From Aquimarina agarilytica ZC1 (lineage in GTDB: Bacteria > Bacteroidota > Bacteroidia > Flavobacteriales > Flavobacteriaceae), in assembly GCF_000255455.1 (NCBI RefSeq), contig NZ_JH621261.1, positions 1 to 64,000 on the forward strand: a stretch of 64,000 nt of DNA, read 5' to 3'. Positions within the stretch are counted from its first letter, which is position 1. Each line of letters begins with the position of its first letter. Below the pieces are notes generated by a model. The model was not told the DNA's origin. It searched no databases and saw only the letters and a list, made by a program, of their open reading frames with translations. Position numbers and translations under genes: made by a program. Positions 1 to 64,000 of this stretch are shown piece after piece.

Positions 1-30
1 TTTTACAAAAATAATACAGCAAAGAATATC

Positions 31-510
31 TCAAAAGATGTACTTGCTCGGGGGGATACCTGTAAATAAAAATTTCGCGTATTGAATGTTTTTTAAGTTC
101 TTGAATCTTAAATTTTTATAATATTTAGTGTTGTCAATATTAAGATGAATAGAATAATACCCTTCTTGTATTCCTTCGTATAGAATTGGTTTCCATTCGA
201 ACCATTTGCCATCTATGGATTGAATTTGATATTCTATTGATTGTAGATCAGATTTAGTAGATAAAATTATTTCTACTCCTTGAAAGATGTTTGTCGGATT
301 TATTTTGGTAGATTTTCCAATGAAAAATTTGGAATTTTCAAATTGATCAGAAAATTCAATGATCTCTCCATAAGGATCGTCATTATGGAGTTCACGATTA
401 ATCTCATCATTTGATGTGGAAACTTCTTCATCAAAAGACTCCTTTATACAGCTAGAAATAGATAGCATGCATAAGATAAAAAAATAGTTAATAAAATGAT
501 TGCGATTCAT
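31..510 (-). CDS. Hypothetical lipoprotein, 159 aa
   Basis: A short secreted lipoprotein of unknown function. The N-terminus has a hydrophobic stretch (about residues 8-19) ending in the lipobox LSISSC, so Cys21 is the likely acylated residue, followed by an acidic linker (residues 22-45). The rest is a soluble domain rich in Trp, Tyr and Ile in which I recognise no family. It runs divergently from the broken two-component pair starting at 777, with 266 bases between them in which I see no clear operator. The ATG is the first in frame and gives a complete signal peptide. Confidence 0.6.
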   Translation of the reverse strand: MNRNHFINYFFILCMLSISSCIKESFDEEVSTSNDEINRELHNDDPYGEIIEFSDQFENSKFFIGKSTKINPTNIFQGVEIILSTKSDLQSIEYQIQSIDGKWFEWKPILYEGIQEGYYSIHLNIDNTKYYKNLRFKNLKNIQYAKFLFTGIPPSKYIF

Positions 511-776
511 TGAGATGAAAGTTTAAATTAAGTTATTTTATTACAAATGTCAGTTATAAAATTTAATGTATTGGTAGTTATTTTGTGGATGGTAGGATTA
601 AACTTGTGTTTTGTTTAAAAATGAATATGAGTTGTTTGGTTTTGGGTATATTAGTTTAAAAATTAATGGATAATTTACTCTAGGTTTATAAAGCGAATAT
701 TGAATTGTTCAGAAATAATAAATTTATAACGAAACCGTTTTTATTTGTATGAATGCTAATTCTAAAACTCTAAATA

Positions 777-1507
777 ATGATTACTTCTGTGCTTATAGAT
801 GATGAAAAAGCTTCATTGGATACCCTAGAATGGAAAATTCAAAACTATTGCCCTATCATTAAAGTAATAGATAAAATTATAGATTCCAGAATGGCAATAG
901 ACTCTATTGTAAAAAACAGACCAGATTGTATATTTTTAGATGTAAATATGCCAAAGATATCAGGATTTGACCTTCTGGATAGTTTAAATGATATTCAATC
1001 TTATGTAGTATTAGTGACAGCTTATGAGGAATACGCACTACGAGCAATTAAAGCTTCTGTTTTTGACTACCTTTTAAAGCCAGTAGATAAATGTGATTTA
1101 ATATCTTTAACTAAAAAGCTACAAAAGGATCTTGTAACGAAAAGTGTTCTTTGTGAAAAAAATCACATTCAAAATGTTAGTGTTGAAAAAAAATAGGCAT
1201 TCAAGCCAAAGGTTTAATTAGTTTTTATGAATTAAACGAGATTGTTTTTATAAAAGCTGAAGGAAGTTATACTAGAATCTTTTTAACTAATAACAGAATG
1301 GAGATGATATCAAAAAATTTGAAAGAAACTATTTCTCTTTTTCCAGAGAATGAAGTTTTTTTTAGAGTTCATAACTCTTATTATATTAATCTCAATCATA
1401 TTTCAAAGTATTATAAACATCAAGGAGGGACATTGATAATGAGTAATAATGAAAGTGTAAATATTAGTAGACATAAAAAAACTGAAATACTAAAAAAAAT
1501 TCTTTAA
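777..1507 (+). pseudogene. LytTR-family response regulator, frameshifted at an A8 run
   Basis: DNA-binding response regulator of the LytR/AgrA type, partner of the kinase that follows. The first frame (777-1196) encodes a receiver domain with the acidic pair IDDE near the start, the phospho-acceptor Asp in FLDVNMP, the conserved T/A of VTAYEEYA and the Lys of DYLLKP. It stops at TAG 1194-1196 directly after eight A (1186-1193). The LytTR domain continues in another frame from the same A run, through KGLISFYELNEI, FIKAEGSYTRIFL and FFRVHNSYYINLNHI, to 1507. Adding one A restores a 243-aa protein of normal family length. Either a real or reversible frameshift or a homopolymer undercall. Confidence 0.8.
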
Positions 1508-1521
1508 GAGTTTAATTTCTA

Positions 1522-2945
1522 ATGATTTTATTATTTTCAGTTTTTTCTTTTATAAATAATTTATTTCTGCAGATAGAATTGAATTCTTTAAAATATTATG
1601 AGCTTTTTGGTTTTCAGGCTTGGGTTCAAGGGGTTTTATCTGTTCTTTTTCTTTATCATTTCCTTTTTTTCTTTCAAAACAAAAATCGAATGTTTCTTTA
1701 TTACAGTGCATTTGTGTTTTGTCTTTTGGTATATTTTGCTCATTATGTTCCTAAAATGTTTTATGTTCCGGATATTTCATATGTTTCTGTGACATTATTT
1801 TATGGGATTCAATTTTTGGCCTATTTTTTTTATATCTGTTATGTTAGAGAGGTTTTAAATACCAAAGTTTTAATCCCTGAATGGGACACTATTCTACAAC
1901 TAGCCAAAAAGATATTACTTATTTTTATTGTGATCGTATCAATTTCTAGTCTTTTTCTTAGCACCATTGAGATTTTTACTCTCGTGGTTTTATTGTTTTA
2001 TTGTTTTATTTGGTTACTTTGTTTGCAACGGTTAATTACTTTATATTTTATCGTTTTGCTGGAATGCCAGTAAAACTTTTGATTACAGGATCTGTGGTTT
2101 ATCTTGTTCTTGCAAATGTTAGTTTGATTATAAGTGTTCGTATAGTATTCTACAATATTGTACCAAAATATAATCCAATCATTTTTATGCAAATTGGAGC
2201 TATAATTGAAGGGTTAATTTTCGCATTAATAGTCGGTTACAAATTTAATGACATTGAGCGTAAGAAAAGGTTAGCTCAAATACAATTGCTTAATAAATCA
2301 GTAGAAGCCTCTGAGTTAAAAGTAACTGCTTTAAAAGCACAAATGAATCCTCATTTTATATTTAATGTATTAAATTCTATCAATAATTTTATATTAAAAA
2401 ATGAAAAAGAATTAGCTTCCGATTATCTAACTAAATTCGCAAAGTTAATTCGTGTTACCTTAAAGAATTCATCTCAGTCTACGGTAAGTCTTAAAGAAGA
2501 ACTAGATACAATTAGAACCTATGTTAATCTGGAACAATTAAGGATTGAAGATGGCTTTGATTTGATAATAAACAATAATCAAAATTTGGATCTAAATCAA
2601 ATAGAAATACCTCCACTTAGTCTACAGCCTTATGTGGAAAATGCGATATGGCACGGGCTGTATTCCAAAGAAGCGGAGGATAAGAAGATAGAGATAAGTA
2701 TTAGTTCGAAGCTTGAAAATACACTTAATATAATCGTCAAAGATAATGGAATAGGAAGAGAAGCATCTTCAAAATTGAATCTTGAAGTTAAAAAATCTTT
2801 TGGAACTAAGATTACAAAAGAAAGAATAAAAATGATCTATCCTAATTCTTTGGTGGAAATTAAAGATATATATTCAAGTAATAACCCGAGTATCGTTTTA
2901 GGTACAAAAGTATCAATAATTATTCATGGTTTACCGAATTTATGA
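1522..2945 (+). pseudogene. LytS-type sensor histidine kinase, frameshifted by an 8-bp tandem repeat
   Basis: Membrane histidine kinase (His_kinase/HATPase_c type). The N-terminal half (1522-2073 frame) has several hydrophobic segments like the 7TM region of 7TMR-DISM receptors, without a large periplasmic domain. The second frame (from about 2001) carries the last membrane spans, a short coiled coil, the H-box with QMNPHFIFNVLNSI (phospho-acceptor His), the N-box YVENAIWHGL and the G-box VKDNGIGREAS. The frames change inside three exact copies of GTTTTATT (1987-2010). Removing one copy fuses them into a continuous 471-aa kinase reading LLFYLVTLFATVNYF across the join. It starts 14 bases after the response regulator, so the two form an operon. 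Confidence 0.82.
1987..2010 (+). repeat. Three perfect tandem copies of octamer GTTTTATT
   Basis: Three head-to-tail copies of GTTTTATT (1987-1994, 1995-2002, 2003-2010) inside the histidine kinase coding region. Eight is not a multiple of three, so each copy gained or lost changes the frame. Two copies (or five) put the kinase in frame; the three present put it out of frame. Confidence 0.9.
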
Positions 2946-3284
2946 AGTTTAAATATGTTGATATTGTGAGTAGTTTAGTTGTTTGAATTCTAATTAATCT
3001 TTTCGTAGTACCTCTGGTTTTCGTAGTTGGCGATCTTTTAGTCAAAAATAAGGAGTGGAAGTAAATCAGAATTAATAATCAATACAGTATTTGTTTCTTT
3101 ATCGATATCAGATTGTGAATAATCAAAAAATATTTTTCATTAATAAAAAACACAAAATGTCCCATTATTCCTAAGTGATTACCAAATTTTCTTGCATATT
3201 TCATGTTATGAAGAGAAAAATAGAACAGATAGAACAATCGTGAAGGAGGGAGGCTTAACTTTACTACTTTTAAAAAACAATAAA
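2946..3284. other. Intergenic region without recognisable genes
   Basis: About 340 bases between the kinase stop and the terminators of the GH74-like gene. AT-rich, with stops in all frames and no RNA gene or transposon end that I can recognise. Confidence 0.5.
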
Positions 3285-3347
3285 AAACCAGGAGGGGTTT
3301 TAGTTCTCCTGGTTTTAAACCAAGAGAGGTTTTAGTTCTCTTGGTTT
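3285..3347 (-). terminator. Tandem pair of rho-independent terminators
   Basis: Two adjacent hairpins. The first has arms AAACCAGGAG (3285-3294) and CTCCTGGTTT (3306-3315); the second has arms AAACCAAGAG (3317-3326) and CTCTTGGTTT (3338-3347). Both loops contain GGTTTTAGTT. On the minus strand they lie just after the stop of the GH74-like gene, followed by a T-rich tract, so they end that transcript. The arms differ by one compensated base pair (G-C against A-T), as expected for a duplicated hairpin kept for its structure. Confidence 0.85.
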
Positions 3348-3382
3348 GTGAGCTAATTAATAATTACATAGAGAGTTTGTGT

Positions 3383-6300
3383 TTACTCTTTAAGGAATTT
3401 AGCTTTATAAGAATATTTTTTTCCGGTAATGGAAATAAAATATAAGTTGCTATGGAGTTCACTTGTATCTAAGATATAGTTCTTCTCTTTGATGAATTTA
3501 GTTTCTATTACCGTTCCACTTATATTGTATATTTTCAGTACATATTCCTCCTTCAATTCAGAAGGAAAAACGATATGAAGATTATCTTTTGTTGGATTTG
3601 GAAAAAAATTTAAAGCAGTTTTGGAGGTTATTTTTGCCTTTTTACAATCATCTAGTTGTAGGGAACCAAAAACTGAGGTATCTTTCCATGCAATATCCTG
3701 ATTAGCGTTCCAAGCTGTTTTTCTATCTCTATCTCCGCCATCATCATCATCATTAATGTGTATGTCTAACCCAAGTCTATTGCCTGTGTTTGGGTTTAAA
3801 CCAATAAAAGACCACGCAATTTTGGCTTCTATCATATAACCAGAATTTGTTTTGGTTTGAGCAAAAGTGACTCCAGTAGGATTTTGTTGATTTGCCGGAT
3901 AGTGATATACGTTTTGGTTATTGTACTCAAATATTAGTTGATGATCATTTTGATCATAAGATGAGCTCTTGCTATTATCACCGTCTATATAAATTTCTAC
4001 ACTATCATCTTGATAAGGTTTTTCAGAATCATTTTGTAATATATCATCTACTACATCTACTAAAATGTAAAGATATTCTGAATCCCATTTTGTTTGAAAT
4101 TGTGATTTTTGGTTAGAGCTTGTTCCTACTATTTGATTTTCTATAGATAAAGAGTTTAAAGGCCAATCGTTATTACGACCATCAATAATTGGAGTATTGT
4201 TATTTTCTAAACAAATTTTATCTGCACCTGTATTTACAGGAAGACATTCTTTAGGCGAAACAGTTCCAAAAACAGCAGTATTTTGCCAAGCAATATCGCT
4301 TGAAGCGTTCCAGGTTATCTTTTTATCTCTGTTACCTCCATTATCATCATCATTAACGTGGATATCAAGGCCAAAAGGTTTATCTATTTCCGGATTTATG
4401 CCTATAAATGACCAAGCTATTCTAGTTTCTAATGTATAACCAGAATTCTTTGAGGTTTGTGCAAAATTAACACCACTAGGGTTTTGTTGATTTGCTGGAT
4501 AATGATATACTGTTCCACTATTATATTGGAAAACTAATTGATGATCATTATTGTCATAAGAAGAGCTTTTTTCATTTCCTCCATCTATATAAATTTCTAC
4601 GCTATCATCTTGGTAGGGCTGTTCAGAATCATTTGACAAGTCGTCATCTGTTACATCTACTAATATATAAAGATACTCTGAGTCCCATTGTGCTTGGAAT
4701 TTAGCCGATAAATCATTGTCAGATGTTACATTGCCAAGAATTTTATTAGAAAGAGGATATGAGTTTTGGGACCAATCTGCATCAGAACCATCAATTGTAA
4801 GTTGTGTATTTAAACTACAAATTTCTTTTTCTGGTTGATTAATAGGTGTTCCCGCACAATTACAGTTTCCGTCCTCTACATCATTCTCTGTATTTGGATC
4901 TCCATCATCACAAGGGGTACCAGAAGAAGGACAGTTTACGTCATTTATATCATAATAATAAATGCCATCAGAGCCAGGTCCTACATATAATCTTCCATAG
5001 ATAAATGGATCACCTTGCATTACTTTTGCTTGATTAAAGTTTCCTTGAATATAAGTTCCTATTTTCTTCCAACTTGAACCTCGGTCTATACTCATATGAT
5101 ACCCAAAATCTCCATTTACTTCACCTTGAATAAAAATAGTCGGATAATTTGAATTGGGTGCTGCTTTACCAACGGCAATATTATTTACTTTGTCTGTATT
5201 AGAGATTTCATTCCAGGTAGCACCTCCGTCGGTAGATAAATACACTCCGTGGACACCATCTTCTGCAACACCATTTGGGCCATGAGAATATAAAAGATGT
5301 CCAGCTTTACCATCCACTGAAATTAGTTTAGCATGCCAAGCGTTTGGCGGAACACTACCTTGTGTACTCCAATTAACCCCTCCATCTTCGGATTTAAATA
5401 TTTTACCATTACCCCAATCATATATATAAAAAGTGTTTGGGAGCACTCTATCCGCTACGAGCACTTTTTTCTCTAAGTAAAATGCATGAATACAACAGTT
5501 ACCTGAATTACAAGGCATGTTAATTTTTTTCCAGGTTTTACCTCTATCTTTTGTATAGTACGCAGGTTTATTACCAACTGGAAGCCAAACTATATTGTTT
5601 ATGTCATTTGCGGAAACAGCGATATTACCAAAAATCGAATTAACTTCATTTGGTTCTGGCATGCTTTCAAATTTTGTCCAAGTGAGTCCTCCATCCATTG
5701 AATATCCCGAATTTCGGTGTTCATCATCATAGCAGCAAAACCTGTGGTCTTCGGTTATAGTAACAACGAAATTGGGATTAGAAGGAGATACGTCAATATC
5801 CCAGGTAGAGTTAAAACGGGTATTAGGATAGTACCTATCTGCATATTCTTCAAAATTAGTAGGTTTCTTTACAAACATAGCTCTATCCCATAACCCTGCA
5901 ATAACATTCCCGTTTTTAAGGGCTACAATGTCGTTGTTTACCATATGTTCTTGCCCATATGAAAGTCCGGTCCACGATATGTCAGAATCATTTGTGTCAG
6001 TGGATACCCAAGTGCCAATTCCTCCCGCTCTCCATAGTTTTCCTTCAATAATAGGGTCAAACGTAATTTCTCCTACGGACATCCATCCTCCATCTCCCAA
6101 GGTTTTGAACCAAGGGATGTCAGAATCGGCAGTACTCCAGGTTAATTTTGTCCAACTAGGAGAAGACGAATTGGCATTAGTTGTTCTGTAAAAAGGCTTG
6201 TCTCCTCTAGCTTTAACAATTACTCTGTTGTTATTAAACGGATCCACGGCAACATCAGCAATATTAGTTTCATTGTTTGGTGTAATATTTTGCCATGTGT

Positions 6301-7129
6301 TTTTATTATATTTTCTGCAACCAAATTGGCGAGTAGAAACGTATAAATGTCCGTTTCCAGCAATTTCCATATCAGTAAATTCTACGGAATTACTAAAACC
6401 AGAGCCAGCTGTAATATTAATCCAACTTGTTCCTGCATCAGTACTTTTATATACTCCAACCCCGTCAATATTAAGGTAGATTGTATTGGTTCTACCATTT
6501 GTTGTACCACTGTTGGGGTCAAAAATTATTTCACGAATCCCTCTTTTTTCTGTACCTTTAAGTATATTAGATACAACTTGCCAAGAATCACCTCCATTTG
6601 TAGTTTTGTATAACCCATTATTAATACTACCAAAGTAAACAACATTTTTGTTATTAGGGTCGATGGATAGTCTTTCTCCATGTAATTTGGACTCATCTCT
6701 ATTTGCTGACATTCTAATGTTAGGAAAATTAGTAGTAACCCAAGTATCACCTTGGTCAACACTTTTAAAAATAGTATTGTCAAAAGCCATGTAAATTAGA
6801 TTTTTGTCGGAGGGAGCTGAATTTATACTGAGTACACCTCTATACTTGTATAAATTTACTCGATCTGCAGGCATGCTTGATGCGGTGATTAGAGGGGTCC
6901 ATTCTTTATTGTTTTCGTTCCATTTCCAGGCATTACTAACATCTGACTTGGCTAATATTAGTGATCCACTGGGGTGAATAGAAAGACCAGTTAACCAACC
7001 ACCTGCTCCTAATCTTATTTTCTTCCATTGATTTTCTTGGGCGAAACCAGAGTTTAACAAAAAAAAAACGAAAAATAACAACTCAAATAATGGTTTTATT
7101 TTTGTATTGTCTATTAAAAAATATTTCAT
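3383..7129 (-). CDS. Secreted GH74-like glycosidase with two CBM9-like domains and a T9SS signal
   Basis: A large extracellular enzyme, probably acting on a plant or algal beta-glucan such as xyloglucan. An upstream in-frame ATG at 7171 would add 14 residues; I prefer 7129 because it begins a normal signal peptide ending near SGFAQ. Residues about 20-740 form a propeller-type domain opening with LGAGGWLTGLSIHPSG, typical of GH74, with about eight Asp-box motifs (SVDQGDTW, STDAGTSW, SMDGGLTW, SEDGGVNW, STDGGATW and others). A Cys-rich acidic linker of the Bacteroidota type (CDDGDPNTENDV) follows. Then come two homologous domains of about 190 residues (roughly 770-965 and 965-1160) sharing WDSEYLYILVDV and YQDDSVEIYIDG, which resemble CBM9. 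The C-terminus is a type A sorting domain (FFPNPTKDNLHI). GH74 assignment is from overall pattern; substrate is inference. Confidence 0.8.
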   Translation of the reverse strand: MKYFLIDNTKIKPLFELLFFVFFLLNSGFAQENQWKKIRLGAGGWLTGLSIHPSGSLILAKSDVSNAWKWNENNKEWTPLITASSMPADRVNLYKYRGVLSINSAPSDKNLIYMAFDNTIFKSVDQGDTWVTTNFPNIRMSANRDESKLHGERLSIDPNNKNVVYFGSINNGLYKTTNGGDSWQVVSNILKGTEKRGIREIIFDPNSGTTNGRTNTIYLNIDGVGVYKSTDAGTSWINITAGSGFSNSVEFTDMEIAGNGHLYVSTRQFGCRKYNKNTWQNITPNNETNIADVAVDPFNNNRVIVKARGDKPFYRTTNANSSSPSWTKLTWSTADSDIPWFKTLGDGGWMSVGEITFDPIIEGKLWRAGGIGTWVSTDTNDSDISWTGLSYGQEHMVNNDIVALKNGNVIAGLWDRAMFVKKPTNFEEYADRYYPNTRFNSTWDIDVSPSNPNFVVTITEDHRFCCYDDEHRNSGYSMDGGLTWTKFESMPEPNEVNSIFGNIAVSANDINNIVWLPVGNKPAYYTKDRGKTWKKINMPCNSGNCCIHAFYLEKKVLVADRVLPNTFYIYDWGNGKIFKSEDGGVNWSTQGSVPPNAWHAKLISVDGKAGHLLYSHGPNGVAEDGVHGVYLSTDGGATWNEISNTDKVNNIAVGKAAPNSNYPTIFIQGEVNGDFGYHMSIDRGSSWKKIGTYIQGNFNQAKVMQGDPFIYGRLYVGPGSDGIYYYDINDVNCPSSGTPCDDGDPNTENDVEDGNCNCAGTPINQPEKEICSLNTQLTIDGSDADWSQNSYPLSNKILGNVTSDNDLSAKFQAQWDSEYLYILVDVTDDDLSNDSEQPYQDDSVEIYIDGGNEKSSSYDNNDHQLVFQYNSGTVYHYPANQQNPSGVNFAQTSKNSGYTLETRIAWSFIGINPEIDKPFGLDIHVNDDDNGGNRDKKITWNASSDIAWQNTAVFGTVSPKECLPVNTGADKICLENNNTPIIDGRNNDWPLNSLSIENQIVGTSSNQKSQFQTKWDSEYLYILVDVVDDILQNDSEKPYQDDSVEIYIDGDNSKSSSYDQNDHQLIFEYNNQNVYHYPANQQNPTGVTFAQTKTNSGYMIEAKIAWSFIGLNPNTGNRLGLDIHINDDDDGGDRDRKTAWNANQDIAWKDTSVFGSLQLDDCKKAKITSKTALNFFPNPTKDNLHIVFPSELKEEYVLKIYNISGTVIETKFIKEKNYILDTSELHSNLYFISITGKKYSYKAKFLKE

Positions 7130-7248
7130 GATAAATTGTGTGAATGTTAAGTGTTTTGAAAGGGGGAGCAAATAAGAGGTCCCGGTAATTTTATAGTTAC
7201 CAGTACTTCATTGCAAACTCAAACTTTAAAAGCTATTAATGAATTATA

Positions 7249-7848
7249 TTATTTACAATGTCTATCATAACATTGAGTCATGCAGTATGCATAAGCAGCA
7301 GTGCAAGCTAAGAGAGCAAATCCTCCTGTTCCAGCACCACAAGCGGTATATGCCGTAGCAGCAGCAGCTACGCATAAGGGATATCTCCAGTTACACTTTT
7401 TCCTCTTTTTCATAAATGAATAATTATTAATTTCTTTAATATTTTTCATTCCAATCGCTATAACTTTATTTTGTTCTGTTTCGGAAATCGAAGGAAGTAA
7501 ATCTGGATAACTCGTCTTTAGCTCATTCGCTATCAAGTTAAGATTTTCTTGAATTTTGATTATTTCAGGTATTTTGAGCAGTGTATTTATGGTTTCTTCA
7601 TCTTTATTTTGGTATAGTTGATATAATTGTCCACCAGAGATGTTTTCTTATTCCAAAATATTCGCTATTTCATTTACTAACTCATCTTGTAGGATTTCAA
7701 ATTCCTGAAACTTCGACTCTGCTTGTAGTTCTTTAAACCTAACCTCAGTATTACTCAAAGATTCGTGATCGTTTTCAACGTTGTCCTTAGAACAAGAAGT
7801 TATTAAAATTAGAGAAAATAGGATCAGAAAAGAACTTGTTTTTTTCAT
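7249..7848 (-). pseudogene. Lipoprotein with Cys-rich C-terminus, interrupted by an in-frame TAA
   Basis: Two open segments lie in the same frame, separated by one TAA at 7648-7650. The first (7648-7848, 66 aa) has a lipoprotein signal with lipobox LILITSC and an acidic helix. Translation past the TAA stays open: ENISGGQLYQLYQNKDEE and onward to 7249, ending in a stretch of about 50 residues rich in Ala, Gly and Cys (KKCNWRYPLC, TAYTACGAGTGG, CMTQCYDRHC). Read through, the protein would be about 199 aa. The downstream part has only a TTG (7536) as possible start. This looks like a single gene with a nonsense mutation; a separate small Cys-rich peptide is the alternative. I recognise no named family, although the Cys spacing recalls small secreted antimicrobial peptides. 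Confidence 0.65.
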
Positions 7849-8232
7849 GTTTAAATGGTTTTAAAAGATTAGTAATAATTTCTGATCAAAATTAAGTTAA
7901 CCTATGTGTTCCTAAATTTGTTTTTTTATAGTTGTAATAAATAAATTCACAAATGGTTTATATTGGGTTACTGTTGACATTTAATAACAGAGTTCATTCT
8001 TTTCAAGGAGGTAGGTTTACTTTTATTTAACTGAGATGTTTTTTATTTGTTCAAACACATCCAGTTTATTAATTGGAATAAGAAAGGGTAGGTGGGCGTT
8101 CATAAGGTAGTGTTTCAACTTTGCTTTTGGCGATTAGAGTTTTTTTTGCAGACTTAACGGTTGGTAGTTAATAATAAAAAATTCGATAGTTAACCATACG
8201 TAAAAGTGTAGTAAAATGTATAAAAAGTAAAG
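7849..8232. other. Intergenic region without recognisable genes
   Basis: About 380 bases between the broken lipoprotein and the end of the ketoacyl synthase gene. AT-rich, no long reading frame, no clear terminator hairpin and no recognisable RNA. Confidence 0.5.
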
Positions 8233-9477
8233 TTATTCAGAATATTTCTTAAAAATGGTGGTCGCGATATGTCCACCAAATCCAAATGTATTGCTCATAG
8301 CAAAATTTATAGTTTTTTCTTTAGCACTTTGTAGCGTTAAATCAAACATGTCGTTAAAATAGGGTTCAATATTTTTGCTATTAATAGTTGGGGGGATGGT
8401 ATCCTTTTGAATTGCGGAAATACAAGCTATGGCTTCTATGGCACCAGCTGCACCTAATAAATGACCAGTCATGGACTTTGTTGCACTGATATTTAATTGA
8501 TTTTTTTTGCCAAAGACTCGTTCAATTGCTTTTAATTCACTGATGTCGCCTAATGGTGTAGAAGTAGCATGAGCATTGAGATAATCTATATTTTCCGGTG
8601 AGATATTTGCGTCTTCCATGGCGCTTTTCATGCCTAAAAATGCACCTTCCCCATCCGGGTGTGTTCCTGTTAGATGATACGCGTCTGCTGCCATTCCGCC
8701 TCCGACAATTTCTGCGATGATCGTGGCGCCTCTTTTTTTAGCATATTCTAATTCTTCCAAAATAATAGCTCCAGCACCTTCTCCCATTACAAAACCATCT
8801 CGTTCCATATCAAAAGGTTTAGAGGCCGATTTTGGATTTTTGTTATTTGTTGATAGTGCTCTTGAAGCATTAAAACCACCTATACTGCTTTCGTTTATAG
8901 GAGCTTCTGAGCCACCGGTGATTATCATGTCCGCTTTTCCCCATCTTATATAGTTAAAAGCATCGATGATGGAGGTATTAGATGTTGCACAAGCTGAAAC
9001 TGTAGTAAAATTTATCCCTCTTAATCCATATTTTATTGAAATAACGCCAGAAGCAATATCTACTATCATTTTTGGAATAAAATAAGGGTTAAATCTTGGA
9101 GTACCATCACCTTTAGCAAACTCAGTTATTTGTTGTTGGAAAGTGTTAATACCTCCATTACCAGATCCCCAAATAACTCCAATACGGTTTTTGTTTAGTT
9201 TGTCAAAATCAATATCACTGTTTCTTATGGCTTCATCTACAGCTATTAAAGCATATTGTGTAAATAAATCATATTTACGAGCTTCAGATTTTGGAATAAA
9301 ATCGATAGGATCAAAATTTTTGAGTTCGCAGGCAAATTTTGTCTTAAATTTTTCCGTGTCAAATTTCGTAATCAAAGATGATCCACTTTTTCCTGTAATT
9401 AACGATTCCCAAAAGTCATTTGTGTTGTTTCCGATAGGGGTTAGAGCCCCAGTGCCTGTTATTACAACTCTTTTCAT
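8233..9477 (-). CDS. Beta-ketoacyl-ACP synthase II-like enzyme, 414 aa
   Basis: Condensing enzyme of the FabF family, cytoplasmic, elongating an acyl chain on acyl carrier protein. Length and all catalytic elements fit: the nucleophile Cys in VSACATSNTS, the first His in NAHATSTPLGD, the Lys and second His in ATKSMTGHLLGAAGA, and the C-terminal Gly-rich NTFGFGGH. It is the last gene of a three-gene operon; its ATG overlaps the end of the thioesterase by 4 bases. No acyl carrier protein or other fatty-acid gene is nearby, so it is probably a specialised paralogue rather than the housekeeping fabF. That role is inference; the family call is firm. Confidence 0.9.
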   Translation of the reverse strand: MKRVVITGTGALTPIGNNTNDFWESLITGKSGSSLITKFDTEKFKTKFACELKNFDPIDFIPKSEARKYDLFTQYALIAVDEAIRNSDIDFDKLNKNRIGVIWGSGNGGINTFQQQITEFAKGDGTPRFNPYFIPKMIVDIASGVISIKYGLRGINFTTVSACATSNTSIIDAFNYIRWGKADMIITGGSEAPINESSIGGFNASRALSTNNKNPKSASKPFDMERDGFVMGEGAGAIILEELEYAKKRGATIIAEIVGGGMAADAYHLTGTHPDGEGAFLGMKSAMEDANISPENIDYLNAHATSTPLGDISELKAIERVFGKKNQLNISATKSMTGHLLGAAGAIEAIACISAIQKDTIPPTINSKNIEPYFNDMFDLTLQSAKEKTINFAMSNTFGFGGHIATTIFKKYSE

Positions 9478-9908
9478 ATCTGTTTTTCTATTCTTAAGAG
9501 ATTGGAGTATCCTTTGGCGATAAGTCGAGCCTTAGAATTATTCCATATTTCACATTGTACATTTATAATTTTTTTTCCTTTCTTGATTGTTTGGGTTTCT
9601 GCAATTATAGTTTGTCCTTCATGTGCGGTAGAAAAATAATCAACCACGTTATTTATAGTGGTGTATGCAGAAGGTTCTCCGAAAGAAAAAACAGTCGCTC
9701 CTATGGTATCATCTACAATCGCTGCTGTTATACCACCGTGCAAACTGCCTGAAGGGTTGAGCCATTCTTTTCGTATTTCATATTCAAATATTAAATTATC
9801 TTCTTTCACAGAAATTAAAATAGGATTTAGCCATTGCATTAAAGGCGAGGGAGAATTAGTTGCATCTTTTCCTACTTGAGTTTTTAAAAATTCAATTGCG
9901 TTGTTCAT
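9474..9908 (-). CDS. PaaI-type hotdog acyl-CoA thioesterase, 144 aa
   Basis: Small hotdog-fold thioesterase that hydrolyses acyl-CoA or related thioesters in the cytoplasm. The family signature GSLHGGITAAIVDDTIGA (about residues 52-69) is present, with the HGG turn and the acidic residue of the long hotdog helix. The length is typical. It overlaps the TetR gene by 17 bases upstream and the ketoacyl synthase by 4 bases downstream, so the three are translationally coupled. The substrate cannot be told from the sequence; the context suggests fatty acyl chains. Confidence 0.85.
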   Translation of the reverse strand: MNNAIEFLKTQVGKDATNSPSPLMQWLNPILISVKEDNLIFEYEIRKEWLNPSGSLHGGITAAIVDDTIGATVFSFGEPSAYTTINNVVDYFSTAHEGQTIIAETQTIKKGKKIINVQCEIWNNSKARLIAKGYSNLLRIEKQI

Positions 9909-10467
9909 TTTTCTTTTCGTTTAATAATTCTTGTTTAATAGTAGATTTAACGATATCAAAATCATTAGTGCCGGTTAGCCTTGAAATTTGAAGGCTTGCG
10001 AGCATATTGGTTATGATCATTAATGCTTTAGTTCTAGATGAACCATAAAAATTGAATGTTTTATTTTTTTTTCCTTCTTCAAGAAAATTGCTTACCCAAA
10101 CAAGCATTAAGTTAGAGAATACTTTAAGTTTATCTTGAACTCTTGGATCTAAAGTATTGAGGTCACTGGCAAGAGAACCAATTAAGCATATTTTATTCTT
10201 CTGTCTTATAATCTGATAAATGGCAAGAAATTGATCTAGTTTGTCTAAAGGGGTTTCTTGTTCAACTTTTTTGATTAGATCTTTCAAATTGTTTATATGA
10301 TTATCGATAACCGCAATACCTAAATCCGACTTGCTAGGGAAGTGATAATGTATAGAAGAGGTTTTGATCCCTACTTTTTCCGAAATATCATAAAAACTAA
10401 ATGAGTTGTAGCCTCTTTGTCTTATTAGACTATCGGCAAGGAGAATTATTTCATTTTTTTTAGACAT
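9892..10467 (-). CDS. TetR/AcrR-family transcriptional regulator, 191 aa
   Basis: One-component repressor with an N-terminal TetR helix-turn-helix (about residues 5-50; the recognition region reads ISEKVGIKTSSIHYHFPSKSDLG, with the family's YHFPSK signature) and a C-terminal ligand-binding helical domain of no specific type. It is first in the operon with the thioesterase and ketoacyl synthase, so it probably represses its own operon in response to an acyl or lipid ligand. A good inverted repeat lies about 40 bases upstream of its ATG. Confidence 0.88.
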   Translation of the reverse strand: MSKKNEIILLADSLIRQRGYNSFSFYDISEKVGIKTSSIHYHFPSKSDLGIAVIDNHINNLKDLIKKVEQETPLDKLDQFLAIYQIIRQKNKICLIGSLASDLNTLDPRVQDKLKVFSNLMLVWVSNFLEEGKKNKTFNFYGSSRTKALMIITNMLASLQISRLTGTNDFDIVKSTIKQELLNEKKNEQRN

Positions 10468-10502
10468 ATCATATGTTGCGAATAAATTTTGTATAAATAT
10501 AA

Positions 10503-10524
10503 ACTTATCTACTAATAGATAGGT
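10503..10524. promoter_or_regulatory. Probable TetR operator
   Basis: Inverted repeat TATCTA (10506-10511), spacer CTAA, TAGATA (10516-10521). The symmetry extends outward with one mismatch to 10503 and 10524. It sits 36-57 bases before the TetR start codon, where a promoter is expected, and so is a natural autoregulatory site. No experimental support. Confidence 0.5.
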
Positions 10525-10893
10525 AAAAATACTTATTTTTTTTAATTATTCAAAAATGATTAAATTTTTAATTCCTTATTTATTGGTTCTTTCGCCTTGA
10601 TTTTTAATGCCTTTAATATTAAGATAAAGGTTAAGGTGTTTTCTGAAGAGTTGATCTAAAAACTTTTGTTTTTGGAATAACGGAAAGGATGAATATGGTT
10701 TAGTACTTAATGGTTTGCCGCGGAGGAAGTTTCTTGTTTTCAGTTTTGGATAGTTGGGTATTGTTTTGCGCTACCATTTATTTGGATTATGTGTCATTTG
10801 ATGGTTAAAATGCAACAGTCTGCAAGAAAAATGAAAAAACTAAAGCTAAAAATACTTTATTTCACACAAATAATAATTTAAAATAACGATCGA
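10525..10893. other. Intergenic region without recognisable genes
   Basis: About 370 bases between the TetR operator and the truncated lipoprotein ORF. No reading frame of useful length, no tRNA and no clear repeat. Confidence 0.4.
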
Positions 10894-11058
10894 ATGTATA
10901 AGAAAGCTAGATTAATGATAAGGTTATTTTTTGTGACTTTAATATTGGTTTCTTGCGAAAACAAGGAGTCTTTTATGGTACATAATGATATAGGCTTACA
11001 TGATTATAATGAAAAGAATTTAGGATCATTCTCAAAAGTTGTGTGTAGATTTAAATAA
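10894..11058 (+). pseudogene. Truncated lipoprotein N-terminus at the edge of a transposon remnant
   Basis: A 54-codon ORF with a clear lipoprotein signal peptide (basic start MYKKAR, hydrophobic core, lipobox LILVSC, then acidic residues). It runs into the transposase remnant: the last dozen codons appear to lie in insertion-sequence DNA starting near GGATCA at 11023, and it stops at 11056-11058. The simplest reading is a lipoprotein gene cut off by an insertion. A real 54-aa lipoprotein is possible. Confidence 0.4.
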
Positions 11059-11555
11059 GAATCTGATCTTAGCAAAAAAACAGCAATCGGATCCATATAT
11101 TGACTTACTAAAAGTTCTGTTACCAGAATTACTAATTATTCAAAATCAAAACAAATGGACAACATCACAACAAAACAGAGCCACAATATTATTCAAACTC
11201 TATCCCAAAATAGAAAAGGCATACAATTTAGCTCAAAAACTAAAATACATATATGAGAATAATAATGATAAAAATGTAGCTAGACTTAAGTTAGCCAAAT
11301 GGTACAACCAAGTTGAAAAAGAAGGTTTTAAATCATTTAACACTATAGCTAGAACTATACAAAACCATTATGAAAATATATTGAACTATTTTAATAACAG
11401 AAGTACAAATGCTTCAGCTGAATCTTTCAATGCGAAAATAAAGGAGTTTAGAAATCAATTTAGAGGCGTAAGAGATGTAAAATTCTTCCTCTATATATAG
11501 GCTAACTAAATTATATGCTTAATTTTGGCTACTCCCCAATAATATTACTTGATCC
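11023..11555 (+). mobile_element. ISL3-like (ISAon1-type) insertion sequence remnant
   Basis: Only the C-terminal part of a transposase remains: open frame 11039-11500 with the signature STNASAESFNAKIKEFRNQF (catalytic Glu region of ISL3-type DDE transposases). The normal ending FLYRLTKLYA is found by removing 4 bases from the CTATATATAG stretch near 11491-11500; the stop would then be 11520-11522. The left boundary is set at GGATCA (11023) and the right at TTGATCC (11549-11555), which would be matching terminal bases, but I find no target duplication. The N-terminal transposase and most of the element are deleted, so it cannot move itself. Confidence 0.65.
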
Positions 11556-11608
11556 CTTTTAGTCTTGATCCATTTTTTTTTGAACTCTACAAAAGTTGTA
11601 TAAAAGCA

Positions 11609-11638
11609 AAAAGCTTCTTGAAAAATCAAGAAGCTTTT
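11609..11638 (-). terminator. Rho-independent terminator of tRNA-Ser
   Basis: Hairpin with arms AAAAGCTTCTTGA (11609-11621) and TCAAGAAGCTTTT (11626-11638), located 4 bases past the 3' end of the tRNA on the minus strand and followed by a T-rich stretch there. Confidence 0.85.
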
Positions 11639-11642
11639 CTTG

Positions 11643-11727
11643 CGGAGAATGAGGGATTCGAACCCCCGGAGGTGTGACCCTCAACAGTTTTCAAGACTGC
11701 CGCATTCGACCACTCTGCCAATTCTCC
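11643..11727 (-). tRNA. tRNA-Ser (anticodon UGA)
   Basis: Read on the minus strand, the acceptor arms GGAGAAT and ATTCTCC pair. The anticodon loop reads CTTGAAA, giving anticodon TGA (Ser). A long variable arm, characteristic of class II tRNAs, and a T arm GGGGGTTCGAATCCC are present. The discriminator base is G (11643) as usual for serine. CCA is not encoded. A terminator follows at once. Confidence 0.95.
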
Positions 11728-11892
11728 AGTGTGTCTCATAAGGTATTCCCTAAATGCGAGTGCAAATATAAGAAGCTTTTTTAGTTTGACAAACATTATT
11801 TTCATTAAATTCACATTTAATTAAAATATATTTTTAGAAGGAATTTAGTGCACTTACTTTCAGTAGGTTATGTGGTAAAATAAATTAAATCA

Positions 11893-12936
11893 ATGAAGAA
11901 TGCATTTTTTAGAGGAGTCTTCCTCCTTTTAGTGGTGGGTTGTAAAACCTTAAGTACTGATAATAAGGAAGAAAAAATAGTAGATTTAATATCTAACATA
12001 AAATTAGAAGCAGTTGACCCAACTTCTTATGCAAATACCATTACGGAAAATGAACTTAAAGAAACTCTTTATGAATTTGCAGATGATGCAATGGAGGGTA
12101 GAGAAACTGGGGAATTAGGTCAAAAAAAGGCAGCAGCTTATTTAAAGGCTCATTACAAAAAAATAGGCATACCTAGTCCGGATACCATTAATTATTATCA
12201 AAATATACCTAAAGAATTTTTTAGTGGATCAATTAAAAAATCTGAAAATGTTGTTGCCTTTCTTGAGGGAACTACATACCCAGAAGAGATTATAGTACTT
12301 TCTGCCCATTATGATCATTTGGGAGTAAACTCGAGAGGTGAAATTTATAATGGAGCTGATGATAACGGGTCGGGAACTATGAGTATATTACAAATAGCAG
12401 AAGCTTTTGTAAAAGCAAAAAAAGAGGGGGTGGGTCCTAAAAGGAGCATTTTATTTTTACATGTTACTGGGGAAGAGAAAGGTTTGTATGGGTCACGTTA
12501 TTACACAGAAAATCCTTTATATCCATTAAAAAATACAGTGTGTAACCTTAATGTTGATATGATTGGGAGGGTTGATGCAGCTCATGAAAATGCCCCTAAT
12601 TATATATATATAATAGGTAGTGATCGTTTAAGTAATGAGTTACATTTAATAAATGAAGCTGTGAATGAAAAGTATACTTTGTTTAATTTAGATTACAAAT
12701 ACAATAAGAAATCTGATCCAAATCGTTTTTATTACAGGAGTGATCACTATAATTTTGCTAAAAATAACATTCCAATAATCTTTTATTTTAATGGCGTTCA
12801 TAATGATTATCATGAAGTATCTGATGTGCCTACTAGTATCAACTATGAATTACTAACCAAACGATCTAAGCTTATTTTTTTCACTGCTTGGGAAATTGCA
12901 AATAGAAAAGAGAGAATTTTACTTAATGAGCATTGA
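11893..12936 (+). CDS. M28-family zinc aminopeptidase, lipoprotein
   Basis: Exported metallopeptidase with two co-catalytic zinc ions. An N-terminal signal ends in lipobox LLVVGC (Cys17), so it is probably membrane anchored. The M28 zinc ligands and catalytic residues are visible: His and Asp in SAHYDHLG, the bridging Asp in NGADDNGSG, the catalytic Glu-Glu in TGEEKGLYGS, the Asp in NVDMIGR, and the final His in DYHEVSD. The length (347 aa) fits compact Bacteroidota members lacking a PA domain. Stands alone, downstream of and divergent from the tRNA. Confidence 0.9.
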   Translation: MKNAFFRGVFLLLVVGCKTLSTDNKEEKIVDLISNIKLEAVDPTSYANTITENELKETLYEFADDAMEGRETGELGQKKAAAYLKAHYKKIGIPSPDTINYYQNIPKEFFSGSIKKSENVVAFLEGTTYPEEIIVLSAHYDHLGVNSRGEIYNGADDNGSGTMSILQIAEAFVKAKKEGVGPKRSILFLHVTGEEKGLYGSRYYTENPLYPLKNTVCNLNVDMIGRVDAAHENAPNYIYIIGSDRLSNELHLINEAVNEKYTLFNLDYKYNKKSDPNRFYYRSDHYNFAKNNIPIIFYFNGVHNDYHEVSDVPTSINYELLTKRSKLIFFTAWEIANRKERILLNEH

Positions 12937-13250
12937 TTGTAGTAATGAATATATCTAATAATTGTAGCGTTTCATTTTTATAGGCACTATATTTTAATTT
13001 GTATGAAATAGGAACGAAAAAAGACACATTATTAAGTTTATAAGCAATTTTTTATTTTATTTGAGCTGATTATTTTAAGTCTAACTTACATTTTGTTTGA
13101 TGAAATTCATTAAAAAGTTAGTTGATTAACAAATTTTAACAGATTAACTACAGTTTGGATAAAATATCCGTAAGAAAAACTTCTAGGTAATACTAAATAA
13201 ATCATTTTACTGGTTTATATACCTAAACACTAATAAATAATTTTTTAGGT
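12937..13250. other. Intergenic region with a short direct repeat
   Basis: About 310 bases upstream of the astacin-like gene. It holds two copies of GATTAAC about 18 bases apart near 13120-13150 that could be a regulator site, but nothing decisive. No RNA or ORF recognised. Confidence 0.35.
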
Positions 13251-14498
13251 ATGAAATTAACAAAATTAGCTACTATTACAGCAGCAGTACTTTCACTTTG
13301 GTCTTGCCAAACAGAAGATACAAATGTGAATAATGATGATACCACACTTCAAGGTCAGACAGAAATTAGAAGTTTAATGGGGATAAAAAACTTCCCCGTT
13401 GTTAAACAGCCAGATGGCAGTTTTTTACATGGTGATGTTATTTTAGAAGAGTCAAATTTTGACGATCCCAATGCTCCAGATATATTAGAGCCACAAACTC
13501 CTGAAAAAGGAGCATTAACTTTAGGTAATGGTTATGTGCGTAAATGGCCAAATAATACTGTAGTTTTTAGGTATGACAACAGTATGACTTCACAAATGAG
13601 AAGCACTTTCCAACAGGCTATGGATGAGTGGAAAAATAAAACTAATGTTCGTTTTAAGGAGCGTACAAATGAAGCTGATTTTGTTACTGTTAAATCAACT
13701 GGTGATGATTGTTTTTGTGGATATGCAACTTTAGGACAAGCAAGGAATAGAGGTGTTTTAGCCGTAGGAACTAGAGCTCCTTTATCTGTTGTAATGCACG
13801 AAATTGGTCACACTTTAGGATTTTTACACGAGCAAAATAGATCTGATAGAGATGCTTATGTGAAAATTAATTTTCAAAACATATCAAGAGGAGCTGAAGA
13901 TCAATTTTACAAAAGCGATAATTCTATAAATTTAACGGACAAGTTAGATTTGCAATCAATAATGATGTATGGATCGTATACATTTTCGGCAAATCGTCAG
14001 CCAACAATTGTTGATTTAAACGGGAATACATACAGAAAAACAGGGCGTTTATCTGAAGGTGATATCAAAGGAACAAATAAAGCTTACCCAGGTAATTCTA
14101 CAGGTGGTGATGATACTACAGATGAGGACGAAGACGAAGATGATGACACTACTGATGAGGACGAAGATGAAGATGATGATACTACAGATGAGGATGAAGA
14201 CGAAGACGATGATGTGAAAGATCCAAAAGATGTTTGTAGTGGAGTAGCGGAATGGAAGCGTAATGGAACCTATAGTGTTGGTGACAGAGTAACATACAAA
14301 GGTTATTTATTTGAAAGAGATTTTTCAAATTGGAGTTTCATAAAAAAATGTGGAGTTACCGTTGAAAAAGACATTTGTGCCGGAATTGATAGATACAATG
14401 GAGGAAGATATAATGTAGGGGATCAAGTAGTTTTCAGAGGATATTTATATACTCGTGTTCAAGGAGGTTGGATAAGAGAAGGTCAATGTGGTAGATAA
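13251..14498 (+). CDS. Astacin-like (M12A) metalloprotease lipoprotein with acidic repeat and two C-terminal CBM-like modules
   Basis: Secreted zinc endopeptidase. The signal ends in lipobox LSLWSC (Cys19). The catalytic domain (about residues 75-285) carries the astacin zinc motif HEIGHTLGFLHEQNR (about 183-197) and the Met-turn SIMMYGSY (about 236-243). It is followed by an acidic linker of three 11-residue repeats (DDTTDEDEDED). Two short homologous modules close the protein: W/Y-x-x-x-G-x-Y-x-V-G-D-x-V-x-x-x-G-Y-L-F/Y, each ending in a Cys-Gly, similar to chitin/cellulose-binding CBM5/12 modules. The modules suggest anchoring to a polysaccharide or cell wall; that is inference. A terminator follows. 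Confidence 0.87.
   Translation: MKLTKLATITAAVLSLWSCQTEDTNVNNDDTTLQGQTEIRSLMGIKNFPVVKQPDGSFLHGDVILEESNFDDPNAPDILEPQTPEKGALTLGNGYVRKWPNNTVVFRYDNSMTSQMRSTFQQAMDEWKNKTNVRFKERTNEADFVTVKSTGDDCFCGYATLGQARNRGVLAVGTRAPLSVVMHEIGHTLGFLHEQNRSDRDAYVKINFQNISRGAEDQFYKSDNSINLTDKLDLQSIMMYGSYTFSANRQPTIVDLNGNTYRKTGRLSEGDIKGTNKAYPGNSTGGDDTTDEDEDEDDDTTDEDEDEDDDTTDEDEDEDDDVKDPKDVCSGVAEWKRNGTYSVGDRVTYKGYLFERDFSNWSFIKKCGVTVEKDICAGIDRYNGGRYNVGDQVVFRGYLYTRVQGGWIREGQCGR
14109..14207 (+). repeat. Three 33-bp tandem repeats encoding an acidic linker
   Basis: In-frame minisatellite inside the astacin-like gene: three 33-bp units, each encoding Asp-Asp-Thr-Thr-Asp then alternating Glu/Asp. Units differ only at synonymous Asp or Thr codons. 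Unit length is a multiple of three, so copy changes alter linker length without breaking the frame. Confidence 0.85.
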
Positions 14499-14590
14499 TC
14501 ACTGCTAAAAACTTAGAATAGTATTTTAAGTAAAACTAGTAAGACTACTATAATGAATACAAATAGTTTTTTTAATAGTTAAATTGGGGG

Positions 14591-14621
14591 AGAGCTGCTT
14601 TTTTAAGCAGCTCTTTTTTTT
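14591..14621 (+). terminator. Rho-independent terminator after the astacin-like gene
   Basis: Arms AGAGCTGCTT (14591-14600) and AAGCAGCTCT (14605-14614) with a T7 tail. It may also serve the convergent LysR gene, whose stop overlaps the tail. Confidence 0.85.
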
Positions 14622-15507
14622 ATATAGAAAATTCAGAAACAAAGTTTGAAATAAAGTCCTTTATGTATTTCTTTTGTTCATCTGTTTTACGGATAACTAA
14701 AAAGTGGCGTCTCTTCAAGCCTTTTTTGCCAATTTTTTTAAAAACGAGATGATCTAAGGTTTTAAATGATTTTAAGGCCCATTTAGGCATGCATAACAAT
14801 CCGAAATTCGCTTCTATTAATTCCAATGCAACTTCGGTAAGTGGAATAGCCGAAATTTTGCGAGGAGTAATATTGTTTGGTTTTAAAAAGTGTTCATAAA
14901 TGGAAACTGTTTCCAAAGGAAAAGAATGAATAATTAAATGTGTATTGGAAAAATGATTTGCACTAATATAATCTAGTGTGTTTAATTTGTTTTCTTTATG
15001 CATAACAGCATAAATTTCATCATCAAAAAGATCAATACTTAAAAGCAAATCATTTTTTGGTTTGGAGGTAACAATTGCAATATCTATGTCCTTTGATAAA
15101 ATTTTTGAAATTGGTTTATGAGTAGCTTCAAGTATTAAATCAACATTAATTTCTGGATATAATAATCCCATTTTTTGAATAAATTTGGGTAAACCTTGAT
15201 AAAAGGAGTAGCATTCGGTACTTACTTTTATATTCCCGATTGATCCTTGTCGTATTTGCTGAATATTTTTGAAACTGGCATCTATATTTTCTAAAATTTT
15301 ATTTCCTAAAAGATATAATTCATGACCTTCATCTGTAAGTTTCCATTGAGCTCGTGTACGGTAAAAGACTTTAAACCCAAGCTGATTTTCAAGATCTTTT
15401 AACTGGTGGCTTAAAGCTGATTGAGTTAGGAATAATTTGCTTGTTGCATTAGCAATGCTACCTTGTTCAGCTATAGTTTTAATTAATTTAAAGTATTTGA
15501 TTTCCAT
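14620..15507 (-). CDS. LysR-family transcriptional regulator, 295 aa
   Basis: DNA-binding regulator with an N-terminal winged helix-turn-helix (residues 1-60; signature SIANATSKLFLTQSALSHQL) and a LysR substrate-binding domain (about 87-290). Length is typical. It is transcribed divergently from the rhodanese gene, the usual layout for a LysR regulator and its target, and a strong inverted repeat lies between the two. Effector unknown. Confidence 0.9.
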   Translation of the reverse strand: MEIKYFKLIKTIAEQGSIANATSKLFLTQSALSHQLKDLENQLGFKVFYRTRAQWKLTDEGHELYLLGNKILENIDASFKNIQQIRQGSIGNIKVSTECYSFYQGLPKFIQKMGLLYPEINVDLILEATHKPISKILSKDIDIAIVTSKPKNDLLLSIDLFDDEIYAVMHKENKLNTLDYISANHFSNTHLIIHSFPLETVSIYEHFLKPNNITPRKISAIPLTEVALELIEANFGLLCMPKWALKSFKTLDHLVFKKIGKKGLKRRHFLVIRKTDEQKKYIKDFISNFVSEFSI

Positions 15508-15569
15508 AAAAAAAAGTTACATAAGTTGTAACAAAAAAGAGTTATTGATGTGTGAAAAATAATCAACTT

Positions 15570-15597
15570 AATATTAAAATTATTCAATTTTAATATT
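15570..15597. promoter_or_regulatory. Perfect inverted repeat, probable LysR binding site
   Basis: Arms AATATTAAAATT (15570-15581) and AATTTTAATATT (15586-15597) with a 4-base spacer ATTC, in the 142-base gap between the divergent LysR and rhodanese genes. It fits the AT-rich dyad form of LysR boxes. It is AT-only, so chance similarity must be considered. Confidence 0.5.
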
Positions 15598-15649
15598 TTA
15601 AATGAGGCCATAGTATTTTTAGTTTTATGAAAAATTAAAAAGTATAATT

Positions 15650-16042
15650 ATGAGAAAACAAATTGAATTTTATGAGAATAAATTAGCATATGAAATGGAT
15701 CCGTCCGATTTGTATGAAGCTTTTGAAAGCAATACCACATTTGTAGCTCTTGATACCCGACAGAAAGTTGGTTTTGATAAAGAGCATATCCCAACAGCGA
15801 TTAACATTCCGCACAGAGAAATGACAGAGGCAAGTACAGTCCATTTAGATAAAGCAAAAATCTATGTATGTTATTGTGATGGAATTGGTTGTAATGCATC
15901 CACAAAAGGAGCTTTAAAAATGACTAAATTGGGCTTTAAAGTAAAAGAGTTAATTGGTGGAATTGAATGGTGGAAATTAGATGGCTATGCTACAGCAGGA
16001 ACTCATTCAAAACAAGGAATGCAATTTAAGTGTTATTGTTAG
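15650..16042 (+). CDS. Rhodanese-like domain protein, 130 aa
   Basis: Single-domain rhodanese, moving sulfane sulfur or sensing thiol/oxyanion species in the cytoplasm. The family elements are LDTRQKVGFDKEHIPTAINI (the DxR and GHIPGA-like segments, about residues 35-54), the Cys-bearing active-site loop in CYCDGIGCNAS (about 74-84), and LIGGIEWW near the end. The loop has several Cys (CYC, GC) and the protein ends in CYC, more cysteines than usual. It is divergent from the LysR gene and probably controlled by it. Confidence 0.85.
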   Translation: MRKQIEFYENKLAYEMDPSDLYEAFESNTTFVALDTRQKVGFDKEHIPTAINIPHREMTEASTVHLDKAKIYVCYCDGIGCNASTKGALKMTKLGFKVKELIGGIEWWKLDGYATAGTHSKQGMQFKCYC

Positions 16043-16116
16043 TTTTTAATTAAAGTTGAAAAACAAAAGTAGCATGCATACATCAAGCTGTAATTAATTT
16101 GTGTTAATTTAATGTC

Positions 16117-16563
16117 ATGATTGTAAGATTTGTAAAAGAACAAGATGTAACCGAAGTTGTTAAATTATGTGAGTTGCATGCTGCTTTTGAAAAAACGATA
16201 TATAGCGCCAGGAATAAGAGCACATTATTATCTACACATTTTTTTAATAAAGAAAGTTATGTAAACTGTTTAGTTGTTGAAGTAGATAAAGAAATTGTAG
16301 GATATGCTACTTTTATGAAGCAATTTTCAACATGGGATGCAAATTTTTATATGTATCTGGATTGTTTGTTTTTAAAGGAAAATGTACGAGGAAAAGGACT
16401 AGGGGCATTACTAATGCAAAAGATAAAAGACCATGCCGTTTCTCAAAATTGTACTGAAATACAATGGCAAACACCAGATTTTAATAAAAGAGCCATTACT
16501 TTTTATAAAAAGTTAGGAGCGCAATCAAAAACTAAAGAACGATTTTTTTGGCCTGTTCCATAA
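16117..16563 (+). CDS. GNAT-family N-acetyltransferase, 148 aa
   Basis: Acetyl-CoA-dependent acetyltransferase. The acetyl-CoA loop is NVRGKGLGALLMQKI (about residues 88-102, pattern R/Q-x-x-G-x-G/A), followed by a C-terminal FNKRAITFYKKLGA typical of the fold. It resembles the diamine/thialysine-type GNATs in length and in the start IVRFVKEQDVTEVVKLCELHA, but the substrate is not certain. Convergent with the following reductase gene at 6 bases. Confidence 0.82.
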   Translation: MIVRFVKEQDVTEVVKLCELHAAFEKTIYSARNKSTLLSTHFFNKESYVNCLVVEVDKEIVGYATFMKQFSTWDANFYMYLDCLFLKENVRGKGLGALLMQKIKDHAVSQNCTEIQWQTPDFNKRAITFYKKLGAQSKTKERFFWPVP

Positions 16564-16569
16564 TCCAAG

Positions 16570-17388
16570 TTAAATTTTAAGGCTACCTTTCACAACATCA
16601 TTAATAGTAAATTGTAAATATTTTGGAAGTAAATTATCTTTAGGCAACACAGCTAGGTAGCGGTCATTATTTGAATTGTATACTTGTTTGAATATGCATT
16701 GTTTTAAACCGAGTTCTTCTGTAATTTCTTTAATTAAATCATAATGATGTATTAAGTCTTTACTTCCTAAATGAAAAACTCCTTTTCTATTTCGATTTAT
16801 AATATAATGTAATTGTTGTGTAAATTTTGAAACCGTGGTTGCATTAAGAATAACATTTGGAAAAACTTCAATAGGGGCTTTTAAGTGTTGTAGTTGTTTT
16901 AATTCTTGAATTCTAGGAGAGCCATGTCCAAAAATCATGGGCAAACGTGCAATTACATATTTGTGGGTAGGTAATCGGAGTAGGGCATTTTCAATTTTTA
17001 TTTTAAATCTACCGTACGAGCTTTCACTAAATGTTTTATCATATTCATATGAAGGATAATGATGAAAGCTGTCAAATACATTAGAGCTACTTAAAAAAAT
17101 GAATTTGCACTTATTTGTTTTAATCCAATCTATTAACGCTAAATGAAACTGTACTTGGGAATTAAAGTTGCCACGTACACATGATATAATAATATCGGGC
17201 TTAAGGCTGCTTAAAAGAATAGCTACAGGTTCGGTTTCAAAGTTAAAGGCATAAAACTTTTGATTCTTCTCAAAAAAACTATTGTGAGTATTAAATGTAG
17301 CATAAGTATCAAAATAGGAATTGAGTTCTTTATAAAGGGCATTTCCTAAAAAGCCACTTCCACCAAAAATTAATATTTTTTTTGACAT
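16570..17388 (-). CDS. NAD(P)-dependent epimerase / dTDP-4-dehydrorhamnose reductase-like protein
   Basis: Extended short-chain dehydrogenase (272 aa). The Rossmann motif GGSGFLGNAL is at residues 9-18, a Ser-rich strand FLSSSNVF lies near the middle, and the catalytic Tyr-x-x-x-Lys appears as YGRFK. This is the RmlD-like subgroup that reduces or epimerises nucleotide sugars, although no other sugar-nucleotide gene is adjacent, so the substrate is unknown. Confidence 0.78.
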   Translation of the reverse strand: MSKKILIFGGSGFLGNALYKELNSYFDTYATFNTHNSFFEKNQKFYAFNFETEPVAILLSSLKPDIIISCVRGNFNSQVQFHLALIDWIKTNKCKFIFLSSSNVFDSFHHYPSYEYDKTFSESSYGRFKIKIENALLRLPTHKYVIARLPMIFGHGSPRIQELKQLQHLKAPIEVFPNVILNATTVSKFTQQLHYIINRNRKGVFHLGSKDLIHHYDLIKEITEELGLKQCIFKQVYNSNNDRYLAVLPKDNLLPKYLQFTINDVVKGSLKI

Positions 17389-17898
17389 GCGATCAGGGGT
17401 TATCTTGCTAATTTAATTTTTATTCCTTTTAGAAGTTTAAATATTGATTAAAATTCTATTTAAATAATCATTTAGTGTTTGATAAAGATTTAGGATCATT
17501 TTGTTTCAAGAAACACGAACCAAGAGTAGATTCTTTACCTATACGCAATTTATTAAGAAAGTCGTTTCCTACAAGTGTTTTTTGTTTTTGGTTAGATTGC
17601 TAACATTCAGTTTTTTAAAACCAAATTTATTTAAAATAAATTTTTAATCTAAAAACTCTGTAAACTATTGATTTTATTGATAGTTTGTTTTTTTTATAAA
17701 AAAAAATGAAAAAAAATGTAAGCTAAAAATAAGATCGAGTACCAAATAATTGAAAATACAGTTTAATACTCAATCGTTTTTTTGGCCAAAAATAAGATTC
17801 AGAATTTTAACACTAACTAGTTGTAAACTTACATGTTATCATTTTTTTAATGTGAATAGTGAGCAACTACAAATTAATTCTAACTTAAAGAAAACATT
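17389..17898. other. Long AT-rich intergenic region
   Basis: About 510 bases without a credible gene. It holds an AT palindrome AAATTTATTT / AAATAAATTT (17623-17643), a small dyad GTTTCAAGAAAC near 17503-17516, and a weak hairpin GATCGAGTA ... TACTCAATC before a T7 run near 17730-17780 that could be a terminator of an unseen short RNA. None is strong. It probably includes the promoter and leader of the lipoprotein gene that follows. Confidence 0.4.
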
Positions 17899-19260
17899 AT
17901 GAAAATTAAATTTTTAATAACATCCGCAGTTTGCTTAGGAATGGCAGTAAGCTGTTCAACAGATGAGATAACCGATGTAGACAACACAGGTGAATTAACT
18001 GAGGCAGAACTTAGATTTCGAAAAGTAGATTTATCTAATCCAAGGTCATTTAACTTTTTTGCAGCTAAAAAAGAAGCTTTAACTTTATTGAAGTCAATAA
18101 AGTTAGATGGTGGTGAGCCATTTAACGTTAAAAGACCTGCAGTACGATATACACGTGACCAAAACGTTTTTGTACCGTCTGCCATAGGAATAGATTTTAG
18201 AATTGATAGAAATGTAGTCCCTCAAGGACCTACGGTAAGATTACCAATGTTTACAGGTTGGGAAACAACGGAAACAGGTAGAAGGAAAGGGCATTATGTA
18301 ATAACAGAAACTTCAAATAGATTTATATCTAAATTATTAGGAGTTGCTTTTGCACCTCGTATGGCTAATGCCCGTGGTTCAGATGGAGTACAATTAGGGA
18401 AGTTTACTCGTAATGGAAGATTGGTGTTTGAAGGAAGTGTAGATTTTTCTCCAAAACGTTCTTTAGTAGCTGGAGTTCCAGGAGGAGGATTATTATCATT
18501 CCCTCCAGCGGAAGCTAATGCAGGAGCCATTGCCGATGATAATTGGTCCTCTTATGTTGTATTACCTAGTGGTTTAGTTATTAATGCTCAATTAGTAGCA
18601 AATGATACAGGAATCCATGATAGAATACCAGCATTAGATACTAGTATTGATGGGCAAGATGATTTTAATAGTCCATTTTTAAGTAAAGAAACTGCATCAG
18701 TGGTATTACAGTTATTAGATGGGTGGCATGATGGAAGAGATTATTACTTTCATATCGTTACCGATACATCAGATCCAGGACCAGCAGCAATCGAAAAAGG
18801 AGTATTTGCACCTAAGTTAAATAACATTCCTGCTTTTGGTGAATTTCCAGGAGGTGCGTTTTTAGGTTTCTCACCTTGTGCTAATGGAAACCCAGAAAGA
18901 GATGCAGAAGGGAATATTCAAGGGCTTAATGTAGCTATTGATAGTGAAGATCAAAATCAGGATCCAACAAATACATTTCCAATAGATCCTTCAGATGATA
19001 GATTTTCTCCAATGTGGGATGCGCATATTTGCGAATGGGCAGCTTCGGTACCAGAAAACGAAAGACCAATTTTAAGAAGTATTGCACAAATCGAAAAAGA
19101 AATTGCAAATGGTCGATTAGGTAATTTTAGAGGAAATAACGGACCTGTAAATCCATTTATCGCAGGTTTAATGCCAACAAGAGCATTAATTAATTGTCCA
19201 GTTATTACTCAGCCAGTTGAGTCAGCTATTGGTACAATAGTTGGAGAGCCAATGCCATAA
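17899..19260 (+). CDS. Hypothetical lipoprotein, 453 aa
   Basis: Exported protein with lipobox AVSC (Cys19) and a long soluble part in which I recognise no family. It is rich in Gly, Pro and Asp, with no obvious repeats or catalytic motif and no C-terminal sorting domain. GC content and Gly/Pro-rich composition are slightly higher than in neighbouring hypothetical genes. It is monocistronic, with a long leader upstream and a terminator downstream. Confidence 0.7.
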   Translation: MKIKFLITSAVCLGMAVSCSTDEITDVDNTGELTEAELRFRKVDLSNPRSFNFFAAKKEALTLLKSIKLDGGEPFNVKRPAVRYTRDQNVFVPSAIGIDFRIDRNVVPQGPTVRLPMFTGWETTETGRRKGHYVITETSNRFISKLLGVAFAPRMANARGSDGVQLGKFTRNGRLVFEGSVDFSPKRSLVAGVPGGGLLSFPPAEANAGAIADDNWSSYVVLPSGLVINAQLVANDTGIHDRIPALDTSIDGQDDFNSPFLSKETASVVLQLLDGWHDGRDYYFHIVTDTSDPGPAAIEKGVFAPKLNNIPAFGEFPGGAFLGFSPCANGNPERDAEGNIQGLNVAIDSEDQNQDPTNTFPIDPSDDRFSPMWDAHICEWAASVPENERPILRSIAQIEKEIANGRLGNFRGNNGPVNPFIAGLMPTRALINCPVITQPVESAIGTIVGEPMP

Positions 19261-19288
19261 TAGGTATACAAAAATTAATTTTGGGAAT

Positions 19289-19325
19289 AAAATGTCCATG
19301 AGTGTAAACTTGTGGACATTTTTTT
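19289..19325 (+). terminator. Rho-independent terminator
   Basis: Arms AAAATGTCCA (19289-19298) and TGGACATTTT (19313-19322) followed by more T; it ends the 453-aa lipoprotein gene before dnaK. Confidence 0.85.
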
Positions 19326-19421
19326 GTGACATCATGTCAGTAATTTTTCCGTGGCATAATGATTGACTTAAGAACAAACGTAAAATTGAAACAAATAAGT
19401 AAATAATAAAATACATAGTTT

Positions 19422-21329
19422 ATGTCTAAAATTATTGGAATTGATTTAGGAACTACAAACTCTTGTGTATCTGTAATGGAAGGGAATGAGCCAGTGGTTA
19501 TACCTAATGCAGAAGGAAAAAGAACAACCCCATCGGTAATTGCTTTTGTTGAAGGTGGAGAGATTAAGGTAGGTGACCCTGCAAAGCGTCAGGCGGTAAC
19601 CAACCCAACTAAAACCATTTCTTCTATAAAAAGATTTATGGGGAACAAATACTCTGAATCTAGTAAAGAGGCAGAGCGTTCAGCATACAAAGTAGTAAAA
19701 GGAGATAATAATACGCCACGTGTAGATATCGATGGTCGTTTATATTCTCCGCAAGAGCTTTCAGCAATGACACTTCAAAAAATGAAGAAAACTGCTGAAG
19801 ATTATTTAGGACAGGATGTAAGTAGAGCAGTAATTACTGTTCCTGCTTATTTTAATGATGCGCAGCGTCAAGCAACTAAAGAGGCTGGTGAAATTGCAGG
19901 TTTAACTGTAGAGCGTATTATTAATGAGCCAACAGCGGCAGCTTTGGCTTACGGATTAGATAAAAAAGAAACAGATCAAAAAATAGTAGTATTTGATTTT
20001 GGAGGAGGAACACATGATGTTTCTATTTTGGAATTAGGTGATGGTGTTTTTGAAGTACTAGCTACTGATGGTGATACACACTTAGGAGGTGATGATGTGG
20101 ATCAAAAAATTATTGATTGGTTAGCCGCAGAATTTGAAGCAGAAGAAAGCATGGACTTACGTAAAGATCCTATGGCTTTACAACGTTTAAAAGAAGCAGC
20201 AGAAAAAGCTAAAATTGAATTATCATCTTCGGCTTCAACTGAAATTAACTTGCCATATATTACTGCAACTGCAGCGGGACCAAAGCACTTAGTACGTAGT
20301 TTAACTAAAGCTAAATTTGATCAATTGATTGACGATTTAGTAAAACGTACTATTGAGCCATGTCAAACGGCACTTAAAAATGCAGGATTATCTACTAGTG
20401 ATATTGATGAAATTATTTTAGTAGGTGGATCAACACGTATCCCAGCAGTGCAAGAAGCTGTTGAAAAATTCTTTGGGAAATCACCAAGCAAAGGAGTAAA
20501 CCCAGATGAGGTGGTTGCTATTGGAGCAGCAATTCAAGGGGGAGTTTTAACGGGTGATGTAAAGGATGTATTACTTTTAGATGTAACACCTCTTTCGTTA
20601 GGAATTGAAACAATGGGTAACGTAATGACTAAGCTTATTGAAGCGAACACTACGATTCCTACTAAAAAGTCTCAGGTATTCTCTACGGCAGCCGATAACC
20701 AACCAAGTGTTGAAATTCATGTGTTGCAAGGAGAGCGTCCAATGGCTCAAGATAACAAAACAATTGGTCGTTTCCATTTAGATGGTATTCCACCAGCACA
20801 AAGAGGTACACCACAAATTGAAGTAACTTTTGATATTGATGCAAATGGTATCATCAAGGTTTCGGCAACGGATAAAGCAACTGGTAAATCACAAGATATT
20901 CGTATCGAAGCTTCTTCTGGTTTAACTGAAGATGAAATTGCTAAAATGAAGCAAGAAGCAGAAGCAAATGCGGAAGCAGATAAGCAAGCTAAAGAAACTG
21001 CAGATAAATTGAATGAAGCCGATGGAATGATTTTTCAAACGGAAAAGCAATTGAAAGAGTTTGGTGAAAAATTATCTGACGATAAAAAAGCACCAATTGA
21101 AGCAGCTTTAGAAGAATTGAAAAAAGCTTATGAATCTAAAGATTTAGCGGTAATAACACCAGCTTTAGATAAAATTAACGAAGCCTGGAAAGCAGCTAGT
21201 GAGGAAATGTATAAGGCACAAGCTGAAGCAGGAGGACAAGGAGCACCAACGGGTGAGCCTCAAGCAGACGCTGCTGGAGATGCATCATCTAACGATGTTG
21301 AAGATGTAGATTTTGAAGAAGTGAAGTAA
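19422..21329 (+). CDS. dnaK: Molecular chaperone DnaK (Hsp70)
   Basis: ATP-dependent chaperone of the cytoplasm, 635 aa, the normal length. Nucleotide-binding motifs are [12 protein letters not shown] at the start, [12 protein letters not shown] (about 192-203) and [12 protein letters not shown] (about 330). The substrate-binding domain and a helical lid follow, and the C-terminus is the acidic tail [11 protein letters not shown] that is typical of bacterial DnaK. No dnaJ or grpE is adjacent, as is common in Flavobacteriaceae. Own terminator downstream. Confidence 0.98.
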
Positions 21330-21368
21330 GTTTCTTTAAAAAGAATATTCCCATATCGGGAAATAGAA

Positions 21369-21402
21369 AGACCGTCTAATTTTTGTTAGACGGTCTTTTG
21401 TT
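21369..21402 (+). terminator. Rho-independent terminator of dnaK
   Basis: Arms AAGACCGTCTAA (21369-21380) and TTAGACGGTCTT (21386-21397) with a T-rich tail. Confidence 0.9.
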
Positions 21403-21619
21403 TTTTAACATTATTAGATTCTATTAAAAGGTCACCTTTAGTATTCCATCTTTTCCTTTAGATATTATTTTATGAGATTTTTATTATCAAATAATTCATT
21501 ATTCAAATAATCATACTTTTATGAAGTACTTGTGTACTAACTATTTTCTATGACTGCCACTAAAATAAAAGTTATAATTATGTAACTTAGGGCAAGATTT
21601 ATAATCTGAAAATAATAAA

Positions 21620-21988
21620 TTGAAAAAGTATATAAAATATCTGATTTCTTTCCTTCTGATTTTTGGTCTGAATGTTAATGGTTGTTCTATATATTCACAA
21701 AAAAAATCATCAAGCTATTATCAGGCTTTAGGGATTAATAATCGAAAAGAAAGTAGCTATAAGTATTCTGGATTATATATTTATGGACGACGATTAATAA
21801 AAGAAATAATAGTTGTTGCACTGATTTCATACCTTAAGCTTCGAGATACATATACTTTTCAAAGTACAAGAATTTTAAATTTACAAAATAAACAGTATCA
21901 AAAAATAAGTTCTATAATAGCTAGATACGTTTTCTTGAGTAAAAAACTCCTGTCTAGTAACCAATATCCAAGTTTATACATAGCATAG
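21620..21988 (+). CDS. Hypothetical secreted protein, 122 aa, TTG start
   Basis: Begins with MKKYIKYLISFLLIFGLN if TTG 21620 is used, a good signal peptide; no ATG gives one. A Cys follows at NGC. The rest is basic, with many Tyr and Lys, and matches nothing I know. It may be a real small secreted protein or a decayed gene. Part of a group of short ORFs between dnaK and the FG-GAP protein. Confidence 0.4.
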   Translation: MKKYIKYLISFLLIFGLNVNGCSIYSQKKSSSYYQALGINNRKESSYKYSGLYIYGRRLIKEIIVVALISYLKLRDTYTFQSTRILNLQNKQYQKISSIIARYVFLSKKLLSSNQYPSLYIA

Positions 21989-22067
21989 CATAAATTCTCA
22001 TTTTATGTGGATATGCACTTTGTTGCATAAATGATAAAAAAATGTTTAACCATTTATCATTACTAAA

Positions 22068-22250
22068 ATGTATAATCAAACTAAAAAACAGTATTTGGAG
22101 AAATCCATACATATAGGTCATTGGATAAAAAGAAAACTTATTTTAATTACAACTGCATTTATGATTGGAATGTCAAATGCTATGTGTGATGAAGATAGAA
22201 TGGCTAATGAAAATCAATATCGCATAGAACAGAAAGATAAAAAAGATTGA
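22068..22250 (+). CDS. Hypothetical small membrane or secreted protein, 60 aa
   Basis: ATG-started ORF with a basic N-terminus, one hydrophobic segment (KRKLILITTAFMIGMSNAM, about residues 21-39) and a charged tail. It could be an exported peptide with a late signal peptide. Family not recognised; composition is coherent enough to be real. Confidence 0.4.
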   Translation: MYNQTKKQYLEKSIHIGHWIKRKLILITTAFMIGMSNAMCDEDRMANENQYRIEQKDKKD

Positions 22251-22543
22251 AAACTAATAAATAACATCTCTTGATAATTCTATTGCTTTGTAAATCTATA
22301 ACACGAAATAATTGTATTTTTCGAAAGCACTGGTGTAACAGGTAAACTATATATAGCATATAGGGCAGTTTTGTGTTAGTTTGAAAAGCTTGGGTTTGTT
22401 TGGAGTTGTAGTTAAATCTTTTGTTTTGGCTTTATGGGAAAAAATAAATCAAAATGCTTAGTGCTAAGCCGAAAATATAGTATATTTCACGTGTTATGTT
22501 TTTATCAACTTATTTGATCACGGTATTAAAAACAAATTAGGCA

Positions 22544-22693
22544 ATGAGAAATAACACAATTAAATTCTTAGTACTGGTATTTGTAATATCTATAAATACC
22601 TGTAAAACGGATAAATCAAATACAAAAGATGATGATTATTCAAAAAAGGAAAGTCTTTATTCTAATTTTTATCGGATACTAATGAAAAAATAA
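22544..22693 (+). CDS. Possible 49-aa lipoprotein
   Basis: Short ORF starting ATG 22544: a basic start MRNNTIK, a hydrophobic core FLVLVFVISI, then NTC as a lipobox-like Cys at residue 20, and a Lys/Asp-rich tail of about 29 residues. It ends at TAA 22691-22693, about 80 bases before the FG-GAP gene. Typical of tiny lipoproteins in this phylum, but unsupported by homology. Confidence 0.4.
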   Translation: MRNNTIKFLVLVFVISINTCKTDKSNTKDDDYSKKESLYSNFYRILMKK

Positions 22694-22771
22694 TATATAA
22701 ATTGGCAAAAAAACAAATAAAACATTTAGATTATTTTCACTCAACTCTTGTCTACGTACAAAAAAAATAAA

Positions 22772-25700
22772 ATGAATACTAAAAACTACGTTCTACTCTA
22801 TATTGTTTTTTTAATGGTTCCAATAATTTCTACCTCCCAACAAGCTTGGAAGGATCAGCCTGAACTATCAATAGATGAAAACAAAAATATTGTTTATACT
22901 GATGAGTCTGATGGACAAAAAAAAAGTATATTTCCTGTAATGCTTTATGGGTTTAATGATAATAATACAACAGATCCCTTGACTGGTAGTACATCTGTTA
23001 TTAACCAAGACGGCATTCGACATTTTATAAATAGTTCTGAGGCCAGAAATTTATCAATAAACAACAATAATTTTTGGTATGAATCCTCTAATTGGGGATT
23101 CAATATGGTTTTTACAGAAAATGAACACAGACATGATAATAATAATTATGACTTTTTTATAAAAAATTGTAATTCTCATAAAAAAATTGGAATTTCAAGA
23201 AGCGATAGGCATCTTGTAAATGATAGAGCCAGTATATATTCATTTCCAGATGAACCCATTACATATTTAAATAATATTGAAAGATTTAAGCAAATAAGAA
23301 ATTTATGGCAAGCAAATAATTTTTTGAAAGGCAAAAAGTTAAGTTATGTAAATTTCTCAGTTGCTCCTTATTATCATAGAAAAACAAACGATTCTTATAA
23401 CAACAACCCATTTGAAAGTACACTTCAATTTAGAAACAGAACTAATACAAATTTATCTTACAATGAAGTAGTTAAATATTCTGATATTATTTCTTTTGAT
23501 TACTACCCTTTTAAACCAAACGGTCAAATATCAACTAAAATGCATTGCTACCCCTCAGAAAAAACATCTGTCGGTGAATTTACTCATTTATTAAAAAATG
23601 AATATCCAGAAAAACCCATATGGGCAGTTATTCAAACCTCTTGGTTTTTTCCTGAAGAAAAATATGAATTCAATCAAAATACGTGTGATTTTACACAAAA
23701 CACTTTAACTAATAAAATAATTAATTACGACAAAATCATACGTCAATTAACTTTTGATGCTATTATTGGCGGAGCTGATGGTATTTCTTTTTGGGGACAT
23801 CAAAGAGCGTCTTTTTTACTTAGTAGTGGCATCAGTGAATACGATTTTTTAACACAAGATATTGACAACTCTCTTTGGAAAGCTACACTTTATCAAACTA
23901 AAGAACTACAAGAATTACAAGAAAACTATGACAATATTTTATTGGAAGACAACCTAAAAGGTTCATATGTTAAAGAAGAAGCCGTAAGATATACTTTTAA
24001 AAAAGCAAAAAACTCTAATAAATATTATTTTTTTATTATTAACTCAACAAACAAAAACATAACAGCAAATATAAAGATACCTGAAAACTTAATAATTAAT
24101 GACAAGATTCCGATGCAATCTATTGGCAAATACAAAATGCCGGGACTTAACGGAACTACATCAATTGAAAAAGACTACAGGAATCCAAATACCTTAGGAA
24201 AAATTGCTCCAGATAAAAAAACTTTTTCAACAAATCTTTCAGGATATGGTACTAACATCATTTCTATGGAATTAGTTCCCTATATAAAAGGAAAAGATAT
24301 TGCAGTTTTTTATAATTATAAAACAGATGAGTTCAATAGTACTCCAAATATACATCTTATTAATTCTCATGAATCATCAACTAAAAAATACACGCACAAT
24401 TGGGTTACATTATTGAATCAATGGAATGCCGATTCAATAACACATACCATTAGCGCTGATTTTAATAATGATAATAATGATGATATTGCTGTTTTTTATA
24501 AATATCCCAATAATAATTCTAGCGAATTTGATGGTATTCCTACCTCTCTACATTTAATATCTTCGAACCCCAACAATAATACTATGGAAACTAAATTACA
24601 TTGGTGTGAAAATATTATAAATTCATGGAATTCCGAGAGCATACTTTATACCTTATCTGGAGACTTTAATAATGACGGAAACGATGATATTGCTGTTTTC
24701 TATAAATACCAATTTCCTCCTTCGCAAAATAAAGATTATTTTGGATGTCAAGTCCACTTAATAACTTCTGAAGGCGATAAAAAAGGAAAAACAATATCAA
24801 ATTGGGTTCCTGAAATATATGAAAATGGATGGAATTCAAACAATATAGAACATGCTGTATCAGGTGATTTTAATAATGACGGAAACGATGATATTGCTAT
24901 TTTCTATAAATACCAATTTCCTCCTTCACAAAATAAAGATTATTTTGGATGTCAAATCCACTTAATAACTTCTGACGGAAAAGGTGGAAGTAAAACAATA
25001 ATAAATTGGGTCCCTGAAACATATGAAAAAGAATGGAATTTGAGTGATGTAAAGAAAGTAGTTTCCGGAGATTTCAACAATGATGGTAATACAGACATTG
25101 CTGTTATATACAGATATCAATTCCCATTATCAAAAAATAAGGATTATTTTGGCTTTCAAATTCATTTAATTAAAAGTGATTCAAATAAAAATGAAATAAT
25201 TCTAAATTGGGCCCCTGAAACATATGAGAAAGAATGGAATTTAGATGATATAATCAATATATCTACAGGTGATTTCAACAATGATCGTAAAGAAGACATA
25301 GCCCTATTTTATAAACACCCCAATGAAAATAAAAAAGACATATCATACAAATATGGAGCTAATATTCATTTAGTCACAAATAAATCAAAAAATGAAGGTC
25401 AAATTATTTATAATTGGTCGTATTTAAATAATGATTGGAATGCAGATTCTATTCATTTTATTAATTCAGGTAATTTCAAGGATAAAACATTGGTTTCAAG
25501 TAAAAAAATAGCACACAAGAATTCAATAATATCAAATAATAATTTCCATACAACTATTTATCCTAACCCTTTCAAAGATAAAGTAAATTTAAAATACACT
25601 TTAAGCTCAACAATATCTTCATTCAAGATCTCTATCTATGATATAAAAGGAAAAAAAATTAAAACTATCAGTAACAAAATGCATTCTGAGAATATTTATC

Positions 25701-25804
25701 AAATAAAATTAGATAATGCTAATAGTCTTTCTACCGGCATTTATTATATGAAAATAACTTTAAATAATGAAATAATAAAAATATTCCCAATTATTAAAAA
25801 TTAA
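22772..25804 (+). CDS. Secreted FG-GAP/VCBS-repeat protein with N-terminal unknown (glycosidase-like) domain and T9SS signal, 1010 aa
   Basis: Large extracellular protein. ATG 22772 gives a clean signal peptide (MNTKNYVLLYIVFLMVPIIS, then TSQQ); a TTG 24 bases earlier is less likely. Residues about 25-490 form a domain with features of a TIM-barrel glycosidase (DIISFDYYPF, IWAVIQTSWFF, GGADGISFWGHQ), which I cannot assign to a family. Residues about 505-900 hold at least six FG-GAP-type repeats of about 68 residues built round GDFNNDGNDDIAVFYKY, likely a calcium-binding propeller. The C-terminus (IYPNPFKDKVNLKY and onward) is a type IX sorting domain. Repeats 3 and 4 are nearly identical at DNA level, so recently duplicated. 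Confidence 0.75.
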   Translation: MNTKNYVLLYIVFLMVPIISTSQQAWKDQPELSIDENKNIVYTDESDGQKKSIFPVMLYGFNDNNTTDPLTGSTSVINQDGIRHFINSSEARNLSINNNNFWYESSNWGFNMVFTENEHRHDNNNYDFFIKNCNSHKKIGISRSDRHLVNDRASIYSFPDEPITYLNNIERFKQIRNLWQANNFLKGKKLSYVNFSVAPYYHRKTNDSYNNNPFESTLQFRNRTNTNLSYNEVVKYSDIISFDYYPFKPNGQISTKMHCYPSEKTSVGEFTHLLKNEYPEKPIWAVIQTSWFFPEEKYEFNQNTCDFTQNTLTNKIINYDKIIRQLTFDAIIGGADGISFWGHQRASFLLSSGISEYDFLTQDIDNSLWKATLYQTKELQELQENYDNILLEDNLKGSYVKEEAVRYTFKKAKNSNKYYFFIINSTNKNITANIKIPENLIINDKIPMQSIGKYKMPGLNGTTSIEKDYRNPNTLGKIAPDKKTFSTNLSGYGTNIISMELVPYIKGKDIAVFYNYKTDEFNSTPNIHLINSHESSTKKYTHNWVTLLNQWNADSITHTISADFNNDNNDDIAVFYKYPNNNSSEFDGIPTSLHLISSNPNNNTMETKLHWCENIINSWNSESILYTLSGDFNNDGNDDIAVFYKYQFPPSQNKDYFGCQVHLITSEGDKKGKTISNWVPEIYENGWNSNNIEHAVSGDFNNDGNDDIAIFYKYQFPPSQNKDYFGCQIHLITSDGKGGSKTIINWVPETYEKEWNLSDVKKVVSGDFNNDGNTDIAVIYRYQFPLSKNKDYFGFQIHLIKSDSNKNEIILNWAPETYEKEWNLDDIINISTGDFNNDRKEDIALFYKHPNENKKDISYKYGANIHLVTNKSKNEGQIIYNWSYLNNDWNADSIHFINSGNFKDKTLVSSKKIAHKNSIISNNNFHTTIYPNPFKDKVNLKYTLSSTISSFKISIYDIKGKKIKTISNKMHSENIYQIKLDNANSLSTGIYYMKITLNNEIIKIFPIIKN
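24658..24980 (+). repeat. Near-identical tandem FG-GAP repeat pair, period about 204 bp
   Basis: The block from about 24660 to 24775 recurs from about 24864 to 24979 with only a few differences over some 110 bases (identical AATAATGACGGAAACGATGA and TACCAATTTCCTCCTTC, for example). The period of 204 bases equals 68 codons, so the repeat is in frame. Confidence 0.75.
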
Positions 25805-25924
25805 CAAACTCAACTCCTTGTATTTTTGAATAAGGTTAAATCACAGTTTTAATTACCCGATGGAGTTCTTCTGAATGATAGGCTAGCGCTTCATCTATGA
25901 CGAGTGCCAATAACGAATAAATAC

Positions 25925-25956
25925 AACCACTTCTATTAAATTAGGAGTGGTTTTTT
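25925..25956 (+). terminator. Rho-independent terminator
   Basis: Arms AACCACTTCT (25925-25934) and AGGAGTGGTT (25943-25952), one G-T pair, followed by T4. It ends the FG-GAP gene about 120 bases downstream. Confidence 0.7.
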
Positions 25957-26018
25957 AGTTTTAAGAAGCCCTATTGTTTTGAATATTCTTTAGATCTAAT
26001 TTTAACATATAATTCAGA

Positions 26019-26912
26019 TTACACACAGAACAAAATACTTAATGCCTCTTCGAGATTATTATTTTTCAATTGTTTTTTTGCAATTAGATGTATTTTTTTA
26101 TGCTTAATTTTTGAATCTAAAATTTTTAAGATGCTTTGAATTTTTTTTTCGGATTTCCATTTATTAATGCTTATTGCGTTAGGTTTTTGAGCTATATTTC
26201 CGAGCCTTCCTAAATCATTACCGCTTAGAATTTCACTATTTATAACATGTAGTGGCAACTTATCTACGCCTATTCCTTTAGTAAGTGTGGGCTTTGGAAT
26301 TTCGAAAAGAGCATTTTCATTAGCTCTTGTATACCAGTTTGCTCCCATACGAGCTACTAGGTCAAGTTTTTTTGTGTCTAATTTTCCGTTAACCCCTTTA
26401 TATTCATCCTTAATATGAATAGTAACCACACGAGAAATAATTAAATTACCTGCACCACCTTTTGTTCCTAGTTCAATAATATTATCTACAACACATTCAA
26501 AAGATATGGGTGCTTCGGCCACTCGTGGTGGTTTTATTTTTTCTGAAGGAATTGGAGTAAATCCTGCTTTTGCAAACTCATTTACCCCTTTGTCATATTC
26601 GGTACTGGTGAGAGACATTTGTTCTACCATAGCATAGTTAACAATATTAATTACAGTTTCATTAACCTCTTTTACATTTTCATAGGTATGTTTTGTGGTA
26701 TTATCGCGACCTCTTCTGGCAGGTGAAAAAATTAATATTGGAGGATTTGCGCTAAAAACATTAAAAAAACTAAATGGGCTTAAATTTATATTGCCATTTT
26801 TATCTATAGTAGAGGCTAAAGCAATGGGCCTGGGTGCTACAGCGGTTAACAATATTTGGTGTAACGCTGCGGTAGAAATTGAATTTGGATCTATAGTAGT
26901 GGTGTTTTTCAT
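26019..26912 (-). CDS. Flavin reductase-family (FMN-binding split barrel) protein, 297 aa
   Basis: Member of the flavin reductase / DIM6-NTAB family. The first 200 residues form an FMN-binding split barrel (APRPIALASTID, NINLSPFSFFNVFSANPPI, then DNTTKHTYENV); the last 90 residues are a helical Lys-rich extension with no recognised domain. It is the last gene of the aromatic amino acid operon, 12 bases after fumarylacetoacetase. Its role in the pathway is not established: it may supply reduced flavin or catalyse a step with no gene in the operon. Confidence 0.78.
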   Translation of the reverse strand: MKNTTTIDPNSISTAALHQILLTAVAPRPIALASTIDKNGNINLSPFSFFNVFSANPPILIFSPARRGRDNTTKHTYENVKEVNETVINIVNYAMVEQMSLTSTEYDKGVNEFAKAGFTPIPSEKIKPPRVAEAPISFECVVDNIIELGTKGGAGNLIISRVVTIHIKDEYKGVNGKLDTKKLDLVARMGANWYTRANENALFEIPKPTLTKGIGVDKLPLHVINSEILSGNDLGRLGNIAQKPNAISINKWKSEKKIQSILKILDSKIKHKKIHLIAKKQLKNNNLEEALSILFCV

Positions 26913-26924
26913 TGGAATTATATC

Positions 26925-28160
26925 TTATAAAGTAGGTAAAATTTGAGCGCTTACTTCACCAAACCCGACTCTAATATCGTTTTTTATACAATAGCCTTTC
27001 ATGGTAATAGTATCATAATCTTCAATAAAAGTTCTTTCTTCTCCATCAGCTAATTTTAATGGTTTTTTTCCTCCCCAAGAGAGTTCTAACATGGAGCCAT
27101 AAGAAGTAGTTGATTTTCCACTAATAGTTCCGGAAGCCATTAGATCACCAACTTTTATATTACATCCGTTTATGGTATGATGTGCTAATTGCTGCACCAT
27201 ATTCCAATACATATATTTAAAATTGGAGTGGCTAACAACAGTTGCGTCTTTATTTTTTGGTTGGATGGATACTTCTAAATTAATATCGTAGTTTTTGAAA
27301 CCTTCATATGTTAAATAGGGGAGTACCTCTGGTTCCTGAATGGGACCTTTAACTTTAAAGGGCTCTAATGCTTCTAAGGTAACTACCCAAGGAGATATGG
27401 ATGATGCAAAGCTTTTTCCTAAAAACGGTCCAAGAGGAACATATTCCCATTTTTGAATATCTCTGGCAGACCAATCATTAAATAGCACTTTTCCAAAAAT
27501 ATATTCCTCAGCTTTATGCGTAGTAATGTGATTTCCAATAGTTGTACTCTTGCCAATAATAAATCCCATTTCTAGCTCAAAATCTACACGATTCGAAGCT
27601 TTAAAAATGGGATGTTTTTCGTTTGGTGGTAGTACCTGTCCTTTGGGTCTGTGGATAGGTTTTCCACTTATAATAATTGAAGAGGTCCTACCGTGGTATC
27701 CCACAGGTAAATGTTTCCAATTGGGAAGTAGTGCATTTTCGGGATCTCTAAACATCATACCTACATTAGTGGCATGTTCCATACTCGAATAAAAATCGGT
27801 GTAGTCCCCAATTACGATTGGAAGATGCATTTGGACTTCATTTTGAGGCAAAAAGACAGCGTTGTTTTCTTTTAAAATGGAATTTTCGTTGCATAATTCT
27901 TGCTGGATAATTTCCCGTATTTTGGTAGTTTTTTCTTTTCCTAAAGCAATAAAATCATTTAAGAAATTATTTTTAAGTACTCTTTTTTTGATTTTTATCT
28001 TTTTAAAAATGCCAAGCTTGTAAGCTGCAAATACGTCTAGAACTTGATTGCCAATAGCAATACCTACCCTTGGTTTTCTTTTTTTAGAAGAAAAAATCCC
28101 AAAAGGAATATTGTAAATGGAAAAGTCTGATTGCTTTGGTATGTGTATCCAGGTTTTCAT
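26925..28160 (-). CDS. fahA: Fumarylacetoacetase
   Basis: Last step of tyrosine degradation: hydrolysis of fumarylacetoacetate to fumarate and acetoacetate, in the cytoplasm. 411 aa, the usual length. Family motifs are GDYTDFYSSMEHATNVG (metal-binding Asp and catalytic His region), LPVGYHGRTSSI, and the metal ligands in DFELEMGFIIG and FNDWSARDIQKWEYVPLGPF. Its ATG overlaps the hydroxylase stop by 4 bases, so it is translationally coupled. Confidence 0.95.
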   Translation of the reverse strand: MKTWIHIPKQSDFSIYNIPFGIFSSKKRKPRVGIAIGNQVLDVFAAYKLGIFKKIKIKKRVLKNNFLNDFIALGKEKTTKIREIIQQELCNENSILKENNAVFLPQNEVQMHLPIVIGDYTDFYSSMEHATNVGMMFRDPENALLPNWKHLPVGYHGRTSSIIISGKPIHRPKGQVLPPNEKHPIFKASNRVDFELEMGFIIGKSTTIGNHITTHKAEEYIFGKVLFNDWSARDIQKWEYVPLGPFLGKSFASSISPWVVTLEALEPFKVKGPIQEPEVLPYLTYEGFKNYDINLEVSIQPKNKDATVVSHSNFKYMYWNMVQQLAHHTINGCNIKVGDLMASGTISGKSTTSYGSMLELSWGGKKPLKLADGEERTFIEDYDTITMKGYCIKNDIRVGFGEVSAQILPTL

Positions 28161-29920
28161 AGGACTAATTCTTTTTTAGTGATTAATTCTAAGCCAGATA
28201 AAATGAGTTTTTTGTAGCTTTTATTTTGAACTAAATTTTCTAAATAAGTCAATACAAAAGATTCTAATGTATGTTTAGAATCATAAACTAATTCATAAAT
28301 TTCTAATGCTAAAAGCCAATCATTTGGATAGTTTTCCTTTACCGATTCCATAATTTGAGAAAGCATATCAAAATCAAGCTCATTACTCTCTCGTATTTCC
28401 CTTACTTTATTATAGAATTGATGCAAAGTTAATGCAGCTTGTGAATAAGTTATTTTATGGGTTTTAACTGTGGAAACCTTATGTAAATCTTTAAAAGATT
28501 TTGGTGATGCAGGTCCGGCATAAGCAGATACAATATCTTTTCCTATAGCCATATCATAGATACCCCATTCAGGCTTAAATAAGATCTTTTTTTGGTGCGT
28601 AACTGTACAGTCTTCAAATGAAATAAGAATGATTTTACCTTTTAAATTACGTTTACCAGTGATTATTTTGCCCTCAACTTTAATCCCTCCTTCAAATGTA
28701 AGTGTGGTACGTTTACCTTCGTAAATACCATATACTTTTAAATCTTGAGGTGACATATCTTCTATAGCTAAATTAATGCCCTCTAATTTTCCTAACGGAC
28801 TTCCAAAGCCTTCGGCATGATAGGCTACTCCATGGCCAATTAATTCTTTATCTCTAAAAGCTAAAGCAGTTTTACCAGTGGTTTGTATGTATATGGGGAT
28901 ATTATTATGGGATAATACATTGGTGAAAATTCCAGAAATTTGGATACCAGTACTTAATTCTACGGTTCCTATATTTTTGGACTGAATTAGTTTTTCTATT
29001 CCAGAAAGTCCCCCAGTTCTTAAAGCCATCGTATGAGCAAATTTTTCCAAAACATAACTTAAATGAGCAAAATTGGGGGTAACAAACAGTTGCGGTTGTT
29101 GCTTGGTAATATCAAAACTTACATTTGAGGCATCAATGGTGTAAGGGATTTTTTTAACACTTTCATTCAAGCATAATTTACTTTCACCTATGGAAGATAG
29201 TAAGCCGGCTCCATAAATTTTTGGGTTATTAATAGTACCAATTAATCCATATTCAACAGTCCACCAATGCAAATTTCTTAGTTGTGCCATTTCAGATAGT
29301 TCACCCATAGTTGCTTGAACCTCATTTAGGTTTTCCATAGCTTTATCCAAAGTAGCTTGTTCTGTATTTGGATCTTCTTTTAAAATAGATACTTTTCTAA
29401 CGGCTTCATATAAATCATAATCTCTGGACGATGAAATTGCTTTACTGCCAATTTCCCCAAATCGTCTTAAATATTCGGCATATTCGGGATTAGCAATAAA
29501 AGGTGCATGTCCGGCTGCTTCATGAATAATGTCTGGGGCAGGAGTGTAGGCGATGTGGTCTATGGTTCTCATATCTGATGCGATAACCAAAACATTATAG
29601 GCTTGAAATTCCATAAAAGCGTTTGGAGGAATAAAACCATCTACGGATACAGCTGCCCATCCAATTTCTTTTAAAATCCTATTCATACCTTCCATTTTTG
29701 GAATATGATCTATAGAAATACCTGTTTTTTTAATCCCGTCGAGATAATAACTATGAGCTACTTTTGGCAAATAATTGGTATTTAAACGCATTACATAACG
29801 CCACACGGCTTGGTTTTGAGCTGTATATTCTTCATAAGGTTGCCTAACAATAAATTTATGTAAGTGTTTGGGCAGCTTTTTGGTGACACTGTTTAAATTA
29901 AATTGATGGGTAGTATTCAT
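28157..29920 (-). CDS. Aromatic amino acid hydroxylase (phenylalanine 4-monooxygenase-like) with long C-terminal extension
   Basis: Pterin-dependent iron enzyme hydroxylating phenylalanine to tyrosine. The catalytic domain occupies about residues 1-310: the two iron His lie in IIHEAAGHAPFIANPEYAEY (about 130-149) and the Glu in HWWTVEYGL (about 218-226). The remaining 270 residues have no counterpart in short bacterial PheA-type enzymes (about 260-300 aa) and I recognise no domain there, apart from beta-rich text such as LTFEGGIKVEGKIITGKRNLKG. Such long forms are usual in Flavobacteriaceae. Third from the 3' end of the operon. Confidence 0.88.
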   Translation of the reverse strand: MNTTHQFNLNSVTKKLPKHLHKFIVRQPYEEYTAQNQAVWRYVMRLNTNYLPKVAHSYYLDGIKKTGISIDHIPKMEGMNRILKEIGWAAVSVDGFIPPNAFMEFQAYNVLVIASDMRTIDHIAYTPAPDIIHEAAGHAPFIANPEYAEYLRRFGEIGSKAISSSRDYDLYEAVRKVSILKEDPNTEQATLDKAMENLNEVQATMGELSEMAQLRNLHWWTVEYGLIGTINNPKIYGAGLLSSIGESKLCLNESVKKIPYTIDASNVSFDITKQQPQLFVTPNFAHLSYVLEKFAHTMALRTGGLSGIEKLIQSKNIGTVELSTGIQISGIFTNVLSHNNIPIYIQTTGKTALAFRDKELIGHGVAYHAEGFGSPLGKLEGINLAIEDMSPQDLKVYGIYEGKRTTLTFEGGIKVEGKIITGKRNLKGKIILISFEDCTVTHQKKILFKPEWGIYDMAIGKDIVSAYAGPASPKSFKDLHKVSTVKTHKITYSQAALTLHQFYNKVREIRESNELDFDMLSQIMESVKENYPNDWLLALEIYELVYDSKHTLESFVLTYLENLVQNKSYKKLILSGLELITKKELVL

Positions 29921-29936
29921 TTTAAAGTTTTAAAAA

Positions 29937-31097
29937 TTATAAAGTACCTCTGTTTGCTTGTTCTCTTTCTATTGCTTCGAATAATGATTTAAAGTTTCCT
30001 ACACCAAAAGATTGCGCTCCTTTTCTTTGTATGACTTCAAAAAATAGGGTAGGTCTGTCTACAACAGGTTTGGTAAATAATTGCAGTAAATAACCTTCTT
30101 CATCTCGGTCTATTAATATGCCATGTTGTTTAAGAACAGCAACATCTTCATCAATTTCTCCAACGCGTTCAATTAAATCATCATAATACGTATCTGGCAC
30201 ATATAAAAACGCTATTCCACGGTCTCTCATTGCAGCAACGGTGGTTATGATATCATCTGTAGCTACAGCAATATGTTGTACCCCGGGACTGCCATAAAAA
30301 TCTAAATATTCTTCAATTTGTGATTTTTTATTTCCTTTTGCTGGTTCATTTATGGGGAATTTAATTCTACCATTTCCATTACTCATTACTTTGCTCATTA
30401 GTGCCGTGTATTCGGTCGAAATATCATCATCGGTAAACGAAATAATTTGAGTAAATCCCATCACATCTGCATAAAAATTACACCAAGTATTCATTTCTTT
30501 CCAACCCACATTACCTACTATATGGTCTATATATTTTAAACCAACTGGAGCTGGATTATAATGAGACTCCCATTTTTTATATCCAGGTAAAAAAGGGCCA
30601 GTGTAATTTTTTCGTTCTACAAAAATATGTACTACATCGCCATAAGTATGTATTCCAGATCTAATTACATAACCATTTTCATCTACTTCTTTTGTGGGTT
30701 CCATAAAAGGTTTGGCACCTCTTTTTATGGTTTCTTCAAAAGATTTAGTAGCGTCATCGACCCATAAAGCCATCACTTTAACACCATCGCCATGTGTATT
30801 AATATGTGCATTAATCTCCCCATTCTTTTCTAAAGGGCTAGTTAAAACCAATCGAATTTTACCTTGTTTTAATACATAAGAAACACGGTCTTTTAACCCA
30901 GTTTCTAATCCGGCATAGGCAAATGATTGAAAACCAAAGGCTGTTTTGTAAAAATGAGCACTTTGCTTGGCATTGCCTACATAAAACTCTACGTAATCTG
31001 TTCCTAATAAAGGTAAAAAATCTTCTGCATCTGCAAATATTTTTTTTAGCTCATATTCAGTACTTTGTAAATCGTTTATTTTTTTAATAGTTGCCAT
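29937..31097 (-). CDS. hppD: 4-hydroxyphenylpyruvate dioxygenase
   Basis: Non-haem iron enzyme turning 4-hydroxyphenylpyruvate into homogentisate. 386 aa with two vicinal oxygen chelate domains. The iron ligands are the His in YIDHIVGNV (about residue 188), the His in GVQHIAVATDDI (about 270) and the Glu in FFEVIQRKGAQSFG (about 352). It sits between the homogentisate dioxygenase (19 bases) and the hydroxylase (16 bases). Confidence 0.95.
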   Translation of the reverse strand: MATIKKINDLQSTEYELKKIFADAEDFLPLLGTDYVEFYVGNAKQSAHFYKTAFGFQSFAYAGLETGLKDRVSYVLKQGKIRLVLTSPLEKNGEINAHINTHGDGVKVMALWVDDATKSFEETIKRGAKPFMEPTKEVDENGYVIRSGIHTYGDVVHIFVERKNYTGPFLPGYKKWESHYNPAPVGLKYIDHIVGNVGWKEMNTWCNFYADVMGFTQIISFTDDDISTEYTALMSKVMSNGNGRIKFPINEPAKGNKKSQIEEYLDFYGSPGVQHIAVATDDIITTVAAMRDRGIAFLYVPDTYYDDLIERVGEIDEDVAVLKQHGILIDRDEEGYLLQLFTKPVVDRPTLFFEVIQRKGAQSFGVGNFKSLFEAIEREQANRGTL

Positions 31098-31116
31098 TGT
31101 CTAAAATATTTATGAC

Positions 31117-32283
31117 TTATTTAATTTCATCTAACCAAGATTGGTAATAGGTTTCATCGGCAATTTTTAAGGCTTCCTCTGTCACCATTAAGGGGTTAAA
31201 AGTATCTACCATGACGGCTAATTCTTTTGTTTCTTTTTTGCCAATACTTTTCTCCATAGTTCCTGGGTGAGGTCCATGGGGTATTCCCGCCGGGTGTAGT
31301 GTTATTTGTCCTTTTTTAACATTGTTTCTACTCATAAAATCACCATCCACGTAATACAAAACTTCATCAGAATCTATATTGCTATGGTTGTAAGGAGCAG
31401 GAACTGCATTTGGATGATAATCATATAGGCGGGGTACAAAACTGCATATCACAAATGCATTGGTTTCAAAAGTTTGATGTACGGGAGGTGGTTGGTGAAT
31501 TCTACCGGTAATAGGTTCAAAATCATGTATGGATAATTTATAAGGAAAATTGTAACCATCCCAACCTATAACACTAAAAGGGTGTGCTGCATACACGTAT
31601 TCATGAATCATATTTTGTTTTTTAACTTTAATAATAAAATTGCCTTTTTTAGTATAAGTTTCTAATTCTGATGGGGCATGCATATCCCGTTCACAATAAG
31701 GGGCATGTTCTAGAAGCTGACCAAACCAATTGCGATATTTTTTTGGGGTGTATATGGGATTTTTAGATTCTATAATAAATAGTCTATTGTGTTCTGTATC
31801 AAAATCTATTTGATAAATAATTCCTCGAGGAATCACTATATAATCACCGTATTTAAAAGTGATATTACCAAGTTGTGTTCTTAACTTACCAGTACCTTGA
31901 TGAATAAAGAGTATTTCATCGGAATCGGTGTTTTTATAAAAATAATTTAGTAATGATTTTCTAGGAGCAGCTAAAACAATATAACAGTCGTTATTAGCCA
32001 GTACTGTTTTTCTGCTTTCTAAAAAATCAGCTGTTGCTGGCACTTGAAAACCTTTTAAATTTAGTGCCTTCATATTTTTTTCTACGGCAATTTTAGGGGA
32101 AACATCATAAGATCGTATAATTTCTTTAACTTGTGTTGGTCGTTGTGTATGATATAAAAGTGATGACATACCATCAAAACCGATAGTACCAAAAAGTTCT
32201 TCGTGGTAAAAATCACCCTCATCGCTTTTAAAAACAGTATGTCTTTTAAGCGGTATTTTCCCTAATTTGTGATAGAAAGGCAT
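31117..32283 (-). CDS. hmgA: Homogentisate 1,2-dioxygenase
   Basis: Opens the ring of homogentisate to maleylacetoacetate; iron-dependent cupin-type enzyme, 388 aa, shorter than the 430-440 aa proteobacterial form but typical of Bacteroidota. Active-site elements are near the C-terminus: the iron region HPAGIPHGPHPGTMEKSIG and the preceding PAPYNHSNIDSDEVLYYVDG. The N-terminal half is the cupin core (FIHQGTGKLRTQLGNITFKYGDY). 16 bases after the amino-acid dehydrogenase. Confidence 0.92.
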   Translation of the reverse strand: MPFYHKLGKIPLKRHTVFKSDEGDFYHEELFGTIGFDGMSSLLYHTQRPTQVKEIIRSYDVSPKIAVEKNMKALNLKGFQVPATADFLESRKTVLANNDCYIVLAAPRKSLLNYFYKNTDSDEILFIHQGTGKLRTQLGNITFKYGDYIVIPRGIIYQIDFDTEHNRLFIIESKNPIYTPKKYRNWFGQLLEHAPYCERDMHAPSELETYTKKGNFIIKVKKQNMIHEYVYAAHPFSVIGWDGYNFPYKLSIHDFEPITGRIHQPPPVHQTFETNAFVICSFVPRLYDYHPNAVPAPYNHSNIDSDEVLYYVDGDFMSRNNVKKGQITLHPAGIPHGPHPGTMEKSIGKKETKELAVMVDTFNPLMVTEEALKIADETYYQSWLDEIK

Positions 32284-32299
32284 AACAATAAATTTTAAT

Positions 32300-33559
32300 T
32301 TACAGTAAAATTGGTACTATCTCTTTTTCATCTTTTTGTTGTAATTTTTGTATAGCTATATCCAAGGAATTCTTTGTTAAATTCAGGCCATTTGGACATA
32401 ATTGGTAAGTTTCTAATAAGGCGTTTTTTATAATGTTTGATGTATCATCAAAAAGTATGGAGTCTGTAATTTCACCTTCATTCTCCATCAAGAAAGCAAA
32501 AACTCTAGCCATACCGCAATTGGCAATAAAATCGGGAATAATAGCTATTTTGCTATCTATTTCGGATAACAAAGGTCCCATAAAGATTTTATTGTCGTTA
32601 AAAGGGACATTTGCACCACAACTAACGACTTCTAAGCCATTTTTTAACATTTGATCCATATGTGATTTTTCAACCATTCTGGATCCAGCGGCAGGAATAA
32701 AAATTTGAGCGCCCGCATTCCATACTTTTTCCATGACATCATGATAAGAAAGGAAAGCATGTTGTTTATCTAAATTCGCTTTTTTTGCGAACAACTGTTT
32801 TACTTCTTCCAACGTATAGCCTTTGGTATTTATTAAGCCTCCGTTGTAATTTATAATTCCAATAATTTTAACACCATAACTGGCCAAAGTAACTCCAGCA
32901 GCTGCACCTACATTACCCCATCCTTGAATAATAGCTTTTTTGCCTTTTATATCACCTCCCCAAATAGTGTAATAGTGTTTAACGGCTTCGGCAACACCAT
33001 AGCCTGTTATTAGGTCCGCTATTTTGTATGTTGTACTACCAGTTGGCATGTACTTATCATTAGTGACTAGTTTAGAAACACCATATTGTAAGCGTTCTAT
33101 TTTTTTTCTATTCTTAGCTTTATCAATATTAAAATACCCATTTACAACTCCTTCTTGCGGATGTGTTAACCCATGGCTTTCTATAATTGGAATAACCTCG
33201 TATAACTCATCTATATTAAGATCACCTCCTGTGCCATAATAATTTTTTAGCAATGGCATAATAGCTTTATACCATCGTTTTAAGACTTCTTTTTTTCTGG
33301 GGTCTTGCGGATCAAAATTAATTCCAGATTTAGCACCACCAATTTGTGGACCAGATATGGTAAATTTTATTTCCATAGTTTTTGCTAAGGATTCCACCTC
33401 GGAACGATTTAAGCCTTTACGCATTCGAGTGCCACCACCTGCAGCTCCACCTCTTAACGAGTTTATGACTAACCATCCCTTAGCTTCGGACTCTTTATCG
33501 GTCCATTCAAAAACAATTTCTGGAGATTTTTTTTCAAAAACACTAATTAAACTTGACAT
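32300..33559 (-). CDS. Glu/Leu/Phe/Val-type amino acid dehydrogenase, 419 aa
   Basis: NAD(P)-dependent oxidative deaminase. The dimerisation domain carries the substrate Lys in GPQIGGAKSGINFD and the catalytic segment STTYKIADLITGYGVAEAV. The Rossmann domain starts at AIIQGWGNVGAAAG, and CGANVPFND is typical. It is the first gene of the aromatic operon. No aromatic aminotransferase is present, so the enzyme may deaminate phenylalanine or tyrosine to the 2-oxo acid; the family also includes glutamate and leucine dehydrogenases, so substrate is inference from position. Confidence 0.85.
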   Translation of the reverse strand: MSSLISVFEKKSPEIVFEWTDKESEAKGWLVINSLRGGAAGGGTRMRKGLNRSEVESLAKTMEIKFTISGPQIGGAKSGINFDPQDPRKKEVLKRWYKAIMPLLKNYYGTGGDLNIDELYEVIPIIESHGLTHPQEGVVNGYFNIDKAKNRKKIERLQYGVSKLVTNDKYMPTGSTTYKIADLITGYGVAEAVKHYYTIWGGDIKGKKAIIQGWGNVGAAAGVTLASYGVKIIGIINYNGGLINTKGYTLEEVKQLFAKKANLDKQHAFLSYHDVMEKVWNAGAQIFIPAAGSRMVEKSHMDQMLKNGLEVVSCGANVPFNDNKIFMGPLLSEIDSKIAIIPDFIANCGMARVFAFLMENEGEITDSILFDDTSNIIKNALLETYQLCPNGLNLTKNSLDIAIQKLQQKDEKEIVPILL

Positions 33560-33593
33560 AGGAACAGCGTATAACTATTAATATGATATTAAA

Positions 33594-33729
33594 GTTATAT
33601 GATAAAATCAATAATATCATAATATGCTGTTTTTTATTCCTTATAATAGCATATTATTCTATTTTATTACATATTAAATAATTTTATTCTATTTTTGATT
33701 GTTTTGTAATAATTAAATAGAATAAAATG
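33594..33729. promoter_or_regulatory. Divergent control region with Lrp box and inverted repeats
   Basis: Intergenic region between the aromatic operon and the Lrp-type regulator. TAGCATATTATTCTA (33647-33661) matches the E. coli Lrp consensus YAGHAWATTWTDCTR at all 15 positions. A 14-bp perfect inverted repeat, ATTTTATTCTATTT (33681-33694) and AAATAGAATAAAAT (33716-33729), ends on the regulator's own ATG. The core TATTCTATTTT thus occurs three times, counting both strands. This suggests an array of Lrp-type sites for control of the operon and autoregulation. Confidence 0.6.
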
Positions 33730-34202
33730 AGTGTTAAACTGAATGAAATAGATATTCGTATTTTAGATTTACTACAAGAAAACGGGCGTATTACCATAAA
33801 AAAATATCTGAAATACTGGGTTTATCAACAACACCAGTATTTGAAAGGCTAAAAAAGTTAGAAAAATCGGGTATAATAAAAGATTATGTAGCCTTATTGG
33901 ATGAGCGAAAAATAGGAGTGAAACAGACTGTTTTTATTAGCTTGACTTTAAAAGAACATAGGAGAAGCTATTTGGATAAATTTGTGAAGGAAGTAGAAAA
34001 ATTTACAGAGGTAACCGAGTGTTATCGGATTGCAGGTAATTTTGATTTTTTAATAAAAGTATTGGTCAAGGATATTGAAGCTTATGAAAATTTTATTTTA
34101 ACAAAACTTTCTTTATTGCCTAATTTAGGAAATGTACAAAGCCACATAGCACTTTCTGAAACTAAAAATTCTACTAAAATAGATTTAAGTATTTTTAAGT
34201 AA
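33727..34202 (+). pseudogene. Lrp/AsnC-family regulator, frameshifted at an A7 run
   Basis: Feast/famine regulator divergent from the phenylalanine/tyrosine operon it probably controls. From ATG 33727 the frame reads the first helix (LNEIDIRILDLLQENGRITIKK), then fails at seven A (33798-33804) and stops after 41 codons. The next frame holds the rest of the helix-turn-helix (SEILGLSTTPVFERLKKLEKSG) and the RAM effector domain (ECYRIAGNFDFLIKVLVKDIEAYENF) to 34202. One more A restores a 158-aa protein of standard length. Apart from this the sequence is well conserved, so decay would be recent, or the frameshift is a sequencing error or a reversible switch. Confidence 0.82.
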
Positions 34203-34210
34203 CGGAATAA

Positions 34211-34948
34211 TTAGTTGTCCGTCTCTTTTTCTTGCTCCTTCTTTTTGATTTTTTGTTTCTTTTTGTAAAGCGGTATATAATAACTAATATAATAGTTGAA
34301 TCCAGTACCAACGTCGCTGAAGTCACTAGTTTTTCCAAAACCAGGAATGAATGTATTGTCAAAACCATCAGGTTTATCTTCGGAAATCATAAATCTTAGT
34401 GATACATTAAAGCCAAGGAAGAGATTATTAAAAATTTCAGCTTTAAGTCCAGCTAAAAACTCAACCCAATGTGCTGTTAAGCCATCATTGGAAAAATCAT
34501 TAGATAGTTGAGGGTTTTCAAAGAAAGAATTTCGGGTGGCAATGCTAAAATTATCTAATTCTTGATTAAATGTAGCCACTCCATAACGCAAACCAACAAA
34601 AATAAGGTTACGCATGCCTATTAAGTTTTTATGGGCATTATAGTCAACACCAGCCTTTAAGTAACCTCCACTTGTTGTGGTACTAATGCTGGTTTCATTT
34701 AGTTCAATTTTTTCGGTTCCAATTTCTGCAGCAGCATAATATTTTTTAGTCAATCGATAATCACCATTTATTTCAAAACCATTGTATTCATCGGAAGTTA
34801 TGGTACGGATAATTTTGTTAAGATCTGTACCTATTCTTAGTCCGTAAGAATTGTTGAGTTTTAATTTTTTAGTAGCTGTAGTATCCGTATCCTGAGCTAA
34901 AAGTTGCCCTATACAAAAAAGGCTAATGAAAAATACGAACGTGCGCAT
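34211..34948 (-). CDS. DUF6048-type outer-membrane beta-barrel protein
   Basis: Signal peptide (MRTFVFFISLFCIGQLLAQ) then a beta-rich domain with alternating aromatic and polar strands (GFEINGDYRLTKKYYAAAEIG, GGYLKAGVDYN, FVGLRYGVATF) and a basic tail, as in small outer-membrane barrels. I prefer ATG 34948 to the in-frame 34960. The position after rlmD and a DUF6452 lipoprotein is a recurrent flavobacterial arrangement, from which the family is named. Function unknown. It overlaps the preceding gene by about 26 bases. Confidence 0.72.
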   Translation of the reverse strand: MRTFVFFISLFCIGQLLAQDTDTTATKKLKLNNSYGLRIGTDLNKIIRTITSDEYNGFEINGDYRLTKKYYAAAEIGTEKIELNETSISTTTSGGYLKAGVDYNAHKNLIGMRNLIFVGLRYGVATFNQELDNFSIATRNSFFENPQLSNDFSNDGLTAHWVEFLAGLKAEIFNNLFLGFNVSLRFMISEDKPDGFDNTFIPGFGKTSDFSDVGTGFNYYISYYIPLYKKKQKIKKKEQEKETDN

Positions 34949-35456
34949 TGTCTTCGTCATTTATGGTGTTGTTTTCAATTAAAATAGATTGAATCCAATT
35001 GGTGTTATCATCAAACATAGCGGTTTTACTTTTTATTTCTAGATTACTAAAAATAGTTTTAAAACCGCAGGCTTTGCTTACATATTCATTTTTTCGGTTA
35101 TAGGTAATTTCAATAATATCCGATCGGATAATAGTTGGGTCTGTAGATCGGGCATTAATTTTAAACTCGTATTCAACTTTATCTTCATTAATGTTTAAAG
35201 GTATAGTAATAGAATCAAAACGATCAATACCTGGAACAATTCTTTCACTATCGGAAGTTAAACTTATTTCCAAGCCAGGGGCTTGTTTAGTAAGTGCTTG
35301 TTCTTCAGAGTTTCTAAATGTTATAATAAGCTGGGGTGTAATAGGCGTATTTTCTGTATCACAAATATCATCTCTTTCACAGCTGACAGATACTATAGTA
35401 ACCAAACTTACTAAGGCAAGTAATGTATAAAAGAAATTATTTTTAATTATTTTCAT
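34923..35456 (-). CDS. DUF6452-type lipoprotein, 177 aa
   Basis: Exported protein with lipobox SVSC (about residue 26) followed by Cys-containing ERDDICD, then an immunoglobulin-like beta domain (TPQLIITFRN, VEYEFKINARSTDP). It lies between rlmD (25 bases) and the barrel protein (overlap), and the pair probably works at the outer membrane. Family assigned by pattern and synteny; role unknown. Confidence 0.72.
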   Translation of the reverse strand: MKIIKNNFFYTLLALVSLVTIVSVSCERDDICDTENTPITPQLIITFRNSEEQALTKQAPGLEISLTSDSERIVPGIDRFDSITIPLNINEDKVEYEFKINARSTDPTIIRSDIIEITYNRKNEYVSKACGFKTIFSNLEIKSKTAMFDDNTNWIQSILIENNTINDEDNAHVRIFH

Positions 35457-35481
35457 AAGTGAGTTTGGTCTCTACTATTTT

Positions 35482-36891
35482 TTAGCGTAATTCTAATAAA
35501 ACTACATTTTCTACGTGATGTGTTTGTGGAAACATATCAACGGCTTGAGTTTTACTTACTTTATAACTTTCATCTAATAACGCTAAATCTCGTGCTTGTG
35601 TGGCACTATTACAACTTACATATACAATTTTTTTAGGAGCTATACTCAAAATTTGAGCAACGACATCTTTATGCATTCCATCTCGTGGAGGATCAGTAAT
35701 AATTACGTCGGGCATTCCATGTTGATCCACAAAACCAGCAGTAAATACTTTTTTCATATCACCTACATAAAACTCTACATTATCAATTTTGTTATGTTCG
35801 GCGTTTATTTTAGCGTCGGCAATGGCTTCGGGGACAGACTCAACACCTATGACATGTTTTGCTTTTTTGGAAACAAATTGAGCAATAGTACCAGTACCTG
35901 TGTATAAATCATAGACTAATTCATTTCCGGTTAAACCGGCAAAATCTCTAGTAATTTTATAGAGTTCAAAGGCTTGTTCGGAATTGGTTTGGTAAAATGA
36001 TTTAGCGTTAATTTTAAAGCGCAAACCTTCCATTTCTTCTTCAATGAAATCTTTACCATGGAAGCAAATTACTTCTTGATCATATATGGTATCATTTCCT
36101 TTTGTGTTTACTACATATTGTAATGAAGTAATTTCAGGAAATTGTTCTTTAATATAGTTAAGTAATAACGTTCGTTTTTCTACATCTTCATAAAAAAATT
36201 GTACCAATACCATAATTTGATTGGTAGAAGTTGTACGAATCATTAATGAGCGTAAAAGTCCTTGTTGGTTACGTGCATTAAAAAAAGGAAGCTCGTTTTT
36301 AGTAGCAAATTCTTTAACCTTTGTTCTAATAGCGTTACTAGGATCTGCTTGTAAATGACACTTATTTAAATCTAGAATTTTATCCCACATGCCCGGGATG
36401 TGAAAACCAAGGGCATTACGATCATTAATTTGCTGATCACTTTTTATTTCGTCTAATGATAACCAACGACTATCACTAAATGAGAACTCCATTTTATTTC
36501 GGTAAAAGTATTTTTTTTCTGAACCTAAAATAGGTGTAATTTCTGGTAGGTCTACTTTACCAATTCGTTGCAGGTTATTAACAACTTCCTGTTCTTTAAA
36601 AAACAGTTGGTGCACATAACTCATATGTTGCCATTTGCAACCACCACAGGTGCCAAAATGCTCACAAACAGGTGTTGTACGTTTGTCTGAAAGAGACTTG
36701 AAATTTGTCGCATTACCTTCGTAATAAGCTTTTCGTTTTTTGAATACTTGTATGTCAACAACATCACCAGGAATAGCATTTGTTAAAAAAATAACTTTTC
36801 CATCAGGCGCTTTGGCAATACTTTTTCCTTTAGCTCCAGCGTCTATCACTTCAATGTCCTCAAAAAAAGGTTTTGTTTTCTTTCTTCCCAT
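35482..36891 (-). CDS. rlmD: 23S rRNA (uracil-1939-C5)-methyltransferase RlmD
   Basis: SAM-dependent RNA methyltransferase, 469 aa. It has an N-terminal TRAM domain (residues 1-60, KGKSIAKAPDGKVIFLTNAIPGD), a four-Cys iron-sulfur site including CEHFGTCGGCKWQH (about 76-89), the SAM motif LVYDLYTGTGTIAQF, and the catalytic region TDPPRDGMH ... YVSCNSATQARDL with the nucleophile Cys in VSCN. First gene of the group with the DUF6452 and DUF6048 proteins. Confidence 0.93.
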   Translation of the reverse strand: MGRKKTKPFFEDIEVIDAGAKGKSIAKAPDGKVIFLTNAIPGDVVDIQVFKKRKAYYEGNATNFKSLSDKRTTPVCEHFGTCGGCKWQHMSYVHQLFFKEQEVVNNLQRIGKVDLPEITPILGSEKKYFYRNKMEFSFSDSRWLSLDEIKSDQQINDRNALGFHIPGMWDKILDLNKCHLQADPSNAIRTKVKEFATKNELPFFNARNQQGLLRSLMIRTTSTNQIMVLVQFFYEDVEKRTLLLNYIKEQFPEITSLQYVVNTKGNDTIYDQEVICFHGKDFIEEEMEGLRFKINAKSFYQTNSEQAFELYKITRDFAGLTGNELVYDLYTGTGTIAQFVSKKAKHVIGVESVPEAIADAKINAEHNKIDNVEFYVGDMKKVFTAGFVDQHGMPDVIITDPPRDGMHKDVVAQILSIAPKKIVYVSCNSATQARDLALLDESYKVSKTQAVDMFPQTHHVENVVLLELR

Positions 36892-36959
36892 CTTGCAAAA
36901 ATAGGCTTTTTGATAGCAAAATTAATCATGAATTTATTCATTTGTACTATTTTTGAAGC

Positions 36960-37151
36960 ATGAATAAGTATTGGCCTTTTATAAGCTTGATTTTTGCAGC
37001 TTTTTTATTGTTTTTTAACACAGGAGTAAAAGAGTACACAGTGTATTGTCAAGTTGTGGGATTGTGTTTGGGGATGTTTTCGTTGTATAAATTATCCAAA
37101 TCATTGCCGGAAAAACAAGAAGAAAATGAACAAGATAATTTAAAGTTTTAA
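36960..37151 (+). CDS. Small membrane protein, 63 aa
   Basis: Two hydrophobic segments (about residues 5-20 and 27-46) and a charged tail; probably an inner-membrane hairpin protein. Family unknown. It is 2 bases before the Smr gene, so co-transcribed, and divergent from rlmD. Confidence 0.6.
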   Translation: MNKYWPFISLIFAAFLLFFNTGVKEYTVYCQVVGLCLGMFSLYKLSKSLPEKQEENEQDNLKF

Positions 37152-37153
37152 CC

Positions 37154-37705
37154 ATGTTTGCAGTTGGGGATTATGTAATGGCTATAGATGATGATGTATA
37201 TGGTCAAATAGTACGCAAGGAAAGTGATCACTATATGGTGCTTACTACTGATGGTTTTGAGGTAGCTTATGTTTCCAATGAATTAGTACTTGATAAGAGT
37301 AAGCAAGAAGCCTTAGATTTTAGTAGAAATTTTACAGCTTTGGCTAATGAAAATAGTTCGTTTAAAAAGCGTCCTAAAACGACTATCCAAAAAAAGAAAG
37401 AAAAGCAGCAACCTCCAATGGAAGTTGATTTACATATTCATAAGTTGGTGCCTAATACAAAAGGGATGACTAATTATGATATGATGACGATTCAATTGGA
37501 TACGGCCAAACGTCAATTAGATTTTGCAATAAACAAACGTATTCCTAGAGTTGTATTTATACATGGAGTAGGAGCCGGGGTTTTAAAAGCAGAATTAGAA
37601 TATATGTTTCAGCGCTATGAAAATGTACGAATTAGTGAGGGTGATTATCGGAAATATGGATTGGGAGCTATGGAAATTTATATTCTTCAAAACTCACGAA
37701 ATTAG
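37154..37705 (+). CDS. DUF2027/Smr-domain protein, 183 aa
   Basis: Cytoplasmic protein with a short N-terminal beta domain (YVMAIDDDVYGQIVRKESD, about residues 6-25) and a C-terminal Smr domain, the nuclease-like module of MutS2. The signature VDLHIHKL and VVFIHGVGAGVLKAEL (HGxGxGxL loop) is visible, ending in YRKYGLGAMEIYI. Often annotated as a mismatch-repair protein, but it lacks the MutS ATPase, so that name would mislead. Ends 4 bases into the convergent lipoprotein gene. Confidence 0.82.
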   Translation: MFAVGDYVMAIDDDVYGQIVRKESDHYMVLTTDGFEVAYVSNELVLDKSKQEALDFSRNFTALANENSSFKKRPKTTIQKKKEKQQPPMEVDLHIHKLVPNTKGMTNYDMMTIQLDTAKRQLDFAINKRIPRVVFIHGVGAGVLKAELEYMFQRYENVRISEGDYRKYGLGAMEIYILQNSRN

Positions 37706-38676
37706 GGAGTCGTAGTAACAGGTGTTACTGGAGTATTTATAGGTACTACATTAGTCATTTGTCCAGATCTAGTAAAAACCCCAAAAACAAAATTATCTCT
37801 AATTATGGTGGTGTCTCCATTTGGATCAGATAGTCCTAAATTTTCGGATACAATAGTTGTTCGGTAAACGTTGGTAATTACATTATCAAGTAATTCATCC
37901 GCCTCAGTATTACTGGATGTATCTTCGGGGTCTAAATATTTAGCTATCCCATTCACACCATTAACAATAGCAGGATTTCTATTTTTTATAACCACTTCAT
38001 TTCGAGTTAAAATACTATCATTATCATCATCTGGATCAAGGTGGTCATTAATGGAATCTCCATCGGTATCCCTTGCTACTCTTATCATAGAGTTATCATT
38101 TTTATCGGGATCGTCAACTAGAGCTAATTCATCTAATGTTCTTACATTATCATTATCATCATCAATGTCTCTGTAATCGGGAATACCATCATTATCGGAA
38201 TCTCTTAAATCTTCATCGTTCATATCAGCTATAAAACCTTCTTCCGTATTAGGAATACCATCCTTGTCAATATCGTCATCGGCTACAATAGCCGTTCTAA
38301 TAATAATTTGTCCCTGGTTGTCGCCAATTAATTCATTAACTATAGTATTGGTATTATCGGGTACTGGAGAACAAAAGTAATCAGATCCATTTAATCTATC
38401 CGAAAATTTTCGGTATACTACTTGAGCAGCACTACCAATTTGAATACGTCTACCATTTTCATCTGTCTCGGTTAGCCCTGTAAAAACTTCGTTAAGTTCT
38501 ATAGATATCACTTCATTAGAACTGTTTATGTTATATAAAACAGTTCTGTTCGTGGTATTACAAAAGGTTAATTGGTTGTCCTGAAATTCAAAATTATTAA
38601 TTACAATATCTCCATCATCACATGAAAATAATAGCGATAACGAAGTAAAAAGACTAATATATTTTAGGAATTTCAT
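37702..38676 (-). CDS. Lipoprotein with thrombospondin type 3-like calcium repeats
   Basis: Lipobox LLFSC near residue 20 (counting from ATG 38676, preferred over 38685). After a beta domain of about 120 residues come repeats of the form D-x-D-x-D-G-I-P-D and D-D-D-N-D (DKDGIPNTEEG, DSDNDGIPDYRDIDDDNDN, DTDGDSINDHLDPDDDND), which are calcium-binding TSP3/OmpA-associated repeats. An FKBP-type activity is not visible. Probably an outer-membrane-associated adhesion or stalk protein. Confidence 0.72.
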   Translation of the reverse strand: MKFLKYISLFTSLSLLFSCDDGDIVINNFEFQDNQLTFCNTTNRTVLYNINSSNEVISIELNEVFTGLTETDENGRRIQIGSAAQVVYRKFSDRLNGSDYFCSPVPDNTNTIVNELIGDNQGQIIIRTAIVADDDIDKDGIPNTEEGFIADMNDEDLRDSDNDGIPDYRDIDDDNDNVRTLDELALVDDPDKNDNSMIRVARDTDGDSINDHLDPDDDNDSILTRNEVVIKNRNPAIVNGVNGIAKYLDPEDTSSNTEADELLDNVITNVYRTTIVSENLGLSDPNGDTTIIRDNFVFGVFTRSGQMTNVVPINTPVTPVTTTP

Positions 38677-38775
38677 GGAAAACAATTTTGATGGCTAATT
38701 TCTGAAAAAATAATAGGTTCTACAATACAAACGCTATGTAATATATATAAGTTGCATACTATTTTGTTTTTAAAA

Positions 38776-38809
38776 AAAAGACGCTTCTTTTTTTAAGGAA
38801 GCGTCTTTT
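38776..38809 (-). terminator. Rho-independent terminator
   Basis: Arms AAAAGACGCTTC (38776-38787) and GAAGCGTCTTTT (38798-38809). In minus orientation it follows the thioesterase gene and leads into a T-run. Confidence 0.85.
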
Positions 38810-38855
38810 GGTATGAGAATAGGACTTGTTAGTTATGAATTTATAGTAGTCAATT

Positions 38856-39404
38856 CTATTTGTCTAATTCTAGTTTAACGTTGTAATTAGTTAATTTTTC
38901 CAAATGTTCTTCCACTTTAAAACTCGAGGATTTAAATTTAGCTCTTCTAAGCTTGCCTTCCTCTTGTCTGTGTGCACTACGTACAAAACGACGTACCGCA
39001 GAAACACTATTTAAAATAAGTCCAGGGACTGCAACAGATTTACCATTTGTATCTCTTGCAACCATGGTAAAATAAGAAGAATTACAATGCTTTTTTTCGC
39101 CAGTAGTAATGTTTTCGGCTTCGACACGAACACCTACAACCATTGATGAACGTCCAACAAAGTTTACAGAAGCTTTCATGGTAACTAATTCACCAACTTC
39201 AACAGGTTGTAAAAAATCAACTTTATCAACACTTGCAGTTACGGCATAATAACCAGAGTATTTGGCAGCACAAGCAAATGCAATTTGATCCATTAACGAT
39301 AAAATATAACCTCCATGTATTTTTCCACTAAAATTTGAGTGGGAGGGAAGCATTAATTCTGAAATTGTAATATGCGATTCTTCGCTATGTTTAAATTGGG
39401 ACAT
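38856..39404 (-). CDS. Acyl-CoA thioesterase (YciA/BACH-type hotdog), 182 aa
   Basis: Hydrolyses acyl-CoA. Hotdog signature with active Asp: HSNFSGKIHGGYILSLMDQIAFACAA (about residues 19-44), then ASVDKVDFLQPVEVGELV and the C-terminal SSYFTMVA. Members of this subgroup form hexamers and act on medium or long acyl-CoA. Stands alone with its own terminator. Confidence 0.9.
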   Translation of the reverse strand: MSQFKHSEESHITISELMLPSHSNFSGKIHGGYILSLMDQIAFACAAKYSGYYAVTASVDKVDFLQPVEVGELVTMKASVNFVGRSSMVVGVRVEAENITTGEKKHCNSSYFTMVARDTNGKSVAVPGLILNSVSAVRRFVRSAHRQEEGKLRRAKFKSSSFKVEEHLEKLTNYNVKLELDK

Positions 39405-39483
39405 TATTTGTATTAATTGAGGGTTGTTCGTTGGGAGTTATCTGTTTTGTAGAACCAAAAACTAATTTCCAAAATTGGTCAAT

Positions 39484-39852
39484 CTAGTTTTTGTTAAAGT
39501 GTGGGGAACTTTCAAGCTCTGCATTTATAATAAAATACTTTGTATCACCCAACCAAGCAAAGGTTCCAAAACGTTCTTTATAAGTTAACTTTACATATTT
39601 TCCTTGGTAAGCATCCAATTTATCAATGACTTCGGTGTTTTTATCTTCGACAGAAAAACTGAAAATTTGTGCTCCAGATATCCCTTGACTAATCTCACCT
39701 TCGTAGGTTTTAAAAAGTACTCCTTTTTTACTGAATTTAATTAATTCACCACTACGGGTACCTTCACTATATGATGCAAAATATACAACAGCAAAGTAGC
39801 CCGCATAAATTAAACTAATACCAGCTATGATCAGGAATAATATCTTTTTCAT
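39484..39852 (-). CDS. Hypothetical membrane-anchored protein, 122 aa
   Basis: One N-terminal transmembrane segment (ILFLIIAGISLIYAGYFAVVYF), then a small beta domain with SEGTRSGELIKFSKKGVLFKTYEGE and VKLTYKERFGTFAWLGDTKYFI. Bacteroidota homologues are sometimes labelled 6-phosphogluconate dehydrogenase, but no dehydrogenase feature is present. Function unknown. Confidence 0.65.
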   Translation of the reverse strand: MKKILFLIIAGISLIYAGYFAVVYFASYSEGTRSGELIKFSKKGVLFKTYEGEISQGISGAQIFSFSVEDKNTEVIDKLDAYQGKYVKLTYKERFGTFAWLGDTKYFIINAELESSPHFNKN

Positions 39853-39904
39853 TTTTGTAAAATTTGAGATTCAAAATTAATGATTTTTTAAGTCATAAGA
39901 ACTA

Positions 39905-41329
39905 TTAAATATCCTCATCATTTGCACGCGCAATAATATTTTCGGGAAGCGCCTTTTTAGCTTTTGCCCCCATTTTTTTAAGTTTTTCAACACTTGTAAT
40001 TAAATTACCACGACCAGTTACTAATTTATTCATAGCCGCACTATAATCTCTTTTGGTATCGTCAATTTTTTTACCAATTCCTGTTAAATCCTTTATTAAG
40101 CCTTCAAACTTATCATAAAGTGATCCAGCTTGTTTGGCAATATCTAAAGCATTTCGTTGTTGCTTTTCATTACTCCACATGGTATCAATAGTACGTAATG
40201 TAGCTAATAAAGTGGAAGGGGTAACAATCACAATGTTTTTTTCAAAAGCCTGATTGTACAAAGAGTTTTCTTTGTTTATAGCCACCGAAAAAGCAGTTTC
40301 GATAGGTACAAATAATAACACAAAATCTAAAGATTCAATATCATATAAGTCTTGGTAATTTTTAGCAGATAATTGATCCACATGTTTTTTAAGCGAATTA
40401 ATATGCTCTTTTAAGTACACCTCTTTAAGCTCTTGCTCATCTTCGTTTATAAAGCGCTCATAGGCAATCAAGGTAACTTTTGAATCTATAATAATTCGTT
40501 TGCCATCGGGTAATAAAATGATCACATCGGGTAAGGCTCTAGTCCCATCTTCGCGCGTAAAGTTTTGTTGTACAAAGTATTCTCGATCTTTTTCTAATCC
40601 GGATTTTTCTAGGACACGTTCCAAAACTAGTTCCCCCCAATTTCCTTGCACTTTATTATCTCCTTTTAAGGCTTTGGTAAGGTTAGTGGCCTCCTTACTC
40701 ATTTGGGCATTTAAATCTTTTAGTCCTAAAATTTGTTCTTTTAATGAAGCATTTGTGATAATATTTTCTTTGTGAGTTTCTTCAACCTTTTTTTCAAAAG
40801 TAGTAATACGCTCTTGTAAGGGCGTTAGGATATTTTTTATATTTTCTTTGTTTTGCTCTGTAAATTTACTGGACTTTTCGTCTAAAATTTTATTAGCAAG
40901 GTTTTCAAATTCTTTAGTAAATTTTTCTTGAAGTTGTTCTGTTTCCTTTTTTTGTTCTTGGTTTCTAAGAGCTAAATTATCAAATTCAGCATTTTTACGT
41001 GTTAATTCGGTATTCAGGAATTCTTTTTGTCTTCTAATAGCTTCGCGTTCTTCAATAAGTTCACGTTTTTCAGTATTAAATTTTTCATCTAAACTGTGTA
41101 ATATATGCGTATGTTTTTCTTCTAAATCAGCTATGGCGTTAGTGTGTTTTTTTTCCGCTTCCGCTAGAAGTAACTGCTCTGATGCTAATTGTTGCTGTAT
41201 TATTTTTAATTGATTTTCGGATGCTGATTGCCAATTTTTCTGGCGTAAGCCACTTGTGTATTTACCAATAAAAAAGCCCACAATTAGCGCTAAAAAAATA
41301 CCAATAAGTAAAATGATTTCTTGTTGCAT
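39905..41329 (-). CDS. rmuC: DNA recombination protein RmuC
   Basis: 474 aa. An N-terminal membrane anchor (IILLIGIFLALIVGFFIGKY) is followed by a long coiled coil (about residues 30-210) and a PD-(D/E)XK nuclease-like domain (VQGNWGELVLERVLEKSGL, ALPDVIILLPDGKRIIIDSKVTL) characteristic of RmuC. It limits recombination between short inverted repeats in E. coli. Monocistronic here. Confidence 0.93.
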   Translation of the reverse strand: MQQEIILLIGIFLALIVGFFIGKYTSGLRQKNWQSASENQLKIIQQQLASEQLLLAEAEKKHTNAIADLEEKHTHILHSLDEKFNTEKRELIEEREAIRRQKEFLNTELTRKNAEFDNLALRNQEQKKETEQLQEKFTKEFENLANKILDEKSSKFTEQNKENIKNILTPLQERITTFEKKVEETHKENIITNASLKEQILGLKDLNAQMSKEATNLTKALKGDNKVQGNWGELVLERVLEKSGLEKDREYFVQQNFTREDGTRALPDVIILLPDGKRIIIDSKVTLIAYERFINEDEQELKEVYLKEHINSLKKHVDQLSAKNYQDLYDIESLDFVLLFVPIETAFSVAINKENSLYNQAFEKNIVIVTPSTLLATLRTIDTMWSNEKQQRNALDIAKQAGSLYDKFEGLIKDLTGIGKKIDDTKRDYSAAMNKLVTGRGNLITSVEKLKKMGAKAKKALPENIIARANDEDI

Positions 41330-41430
41330 TTAGTATAAAGAATTAGAAAGTCAAAGATACATTTTTGCGTTTTTAATTCCTTAAAGTGTGAATGTTTTCC
41401 TGAGTAATTATTTTAGTAGATAGATAAAAG

Positions 41431-41458
41431 AACAGCTACTCATTGTTGAATAGCTGTT
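41431..41458. terminator. Terminator hairpin after the amylase gene
   Basis: Arms AACAGCTA (41431-41438) and TAGCTGTT (41451-41458) just past the amylase stop; T-rich on both sides, so may act in both directions. Confidence 0.6.
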
Positions 41459-41482
41459 TTTAATGCTCATATAATGTATGAA

Positions 41483-44173
41483 TTATGGTTTTACTATTTT
41501 TTTTAGATATTCCTTTTGTCCGATGTTTACTTTAATAAAATAGATTCCGCTGTCCCTATATTTTAAATAATTAAGATGATGAGAATTTGAATTACGATTC
41601 TCGGTTGTATTATACGTTTTTAGTGTTTTTCCATTGATATCTATAATAGATATTTCAATATCATTTTTTTCGTTGTCGGTATTCCATGCAATTACAGCAT
41701 CTATGGACCATGGATTAGGGTAAATAGCAACTTCTTTTTTTAGAGTTGTATTTAATTTTTTTGCCGAATTTTGTTCGGGATCAAAATCAAACCAAACTCC
41801 GTTGTAGTACCAGCTATCATTACATCTAAATAAATCTTCGGTTTGATTATTGCCGTTAGTACTAAAAATCAAATTAGTACAAGTAACTCCCTCTAGGGTG
41901 ATTTTATACCAATCATTAGCTTCACTTTCCATTGGAATTCCTGGCCAATTTGTAGTTAATGTAGTGGGCTCTGTATTCCAATAATATAAGCTAGGAGTAG
42001 CTAAAGTACCCTTATAATGAATAGTCATTGAATTCGATGTATCGTTGTTTTGAGTTGGATATTCATCATACCAAATATCATCAATGTACCAGCCATCTTG
42101 ATTTCTAAAAAGATCTACTGTTTTATTAGCTCCAGCATCACTAAAAATAAGGTTTGTGGCAGTTGTTCCATCAAAAATATATTCGAAAATATCATTTTCT
42201 TGTGTATCATACATTAATGGTCCGGGCCAATTTACAGCAGGTAATCCACTAGGCGAAGGATTCCAATAATATACATTTACTTGTGTCCAATTGGATGGTT
42301 TTTTAAAATAAACATGCAAACCATTACCGGTTGGCTTTGTGGGAGGTGTAATCACTACTGGGCTTGATGAGCCATCACAAGGTTCAAAAAAGCCTGCATT
42401 ACAGTTTCCAATCATTCCTGGACCATTACGCACATAAATTCCAGCGGAACCGGAGGTTACATTAAAATTAAGTGTCCCATTGGTGACATTTATTTCTCTG
42501 CCAGTTACGGCATCTCTGTAAATTCCATTTGACATTCCATTAATTGAAAATGAAGCGCCTCCATCTTTAGCTAACCCAACAGCAACTTCACTATTTTGAA
42601 ATATTCTTTTATATGCAACTGCATTACCAGGGGCATCTTTCCATGTCCAAGTTCCTTTTTGTAAGGCAGGAACAGCTTTTCTAATTGCATTTAGTTTTTT
42701 GATATGTTGGTATATTTTATTTTCCGGTGCTTGAAGCATGCTGTTACCATAGTAAGCACGACCAGTTTTGTCAATGGATTGTCGAATGCCTGAAGCATCA
42801 TGAATGTCGGCAAATTCACCAGCTTTAAACCTCATTTCGGTTCCATAATATACACTAGGAATCCCACGCCATGTAAACATAAAATTCATACAAGCAGCTA
42901 AGTTTTCATCGGTTCCTCCATAGCGTCTATTCCAATCGTTATTGGGGCCAAAGTCATGATTATCGAGCCAAGTTACTAATGTAGATGGGTCACTATACAG
43001 GTAATCATATCTGGCAGCAGCTTTTACGGTTGGAAATGATTGTCCCTCTTCAAAAGTTCCATGAAATGTAGCCTCGGCATAAAAATCAATGACAGCCATA
43101 TCCAAAGGAGCAGAGTTATTTACGGCTCCTCGCCAAGTGTAATAATGAGGGTTGGTTTCTTCGACAGGGTGTAATTCATGTCGCTTTTGTGCTACCTCAC
43201 CAAAAATGAATAAATCTGGGTTTATAGCTTTAAAGGCATCAAAAAAATAGATAACATCTTCTTTACTCATATGTTTAATGGTATCCCACCTAAAGGCATC
43301 AACCCCCATATTTATATATTTAGCGTAAGCACTAACTAAATACTCTCTTACTTTAGAGCTGCTAGTGTTTAAGTCTGGAGTATCACCGGCTAAAGCTCTA
43401 TTTTGTAAATTTTCGGTATCATCAAAACCTTGTGCAAAACCATTACCTGAATGATGATACCATTCGGGATCTGTAGTGTCTACATAGTTTTGTTTACTAG
43501 GAAAGTTGTAATTCGCTAGGTTTTGATTAAAAGGAGCGGGCATTTTAGCTAAATTGGCTCTACTCCATAGTAAGCCATCATCTGGGTTTGGAGTAATCCC
43601 ATCATATTCCCAATTGGGATTATCAATAGCAAACCAAGGTTTGGTAGGATCTGTGTTGTATTTTATTTCGGCTACATCTTTAATACCATATCTTCCAGAA
43701 TGATTCGTTACCACATCAAGGACAATTTTCATTCCTTTGGCGTGGACTTCGTTAATCAAATCTTGAAAAGTAGCACCAGGAGATTCTAATCTAGGATCTA
43801 CTTTTGTAAAATCCCATGCATGGTAGCCATGGTAATCCAAAGGACTTCTATTATGAACAATTGGTGTTATCCAAATTGCGGTAAACCCTAAATCCTTAAT
43901 GTAGTCCAATCTTTCAATAAGTCCTTTGAAATCTCCCCTCCATGTAACATCATTAGGATCAGTAATACTAGGATTAATTTCGGGATCTACATTGTATGAT
44001 GACCATTCTGTAGGAGCATTATTGGTAGGATCTCCATCGTTAAATCGGGAGGTTAATAGGAAATAGATAGTTTCTTCTCTAAAATCTACTTGGGCTACTC
44101 CCATAAGCGGGACTAAGTATAGGAAAAATAAGAGATTTGCATGTACGAGTAATTTAACTTTATTTTTTTTCAT
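41483..44173 (-). CDS. Secreted GH13 alpha-amylase with two starch-binding modules and T9SS signal, 896 aa
   Basis: Endo-acting amylase exported by type IX secretion. After the signal peptide (to about residue 28), the GH13 barrel shows region I DVVTNHSGR, region II GVDAFRWDTIKH with the nucleophile Asp, region III IFGEVAQ with the acid/base Glu, and region IV WLDNHDFG. A beta domain follows. Two homologous modules (about residues 620-705 and 714-800) with NVYYWNPSP/SLYYWNTEP and NLIFSDAGANKTVDLF/NLIFSTNGNNQTEDLF resemble CBM26 starch-binding modules. The C-terminus VAIYPNPWSIDAVI begins a sorting domain. No SusC/SusD pair is nearby. Confidence 0.92.
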   Translation of the reverse strand: MKKNKVKLLVHANLLFFLYLVPLMGVAQVDFREETIYFLLTSRFNDGDPTNNAPTEWSSYNVDPEINPSITDPNDVTWRGDFKGLIERLDYIKDLGFTAIWITPIVHNRSPLDYHGYHAWDFTKVDPRLESPGATFQDLINEVHAKGMKIVLDVVTNHSGRYGIKDVAEIKYNTDPTKPWFAIDNPNWEYDGITPNPDDGLLWSRANLAKMPAPFNQNLANYNFPSKQNYVDTTDPEWYHHSGNGFAQGFDDTENLQNRALAGDTPDLNTSSSKVREYLVSAYAKYINMGVDAFRWDTIKHMSKEDVIYFFDAFKAINPDLFIFGEVAQKRHELHPVEETNPHYYTWRGAVNNSAPLDMAVIDFYAEATFHGTFEEGQSFPTVKAAARYDYLYSDPSTLVTWLDNHDFGPNNDWNRRYGGTDENLAACMNFMFTWRGIPSVYYGTEMRFKAGEFADIHDASGIRQSIDKTGRAYYGNSMLQAPENKIYQHIKKLNAIRKAVPALQKGTWTWKDAPGNAVAYKRIFQNSEVAVGLAKDGGASFSINGMSNGIYRDAVTGREINVTNGTLNFNVTSGSAGIYVRNGPGMIGNCNAGFFEPCDGSSSPVVITPPTKPTGNGLHVYFKKPSNWTQVNVYYWNPSPSGLPAVNWPGPLMYDTQENDIFEYIFDGTTATNLIFSDAGANKTVDLFRNQDGWYIDDIWYDEYPTQNNDTSNSMTIHYKGTLATPSLYYWNTEPTTLTTNWPGIPMESEANDWYKITLEGVTCTNLIFSTNGNNQTEDLFRCNDSWYYNGVWFDFDPEQNSAKKLNTTLKKEVAIYPNPWSIDAVIAWNTDNEKNDIEISIIDINGKTLKTYNTTENRNSNSHHLNYLKYRDSGIYFIKVNIGQKEYLKKIVKP

Positions 44174-44275
44174 CGCTATTGAGTTGAGTTAATTTCAAAA
44201 AACCTTTTGTTTTTTTGAGAAATTTGTATTTAAAGCAATGATATATAATTATTTGATATTAAGTTGAATAGGGTG

Positions 44276-44300
44276 AAAATGCAAACGTTTTCGTGTTGAT
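44276..44300 (-). promoter_or_regulatory. Possible LacI-type operator upstream of the amylase
   Basis: The sequence GCAAACGTTTTCGTG (44281-44295) has the AACGTT core and half-palindrome of LacI-family sites that control maltose/starch genes in this phylum. It lies about 110 bases before the amylase ATG. No LacI gene is in the window; assignment rests on pattern alone. Confidence 0.35.
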
Positions 44301-44413
44301 AAGTTTTTGTATATTAGAATTTTACAAGATCAATTAGCCTTATAGTTCACCTGCCGAAGGAATTATTTTTTTCAATTTATTGGGTGGATTTAATAGCATT
44401 AAATGTGTATTGC

Positions 44414-44863
44414 ATGATCAAATTAATAAGAACGAATTCTAGTAATTCTGATTTTAGTAAACTAGTAAAACATCTTGATGCTTATTTAGCTAAAATTGAT
44501 GGAGATGAGCATGATTTTTATGCGCAGTTTAATAAAATTAACGCTTTACAGTATGTGGTGGTTGCTTATGAGAATGATCAACCCATTAGTTGTGGTGCCA
44601 TAAAGCAAGTTGGTAATGGTAGTATGGAAGTAAAGCGGATGTATACGCTACCAGAATACAGAGGAAAAGGAATAGCTACAAGAGTATTACTCGAACTGGA
44701 ACAATGGGCAAAAGAATTATCATATGATCAATGTGTATTGGAAACAGGAAAACGACAACCAGAAGCTATTCGGTTGTATGAAAAAAATGGCTATCAATTG
44801 ATTCCTAATTATGGACAATATGTAGGTGTTGAAAATAGTCTTTGTTTTGGGAAGTGGTTGTGA
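44414..44863 (+). CDS. GNAT-family N-acetyltransferase, 149 aa
   Basis: Acetyl-CoA binding loop YRGKGIATRVLLELEQWA (about residues 79-96) with Q/R-x-x-G-x-G/A, preceded by SMEVKRMYTLPE and followed by KRQPEAIRLYEKNGY. ATG 44414 is chosen over an in-frame GTG at 44384 because it begins the conserved IKLIRTNSSN. Substrate unknown. Confidence 0.85.
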   Translation: MIKLIRTNSSNSDFSKLVKHLDAYLAKIDGDEHDFYAQFNKINALQYVVVAYENDQPISCGAIKQVGNGSMEVKRMYTLPEYRGKGIATRVLLELEQWAKELSYDQCVLETGKRQPEAIRLYEKNGYQLIPNYGQYVGVENSLCFGKWL

Positions 44864-44907
44864 TTTTAATACCTAATTTTTAGGATAATAGTTTTGTAAT
44901 ACCATTA

Positions 44908-44945
44908 ATATGTATGTATAATTGCAAAAAATTATACATACATAT
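44908..44945 (+). promoter_or_regulatory. Perfect 16-bp inverted repeat directly before a lipoprotein start codon
   Basis: Arms ATATGTATGTATAATT (44908-44923) and AATTATACATACATAT (44930-44945), loop GCAAAA, with the ATG only 4 bases after the right arm. If transcribed it would form a hairpin covering the translation start; as DNA it could be an operator. Either way it is well placed to control the small lipoprotein. Confidence 0.7.
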
Positions 44946-44948
44946 TTT

Positions 44949-45257
44949 ATGAAATTATTACCAACTATTTTAGTATCAAGTTTATTTTTATTTTCCTGCA
45001 GTGATGATGATGATAGTAACGGATTCCAAGAAGGATGGAATGATCAATTGGTTGAACAGTTTGCGTTAGCATGTAATTCCGAAGAAGTAGAAGAGACTAT
45101 CAATGAAGAAGAAGGAATTGATGTTGAATTGGATTGCGATTGTGTAGCAAAAGAATCCGCTAAATTTGCTCCTTTATCCAAATTTATTAATGACTCGTTT
45201 ACGCAAAAAGAAGAAACAGAATATGGACTTATTTTAATTAGAAATTGTACTAAATAA
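44949..45257 (+). CDS. Small lipoprotein, 102 aa
   Basis: ATG 44949 gives a good lipoprotein signal (MKLLPTILVSSLFLFSC, then SDDDDSN). The mature part is acidic with Cys in ALACNS and the close pair LDCDC, plus a late Cys in IRNCTK; the four Cys could bind metal or form disulfides. Family not recognised. The upstream hairpin and the downstream terminator make it monocistronic. Confidence 0.65.
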   Translation: MKLLPTILVSSLFLFSCSDDDDSNGFQEGWNDQLVEQFALACNSEEVEETINEEEGIDVELDCDCVAKESAKFAPLSKFINDSFTQKEETEYGLILIRNCTK

Positions 45258-45266
45258 CGAAAAAAC

Positions 45267-45302
45267 AAAAAAATCGAGTAGATACAACTATTCGATTTTT
45301 TT
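45267..45302. terminator. Bidirectional terminator between the small lipoprotein and btuD
   Basis: AAAAAAATCGAGTAG and CTATTCGATTTTTTT pair (one G-T), giving A-rich and T-rich ends on both strands between two convergent genes. Confidence 0.8.
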
Positions 45303-45304
45303 GT

Positions 45305-46093
45305 TTAATTTTTTTTAAACAAAAACTTACCCAATTGTTTATCAAAATGAACTTTTGAATTTTTAAAAAGTTCATTTAATAAGTTACTTTCAACAAGCTC
45401 TTTTGGTGTGTGTAATGCTACTTTTTTACTAGAAATACTAAGTACTTGATCACAAACTTGGAGTGAAAGCTCAATTTCGTGCGATGAATACACAATGGTT
45501 TTATTAAACTGCTTGCATAAACGTTGTAACAAAGTAAGTGTTTCCACTTTATGGTGTAAATCTAAATGTGTGGTAGGTTCATCTAAAAAAATGAGTGGTG
45601 TATTTTGAGCAATAGCTCTGGCAATAAAAACACGTTGTAATTGTCCATCACTAAGGGTATTACATTTTTTATACTTTAAATGATCTAAATCGGTAAGTTG
45701 TAAAGCCTTTTCAATTTCATTACGATCAATATTAGTAAGAGTATCTAGCCAATTGGTATAGGGTTGTCTTCCCAGGCTTACTAGTTCATGTACACTTAAA
45801 CTACTTGGAATCATCGTTTCGGTATGCACCCAACTTACTTGTTTAGCCCATTGGTTTATAGCGTAGCTTTCTATAGGCATGTTACCAATACGTATGTTTC
45901 CCGAAATTTTGGGTTGCTGGTGTGCCAGGGTACGTAATAAAGTAGATTTCCCTGTTCCATTAGCACCAATAATACTCACTAAATTTCCTTTGGGAATGGC
46001 AAATGAAATATCGGTTAGAATTTCCTCATGTTTTTTTCCTTGGAAATACCCAATGCTTAGGTGTTCAACAAATATACTTTTATCCCTTTTCAT
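45305..46093 (-). CDS. btuD: Cobalamin/iron-siderophore-type ABC transporter ATPase (BtuD-like)
   Basis: 262-aa ATPase of the BtuD/FecE family. Walker A GANGTGKST, signature LSDGQLQRV (the usual LSGGQ with Asp in place of Gly), Walker B LIFLDEPTTHLD and the switch His in VYSSHEIE are all present. It is last in the corrinoid operon, one base overlapping the permease gene. Vitamin B12 as substrate is inferred from the cob genes upstream. Confidence 0.9.
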   Translation of the reverse strand: MKRDKSIFVEHLSIGYFQGKKHEEILTDISFAIPKGNLVSIIGANGTGKSTLLRTLAHQQPKISGNIRIGNMPIESYAINQWAKQVSWVHTETMIPSSLSVHELVSLGRQPYTNWLDTLTNIDRNEIEKALQLTDLDHLKYKKCNTLSDGQLQRVFIARAIAQNTPLIFLDEPTTHLDLHHKVETLTLLQRLCKQFNKTIVYSSHEIELSLQVCDQVLSISSKKVALHTPKELVESNLLNELFKNSKVHFDKQLGKFLFKKN

Positions 46094-47130
46094 TAAAACA
46101 CTATTTTTCGATTACGAATTAACAAAGTAATAATCACTGGAGCACCAATAAGTGCGGTAATGGCATTAATGGGTAACATTAATTCGCTACTAGGTAGTTG
46201 CGAAATGGTATCGCAAATAAGCATTAATATACTTCCCAAAAGGATAACAGCAGGCAATAGTATTTTATGATTAGAGGTTTTAAACAATTGTCGTGTTAAA
46301 TGTGGAATGGCTAAGCCAATAAAAGCAATGGGGCCAGCAAAGGCAGTGATCACCCCACATAATAAGCTAGTCCCTAGAATAATTAAAAAACGACTTTGTT
46401 GAATATTTTGCCCCATACTTTTGGCATAAGCTTCTCCTAATTGTAAACTATTTAAAGCTTTAATAGCGGTTAAACTAACAAGGATTCCCATGCTATAAAA
46501 ACCCAAAAACCAATAAAGTTCATGCCATGATAGGTTTCCTAAACTTCCAAACCCCCAAAATATATATTGTTGTAAAGCTTCCGCAGAAGCGAAAAAAGAA
46601 AGGACACTCACTATACCAGCGGTAATACTGGCAAACATAAGTCCGATAATAAGTATGGCCATGTGATCTTTTACTCTAGTAGATAATAATAAAACACATA
46701 ATAAAACTAAAAAACTCCCTAGACTAGCAGCAATAGCATAACTCCATTTTTGCGAAAAAATAAATTCAAGTCCACCAAATAAACTAGCGCCCATAATGCA
46801 TAAAGCTACGCCCAAACTAGCACCAGAACTTAGGCCCAGTACATAAGGACCAGCTAAAGGATTTCGGAATAAAGTTTGCATGAGTAGGCCTGCAACTCCT
46901 AAGCCACTACCGACCAAAATAGCGGTTATGGATTTGGGTAAACGATATATCCAAAGAATGTGTTCCCAACTTTCTTTTATAGTTCCGGTACCTGTAATAC
47001 TATGGATTATTTTGCTAAAAGGAATAGCCACCGAACCCAAACTAAGGTTAAGTAACCAAGTAAAGACTAATCCTATGATTAGTGCTACAAAAGTAGTGCT
47101 ATATGAAATTGTAGGCTTGCTAATGATTAT
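46093..47130 (-). CDS. btuC: Cobalamin/iron-siderophore-type ABC permease (BtuC-like), unusual start
   Basis: FecCD-family permease with about ten membrane spans (SGASLGVALCIMG, GPIAFIGLAIPHLTRQLF and others). The first ATG/GTG/TTG in frame is TTG 47040, but that cuts off the first transmembrane segment, which is plainly encoded in frame upstream (FVALIIGLVFTWLLNLSLGS). No canonical start lies between that segment and the upstream stop. The best candidate is ATA at 47128-47130, overlapping the btuF stop as ATAA, exactly where an ATGA overlap would be. Starting there gives 345 aa, the normal length. Confidence 0.82.
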   Translation of the reverse strand: MIISKPTISYSTTFVALIIGLVFTWLLNLSLGSVAIPFSKIIHSITGTGTIKESWEHILWIYRLPKSITAILVGSGLGVAGLLMQTLFRNPLAGPYVLGLSSGASLGVALCIMGASLFGGLEFIFSQKWSYAIAASLGSFLVLLCVLLLSTRVKDHMAILIIGLMFASITAGIVSVLSFFASAEALQQYIFWGFGSLGNLSWHELYWFLGFYSMGILVSLTAIKALNSLQLGEAYAKSMGQNIQQSRFLIILGTSLLCGVITAFAGPIAFIGLAIPHLTRQLFKTSNHKILLPAVILLGSILMLICDTISQLPSSELMLPINAITALIGAPVIITLLIRNRKIVF

Positions 47131-48269
47131 TCTAGTTTTTGATAAAAATGAAATTGGTGATTGGGGACTAAGTTAGGGTGAAAAATTTTGATAAGATCCA
47201 GTAACACCCAGTCAGCTCTAAGTGAGCCTTGCTCATAGTAAAGTATGCCTCCTGTAGCCCCTTTTTTTATATCCTTTGAAAATATTTGTTGTTGAGAGTA
47301 GGCATCAAATAAGGTGTATTTTTCTTCAAAATTACCTAGAGCTTTGGTGCTTGTAAAATTACCGCCTCCAATCCAAATAGCTGCATGTTGCGCTTTATCA
47401 TAAACGGATTCAAAATTTAAAGCTAAACTCCCTGTGTTGGTATCTGTTTTCCATAAATAATCACCTCCAGCATCATGGATTAATTTTGCAGCGTAGCTAT
47501 TTCCACCAGGGACGTACCAAACATCCTTATACATGTTACCCGATAAAATAGTAGGCTTTTGTGTAATTGCTTGGGCTAATTTTTTTCCTTCTAAATAATT
47601 TTTTTCGATACTATTAAAATAGCTAATAGCTTCCTTTTCTTTATCAAATAAATACCCAAATACTTTAATCCATTCGGCTCTTCCTAAAGGATGTGATTCT
47701 AACCAAGAACCATTCATTACGGTAGTAATACCTGAGCGTTCAAACAAATCAAATGCTTTAACATTAGCATTAGAACTAAAACCAACAATAAGTTCGGGTT
47801 GTAAGTCAAGAATCAATTCAGTGTTTAAATTGAGTAGATTCCCTACATTTTTAATTTGCCCCGCATCAATACGTTTTCTGGTTTTTTTGGCAGAAATATA
47901 TTTAGGTTCAGGGAATCCTACTAAGGTACGCTCCACGCCAAGAGCTTCCAATAAAGGGATATCGGTAGTTGAGGTCACTAAAACTCGTTCAACTGGGGTT
48001 CGAATTATTTTTTGGTTTTTAATGGTTTCTGGAATTACTTTATTTTTTGGCACAAAGTAATAGGTGAGTGTATCCACTGCATTTGGCCAAGGTTTATTAA
48101 CTTGTAATTTTGTATAGTTTTCGCTTTTGTATATTACAAAGCCATCAGCATAACTTATTTTTTCAGCACTATGGTGTAATGCTATTTTCGCTTTCGCTGA
48201 AGTTTGTTTTTTACAACTAACTAAAGAAGAAACTAGGCAAAAAATAAAAAGTATAGGTATAAGCTTCAT
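47127..48269 (-). CDS. btuF: Corrinoid ABC transporter substrate-binding lipoprotein (BtuF-like), 380 aa
   Basis: Periplasmic binding protein of the TroA/BtuF fold. Lipobox SLVSC (about residue 19); the N-lobe includes VLVTSTTDIPLLEALGVERTLVGFP and the linker region ELILDLQPELIVGFSSNA; the C-lobe includes GNMYKDVWYVPGGNSYAAKLIHDAGGDYLW. It is 12 bases after cobC and feeds btuCD. It is longer than E. coli BtuF (about 250-270 aa) owing to an extra N-terminal beta region. Confidence 0.88.
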   Translation of the reverse strand: MKLIPILFIFCLVSSLVSCKKQTSAKAKIALHHSAEKISYADGFVIYKSENYTKLQVNKPWPNAVDTLTYYFVPKNKVIPETIKNQKIIRTPVERVLVTSTTDIPLLEALGVERTLVGFPEPKYISAKKTRKRIDAGQIKNVGNLLNLNTELILDLQPELIVGFSSNANVKAFDLFERSGITTVMNGSWLESHPLGRAEWIKVFGYLFDKEKEAISYFNSIEKNYLEGKKLAQAITQKPTILSGNMYKDVWYVPGGNSYAAKLIHDAGGDYLWKTDTNTGSLALNFESVYDKAQHAAIWIGGGNFTSTKALGNFEEKYTLFDAYSQQQIFSKDIKKGATGGILYYEQGSLRADWVLLDLIKIFHPNLVPNHQFHFYQKLE

Positions 48270-48281
48270 AAATAGAAAATA

Positions 48282-48857
48282 TTAAAAGGCAATAGGAGTT
48301 TCCAGACCAGCAGTTACAGTAAATTTATTATTGATATATGTTAATCGAATTACTTGTCCATAATCCAATTTAATACTAAAAGAGTCTTTTAAAGGAATAT
48401 CCAGTACACTTGCCAAAAAAGCACGCATAGGGCCTGCATGACTTACAATAATTATAGGGGTTTCGGTAGGTATTTTTGTTAACTTATCAAAAAAAGTGAG
48501 CACACGTTTGTTTAATTCTAAATAAGATTCGCCACAAGGCGGTTTTTCGGTAACAAAATTAGCCATCCAAGGATCAATTTCACTGCTAGGTATAGCATTC
48601 CATGGAATATTTTCCCATGTGCCAAAATTAAGTTCTTTTAATTCGCTACGTAGTGAAATTGGATTACCTAATTGACAAGCTAGTTTGTAACAACGTAAAA
48701 GAGGACTCGAATATAGTTCTGCTTCTTTTACAGGAAGTTGTTTTTTGATCAAAGCTACTTCATCCACAAAACTATCGGTAACATCCAAATTGAGTTGCCC
48801 GTAACAAATTCCTTTGTCTATTTTAGGTGTGGTATGCCTAACTAAATAAATTTCCAT
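48282..48857 (-). CDS. cobC: Alpha-ribazole phosphatase (CobC)
   Basis: Histidine-phosphatase superfamily member that dephosphorylates alpha-ribazole-5'-phosphate or cobalamin-5'-phosphate. Catalytic His in YLVRHTTPKIDKG (RHT instead of the common RHG), the Arg in ELYSSPLLRCYKLA, the acid Glu in ELNFGTWENI, and the second His in VSHAGPMRAF. 191 aa. It overlaps cobS by 16 bases, which supports the cobalamin role over a generic phosphatase. Confidence 0.9.
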   Translation of the reverse strand: MEIYLVRHTTPKIDKGICYGQLNLDVTDSFVDEVALIKKQLPVKEAELYSSPLLRCYKLACQLGNPISLRSELKELNFGTWENIPWNAIPSSEIDPWMANFVTEKPPCGESYLELNKRVLTFFDKLTKIPTETPIIIVSHAGPMRAFLASVLDIPLKDSFSIKLDYGQVIRLTYINNKFTVTAGLETPIAF

Positions 48858-49603
48858 AATGCGACTAAACTTAAATAAATAACAACTTCACTTAATTGTT
48901 GTACCGCTCCGGCACAATCACCAGTTTGCCCACCAATCCATTTGGTGAATTTTTGCCCTAAATACATTTTAGAAATATAAGCAGGAATTACTATTAAAAA
49001 TACCCAAACATTTTGAAATAGCAGTAATGGAAGTATACCAAATATACCAGCAATACTTAGTTGTGTAATGGTCATGCTTTGCGCAGAAGGTTTGATTTTA
49101 CTCTTTTCAATATCCTGAACATAAGAATGGGTAAATAGGAGGGTAGTCGCCATAAAACGACTCAATGCATGGGCAGATATAATAGCGATACTAATTTGTG
49201 TCGAATTCATTTCGCGTAAAGCGGTAAACTTTATACCCAATAACAAAATAAGTCCGATAACGCCATAGGTCCCCAAACGAGAATCCTTCATAATCATTAA
49301 AATCTTTTCCTTAGTCCATCCACCACCAAAGCCATCGCAAACATCGGCAAAACCGTCTTCGTGAAATCCAGCAGTAATAAAAATAGTACTTGCCATACTA
49401 ATTAATAGTGAAATTTCGATTGAAAAAATAAGTTGCGCTACATAAAAAAAGAAGGCGCCAATACCGCCTACGATACTACCAACTAAAGGAAAATATTTAC
49501 TGCTTTTTTGTAAATAAGTGGGGTCATGATTTACCCATTTAGGACACGGAATACGTGTAAAAAACATAAGTGCGGTAAAAAATATATGTATTTCTTTTTT
49601 CAA
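48842..49603 (-). CDS. cobS: Adenosylcobinamide-GDP ribazoletransferase (CobS)
   Basis: Integral membrane enzyme that joins adenosylcobinamide-GDP and alpha-ribazole (phosphate), the last assembly step of cobalamin. 253 aa, several membrane spans, with the conserved opening FFTRIPCPKW, the metal-binding HEDGFADVCDGFGGG (about residues 80-94) and MKDSRLGTYG. Start ATG fits the family. Confidence 0.95.
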   Translation of the reverse strand: MKKEIHIFFTALMFFTRIPCPKWVNHDPTYLQKSSKYFPLVGSIVGGIGAFFFYVAQLIFSIEISLLISMASTIFITAGFHEDGFADVCDGFGGGWTKEKILMIMKDSRLGTYGVIGLILLLGIKFTALREMNSTQISIAIISAHALSRFMATTLLFTHSYVQDIEKSKIKPSAQSMTITQLSIAGIFGILPLLLFQNVWVFLIVIPAYISKMYLGQKFTKWIGGQTGDCAGAVQQLSEVVIYLSLVALWKFI

Positions 49604-49744
49604 AAGGAGTTTGTTTTACATACTGCAAACTTAGATCTTTTAATAAATTTATAAAGCGTAATTATAAAATTTAAGCTTTAAAATCATTGTCAAAAGGACA
49701 ATTTATAAAAACGTTAGTTTCAAAAGGCATGAAAAATAGTGTTA

Positions 49745-50034
49745 TTATCCAGCAAAAGAAATTCGGTTTTCAATTTCTCCAGTTTTTGTATGAATAATTA
49801 CTTCACCATTTATTTTATGGGCAGTTTGTTTCGCAAATTCAATAACACTTAATCGAGTACCAAAAACTTTAGTAGCACGCGTATTTCCATCAGCAACTAA
49901 AGTCCATTTCCTTTCACCTCCTACTATTACATGATATTTGCTAGATTTTAGCGGCTTAGCAGAAACAGCAACGCTATTGCCTAGTTTTTTTTGTATAAAT
50001 TCTTTTTTATAACATAATATTCTATATGCATCAT
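49745..50034 (-). pseudogene. DUF2188-like small protein, frameshifted at an A8 run
   Basis: Inside the cob operon. From ATG 50034 (or 50031) the frame reads about 16 codons (MHIEYYVIKKNLYKK) and stops just past eight A on the coding strand (49985-49992 as T8). The alternative frame from the same run encodes a DUF2188-like domain: KYHVIVGGERKWTLVADGNTRATKVF, EFAKQTAHKINGEVIIHTKTGEI, ending at TAA 49745-49747. One extra A gives a 96-aa protein. DUF2188 proteins are small and poorly characterised; whether it serves cobalamin metabolism or is a passenger is unknown. Confidence 0.65.
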
Positions 50035-50088
50035 TTTAATTGTAAAATACAACTATTTTATAGTTTTTTTTAAAGATGATAATTACAA

Positions 50089-50763
50089 TTAGACTTCATA
50101 CAGAGTAGTTACAATAGCCCCTTTGTTATTTTCTAAATTAATACTTAAAAGTTGTTTTGCCTGTTTAACTTTAAAATTAAATGGAGGAGCTAACAAATTT
50201 AAACCACTGTGTTTTTTTAATCGAATGCCCTGTCCCGAAATGATATCTTTATTGGCTATAAAGTTTCCTTTTGGAATATGTTCTGTGAGTATAACATATT
50301 TATAATTACCTAATTTTTCAACAACTTCGTGGACTTCATTATTTGATAAATGTTGTAATACTTGGCGGAGTATAACACAATCCGCTTTTGGGAGTTTATT
50401 TGTAGCAATATCTAAACAAATAAATGCTAAATTTTCAGCTGTAAATTTTAACTTGTTCCTTTCAATAAGTGGTGCTACAATATCTACGGCAGTGTATTTT
50501 TTAGTGTATTTAACGAGTTCCTTACCAATATTAAAATCACCACAACCTAAATCACATACACTAAGTGGATTGTTAAACGACATTAAAAATGACTTTACAA
50601 TAGTAATATAAGGGTTTATAATGTTTGGATGATGAGAACCATCGCCTGAATAAAAATCAAAAGTTTCATCACCACCCCAAAGTTTTAGTTCATAAATCTG
50701 TTCCATAGCATCTTTGGTAGGCCATGGTTTTTTGGTTTTATTGGATTCATTTTTTTGTGTCAT
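50089..50763 (-). CDS. Class I SAM-dependent methyltransferase within the cobalamin operon, 224 aa
   Basis: Rossmann-fold methyltransferase: motif I VCDLGCGDFNIGKEL (about residues 62-76), acidic strand-2 end in YTAVDIVAPLI, and motif IV-like KADCVILRQVLQHLSNNEV. ATG 50763 lies 1 base after the cobT stop, an overlap-like spacing that implies co-translation; a GTG at 50775 is less likely. None of the known cobalamin-salvage enzymes matches. It may modify a lower-ligand base or be an unrelated passenger. Substrate unknown. Confidence 0.82.
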   Translation of the reverse strand: MTQKNESNKTKKPWPTKDAMEQIYELKLWGGDETFDFYSGDGSHHPNIINPYITIVKSFLMSFNNPLSVCDLGCGDFNIGKELVKYTKKYTAVDIVAPLIERNKLKFTAENLAFICLDIATNKLPKADCVILRQVLQHLSNNEVHEVVEKLGNYKYVILTEHIPKGNFIANKDIISGQGIRLKKHSGLNLLAPPFNFKVKQAKQLLSINLENNKGAIVTTLYEV

Positions 50764-50764
50764 G

Positions 50765-51805
50765 TTATGATTCACTTTTACTCACTCCAGCACTTTCAAA
50801 ACTAGCCATTTCATTTAAAAAATTAACAGCTGATTCAAGTAAAGGATAGGCTAATGCAACTCCAGTTCCTTCACCTAATCGTAAGCCTAAGTTTAGAATT
50901 GTTTTCTTTTCTAAATAGTCAATCATTTTTACGTGTCCTTGTTCATTAGACTGGTGACAAATGATACAATAATCCATTACATTTTCATTCATGGCATTGG
51001 CAAATAGTAGTGCTGAGGTTACTATAAAACCATCAATGAGTACGGTCATTTTTAATTCGGCAGCTTTTAAAATACCACCAGCAATCATAGCAATTTCAAA
51101 ACCGCCAAAAGTTGCCATAATATCAGGAAGTGTGTATGGGAAATGCGTGTCTAAAACTTTACCTAAAATTTCTCCTTTTTTTATAATCCTTTCTTTGTTT
51201 AATCCGGTTCCAGCACCAACGCATTCTTCAATATAAGTATTAGTAAGCGCAGCCATTAATAGCGCTGCAGCCGAGGTGTTTCCAATACCCATTTCGCCAA
51301 AACCAATACTATTACAACCTTTTTTAAATTCATTTTCAACTAATTCTGCCCCTTTTGCTATGGCTTTATGATATTGATCAATGCTCATTGCAGGGGATTC
51401 AAGTACGTTTTTGGTTCCGTAATCAATTTTGGCATCAATTAAGTTAGGGAGTTCTCCAAAATCATGATTCACACCAGCATCAATAACTTTTAGGTTAATA
51501 TTATTTTGCTTACTAAACACATTAATTGCAGCACCACCACTTAAAAAATTATACACCATTTGTGCGGTTACTTCTTGTGGATAGGCATTAACTTCATTGT
51601 CCTTAGCAATACCATGGTCGGCAGCAAAAACTAAGATCGTTGGGTGTGTTAATTGTGGGGTTAATGATTGTTGTATTAGTCCAATTTTTAAAGCCAAACC
51701 TTCTAAATCACCAAGTGCACCAATTGGTTTTGTTTTATTGTCAATTTTATGAAGGATTTTTTCTGCTATAGCAGTATCTACTTTAGTTATATTGAAATTG
51801 GTCAT
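50765..51805 (-). CDS. cobT: Nicotinate-nucleotide-dimethylbenzimidazole phosphoribosyltransferase (CobT)
   Basis: Activates the lower-ligand base to alpha-ribazole phosphate. 346 aa. Conserved features are NKTKPIGALGDLE near the start, FAADHGI, GFGEMGIGNTSAAALLMA (phosphoribosyl binding), a middle GGFEIAMIAGGIL, and the catalytic Glu in LGLRLGEGTGVALAYPLLESA. First in the operon after cobU, from which it is separated by a 190-base gap holding a GT-rich repeat. Confidence 0.95.
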   Translation of the reverse strand: MTNFNITKVDTAIAEKILHKIDNKTKPIGALGDLEGLALKIGLIQQSLTPQLTHPTILVFAADHGIAKDNEVNAYPQEVTAQMVYNFLSGGAAINVFSKQNNINLKVIDAGVNHDFGELPNLIDAKIDYGTKNVLESPAMSIDQYHKAIAKGAELVENEFKKGCNSIGFGEMGIGNTSAAALLMAALTNTYIEECVGAGTGLNKERIIKKGEILGKVLDTHFPYTLPDIMATFGGFEIAMIAGGILKAAELKMTVLIDGFIVTSALLFANAMNENVMDYCIICHQSNEQGHVKMIDYLEKKTILNLGLRLGEGTGVALAYPLLESAVNFLNEMASFESAGVSKSES

Positions 51806-51810
51806 TTTTT

Positions 51811-51876
51811 TATTGGTTGTTGGTTGAGAGTTGTCAGTTTTCAGTTGTGTGTTGTTGGTTATTCGTTGATATAAGT
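51811..51876. repeat. GT-rich low-complexity repeat
   Basis: Runs of GTTGTTGGTTGAGAGTTGTC-like text (AACTGAAAACTGACAACT on the minus strand) between cobU and cobT. A shorter similar stretch lies at about 39418-39445 before the acyl-CoA thioesterase. This type of AACTGACAACT-rich spacer is often dispersed in Bacteroidota genomes; function not known. Confidence 0.5.
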
Positions 51877-51995
51877 TGCGAGTGAAAAATTATAAACGTA
51901 AAACGGATGAAAGTATATTTCTTGTACGAAGAATTTAACTTTTTTATCCTTTAGTCTTTCAACTCCCAACTTATAAGGCTCAACTTTTTATATCT

Positions 51996-52499
51996 TTATT
52001 TTAACTTCATTGGTAATCCCGAAACCATAAAAGTAGCTTTATTGGCATGTTTGGCAATATGTTGATTCATCCAACCTTGAAGTTCGGTGAATTTTCTTCC
52101 TATTTCGGTTTGAGCATGTACTCCCATACCGATCTCGTTGGAAATGATAATAATAGTAGCATCAATGCTTAGTAGTTTACCAAACTCTTTTTTTGCATCT
52201 GCTAAAGCTAAATCTACGTTGTTATTATGATCTACAAAAAAATTGGTAAGCCATAAAGTCATACAATCAACAACATAGGTGTGATTAGGAGTGATCACAT
52301 TAGCGAGTTGTTTTTCTTCTTCAATGGAAGTCCAACGTTCATCGCGATCAGATACGTGTCGATCAATACGTTTTTGGTGATCAGCATCCCAAATCCGTGA
52401 CGTAGCAATATATACAGGAGTATTACTATGTTTTAAAGCTAATTGTTGTGCAAAACTACTTTTTCCAGAGCGTTCACCGCCAGTAATGTAATGGATCAT
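51996..52499 (-). CDS. cobU: Bifunctional adenosylcobinamide kinase / adenosylcobinamide-phosphate guanylyltransferase (CobU)
   Basis: Phosphorylates adenosylcobinamide and then transfers GMP to it. ATG 52499 chosen over 52532 because CobU proteins begin directly before the P-loop: IHYITGGERSGKSSFAQ (residues 2-18). Other landmarks are the guanylylated-His region around DADHQKRIDRHVSDR, WTSIEE, VDCMTLWLTNFF and IIISNEIGMGVHAQTEIGRKF. 167 aa, normal. Divergent from btuB across the riboswitch. Confidence 0.93.
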   Translation of the reverse strand: MIHYITGGERSGKSSFAQQLALKHSNTPVYIATSRIWDADHQKRIDRHVSDRDERWTSIEEEKQLANVITPNHTYVVDCMTLWLTNFFVDHNNNVDLALADAKKEFGKLLSIDATIIIISNEIGMGVHAQTEIGRKFTELQGWMNQHIAKHANKATFMVSGLPMKLK

Positions 52500-52613
52500 T
52501 TTTGATTTTAATAGCTGTTTATACTTAGGCACATTTGAGAAACAAAGTTAAGTGAGTTAATTTTGGAAACGAAAGTTTTCTGCTTATATCTTTTTATATC
52601 TAAATATTGGGAG

Positions 52614-52621
52614 TACTTTTG
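52614..52621 (+). promoter_or_regulatory. Bacteroidota -7 promoter element for btuB
   Basis: TACTTTTG matches the phylum consensus TAnnTTTG and lies just ahead of the riboswitch, giving a start of transcription near 52628. Confidence 0.55.
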
Positions 52622-52627
52622 CAGCGA

Positions 52628-52860
52628 ATTTGGTTTTTATGCTATTCAAATTTATTTGGGAGCTAAAATTAAAAGGGAATCTTGTTAAAATCAAGAACTG
52701 TACCCGCAACTGTATGCTTAGCCTTAATAGGTGCTTATTACATTCTGAGACCACTATTTTTATCCATATTGCGGATTATTCGTAAGATTAATCTTGAAAT
52801 ATAATAAAAATGGGAAGGTAGTAATAAGACGCAAGTCAGGAGACCTGCCATATTTGTAAT
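52628..52860 (+). ncRNA. Cobalamin riboswitch
   Basis: Leader RNA of btuB that binds adenosylcobalamin or related corrinoids and lowers expression. The core is present in order: AAAAGGGAATC, then GAACTGTACCCGCAACTGTA (about 52695-52714), a variable arm, GGGAAGG (about 52812-52818), and the B12 box AGTCAGGAGACCTGCC (52834-52849). It ends about 30 bases before the btuB ATG, so control is probably of translation initiation or early termination. Only the + strand (btuB/btuG) is covered. Confidence 0.93.
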
Positions 52861-52889
52861 ATAAATTCTTTCGGGAGTAAAGGAAATTT

Positions 52890-54767
52890 ATGATGAAAAT
52901 GTATGTAGCCTCTATACTGGGGATGGTTTGTTATTTAAAATCAGTTGCTCAAAATGATTCCATACAACGTTTGGAAAAGGTTACTGTACATCATAATAAA
53001 GATAAAAGGAAACAAGGTCAAGGTCAAAAATTAGTTAGACTTTCTACAGAACAGGTGGTTAGAAACCCAACTAACTTTACGGAAACATTACGATATAATA
53101 GCCCTATAGCATTTAGAGATTATGGTAATGGTGGAACTAGTTCAGCTCGGTTTAGAGGAACTTCGGCAACTAACACGGCAGTATTATGGAATGGCTTAAG
53201 TATTAATGCAGTAGGTAATGGACAAACAGATTTTAATGCATTATCAGCCAGTACTACCGATGAAATTATAATTATTAGTGGAGGATCAAGTACTACATTT
53301 GGTTCTGGTGCTATAGGAGGAGTTATTCAATTGAATGATGATTTGCATTTTAAATCACATCAAAATTTTCAACTTTTTTCGAGTTATGGGAGTTTTAATA
53401 CATCATCCAATTTTTTTAAAGTAAATGTAGGGGGCCATAAATTAGCTTTAAAAGTTGCTACCACTATTAATAGGTCAGACAATGATTATGAATATATAGA
53501 CACACGTTTTAAAGATGAAAATGATAATCTGTTAAAAAATGAGAATGCCAATTATAGAAACTATGGTATAAATACCAGTTTAGGATATAAATTTTCAAAT
53601 ACAAATAAGCTGTTTTTTTATACAACGGTTTACAGAAGTAGTAGGTTGTTTTCTGCGGGATTGCCTAATCCTTCATCGGGAAGTGAACGAAATCAAGATT
53701 TTTATCAGAGAAATTTATTAAAATGGGATACTAAATTTTTAAATTTTACACAATCATTAAAGTTAGGTTATTTAACAGAGGAATATAGATATTATAGTAA
53801 TAAAGATGCGATAAATTTTGATTTAGGTAAGTCTAAAAAACAGGTCGTAGATTATTCATTAATATACCGTTTATCCAACCAATGGGATATAACATATTTT
53901 ATGCTTTATGAAAACACTATAGGTAATACAGATACCATAAATAGACGCCGAGAATCTTTAGGTTTAGGGGGGCTTTTAACATTTGCTCCAAATGAGAAAA
54001 CCATAGGAACATTAGGGTTTAGAAAAGAATATAATTCTGATTTTTTAGTACCTGTTTCAGTAACATTAACAGGTGAAAAATCAATTTTCAATAAGTTTAA
54101 ATTTAAGACAAGCTTATCTACAAACTATAGAGTGCCTACTTTTAATGAATTGTTTTGGCCAGTTGTAGGCAATTCAGAACTGACTCCAGAGCGTTCAAAA
54201 CAGATAGATTTTGGCTTTAATTTTACTAATAAGCTTTTAACCTTATCGGGGACTTATTTTTTTATAAATATTAAGGATAAGATTATTTGGAGACCCATAG
54301 GAACATCTAATTTGTGGAGGCCTAAAAATTTGGATGATGTAATAAATAAAGGTTTTGAAATTGCGTTGAAATTTAATTTTAAAGTTTTAAAAGCGCATAA
54401 ATTTTCGATAAATACAAATTATGTATATACACAAGCAGAAAACACAAAAACGGGTAAACCACTTATTTTTGTGCCTTTAAATTTAGTCAATTACAATATT
54501 GATTATAATTATAAGAGATTTAACCTTTTTGCACAAGGTTTATATCAAAGTAAGATATATACAACAGAGGATACTATTGATTTTCACTCGTTAGACGTTG
54601 TTAATGTTATGAATATGGGGGTAAATATCTTATTGTATCAAAAGAAAAATCACAATTTAGTTCTGGGTAGTAAAGTGAATAATATTTTTAATAAAGTATA
54701 TTATTTTACCAATTTAAGGCCCATGCCTGGAAGAAATTTAAATGTAAATATTAATTATAAATTTTGA
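52890..54767 (+). CDS. btuB: TonB-dependent corrinoid outer-membrane receptor (BtuB)
   Basis: 625-aa outer-membrane transporter. Signal peptide to about residue 21, TonB box-like LEKVTVHH, plug domain (residues 40-150: FTETLRYNSPIAFRDYGNGGTSSARFRGTSATNTAVLWNG is split by Gly-rich turns; SSTTFGSGAIGGVIQL closes it), then a 22-strand barrel ending NVNINYKF. It sits behind the cobalamin riboswitch and ahead of the BtuG-like lipoprotein, which makes the corrinoid assignment strong. Confidence 0.92.
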   Translation: MMKMYVASILGMVCYLKSVAQNDSIQRLEKVTVHHNKDKRKQGQGQKLVRLSTEQVVRNPTNFTETLRYNSPIAFRDYGNGGTSSARFRGTSATNTAVLWNGLSINAVGNGQTDFNALSASTTDEIIIISGGSSTTFGSGAIGGVIQLNDDLHFKSHQNFQLFSSYGSFNTSSNFFKVNVGGHKLALKVATTINRSDNDYEYIDTRFKDENDNLLKNENANYRNYGINTSLGYKFSNTNKLFFYTTVYRSSRLFSAGLPNPSSGSERNQDFYQRNLLKWDTKFLNFTQSLKLGYLTEEYRYYSNKDAINFDLGKSKKQVVDYSLIYRLSNQWDITYFMLYENTIGNTDTINRRRESLGLGGLLTFAPNEKTIGTLGFRKEYNSDFLVPVSVTLTGEKSIFNKFKFKTSLSTNYRVPTFNELFWPVVGNSELTPERSKQIDFGFNFTNKLLTLSGTYFFINIKDKIIWRPIGTSNLWRPKNLDDVINKGFEIALKFNFKVLKAHKFSINTNYVYTQAENTKTGKPLIFVPLNLVNYNIDYNYKRFNLFAQGLYQSKIYTTEDTIDFHSLDVVNVMNMGVNILLYQKKNHNLVLGSKVNNIFNKVYYFTNLRPMPGRNLNVNINYKF

Positions 54768-54772
54768 ATAAA

Positions 54773-55900
54773 ATGAGAGTTATGAAGTCAATTTTTAAAA
54801 TGCTTTTAATAAGCGTTTTGATAATATCATGTAGCGGCGATGATACTAATATTATAGAGAAGACAAAAGAAATAGAAGTAATTAAAGAAATAGAAGTTAC
54901 ACCAGACACAAAATTTGATGGCGGTTTCTTTGTTAGCGCCGAAGGGAATTTTGGAATGAAAGATGGATCAATTTCATATGTAACTAATGATTTAAGTACG
55001 ACGACTAATTTTATCTACAATAAGGTGAATGGAGTTCAATTGGGAGGTCTAATTCAATCAATAACTTATAACGGTGATAATGCTTATGTTATTTTAAATG
55101 ATGCGGCTACATTGGTAATAATTGATAGGGTTACTTTTAAAAGAAAAGCTGTAGTGACTTCGGGGTTAAAAAATCCAAGATATATGGCTGTCATCGGAAC
55201 TAAAGGTTATATTACTAATTGGGGTGAAGGTGCAGATGAAAATGATGATTATGTAGCTATATTGGATTTAACAACAAATAAATTAGAGACTAATACCATT
55301 TCTTTAGCAAATGGAGTGGAACAAATTGTATCTAAGGATGATAAATTATTTGTGTCTCATAAAGGAGCTTTTTCATCAAATAATATCGTATCGGTAATTG
55401 ATACATCATCAAATAATAGTGTTTCTACAATAACAGTTAAAGATAATCCAGACGATATGCTATTTACTGAAGATGGTAGTTTAGTAGTATTGTCTGAGGG
55501 TAGGGGGACTGCTTTTGGAGGAGCTCCTTTTTTCGAAGTATTAGAGCGTACTACTTCAGCGATTTCATTTATTGATACAGATACCAATGAAATAAAAAAA
55601 CAATGGGTTTTTGACGAGAATAAAGGCTCGGCATTATTGGCCTATACAAAAGGGAATCTATATTATGTATTAGGAACTGACGTAATCGAAATAGATGCGG
55701 AGGCTACAGATCTATCCGCTTCAAAAGAAGGTATAGCCGTAGGAAATGTTTATGGGATGAATGCTAAAGAAGATAAGTTGTATACAGTTAGCGCAGCTTT
55801 TACGATATTTAGTGAGCTTAAAATATTTGATATTCCTTCAAAATCTGCAATTTTTTCAAGTTCTGTAGGATTAGGAGCATCAAAAATCTACTTTGAATAG
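54773..55900 (+). CDS. btuG: BtuG-like surface lipoprotein (DUF5074/YncE-type beta-propeller)
   Basis: Lipoprotein (lipobox VLIISC) with about 350 residues of propeller repeats (AYVILNDAATLVIIDRVTFKRKA, KGYITNWGEGADENDDYVAILDL, KLFVSHKGAFSSNNIVSVID, LYTVSAAFTIFSELKIFDI). The gene starts 6 bases past the btuB stop (ATG 54773; TTG 54764 less likely). In Bacteroides, BtuG is a surface propeller lipoprotein encoded by btuB that binds corrinoids very tightly and passes them to BtuB; position, size and fold here match. The residues after the lipobox include an odd run of Ile/Lys/Glu heptads. Confidence 0.75.
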   Translation: MRVMKSIFKMLLISVLIISCSGDDTNIIEKTKEIEVIKEIEVTPDTKFDGGFFVSAEGNFGMKDGSISYVTNDLSTTTNFIYNKVNGVQLGGLIQSITYNGDNAYVILNDAATLVIIDRVTFKRKAVVTSGLKNPRYMAVIGTKGYITNWGEGADENDDYVAILDLTTNKLETNTISLANGVEQIVSKDDKLFVSHKGAFSSNNIVSVIDTSSNNSVSTITVKDNPDDMLFTEDGSLVVLSEGRGTAFGGAPFFEVLERTTSAISFIDTDTNEIKKQWVFDENKGSALLAYTKGNLYYVLGTDVIEIDAEATDLSASKEGIAVGNVYGMNAKEDKLYTVSAAFTIFSELKIFDIPSKSAIFSSSVGLGASKIYFE

Positions 55901-55937
55901 TCTTTTTTCTATTTTTAATCAAGGAATATTTTGGGGC

Positions 55938-56007
55938 GTTATTTGATTATTAAAATGATCAAATAACATGAACTGTCTAAACAATAGTGTTTGTTTAGGC
56001 AGTTTTT
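55938..56007 (+). terminator. Two hairpins, the second a rho-independent terminator
   Basis: First hairpin GTTATTTGAT (55938-55947) with ATCAAATAAC (55958-55967); second AACTGTCTAAAC (55971-55982) with GTTTAGGCAGTT (55993-56004), one G-T pair, then T. They end the btuB-btuG transcript. Confidence 0.8.
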
Positions 56008-56072
56008 GGTTTATATAGTTTTGAATTTAAATAAAAGGAAACAATTATATTTGTGCCCATACAAAATGAACT

Positions 56073-57368
56073 ATGCTATTAAACACTATTAAAGGATTAC
56101 AATACCCAGCTATTTTAGCGTATTTATTAAAATGGTTGCTTATCGCATTAATTGTGGGTGTTGCTGTTGGTGGCGCTTCAGCGTTTTTTTTAATTAGTTT
56201 AGACTGGTGCACTACTTATAGAGAAGCGCATACTCAACTAATATGGTTATTACCAGTAGCAGGTTTTTTAATTGGTGCTTCCTATTATTATTGGGGGAAA
56301 AGTGTGGTTCGCGGAAATAATCAGTTATTGGATGAATACCATAAACCAGATAAAATGATTCCTTTTAAAATGGCTCCTTTGGTATTATTTGGAACTTTAG
56401 GAACACATTTGTTTGGTGGGTCTGCTGGGCGTGAAGGAACAGCAGTACAAATGGGAGGCGCTATAGCAGATCAATTATCAAGATTTATATCCATTAATTC
56501 ATTAGATCGAAAAATCTTATTAATCATGGGGATTAGTGCAGGATTTGCTGCTGTTTTTGGGACCCCATTAGCCGGTGCTATTTTTGCTTTGGAAGTATTG
56601 TTAATTGGTCGTGTTCGCTTTGAAAGTTTAGTGCCTAGTATTTTAGTAGCGATTATTGCCGATCAAGCTTGTCGTTATTTTGGAGGTACACATACCGAAT
56701 ATTTGGTAAATAATATTCCTAATATGTCCTTACTAAACATTACGTTGTCCTGTGTTGCAGGTATATGCTTTGGTATAATAGCGCGTCTATTTTCAAAAGG
56801 GACACATTTTTGGAGTAGCCAGTTTAAAAAGTTCAATTATCCGCCTTTACGCCCAGTTATTGGAGGAATTGTTATTGCTATAGTGGTTTTTTTGATGGGA
56901 ACTACCAGGTATATAGGTTTGGGTGTTCCAGTAATTGTGGAATCTTTTACAGAAGCTATTCCACCTTATGACTTTTTGTTAAAACTACTATTTACCACAT
57001 TTACATTGGGAGCAGGATTTAAAGGAGGGGAGGTAACTCCATTATTTTTTGTTGGAGGAGCTTTGGGGAATGCTTTAGTTTGGTTTTTACCTTTACCCAT
57101 GGATTTATTGGCGGCTATGGGTTTTGTGGCTGTTTTTGCAGGAGCGACTAATACTCCTATTGCGTGTACCTTAATGGGAATTGAATTATTTGGTATGGAA
57201 ACAGGTCAATATGTGGCTGTAGCATGTTTTGTAGCTTATCTTTTTTCGGGACATAGTGGTATTTATAGTTCTCAAATTATCGGAAGTTCAAAACATCCAA
57301 TTTTTGACTTAGAAAAAGGAAAGCTACTTTCCGAGGTGGTTTTGTTCAGAAAGCAGCCTAAAAAATAA
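56073..57368 (+). CDS. Voltage-gated ClC-type chloride channel/antiporter, 431 aa
   Basis: Integral membrane protein with about ten spans. ClC selectivity motifs are visible: GSAGREGTAVQMG (the GREGP-like segment with gating Glu; Pro replaced by Thr), a central GTPLAGAIFALE, and GAGFKGGEVTPLFFVGGALG (GxFxP-type). Moves chloride, possibly with proton exchange. Convergent with the GH2 gene. Confidence 0.88.
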   Translation: MLLNTIKGLQYPAILAYLLKWLLIALIVGVAVGGASAFFLISLDWCTTYREAHTQLIWLLPVAGFLIGASYYYWGKSVVRGNNQLLDEYHKPDKMIPFKMAPLVLFGTLGTHLFGGSAGREGTAVQMGGAIADQLSRFISINSLDRKILLIMGISAGFAAVFGTPLAGAIFALEVLLIGRVRFESLVPSILVAIIADQACRYFGGTHTEYLVNNIPNMSLLNITLSCVAGICFGIIARLFSKGTHFWSSQFKKFNYPPLRPVIGGIVIAIVVFLMGTTRYIGLGVPVIVESFTEAIPPYDFLLKLLFTTFTLGAGFKGGEVTPLFFVGGALGNALVWFLPLPMDLLAAMGFVAVFAGATNTPIACTLMGIELFGMETGQYVAVACFVAYLFSGHSGIYSSQIIGSSKHPIFDLEKGKLLSEVVLFRKQPKK

Positions 57369-57395
57369 TTTTTTTGGAGTAGTGGTTTTAAAGTT

Positions 57396-59828
57396 TTAGA
57401 AGCTTACTTCATTGACTTTATTAAACTCTTTAGAAGTTACTTTTAATATAGCTTTTTTACTAGTATCTAGTTTTTCTAAAATTACGACACATTTTCCATG
57501 GTAAGCTTTTCTGTAATTGGCAACAAAAGGTTCGTGGCTTTTATTATTACCATTGCCAACTCCAATGATTTTTGCGTTTTGGGTTTCGAAATTGAGTAAG
57601 CTTTGAGCGGTTGGAACAAAATGATTGTTCTTATCTTTTAGTATTACTTCTACGTAAGTGATATCATTAGAATCCGTAACATTTAAATCAAGGTTAGTTG
57701 GCTTTAATGCAGTATGAATGATTTCGGTTTTACTAATTTTTCCATTAGTGTAGGCTATAGCTTTTAATTCTCCGGGTTGGTATGTGGTTTCCCAAGCTAA
57801 TAATTCACTTGAATTCATGTTATTTTTCTTTTTTCCTAAAGAAGTACCATTAACAAATAATTCCACCTCCGAAGCATTAGAAAAAGCGTTAACAGTTATT
57901 TTTTCACCTTCATGACCTTTCCAATTCCAATGAGGAAATATATGAAGCATAGGTTTAGCGTTCCATTGAGATTGGTAATAATAAAAACCATCCTTAGGGA
58001 AACCGGCTAAATCAATAACTCCAAAAGTTGAAGACCTTGCAGGCCAAGGATAGGGAATGGTTTCTCCTAAATAATCCCAACCAGTCCATATGAATTCGCC
58101 CATAATATAGGGGCGTTCTTTAACGGCTAACCAAGCTTTCATTCCTATACTATAATAGCCTCTGTTTTTTAAAAATTTGTGTGTGTCTTTGTGTTCAATG
58201 GGTAAATTAGCTTGTAGGGCTTGCGGTCTATTTAAAAAAGGGTAGTACTCCCCTCGATTAGCAATCATTTGTGCTGAAGTATGTTCGGTAACTATCATTT
58301 TACGATTAGGGTAATTTTTATGTTCCAAATCATAATCTTCGGGATCTGCATAATTGTAGCCCGGGACGTCCATTTCGCTTACAGTTTCATTAATAGGCCA
58401 GGCATCCCAACCATAGCCATTTACTCCACAAGTTACTGGGCGATTATCATATTTGTGTACCACGTTTACCAGACGTTTGGCAATTTCAATACCGGATTCG
58501 TCTTTCATTTGGTCAATTTCATTTCCAACACTCCACATAAAAATACTTGGATGGTTACGATCCCTAAGTACAAAATCGCTTAAATCTTTATCACTCCATT
58601 TTTTAAATAGATGTGCATAAAAAGTAACAGGAATACGAATTTTTTCACCATTTTTTCTAAAAGTAGCAGGTTCTTTAACTACTTCCCATTCATCAAAAGC
58701 TTCGTTCATTACTAGCATTCCCATTTTGTCACAGGCATCTAAAAATTCTGGAGCAAATGGGTTATGAGCTGTACGAACTGCATTTGTGCCCATTTCTTTT
58801 AAAATTCGTAATTGACGCTCATAGGTGGTTTTTTTGGTAGCAGCTCCCAATGGACCACCACCATGGTGTAGGCAAACTCCTTTTATTTTTAATGGTTTAC
58901 CGTTTAAAATAAATCCTTTTTCCGAAGAATATTCCATATTTCGGATTCCAGTACTTATTTTTTTACTATCAATAATCGTATTATTTATAAGTAAAGAAAC
59001 CTGAGTAGTATAGAGGTGAGGGGTGTCAATATTCCACAATTTGGGGTTTTGAACATTTAAGAGTAGTTCTTCTTTAAGTTGAGAGTTACTAATTAGTGAA
59101 ATATCCTTTGTTTTTGTAGCAATGACTTCGTTTTTAGCATTCAAAAGTTCCACTTTATAAGTTGCATCTATTCCTTTTTTGGAGGTATTTTTAACAGTAG
59201 TTTGTACTAAAACATTAGCACTCTTTTCTGTTACTTTAGGAGTAGTTACTTGTACTCCCCATGTTGGAATGTAGGTTTCGTTTTTTACAATTAAATGCAC
59301 ATTTCGGTAAATTCCATTACCAGAATACCAACGAGAACCAGGTTGTTCGCTATTATCAAGTTTAACCGTTATTATATTTTCATTATTAAAGTTGATAAAT
59401 GGTGTTAACTCATATTCAAAAGGAATATAACCAAAGGGACGTTTGCCTAAATGATTTCCGTTAATCCATACCTCGGCATTTCGGTAAGCCCCTTCGAAGT
59501 GTATAAAAACCTTTTGATCTTTTTTAACTTGCGAAAGGTCAATTTTTTTTCGGTAATAAGCGATACCAGTAGGTAGCCAAGCACCTCGAGAAAATGAAGG
59601 ATTGTCTTTTGAAAAAGCACCAGAAATACTCCAGTCATGGGGTAAATTTACGGTTTGCCACTCAGCATCGTCATATTCGTTTTTTTGAGCATCTGGAATA
59701 TCGGCTTGGATGAATTTCCAGTGATTATTTATTATTTTATCAAAACTTTTTGCGTTTTTTATTTTCTGCCCACAGGCAAAACAAAAAAAACTTAAAAGTA
59801 TGGGAAGTATGCTGTTTTTTAAGTTCAT
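57396..59828 (-). CDS. GH2-family beta-galactosidase/glycosidase, lipoprotein, 810 aa
   Basis: Exported retaining glycosidase. Lipobox FFCFAC (about residue 19). Jelly-roll domain (about 30-200, with NLPHDW and GAYRNAEVWINGNHLG), immunoglobulin-like domain, then the TIM barrel from about 310 with the acid/base Glu in WSVGNEIDQM (about 434) and the nucleophile Glu in IMGEFIWTGWDYLGE (about 574). C-terminal beta domains follow. Next to a sulfatase (44 bases upstream), so likely acts on a sulfated galactan-like polysaccharide; exact linkage unknown. Confidence 0.92.
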   Translation of the reverse strand: MNLKNSILPILLSFFCFACGQKIKNAKSFDKIINNHWKFIQADIPDAQKNEYDDAEWQTVNLPHDWSISGAFSKDNPSFSRGAWLPTGIAYYRKKIDLSQVKKDQKVFIHFEGAYRNAEVWINGNHLGKRPFGYIPFEYELTPFINFNNENIITVKLDNSEQPGSRWYSGNGIYRNVHLIVKNETYIPTWGVQVTTPKVTEKSANVLVQTTVKNTSKKGIDATYKVELLNAKNEVIATKTKDISLISNSQLKEELLLNVQNPKLWNIDTPHLYTTQVSLLINNTIIDSKKISTGIRNMEYSSEKGFILNGKPLKIKGVCLHHGGGPLGAATKKTTYERQLRILKEMGTNAVRTAHNPFAPEFLDACDKMGMLVMNEAFDEWEVVKEPATFRKNGEKIRIPVTFYAHLFKKWSDKDLSDFVLRDRNHPSIFMWSVGNEIDQMKDESGIEIAKRLVNVVHKYDNRPVTCGVNGYGWDAWPINETVSEMDVPGYNYADPEDYDLEHKNYPNRKMIVTEHTSAQMIANRGEYYPFLNRPQALQANLPIEHKDTHKFLKNRGYYSIGMKAWLAVKERPYIMGEFIWTGWDYLGETIPYPWPARSSTFGVIDLAGFPKDGFYYYQSQWNAKPMLHIFPHWNWKGHEGEKITVNAFSNASEVELFVNGTSLGKKKNNMNSSELLAWETTYQPGELKAIAYTNGKISKTEIIHTALKPTNLDLNVTDSNDITYVEVILKDKNNHFVPTAQSLLNFETQNAKIIGVGNGNNKSHEPFVANYRKAYHGKCVVILEKLDTSKKAILKVTSKEFNKVNEVSF

Positions 59829-59872
59829 AATGAATTGGATACTAAGTTAACATTGCTTTGTTATGACTATAA

Positions 59873-61393
59873 TTATTGTTGGTAATAATTTAATTGCTTA
59901 ATGTTTAGTGTATCATTCATTTGTAACTGTAATTCTTTTAAATCCTTAAATAAGGAAATAATTTTATTACTATAGTTCGTATTTAACGATAAGTTGTTCA
60001 TTTCTTCGGGGTCATTATTCAAGTCAAAAAGTTTTATTTTTTTTGCTATAGGATAAACCAATAACTTAAATCCATCTTTTCGGATCATACGTTGAACATT
60101 AAGGTAAGCCCCGTAAATACTTTTGTAATTGCTTTGTTGTTGATTTCCTAAAGCTAATTTTTTGAAGCTGTTAAAAAATAAGTATTCAGGTTTTTGAATA
60201 CCCGCTATTTCCAAACTTGTAGCCATAACATCCTGTAGGTATACATCAGCATTAACCTTTTTATGTTTAGGAATATCGGGTCCCATAATAATTAATGGAG
60301 GACGTAAACTATGGTCATATAAATTTTGTTTCCCTAATAAACCATGTCTTCCCATAGCTAAGCCATGATCTGCCGTAAAAATGATATACGTGTTTTTGTC
60401 TTTTCCCGATGCTTTGAGCGCTTCTAAAATTTTACCAATTTGGGCATCTAAATGCGTAATACTTGCATAATATTCTTTGATATGAACTTTGGTAGCATAT
60501 TCTGTTCTAGGAAAAGGGGCAAGGGCTTCATCACGTAAATGATCTCCATTGGCTATTTGGTGTCTATCCGGATATTCTGGCAACCAGCTTTTTGGTAAAC
60601 TAATGCGATCCAAATCATACATGTCCTGATATTTTTTTGGTGCCTGTCGTGGATCATGTGGCGCATTAAAGGCTAAATACATGAAAAAGGGATCTTCCTT
60701 TTTTGATGCCATATCTAAAAATGTAGTAGCATCCTGAGTAAGGACTTCGCTCCAATGTTTTCCTCCTTGCCAAAAACCTCCAAAAGAAGTGTTTGTAGGT
60801 GTCCAAGTAGTATCAAGTTTACTTAAGGGCCTGTTGTAACCAACGGGCATAATCGTAGCACTTTTGGCATTAGGAATTTTAGAGATTGAATCAAATTTAG
60901 CAATCATTTGAGAGTGATTCCATGCATCTTTTGGCATTCCTGGTCGTTCATGTACTACTTTTTGAAATACTTTTGAAGCTGGAGCATCCACATGCCATTT
61001 TCCTGTCATGTACGTGTTATAGCCAGCAGTTTGCATTAATTTACCCCAAGTTTTATTTATGGAATCTCCTTTTTTCCAGTGTTGTCTAAATTTGTTGGCA
61101 TGCCAAACTGATCTGCCAGAAATCATCATAGCTCTTGATGCGGCACAAACGGCTCCACTCCAGGACCCCATATTATAAGCATGGGTAAAAGTGGTACCAT
61201 TAGTAACAAGTTTGTCTAGATTAGGCGTGATAATTTCATTATTCCCTAAAGCATTAATGGAGGAATACGTCTGATCATCGGTAAAAATGAAAAGTATGTT
61301 TGGTTTAGTGTTATTTTTGACTACTTCCTTTTTGTTGTTGCAACTAGTTAGAAAGAGCGGTAGTATAAAAAGGAGTTTTATAAAATGGTTCAT
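59873..61393 (-). CDS. Formylglycine-dependent sulfatase (type I), lipoprotein, 506 aa
   Basis: Arylsulfatase-superfamily enzyme that removes sulfate esters from carbohydrates. Lipobox FLTSC, metal-binding IFTDDQTY, and the modification motif CAASR within AVCAASRAMMISGR (about residues 82-92), whose Cys becomes formylglycine; the usual CxPSR Pro is Ala. The later motif IIFTADHGLAMGRHG completes the metal site. Family S1; subfamily not determined. First gene of a two-gene operon with the GH2 enzyme. Confidence 0.92.
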   Translation of the reverse strand: MNHFIKLLFILPLFLTSCNNKKEVVKNNTKPNILFIFTDDQTYSSINALGNNEIITPNLDKLVTNGTTFTHAYNMGSWSGAVCAASRAMMISGRSVWHANKFRQHWKKGDSINKTWGKLMQTAGYNTYMTGKWHVDAPASKVFQKVVHERPGMPKDAWNHSQMIAKFDSISKIPNAKSATIMPVGYNRPLSKLDTTWTPTNTSFGGFWQGGKHWSEVLTQDATTFLDMASKKEDPFFMYLAFNAPHDPRQAPKKYQDMYDLDRISLPKSWLPEYPDRHQIANGDHLRDEALAPFPRTEYATKVHIKEYYASITHLDAQIGKILEALKASGKDKNTYIIFTADHGLAMGRHGLLGKQNLYDHSLRPPLIIMGPDIPKHKKVNADVYLQDVMATSLEIAGIQKPEYLFFNSFKKLALGNQQQSNYKSIYGAYLNVQRMIRKDGFKLLVYPIAKKIKLFDLNNDPEEMNNLSLNTNYSNKIISLFKDLKELQLQMNDTLNIKQLNYYQQ

Positions 61394-61527
61394 TATAAAT
61401 TAGAATATTTGGATGCTTTTATTTTTAAGTGAAATATACTATCAAATAGTACTAAATAAAAACAACAAATGACTTATAAATCAGTACAAATGATTTATCT
61501 GAACTTGTTTAAGAACCATAAAAAAAT

Positions 61528-61560
61528 AAAGGTTCGATGCATAAATTACATCGAACCTTT
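61528..61560 (-). terminator. Rho-independent terminator of the cupredoxin gene
   Basis: Arms AAAGGTTCGATG (61528-61539) and CATCGAACCTTT (61549-61560), T-rich on the minus strand. Confidence 0.85.
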
Positions 61561-61585
61561 TCTGAGCTTAATTAGCTGTTATTAA

Positions 61586-61954
61586 TTACTCAACAATAAT
61601 TGTATACTGTGGAGTTGGGTTTAATGGGCAAAAGTAAGTATACTTTCCTTTTTTCAATTCAACTTGTTTTGAAGATTGAGTTTCACCTTCTTTTACAGTT
61701 TTTTGAACGTAAGCATTTTTAATGTGGTTTTCTGCATTTGATGCATCTTTACCAGCTTCGATTAAAACAAATCCAACTTCATGATCAACACCTTTGTTTA
61801 CAATGTCAAATACATAAGTACCTTCAGATAATTTTAATTCTTTAACAGTAAAGTCTCCTTTAGTTTGTTCTAGTGTAACTGTTTTAACGTCTTGTGCAAA
61901 TGCAGCTAATGTGAAAGCGAAAAATAATGTTACTAAACTGATTAATTTTTTCAT
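61586..61954 (-). CDS. Cupredoxin-like secreted protein, 122 aa
   Basis: Signal peptide (to AFAQ) and a small beta-sandwich. Potential copper ligands are the His in KGVDHEVGFVLIEAG (about residue 59) and the Cys in KYTYFCPLNPTPQYTIIV (about 110). The second His expected a few residues after the Cys of a blue copper site is replaced by Pro/Thr, so the site is incomplete or different. Downstream of the AraC regulator in the same direction, with its own terminator. Confidence 0.72.
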   Translation of the reverse strand: MKKLISLVTLFFAFTLAAFAQDVKTVTLEQTKGDFTVKELKLSEGTYVFDIVNKGVDHEVGFVLIEAGKDASNAENHIKNAYVQKTVKEGETQSSKQVELKKGKYTYFCPLNPTPQYTIIVE

Positions 61955-62047
61955 GTTTTTAAATTTTGAATAATTTTAGATTAATTTTACACTACAAAAG
62001 TCGATAGTTTATCTGTATACTTTCGGTGTGTTTTTCCTGTAAACATG

Positions 62048-62890
62048 TCAATTTTTCCCGATAGCTTCTTTTTTGAATGCTCTAGGTGAAACACCAACAC
62101 TTTTTTTAAATAATTTGCTAAGTTGAGAAGCATCATTATAGCCTAAATGGAAGGCTATTTCTTTAAAAGATTGGTCAGAATAATTTATTAAACGTTTAGT
62201 TTCTAATATGATACGTTGCTGTATTATTTGTAATGGGCTAGTTTTTAGTTGATTAAAGTTATTGGATAATGTTTTTGGGGATTTAAAAAGTTTGTCGGCA
62301 TAGAATGAAACTTGATGTTCAGTTTTAAAATGTTCTTCAACTAATATGTTAAATTGACGTAATAAATCTTGTTTTGGTGCACTTTCGTTAGAAGCGGTTT
62401 GTTGTGATTTTAATAAACGAGTAGAACGTATAATAAAGTTTTTAATTAGTATCCGCAGCATTTCTGCCTGTATTGAGTCAGCGGTAGAGATTTCATCTAT
62501 AATATCGTTATGTAATGAGTTAAATTTAGAAATTTCTTCTGCGCCAAGCGAAAAAATAGGATTCACATTGTGAGAAAAGAAAAGTACGCCCATGCAATTC
62601 ACCTCTTTGTCATGATCCTTGATACAATAAAATTCACGATTAAATTGATACATTATTACCTGATCAGTATGATTAATACAACTAAGGTGCTGATTAGGGG
62701 TTAAAGAAATAATTTTATCTGGTTCAACGCTTACTTGAATACCATCTATAGATAATTTTAGGAGGTCTTTAGTTGCTCTTATAAAAGTAAAAGCCTCAAG
62801 CTTTTTTTCTGTAGCATACTTTTCCAATAATTGATGATCCCCAACAGTGAGCTTTGCGTTGGTATGCGGTTCATTAAAACTATATATCAT
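62048..62890 (-). CDS. AraC-family transcriptional regulator, 280 aa
   Basis: N-terminal cupin-like sensing domain (about residues 1-150; includes HDKEVNCMG, Cys and His that might bind a ligand or metal) and a C-terminal double helix-turn-helix (about 180-275; SFYADKLFKSPKTLSNNFNQL, then SFKEIAFHLGYNDASQLSKLFKKSVGVSPRAF). About 90 bases upstream of the cupredoxin gene, same strand; it might regulate it or the divergent-side genes. Ligand unknown. Confidence 0.88.
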   Translation of the reverse strand: MIYSFNEPHTNAKLTVGDHQLLEKYATEKKLEAFTFIRATKDLLKLSIDGIQVSVEPDKIISLTPNQHLSCINHTDQVIMYQFNREFYCIKDHDKEVNCMGVLFFSHNVNPIFSLGAEEISKFNSLHNDIIDEISTADSIQAEMLRILIKNFIIRSTRLLKSQQTASNESAPKQDLLRQFNILVEEHFKTEHQVSFYADKLFKSPKTLSNNFNQLKTSPLQIIQQRIILETKRLINYSDQSFKEIAFHLGYNDASQLSKLFKKSVGVSPRAFKKEAIGKN

Positions 62891-63102
62891 AAGTTATTTA
62901 ATTAGTAACCAGATGTACTATTTATTGTGAGTAAAAATGAACTAGTTCGATTCGTTGATTTATTTTGGAACATTTTTATTCGTATTTATTTCAAAATAGT
63001 TCATATGTCCTATGTTTACGAAGTGATAGTCGTTGGTTAACTAAAACACTTACTTTGGTATACAGGTAATTAGTATACTATTATATAAAAAAATAATGAG
63101 TT

Positions 63103-64000
63103 TTAGCGTTCCAGTATTTTAATCATTTTAAATGATTTTAATAAATGAAATAAGCCAGGCAAAATAACGGATCCACCAATAATAAGTGAAATGCCTAATA
63201 CTTTAATAACACTATTAGGGGCTATTTCATTTAAAATATTTATACTCCCCGATGTGGTAAATAGCATATTGGGGAAAATAGGCGCTAGTGCTGCAATGAG
63301 TATTAATAGTACTTGAATACCTGCAAAAAATCGACTGTAAATACGACGTTCATTTTTTATACTCATCCACAATGGGTAGAGTAATACTGCAGATATGCTT
63401 ATGGCGCTGATAGTAATATAATTGTGTAGAAAAATGTTAATAAATGGAATATCCATATAAAAACCATAACAAATAGTTATAAAACCTACGATAACAACAA
63501 TAACGGTAGCAATAATGGCTTTTCTAACATAAATTTTTCGAGTTTCATTTTCAGCCTCGCCAATTAAAAGTACCGATGATAAAAAAGCGCAAAGTGATGC
63601 AAAAAATAGACCAGTAAATATGGAAAATCCATTGAGCCATGAGTCTATATACAATGCTTTAAATGAATATGGTATGATAGAGTCAGCAATAATTATTTTT
63701 CCACTGAGTAAGGCTCCAAAGGTGATCCCTAAAAAAATAGGAGTAACCAGGCTTGATATTTTAAACATCCAATCATATATGATTTGAGAATTGTCTTTAA
63801 AAGCATCATAATGTCTAAAAACAAAAGCAACACCTCGGAGTGTTATTCCTAAAAGCATAAGGGTTATTGGGATGTGTAATGAAATCATTAAAATGTTATA
63901 AAATGAAGGGAATCCTACCCAAAGGATAACAATCATGATAATAATCCATATGTGATTGGCTTCCCAAACAGGACCCATTACACGGTAGACTGTTTTTTTT
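63103..64000 (-). CDS. cydB: Cytochrome bd ubiquinol oxidase subunit II (partial, 5' end beyond the window)
   Basis: Membrane subunit of the bd-type terminal oxidase. The visible part starts inside the protein: MGPVWEANHIWIIIMIVILW is the conserved segment normally about 50 residues from the N-terminus, and the frame stays open to base 64000. Six or seven spans follow. The family's RGVAFVFRHYD is present. ATG 63978 is therefore probably internal, not the start. cydA would be expected beyond the window edge. Confidence 0.88.
   Translation of the reverse strand, partial: KKTVYRVMGPVWEANHIWIIIMIVILWVGFPSFYNILMISLHIPITLMLLGITLRGVAFVFRHYDAFKDNSQIIYDWMFKISSLVTPIFLGITFGALLSGKIIIADSIIPYSFKALYIDSWLNGFSIFTGLFFASLCAFLSSVLLIGEAENETRKIYVRKAIIATVIVVIVGFITICYGFYMDIPFINIFLHNYITISAISISAVLLYPLWMSIKNERRIYSRFFAGIQVLLILIAALAPIFPNMLFTTSGSINILNEIAPNSVIKVLGISLIIGGSVILPGLFHLLKSFKMIKILER

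Follow-up and report, generated by a model that had tools for sequence, protein, structure and literature searches.

Our analyses indicate that a two-component cassette of Aquimarina agarilytica ZC1 (genome G000), composed of a LytTR response regulator, a 7TMR-DISM/His_kinase sensor and a cysteine-rich lipoprotein, has probably been inactivated recently in this strain by slippage together with other mutations. The distribution of the cassette in the genus is patchy. The draft genome measures 4.25 Mb in 89 contigs; contig 16 has 99,450 bp, and its initial 64 kb are the DNA analysed, referred to here as the window. The features of the locus, several with their state in relatives such as G059, are as follows.

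Positions 1-59, no strand assigned: end of a multi-copy element at the contig start, truncating the gene at 53-510.
Positions 53-510, minus strand: N-terminal remnant of a lipoprotein/DUF4214 gene that is open and encodes 572 aa in G059; 27% of the G059 protein is covered.
Positions 777-1196, plus strand: response regulator, receiver half (PF00072), whose frame is ended early by a frameshift; a single open frame in G059.
Positions 1186-1193, plus strand: A8 run where the regulator frame is lost, holding an in-phase A AAA AAA heptamer (1187-1193) at which the LytTR frame opens.
Positions 1199-1507, plus strand: LytTR DNA-binding half (PF04397) of the response regulator, encoded in a different frame from the receiver half and open from 1187.
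Positions 1522-2073, plus strand: sensor kinase, 7TMR-DISM membrane half (7TMR-DISM_7TM, PF07695), a 183-aa frame with a Pfam match.
Positions 1987-2010, plus strand: octamer array, three copies of GTTTTATT, all perfect, located by TRF and by alignment to G059; the aligner puts the surplus 8 bp at 1987-1994.
Positions 2001-2945, plus strand: sensor kinase, remaining membrane part and His_kinase domain (PF06580), a 314-aa frame with a Pfam match, in the other frame.
Positions 3383-7171, minus strand: secreted protein of 1262 aa in an open frame, carrying Sortilin/BNR repeats, two stretches of CBM9 and a type IX sorting tail.
Positions 7249-7848, minus strand: gene for a cysteine-rich lipoprotein, interrupted by a TAA at 7648-7650; its counterparts in G059, G009 and G078 are open.

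The frame starting at 1522 passes through the octamers and reaches a stop at 2073, and the His_kinase frame, open from 1971, ends at 2945. The initial annotation had described the kinase as split exactly at three perfect octamers and had calculated that two copies would give a protein of 471 aa, and both statements were borne out: TRF reports an array at 1987-2010 with a period of 8, 3.0 copies and a 100% match, the two Pfam halves lie in different frames, and 1424 nt less 8 leaves 1416 nt, that is 471 aa and a stop. The kinase of G059 is open and has this length (471 aa, 1416 bp, 8 bp shorter), with 86% identity across the gene.

The doublet GTTTTATTGTTTTATT has only two overlapping matches in the 4.25-Mb draft genome, both at 1987-2010. 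Repeat statistics were obtained from 459,450 bases of G000 comprising the window, the remaining part of its contig and the initial 20 kb of 18 other contigs, a non-random sample of ~11% of the genome (G+C 33%) that was picked by contig start. One perfect period-8 array of at least three copies was observed in these bases compared to none in 20 order-3 Markov simulations of equal size, a repeat number exceeding that set by composition as is expected of phase-variable loci based on simple sequence repeats (SSRs), and 30 further simulations (orders 1, 3 and 5) gave a mean of 0.0 such arrays. Perfect period-8 arrays of at least two copies are at chance level, with 13 observed in the 459,450 bases and a simulated mean of 15.75. 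Since two-unit octamers are at the level of composition and three-unit octamers are above it, the third unit needs a duplication event. In keeping with the slipped-strand gain proposed in the initial annotation, the extra copy has the look of a true tandem duplication, and we also agree that a base-calling error is an unlikely source of the octamer, as duplication of an 8-bp unit differs from a homopolymer slip. The same octamer, GTTTTATT, occurs in 28 perfect copies on a viral contig (L177:8035-8258), where the sole overlapping frame, of 84 aa, is built from the repeat itself.

The array could also be read as a phase-variable locus in which gain or loss of an octamer toggles the kinase at a high rate, the assembly having caught it in the OFF state. 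Such a reading would draw on a three-copy array that exceeds chance, a unit length that is not a multiple of three and a kinase that is otherwise intact with a history of purifying selection. Frameshift phase variation in a two-component gene has reportedly been described in Bordetella pertussis, which provides a precedent. We nevertheless consider a switch unlikely, and the proposal that the octamer is an on/off locus did not hold up, as the array has three units only, two-copy octamers are at chance level, the relative G059 has an intact gene without a tract, independent lesions break both the partner regulator and the linked lipoprotein gene, and the upstream gene is truncated. At the octamer site G059 has two imperfect units with synonymous leucine/phenylalanine codons encoding Val-Leu-Leu-Phe-Tyr, an ordinary series of membrane-segment codons rather than a tract; with only two imperfect units in G059, the repeat tract is not conserved. 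The kinases of G025, G009, G032 and G013 (~50% protein identity) align without gaps at this site to the two-unit length, that of G012 is open and differs by one residue near it, and octamer-like repeats are absent at the aligned site from the kinase genes of all five. Retention of the tract in orthologs, a second characteristic of SSR phase-variable loci, was therefore found neither in G059 nor in these five genomes.

The other tandem repeats of this genome also count against a switch, as heptamers account for six of the seven perfect arrays with a period of 5-12 and at least three copies in the G000 sample, five of them outside ORFs and one overlapping an ORF end. According to passages of the review PMC11868660, phase variation requires a high-frequency reversible change with hypermutable repeat numbers beyond those of composition, and accidental tracts are a risk against which caution is advised. 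The likeness of our locus to the SSR contingency loci of those passages is in tandem units, of a length not divisible by three, within a coding frame, whereas it differs from them in having three units only, a tractless relative and partner genes that are otherwise broken. The heptamer arrays are a better site than the octamer to seek length variation. Tandem heptamers were observed in G000 (L108:16499-16538, L117:8945-8978, L118:16873-16980 and L125:17622-17822) and in G005 (L158:1-77 and L162:6686-6764), with a degenerate tandem heptamer in the window at 51813-51869. Their units include GTTGTCA, AGTTGTC and GTTGGCT, in 4.6 to 11.3 copies, and in both genomes they lie outside ORFs of at least 60 aa, except for L125:17761-17822, which runs into the end of an ORF. 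One form, TCAGTTG, differs by a single base from the TAACTGA repeats, read on the other strand, that are given in PMC4679880.

Other disabling mutations, which are one part of what the initial annotation had named as refuting a switch, are present in this assembly, namely the regulator frameshift and the lipoprotein TAA. The response-regulator gene (777-1507), which the initial annotation did not mention, is directly upstream of the kinase and is likewise split. Receiver and LytTR domains are present in one gene and His_kinase in the adjacent one by Pfam, as is characteristic of LytTR two-component pairs, and the domains are the same as those in known pairs of LytTR response regulators and 7TMR-DISM/His_kinase sensors encoded by adjacent genes (PF00072 and PF04397, PF07695 and PF06580). 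Unlike the known pairs, both genes are out of frame in this genome. In G059 the regulator has an A-run of 9 within an open frame. Within genes, alignment of 501-2990 to G059 shows no gaps that break a frame other than this one base in the A-run of the regulator and the 8 bp at 1987 in the kinase; a 3-base difference at 1145 preserves the frame. The regulator and kinase are both open in all six relatives whose pair was examined (G059, G025, G009, G032, G013 and G078), so that disabling lesions in G000 are set against open orthologs, as is expected of recent pseudogenes.

The receiver frame stops just past 1193 and the LytTR frame opens at 1187, the overlap being the in-phase heptamer. A scan of the regulator for X XXY YYZ heptamers in the right phase found two sites, at 1157 and 1187, and only the latter falls where the other frame is open. 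This overlap at A AAA AAA means that some full-length regulator could still arise, and the system might then be altered rather than dead, with slippage at the A-run, either transcriptional or as -1 ribosomal frameshifting, still yielding some regulator and the kinase being made as two pieces. We regard such a leaky module as very unlikely. The run is only an A8, and runs of this kind are common, with 39 of at least eight A or T within the window. In addition, a scan of the kinase across 1960-2073 for X XXY YYZ heptamers in the correct phase for a -1 shift found none, and the two kinase pieces would split the membrane segments apart. The reading does agree with the rate of protein change, which is not accelerated (see below), and with poly(A) slippage rescue as reported for Blochmannia and Buchnera in part of PMC3017870. 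The poly(A)-tract frameshifts of Blochmannia, which the portion of that paper drawn on here describes as occurring without faster evolution and with possible rescue by slippage, are the closest parallel to the regulator lesion, which is likewise an A-run shift in an AT-rich genome in an otherwise intact gene that is not evolving faster. However, G000 is not an endosymbiont as far as its 4.25-Mb genome tells, and the lesions in the kinase and lipoprotein are of other kinds.

The third lesion of the cassette is the single TAA in the lipoprotein gene, where G059, G078 and G009 have none. A search of 66 genus genomes with the G059 lipoprotein as query found some match in 14, four of which (G059, G000, G078 and G009) have matches of at least 47% identity, and the other ten have matches of 23-34% identity. 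The gene is at most ~5 kb from the kinase in all four genomes, and this proximity suggests that the regulator, kinase and lipoprotein genes are probably one unit whose products would act together. Possibly, the lipoprotein is a ligand or an output of the signalling system. Its family members in G059 and G009 had no match in a Pfam scan. Besides the window gene, members of the family are at L171, L173 and L174, and G025, G032 and G013 have a different lipoprotein-like gene 3' of the kinase. Reversion of the octamer would restore the kinase frame and leave the regulator frameshifted, although possibly leaky at A AAA AAA, and the lipoprotein with its stop codon, so that a switch at that one site would have little to switch; with its partner genes also broken, the locus looks like a signalling unit that is being lost rather than a switch. 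Two of the lesions do lie in repeats that could revert, which counts against inactivation. A doubly contingent module, whose pathway would be silenced and then restored in the few cells in which the A-run and the octamer, both of them slippage-prone, had each slipped back, is in our judgement extremely improbable.

The gene upstream of the pair is also damaged. Homology to G059 begins only at ~53, and the preceding window segment (1-59) has matches of 95-100% at most 10 bases from the ends of four other G000 contigs (C75, C50, C64 and C57) and matches at most 20 bases from the ends of two G005 contigs (C112 and C95). This multi-copy element is probably an insertion sequence, of which no transposase was seen. 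Counted against inactivation of the locus is the large neighbouring gene at 3383-7171, which stays open with 1262 aa and whose secretion tail domain (PF18962) was matched in the Pfam scan. In G059 its place is taken by a DUF1996 protein that ends in the same tail and has a single CBM9 stretch, and the front parts of the two proteins differ.

Since the genome is an 89-contig draft and the regulator lesion sits in a homopolymer, we also considered that the octamer and A-run lesions might be sequencing or assembly artefacts. To gauge the background of lesions in the assembly, proteins taken from portions of the G005 and G059 genomes were used as references at a cover of at least 80%, and 70 queries matched 55 distinct G000 stretches totalling 56.6 kb. 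Five matches were flagged: the regulator, the kinase, the lipoprotein and two gene-end differences, which were dropped, the stop preceding the likely start in one and adjoining the natural end in the other. Lesions were thus found in all three cassette genes and in none of the 52 other stretches. With the kinase that had drawn our attention set aside, the comparison is two of two against 0 of 52, for which the exact chance is 1 in 1431. In the reverse comparison, with G000 proteins as references, no lesion was identified in G005 for any of 31 proteins or in G059 for any of 40. Three G059 proteins with partial cover in the window were left uncounted; they correspond to the upstream gene that is truncated, to the large secreted protein and to a stretch at 41672-44125. 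The test scored three stops each in the regulator and the lipoprotein, which we ascribe to G059 frames that begin ahead of the likely starts; the actual lesions are a frameshift in the regulator and a single TAA in the lipoprotein. Within the testable 56.6 kb the lesions are therefore local to the cassette, and their confinement to its three genes argues against a generally error-prone assembly. The 8-bp duplication is no homopolymer slip and the lipoprotein lesion is a substitution, so that two of the three lesions are not homopolymer indels; with no frameshift in the 52 other testable stretches either, an artefactual origin is highly improbable.

Identity to G059 is 84% over 53-2964, compared to 65-77% for the other window stretches of more than 200 bases, with the exception of 82% at 19427-21329; shorter pieces reach up to 89%. 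The higher identity at the front of the cassette (84-86% versus 65-77% elsewhere) suggests that it may have moved between lineages. G005, which has 91% identity at one core stretch and is the closest relative there, has no counterpart of ~61-8200 apart from 46 bases of the kinase motif; lacking the locus, it gives no octamer copy number. From these alignments, loss of the cassette in G005 would be equally possible as transfer between lineages.

The main fact that the inactivation of the cassette must accommodate is the low dN/dS of its genes together with their unaccelerated change. Relative to G059, the kinase parts have a dN/dS of 0.09-0.15 and the regulator parts one of 0.11-0.19 (calculated with an experimental module of Biopython), and with outgroups the amino-acid changes are no more numerous on the G000 lineage than on that of G059 (all p > 0.5, from few sites). 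As protein change is not accelerated, either the lesions arose recently or the genes remain in use in some form, and apart from the lesions themselves nothing shows relaxed selection.

We propose that one unit of a chance two-unit octamer in the codons of a membrane segment was most likely duplicated by replication slippage, so that the kinase frame was lost and the protein came to end within its membrane domain. The regulator frame is lost in the A-run, the lipoprotein has acquired its TAA and the upstream gene is cut off by an element, with loss of function of the cassette as the likely outcome. Judged by title and the opening of the abstract, none of the matches listed in a literature search concerned this locus, and a search on phase variation and simple sequence repeats in Flavobacteriaceae listed no example of tract-driven LytTR control. 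If switching were true after all, the locus would represent tract-driven control of a LytTR pathway. On the reading that we favour, it would be an ordinary example of the death of a signalling cassette, with a slippage duplication, a homopolymer slip, a stop codon and an element insertion at one locus, and it indicates that where a striking octamer coincides with a gene break, the neighbouring genes should be inspected before a switch is called.
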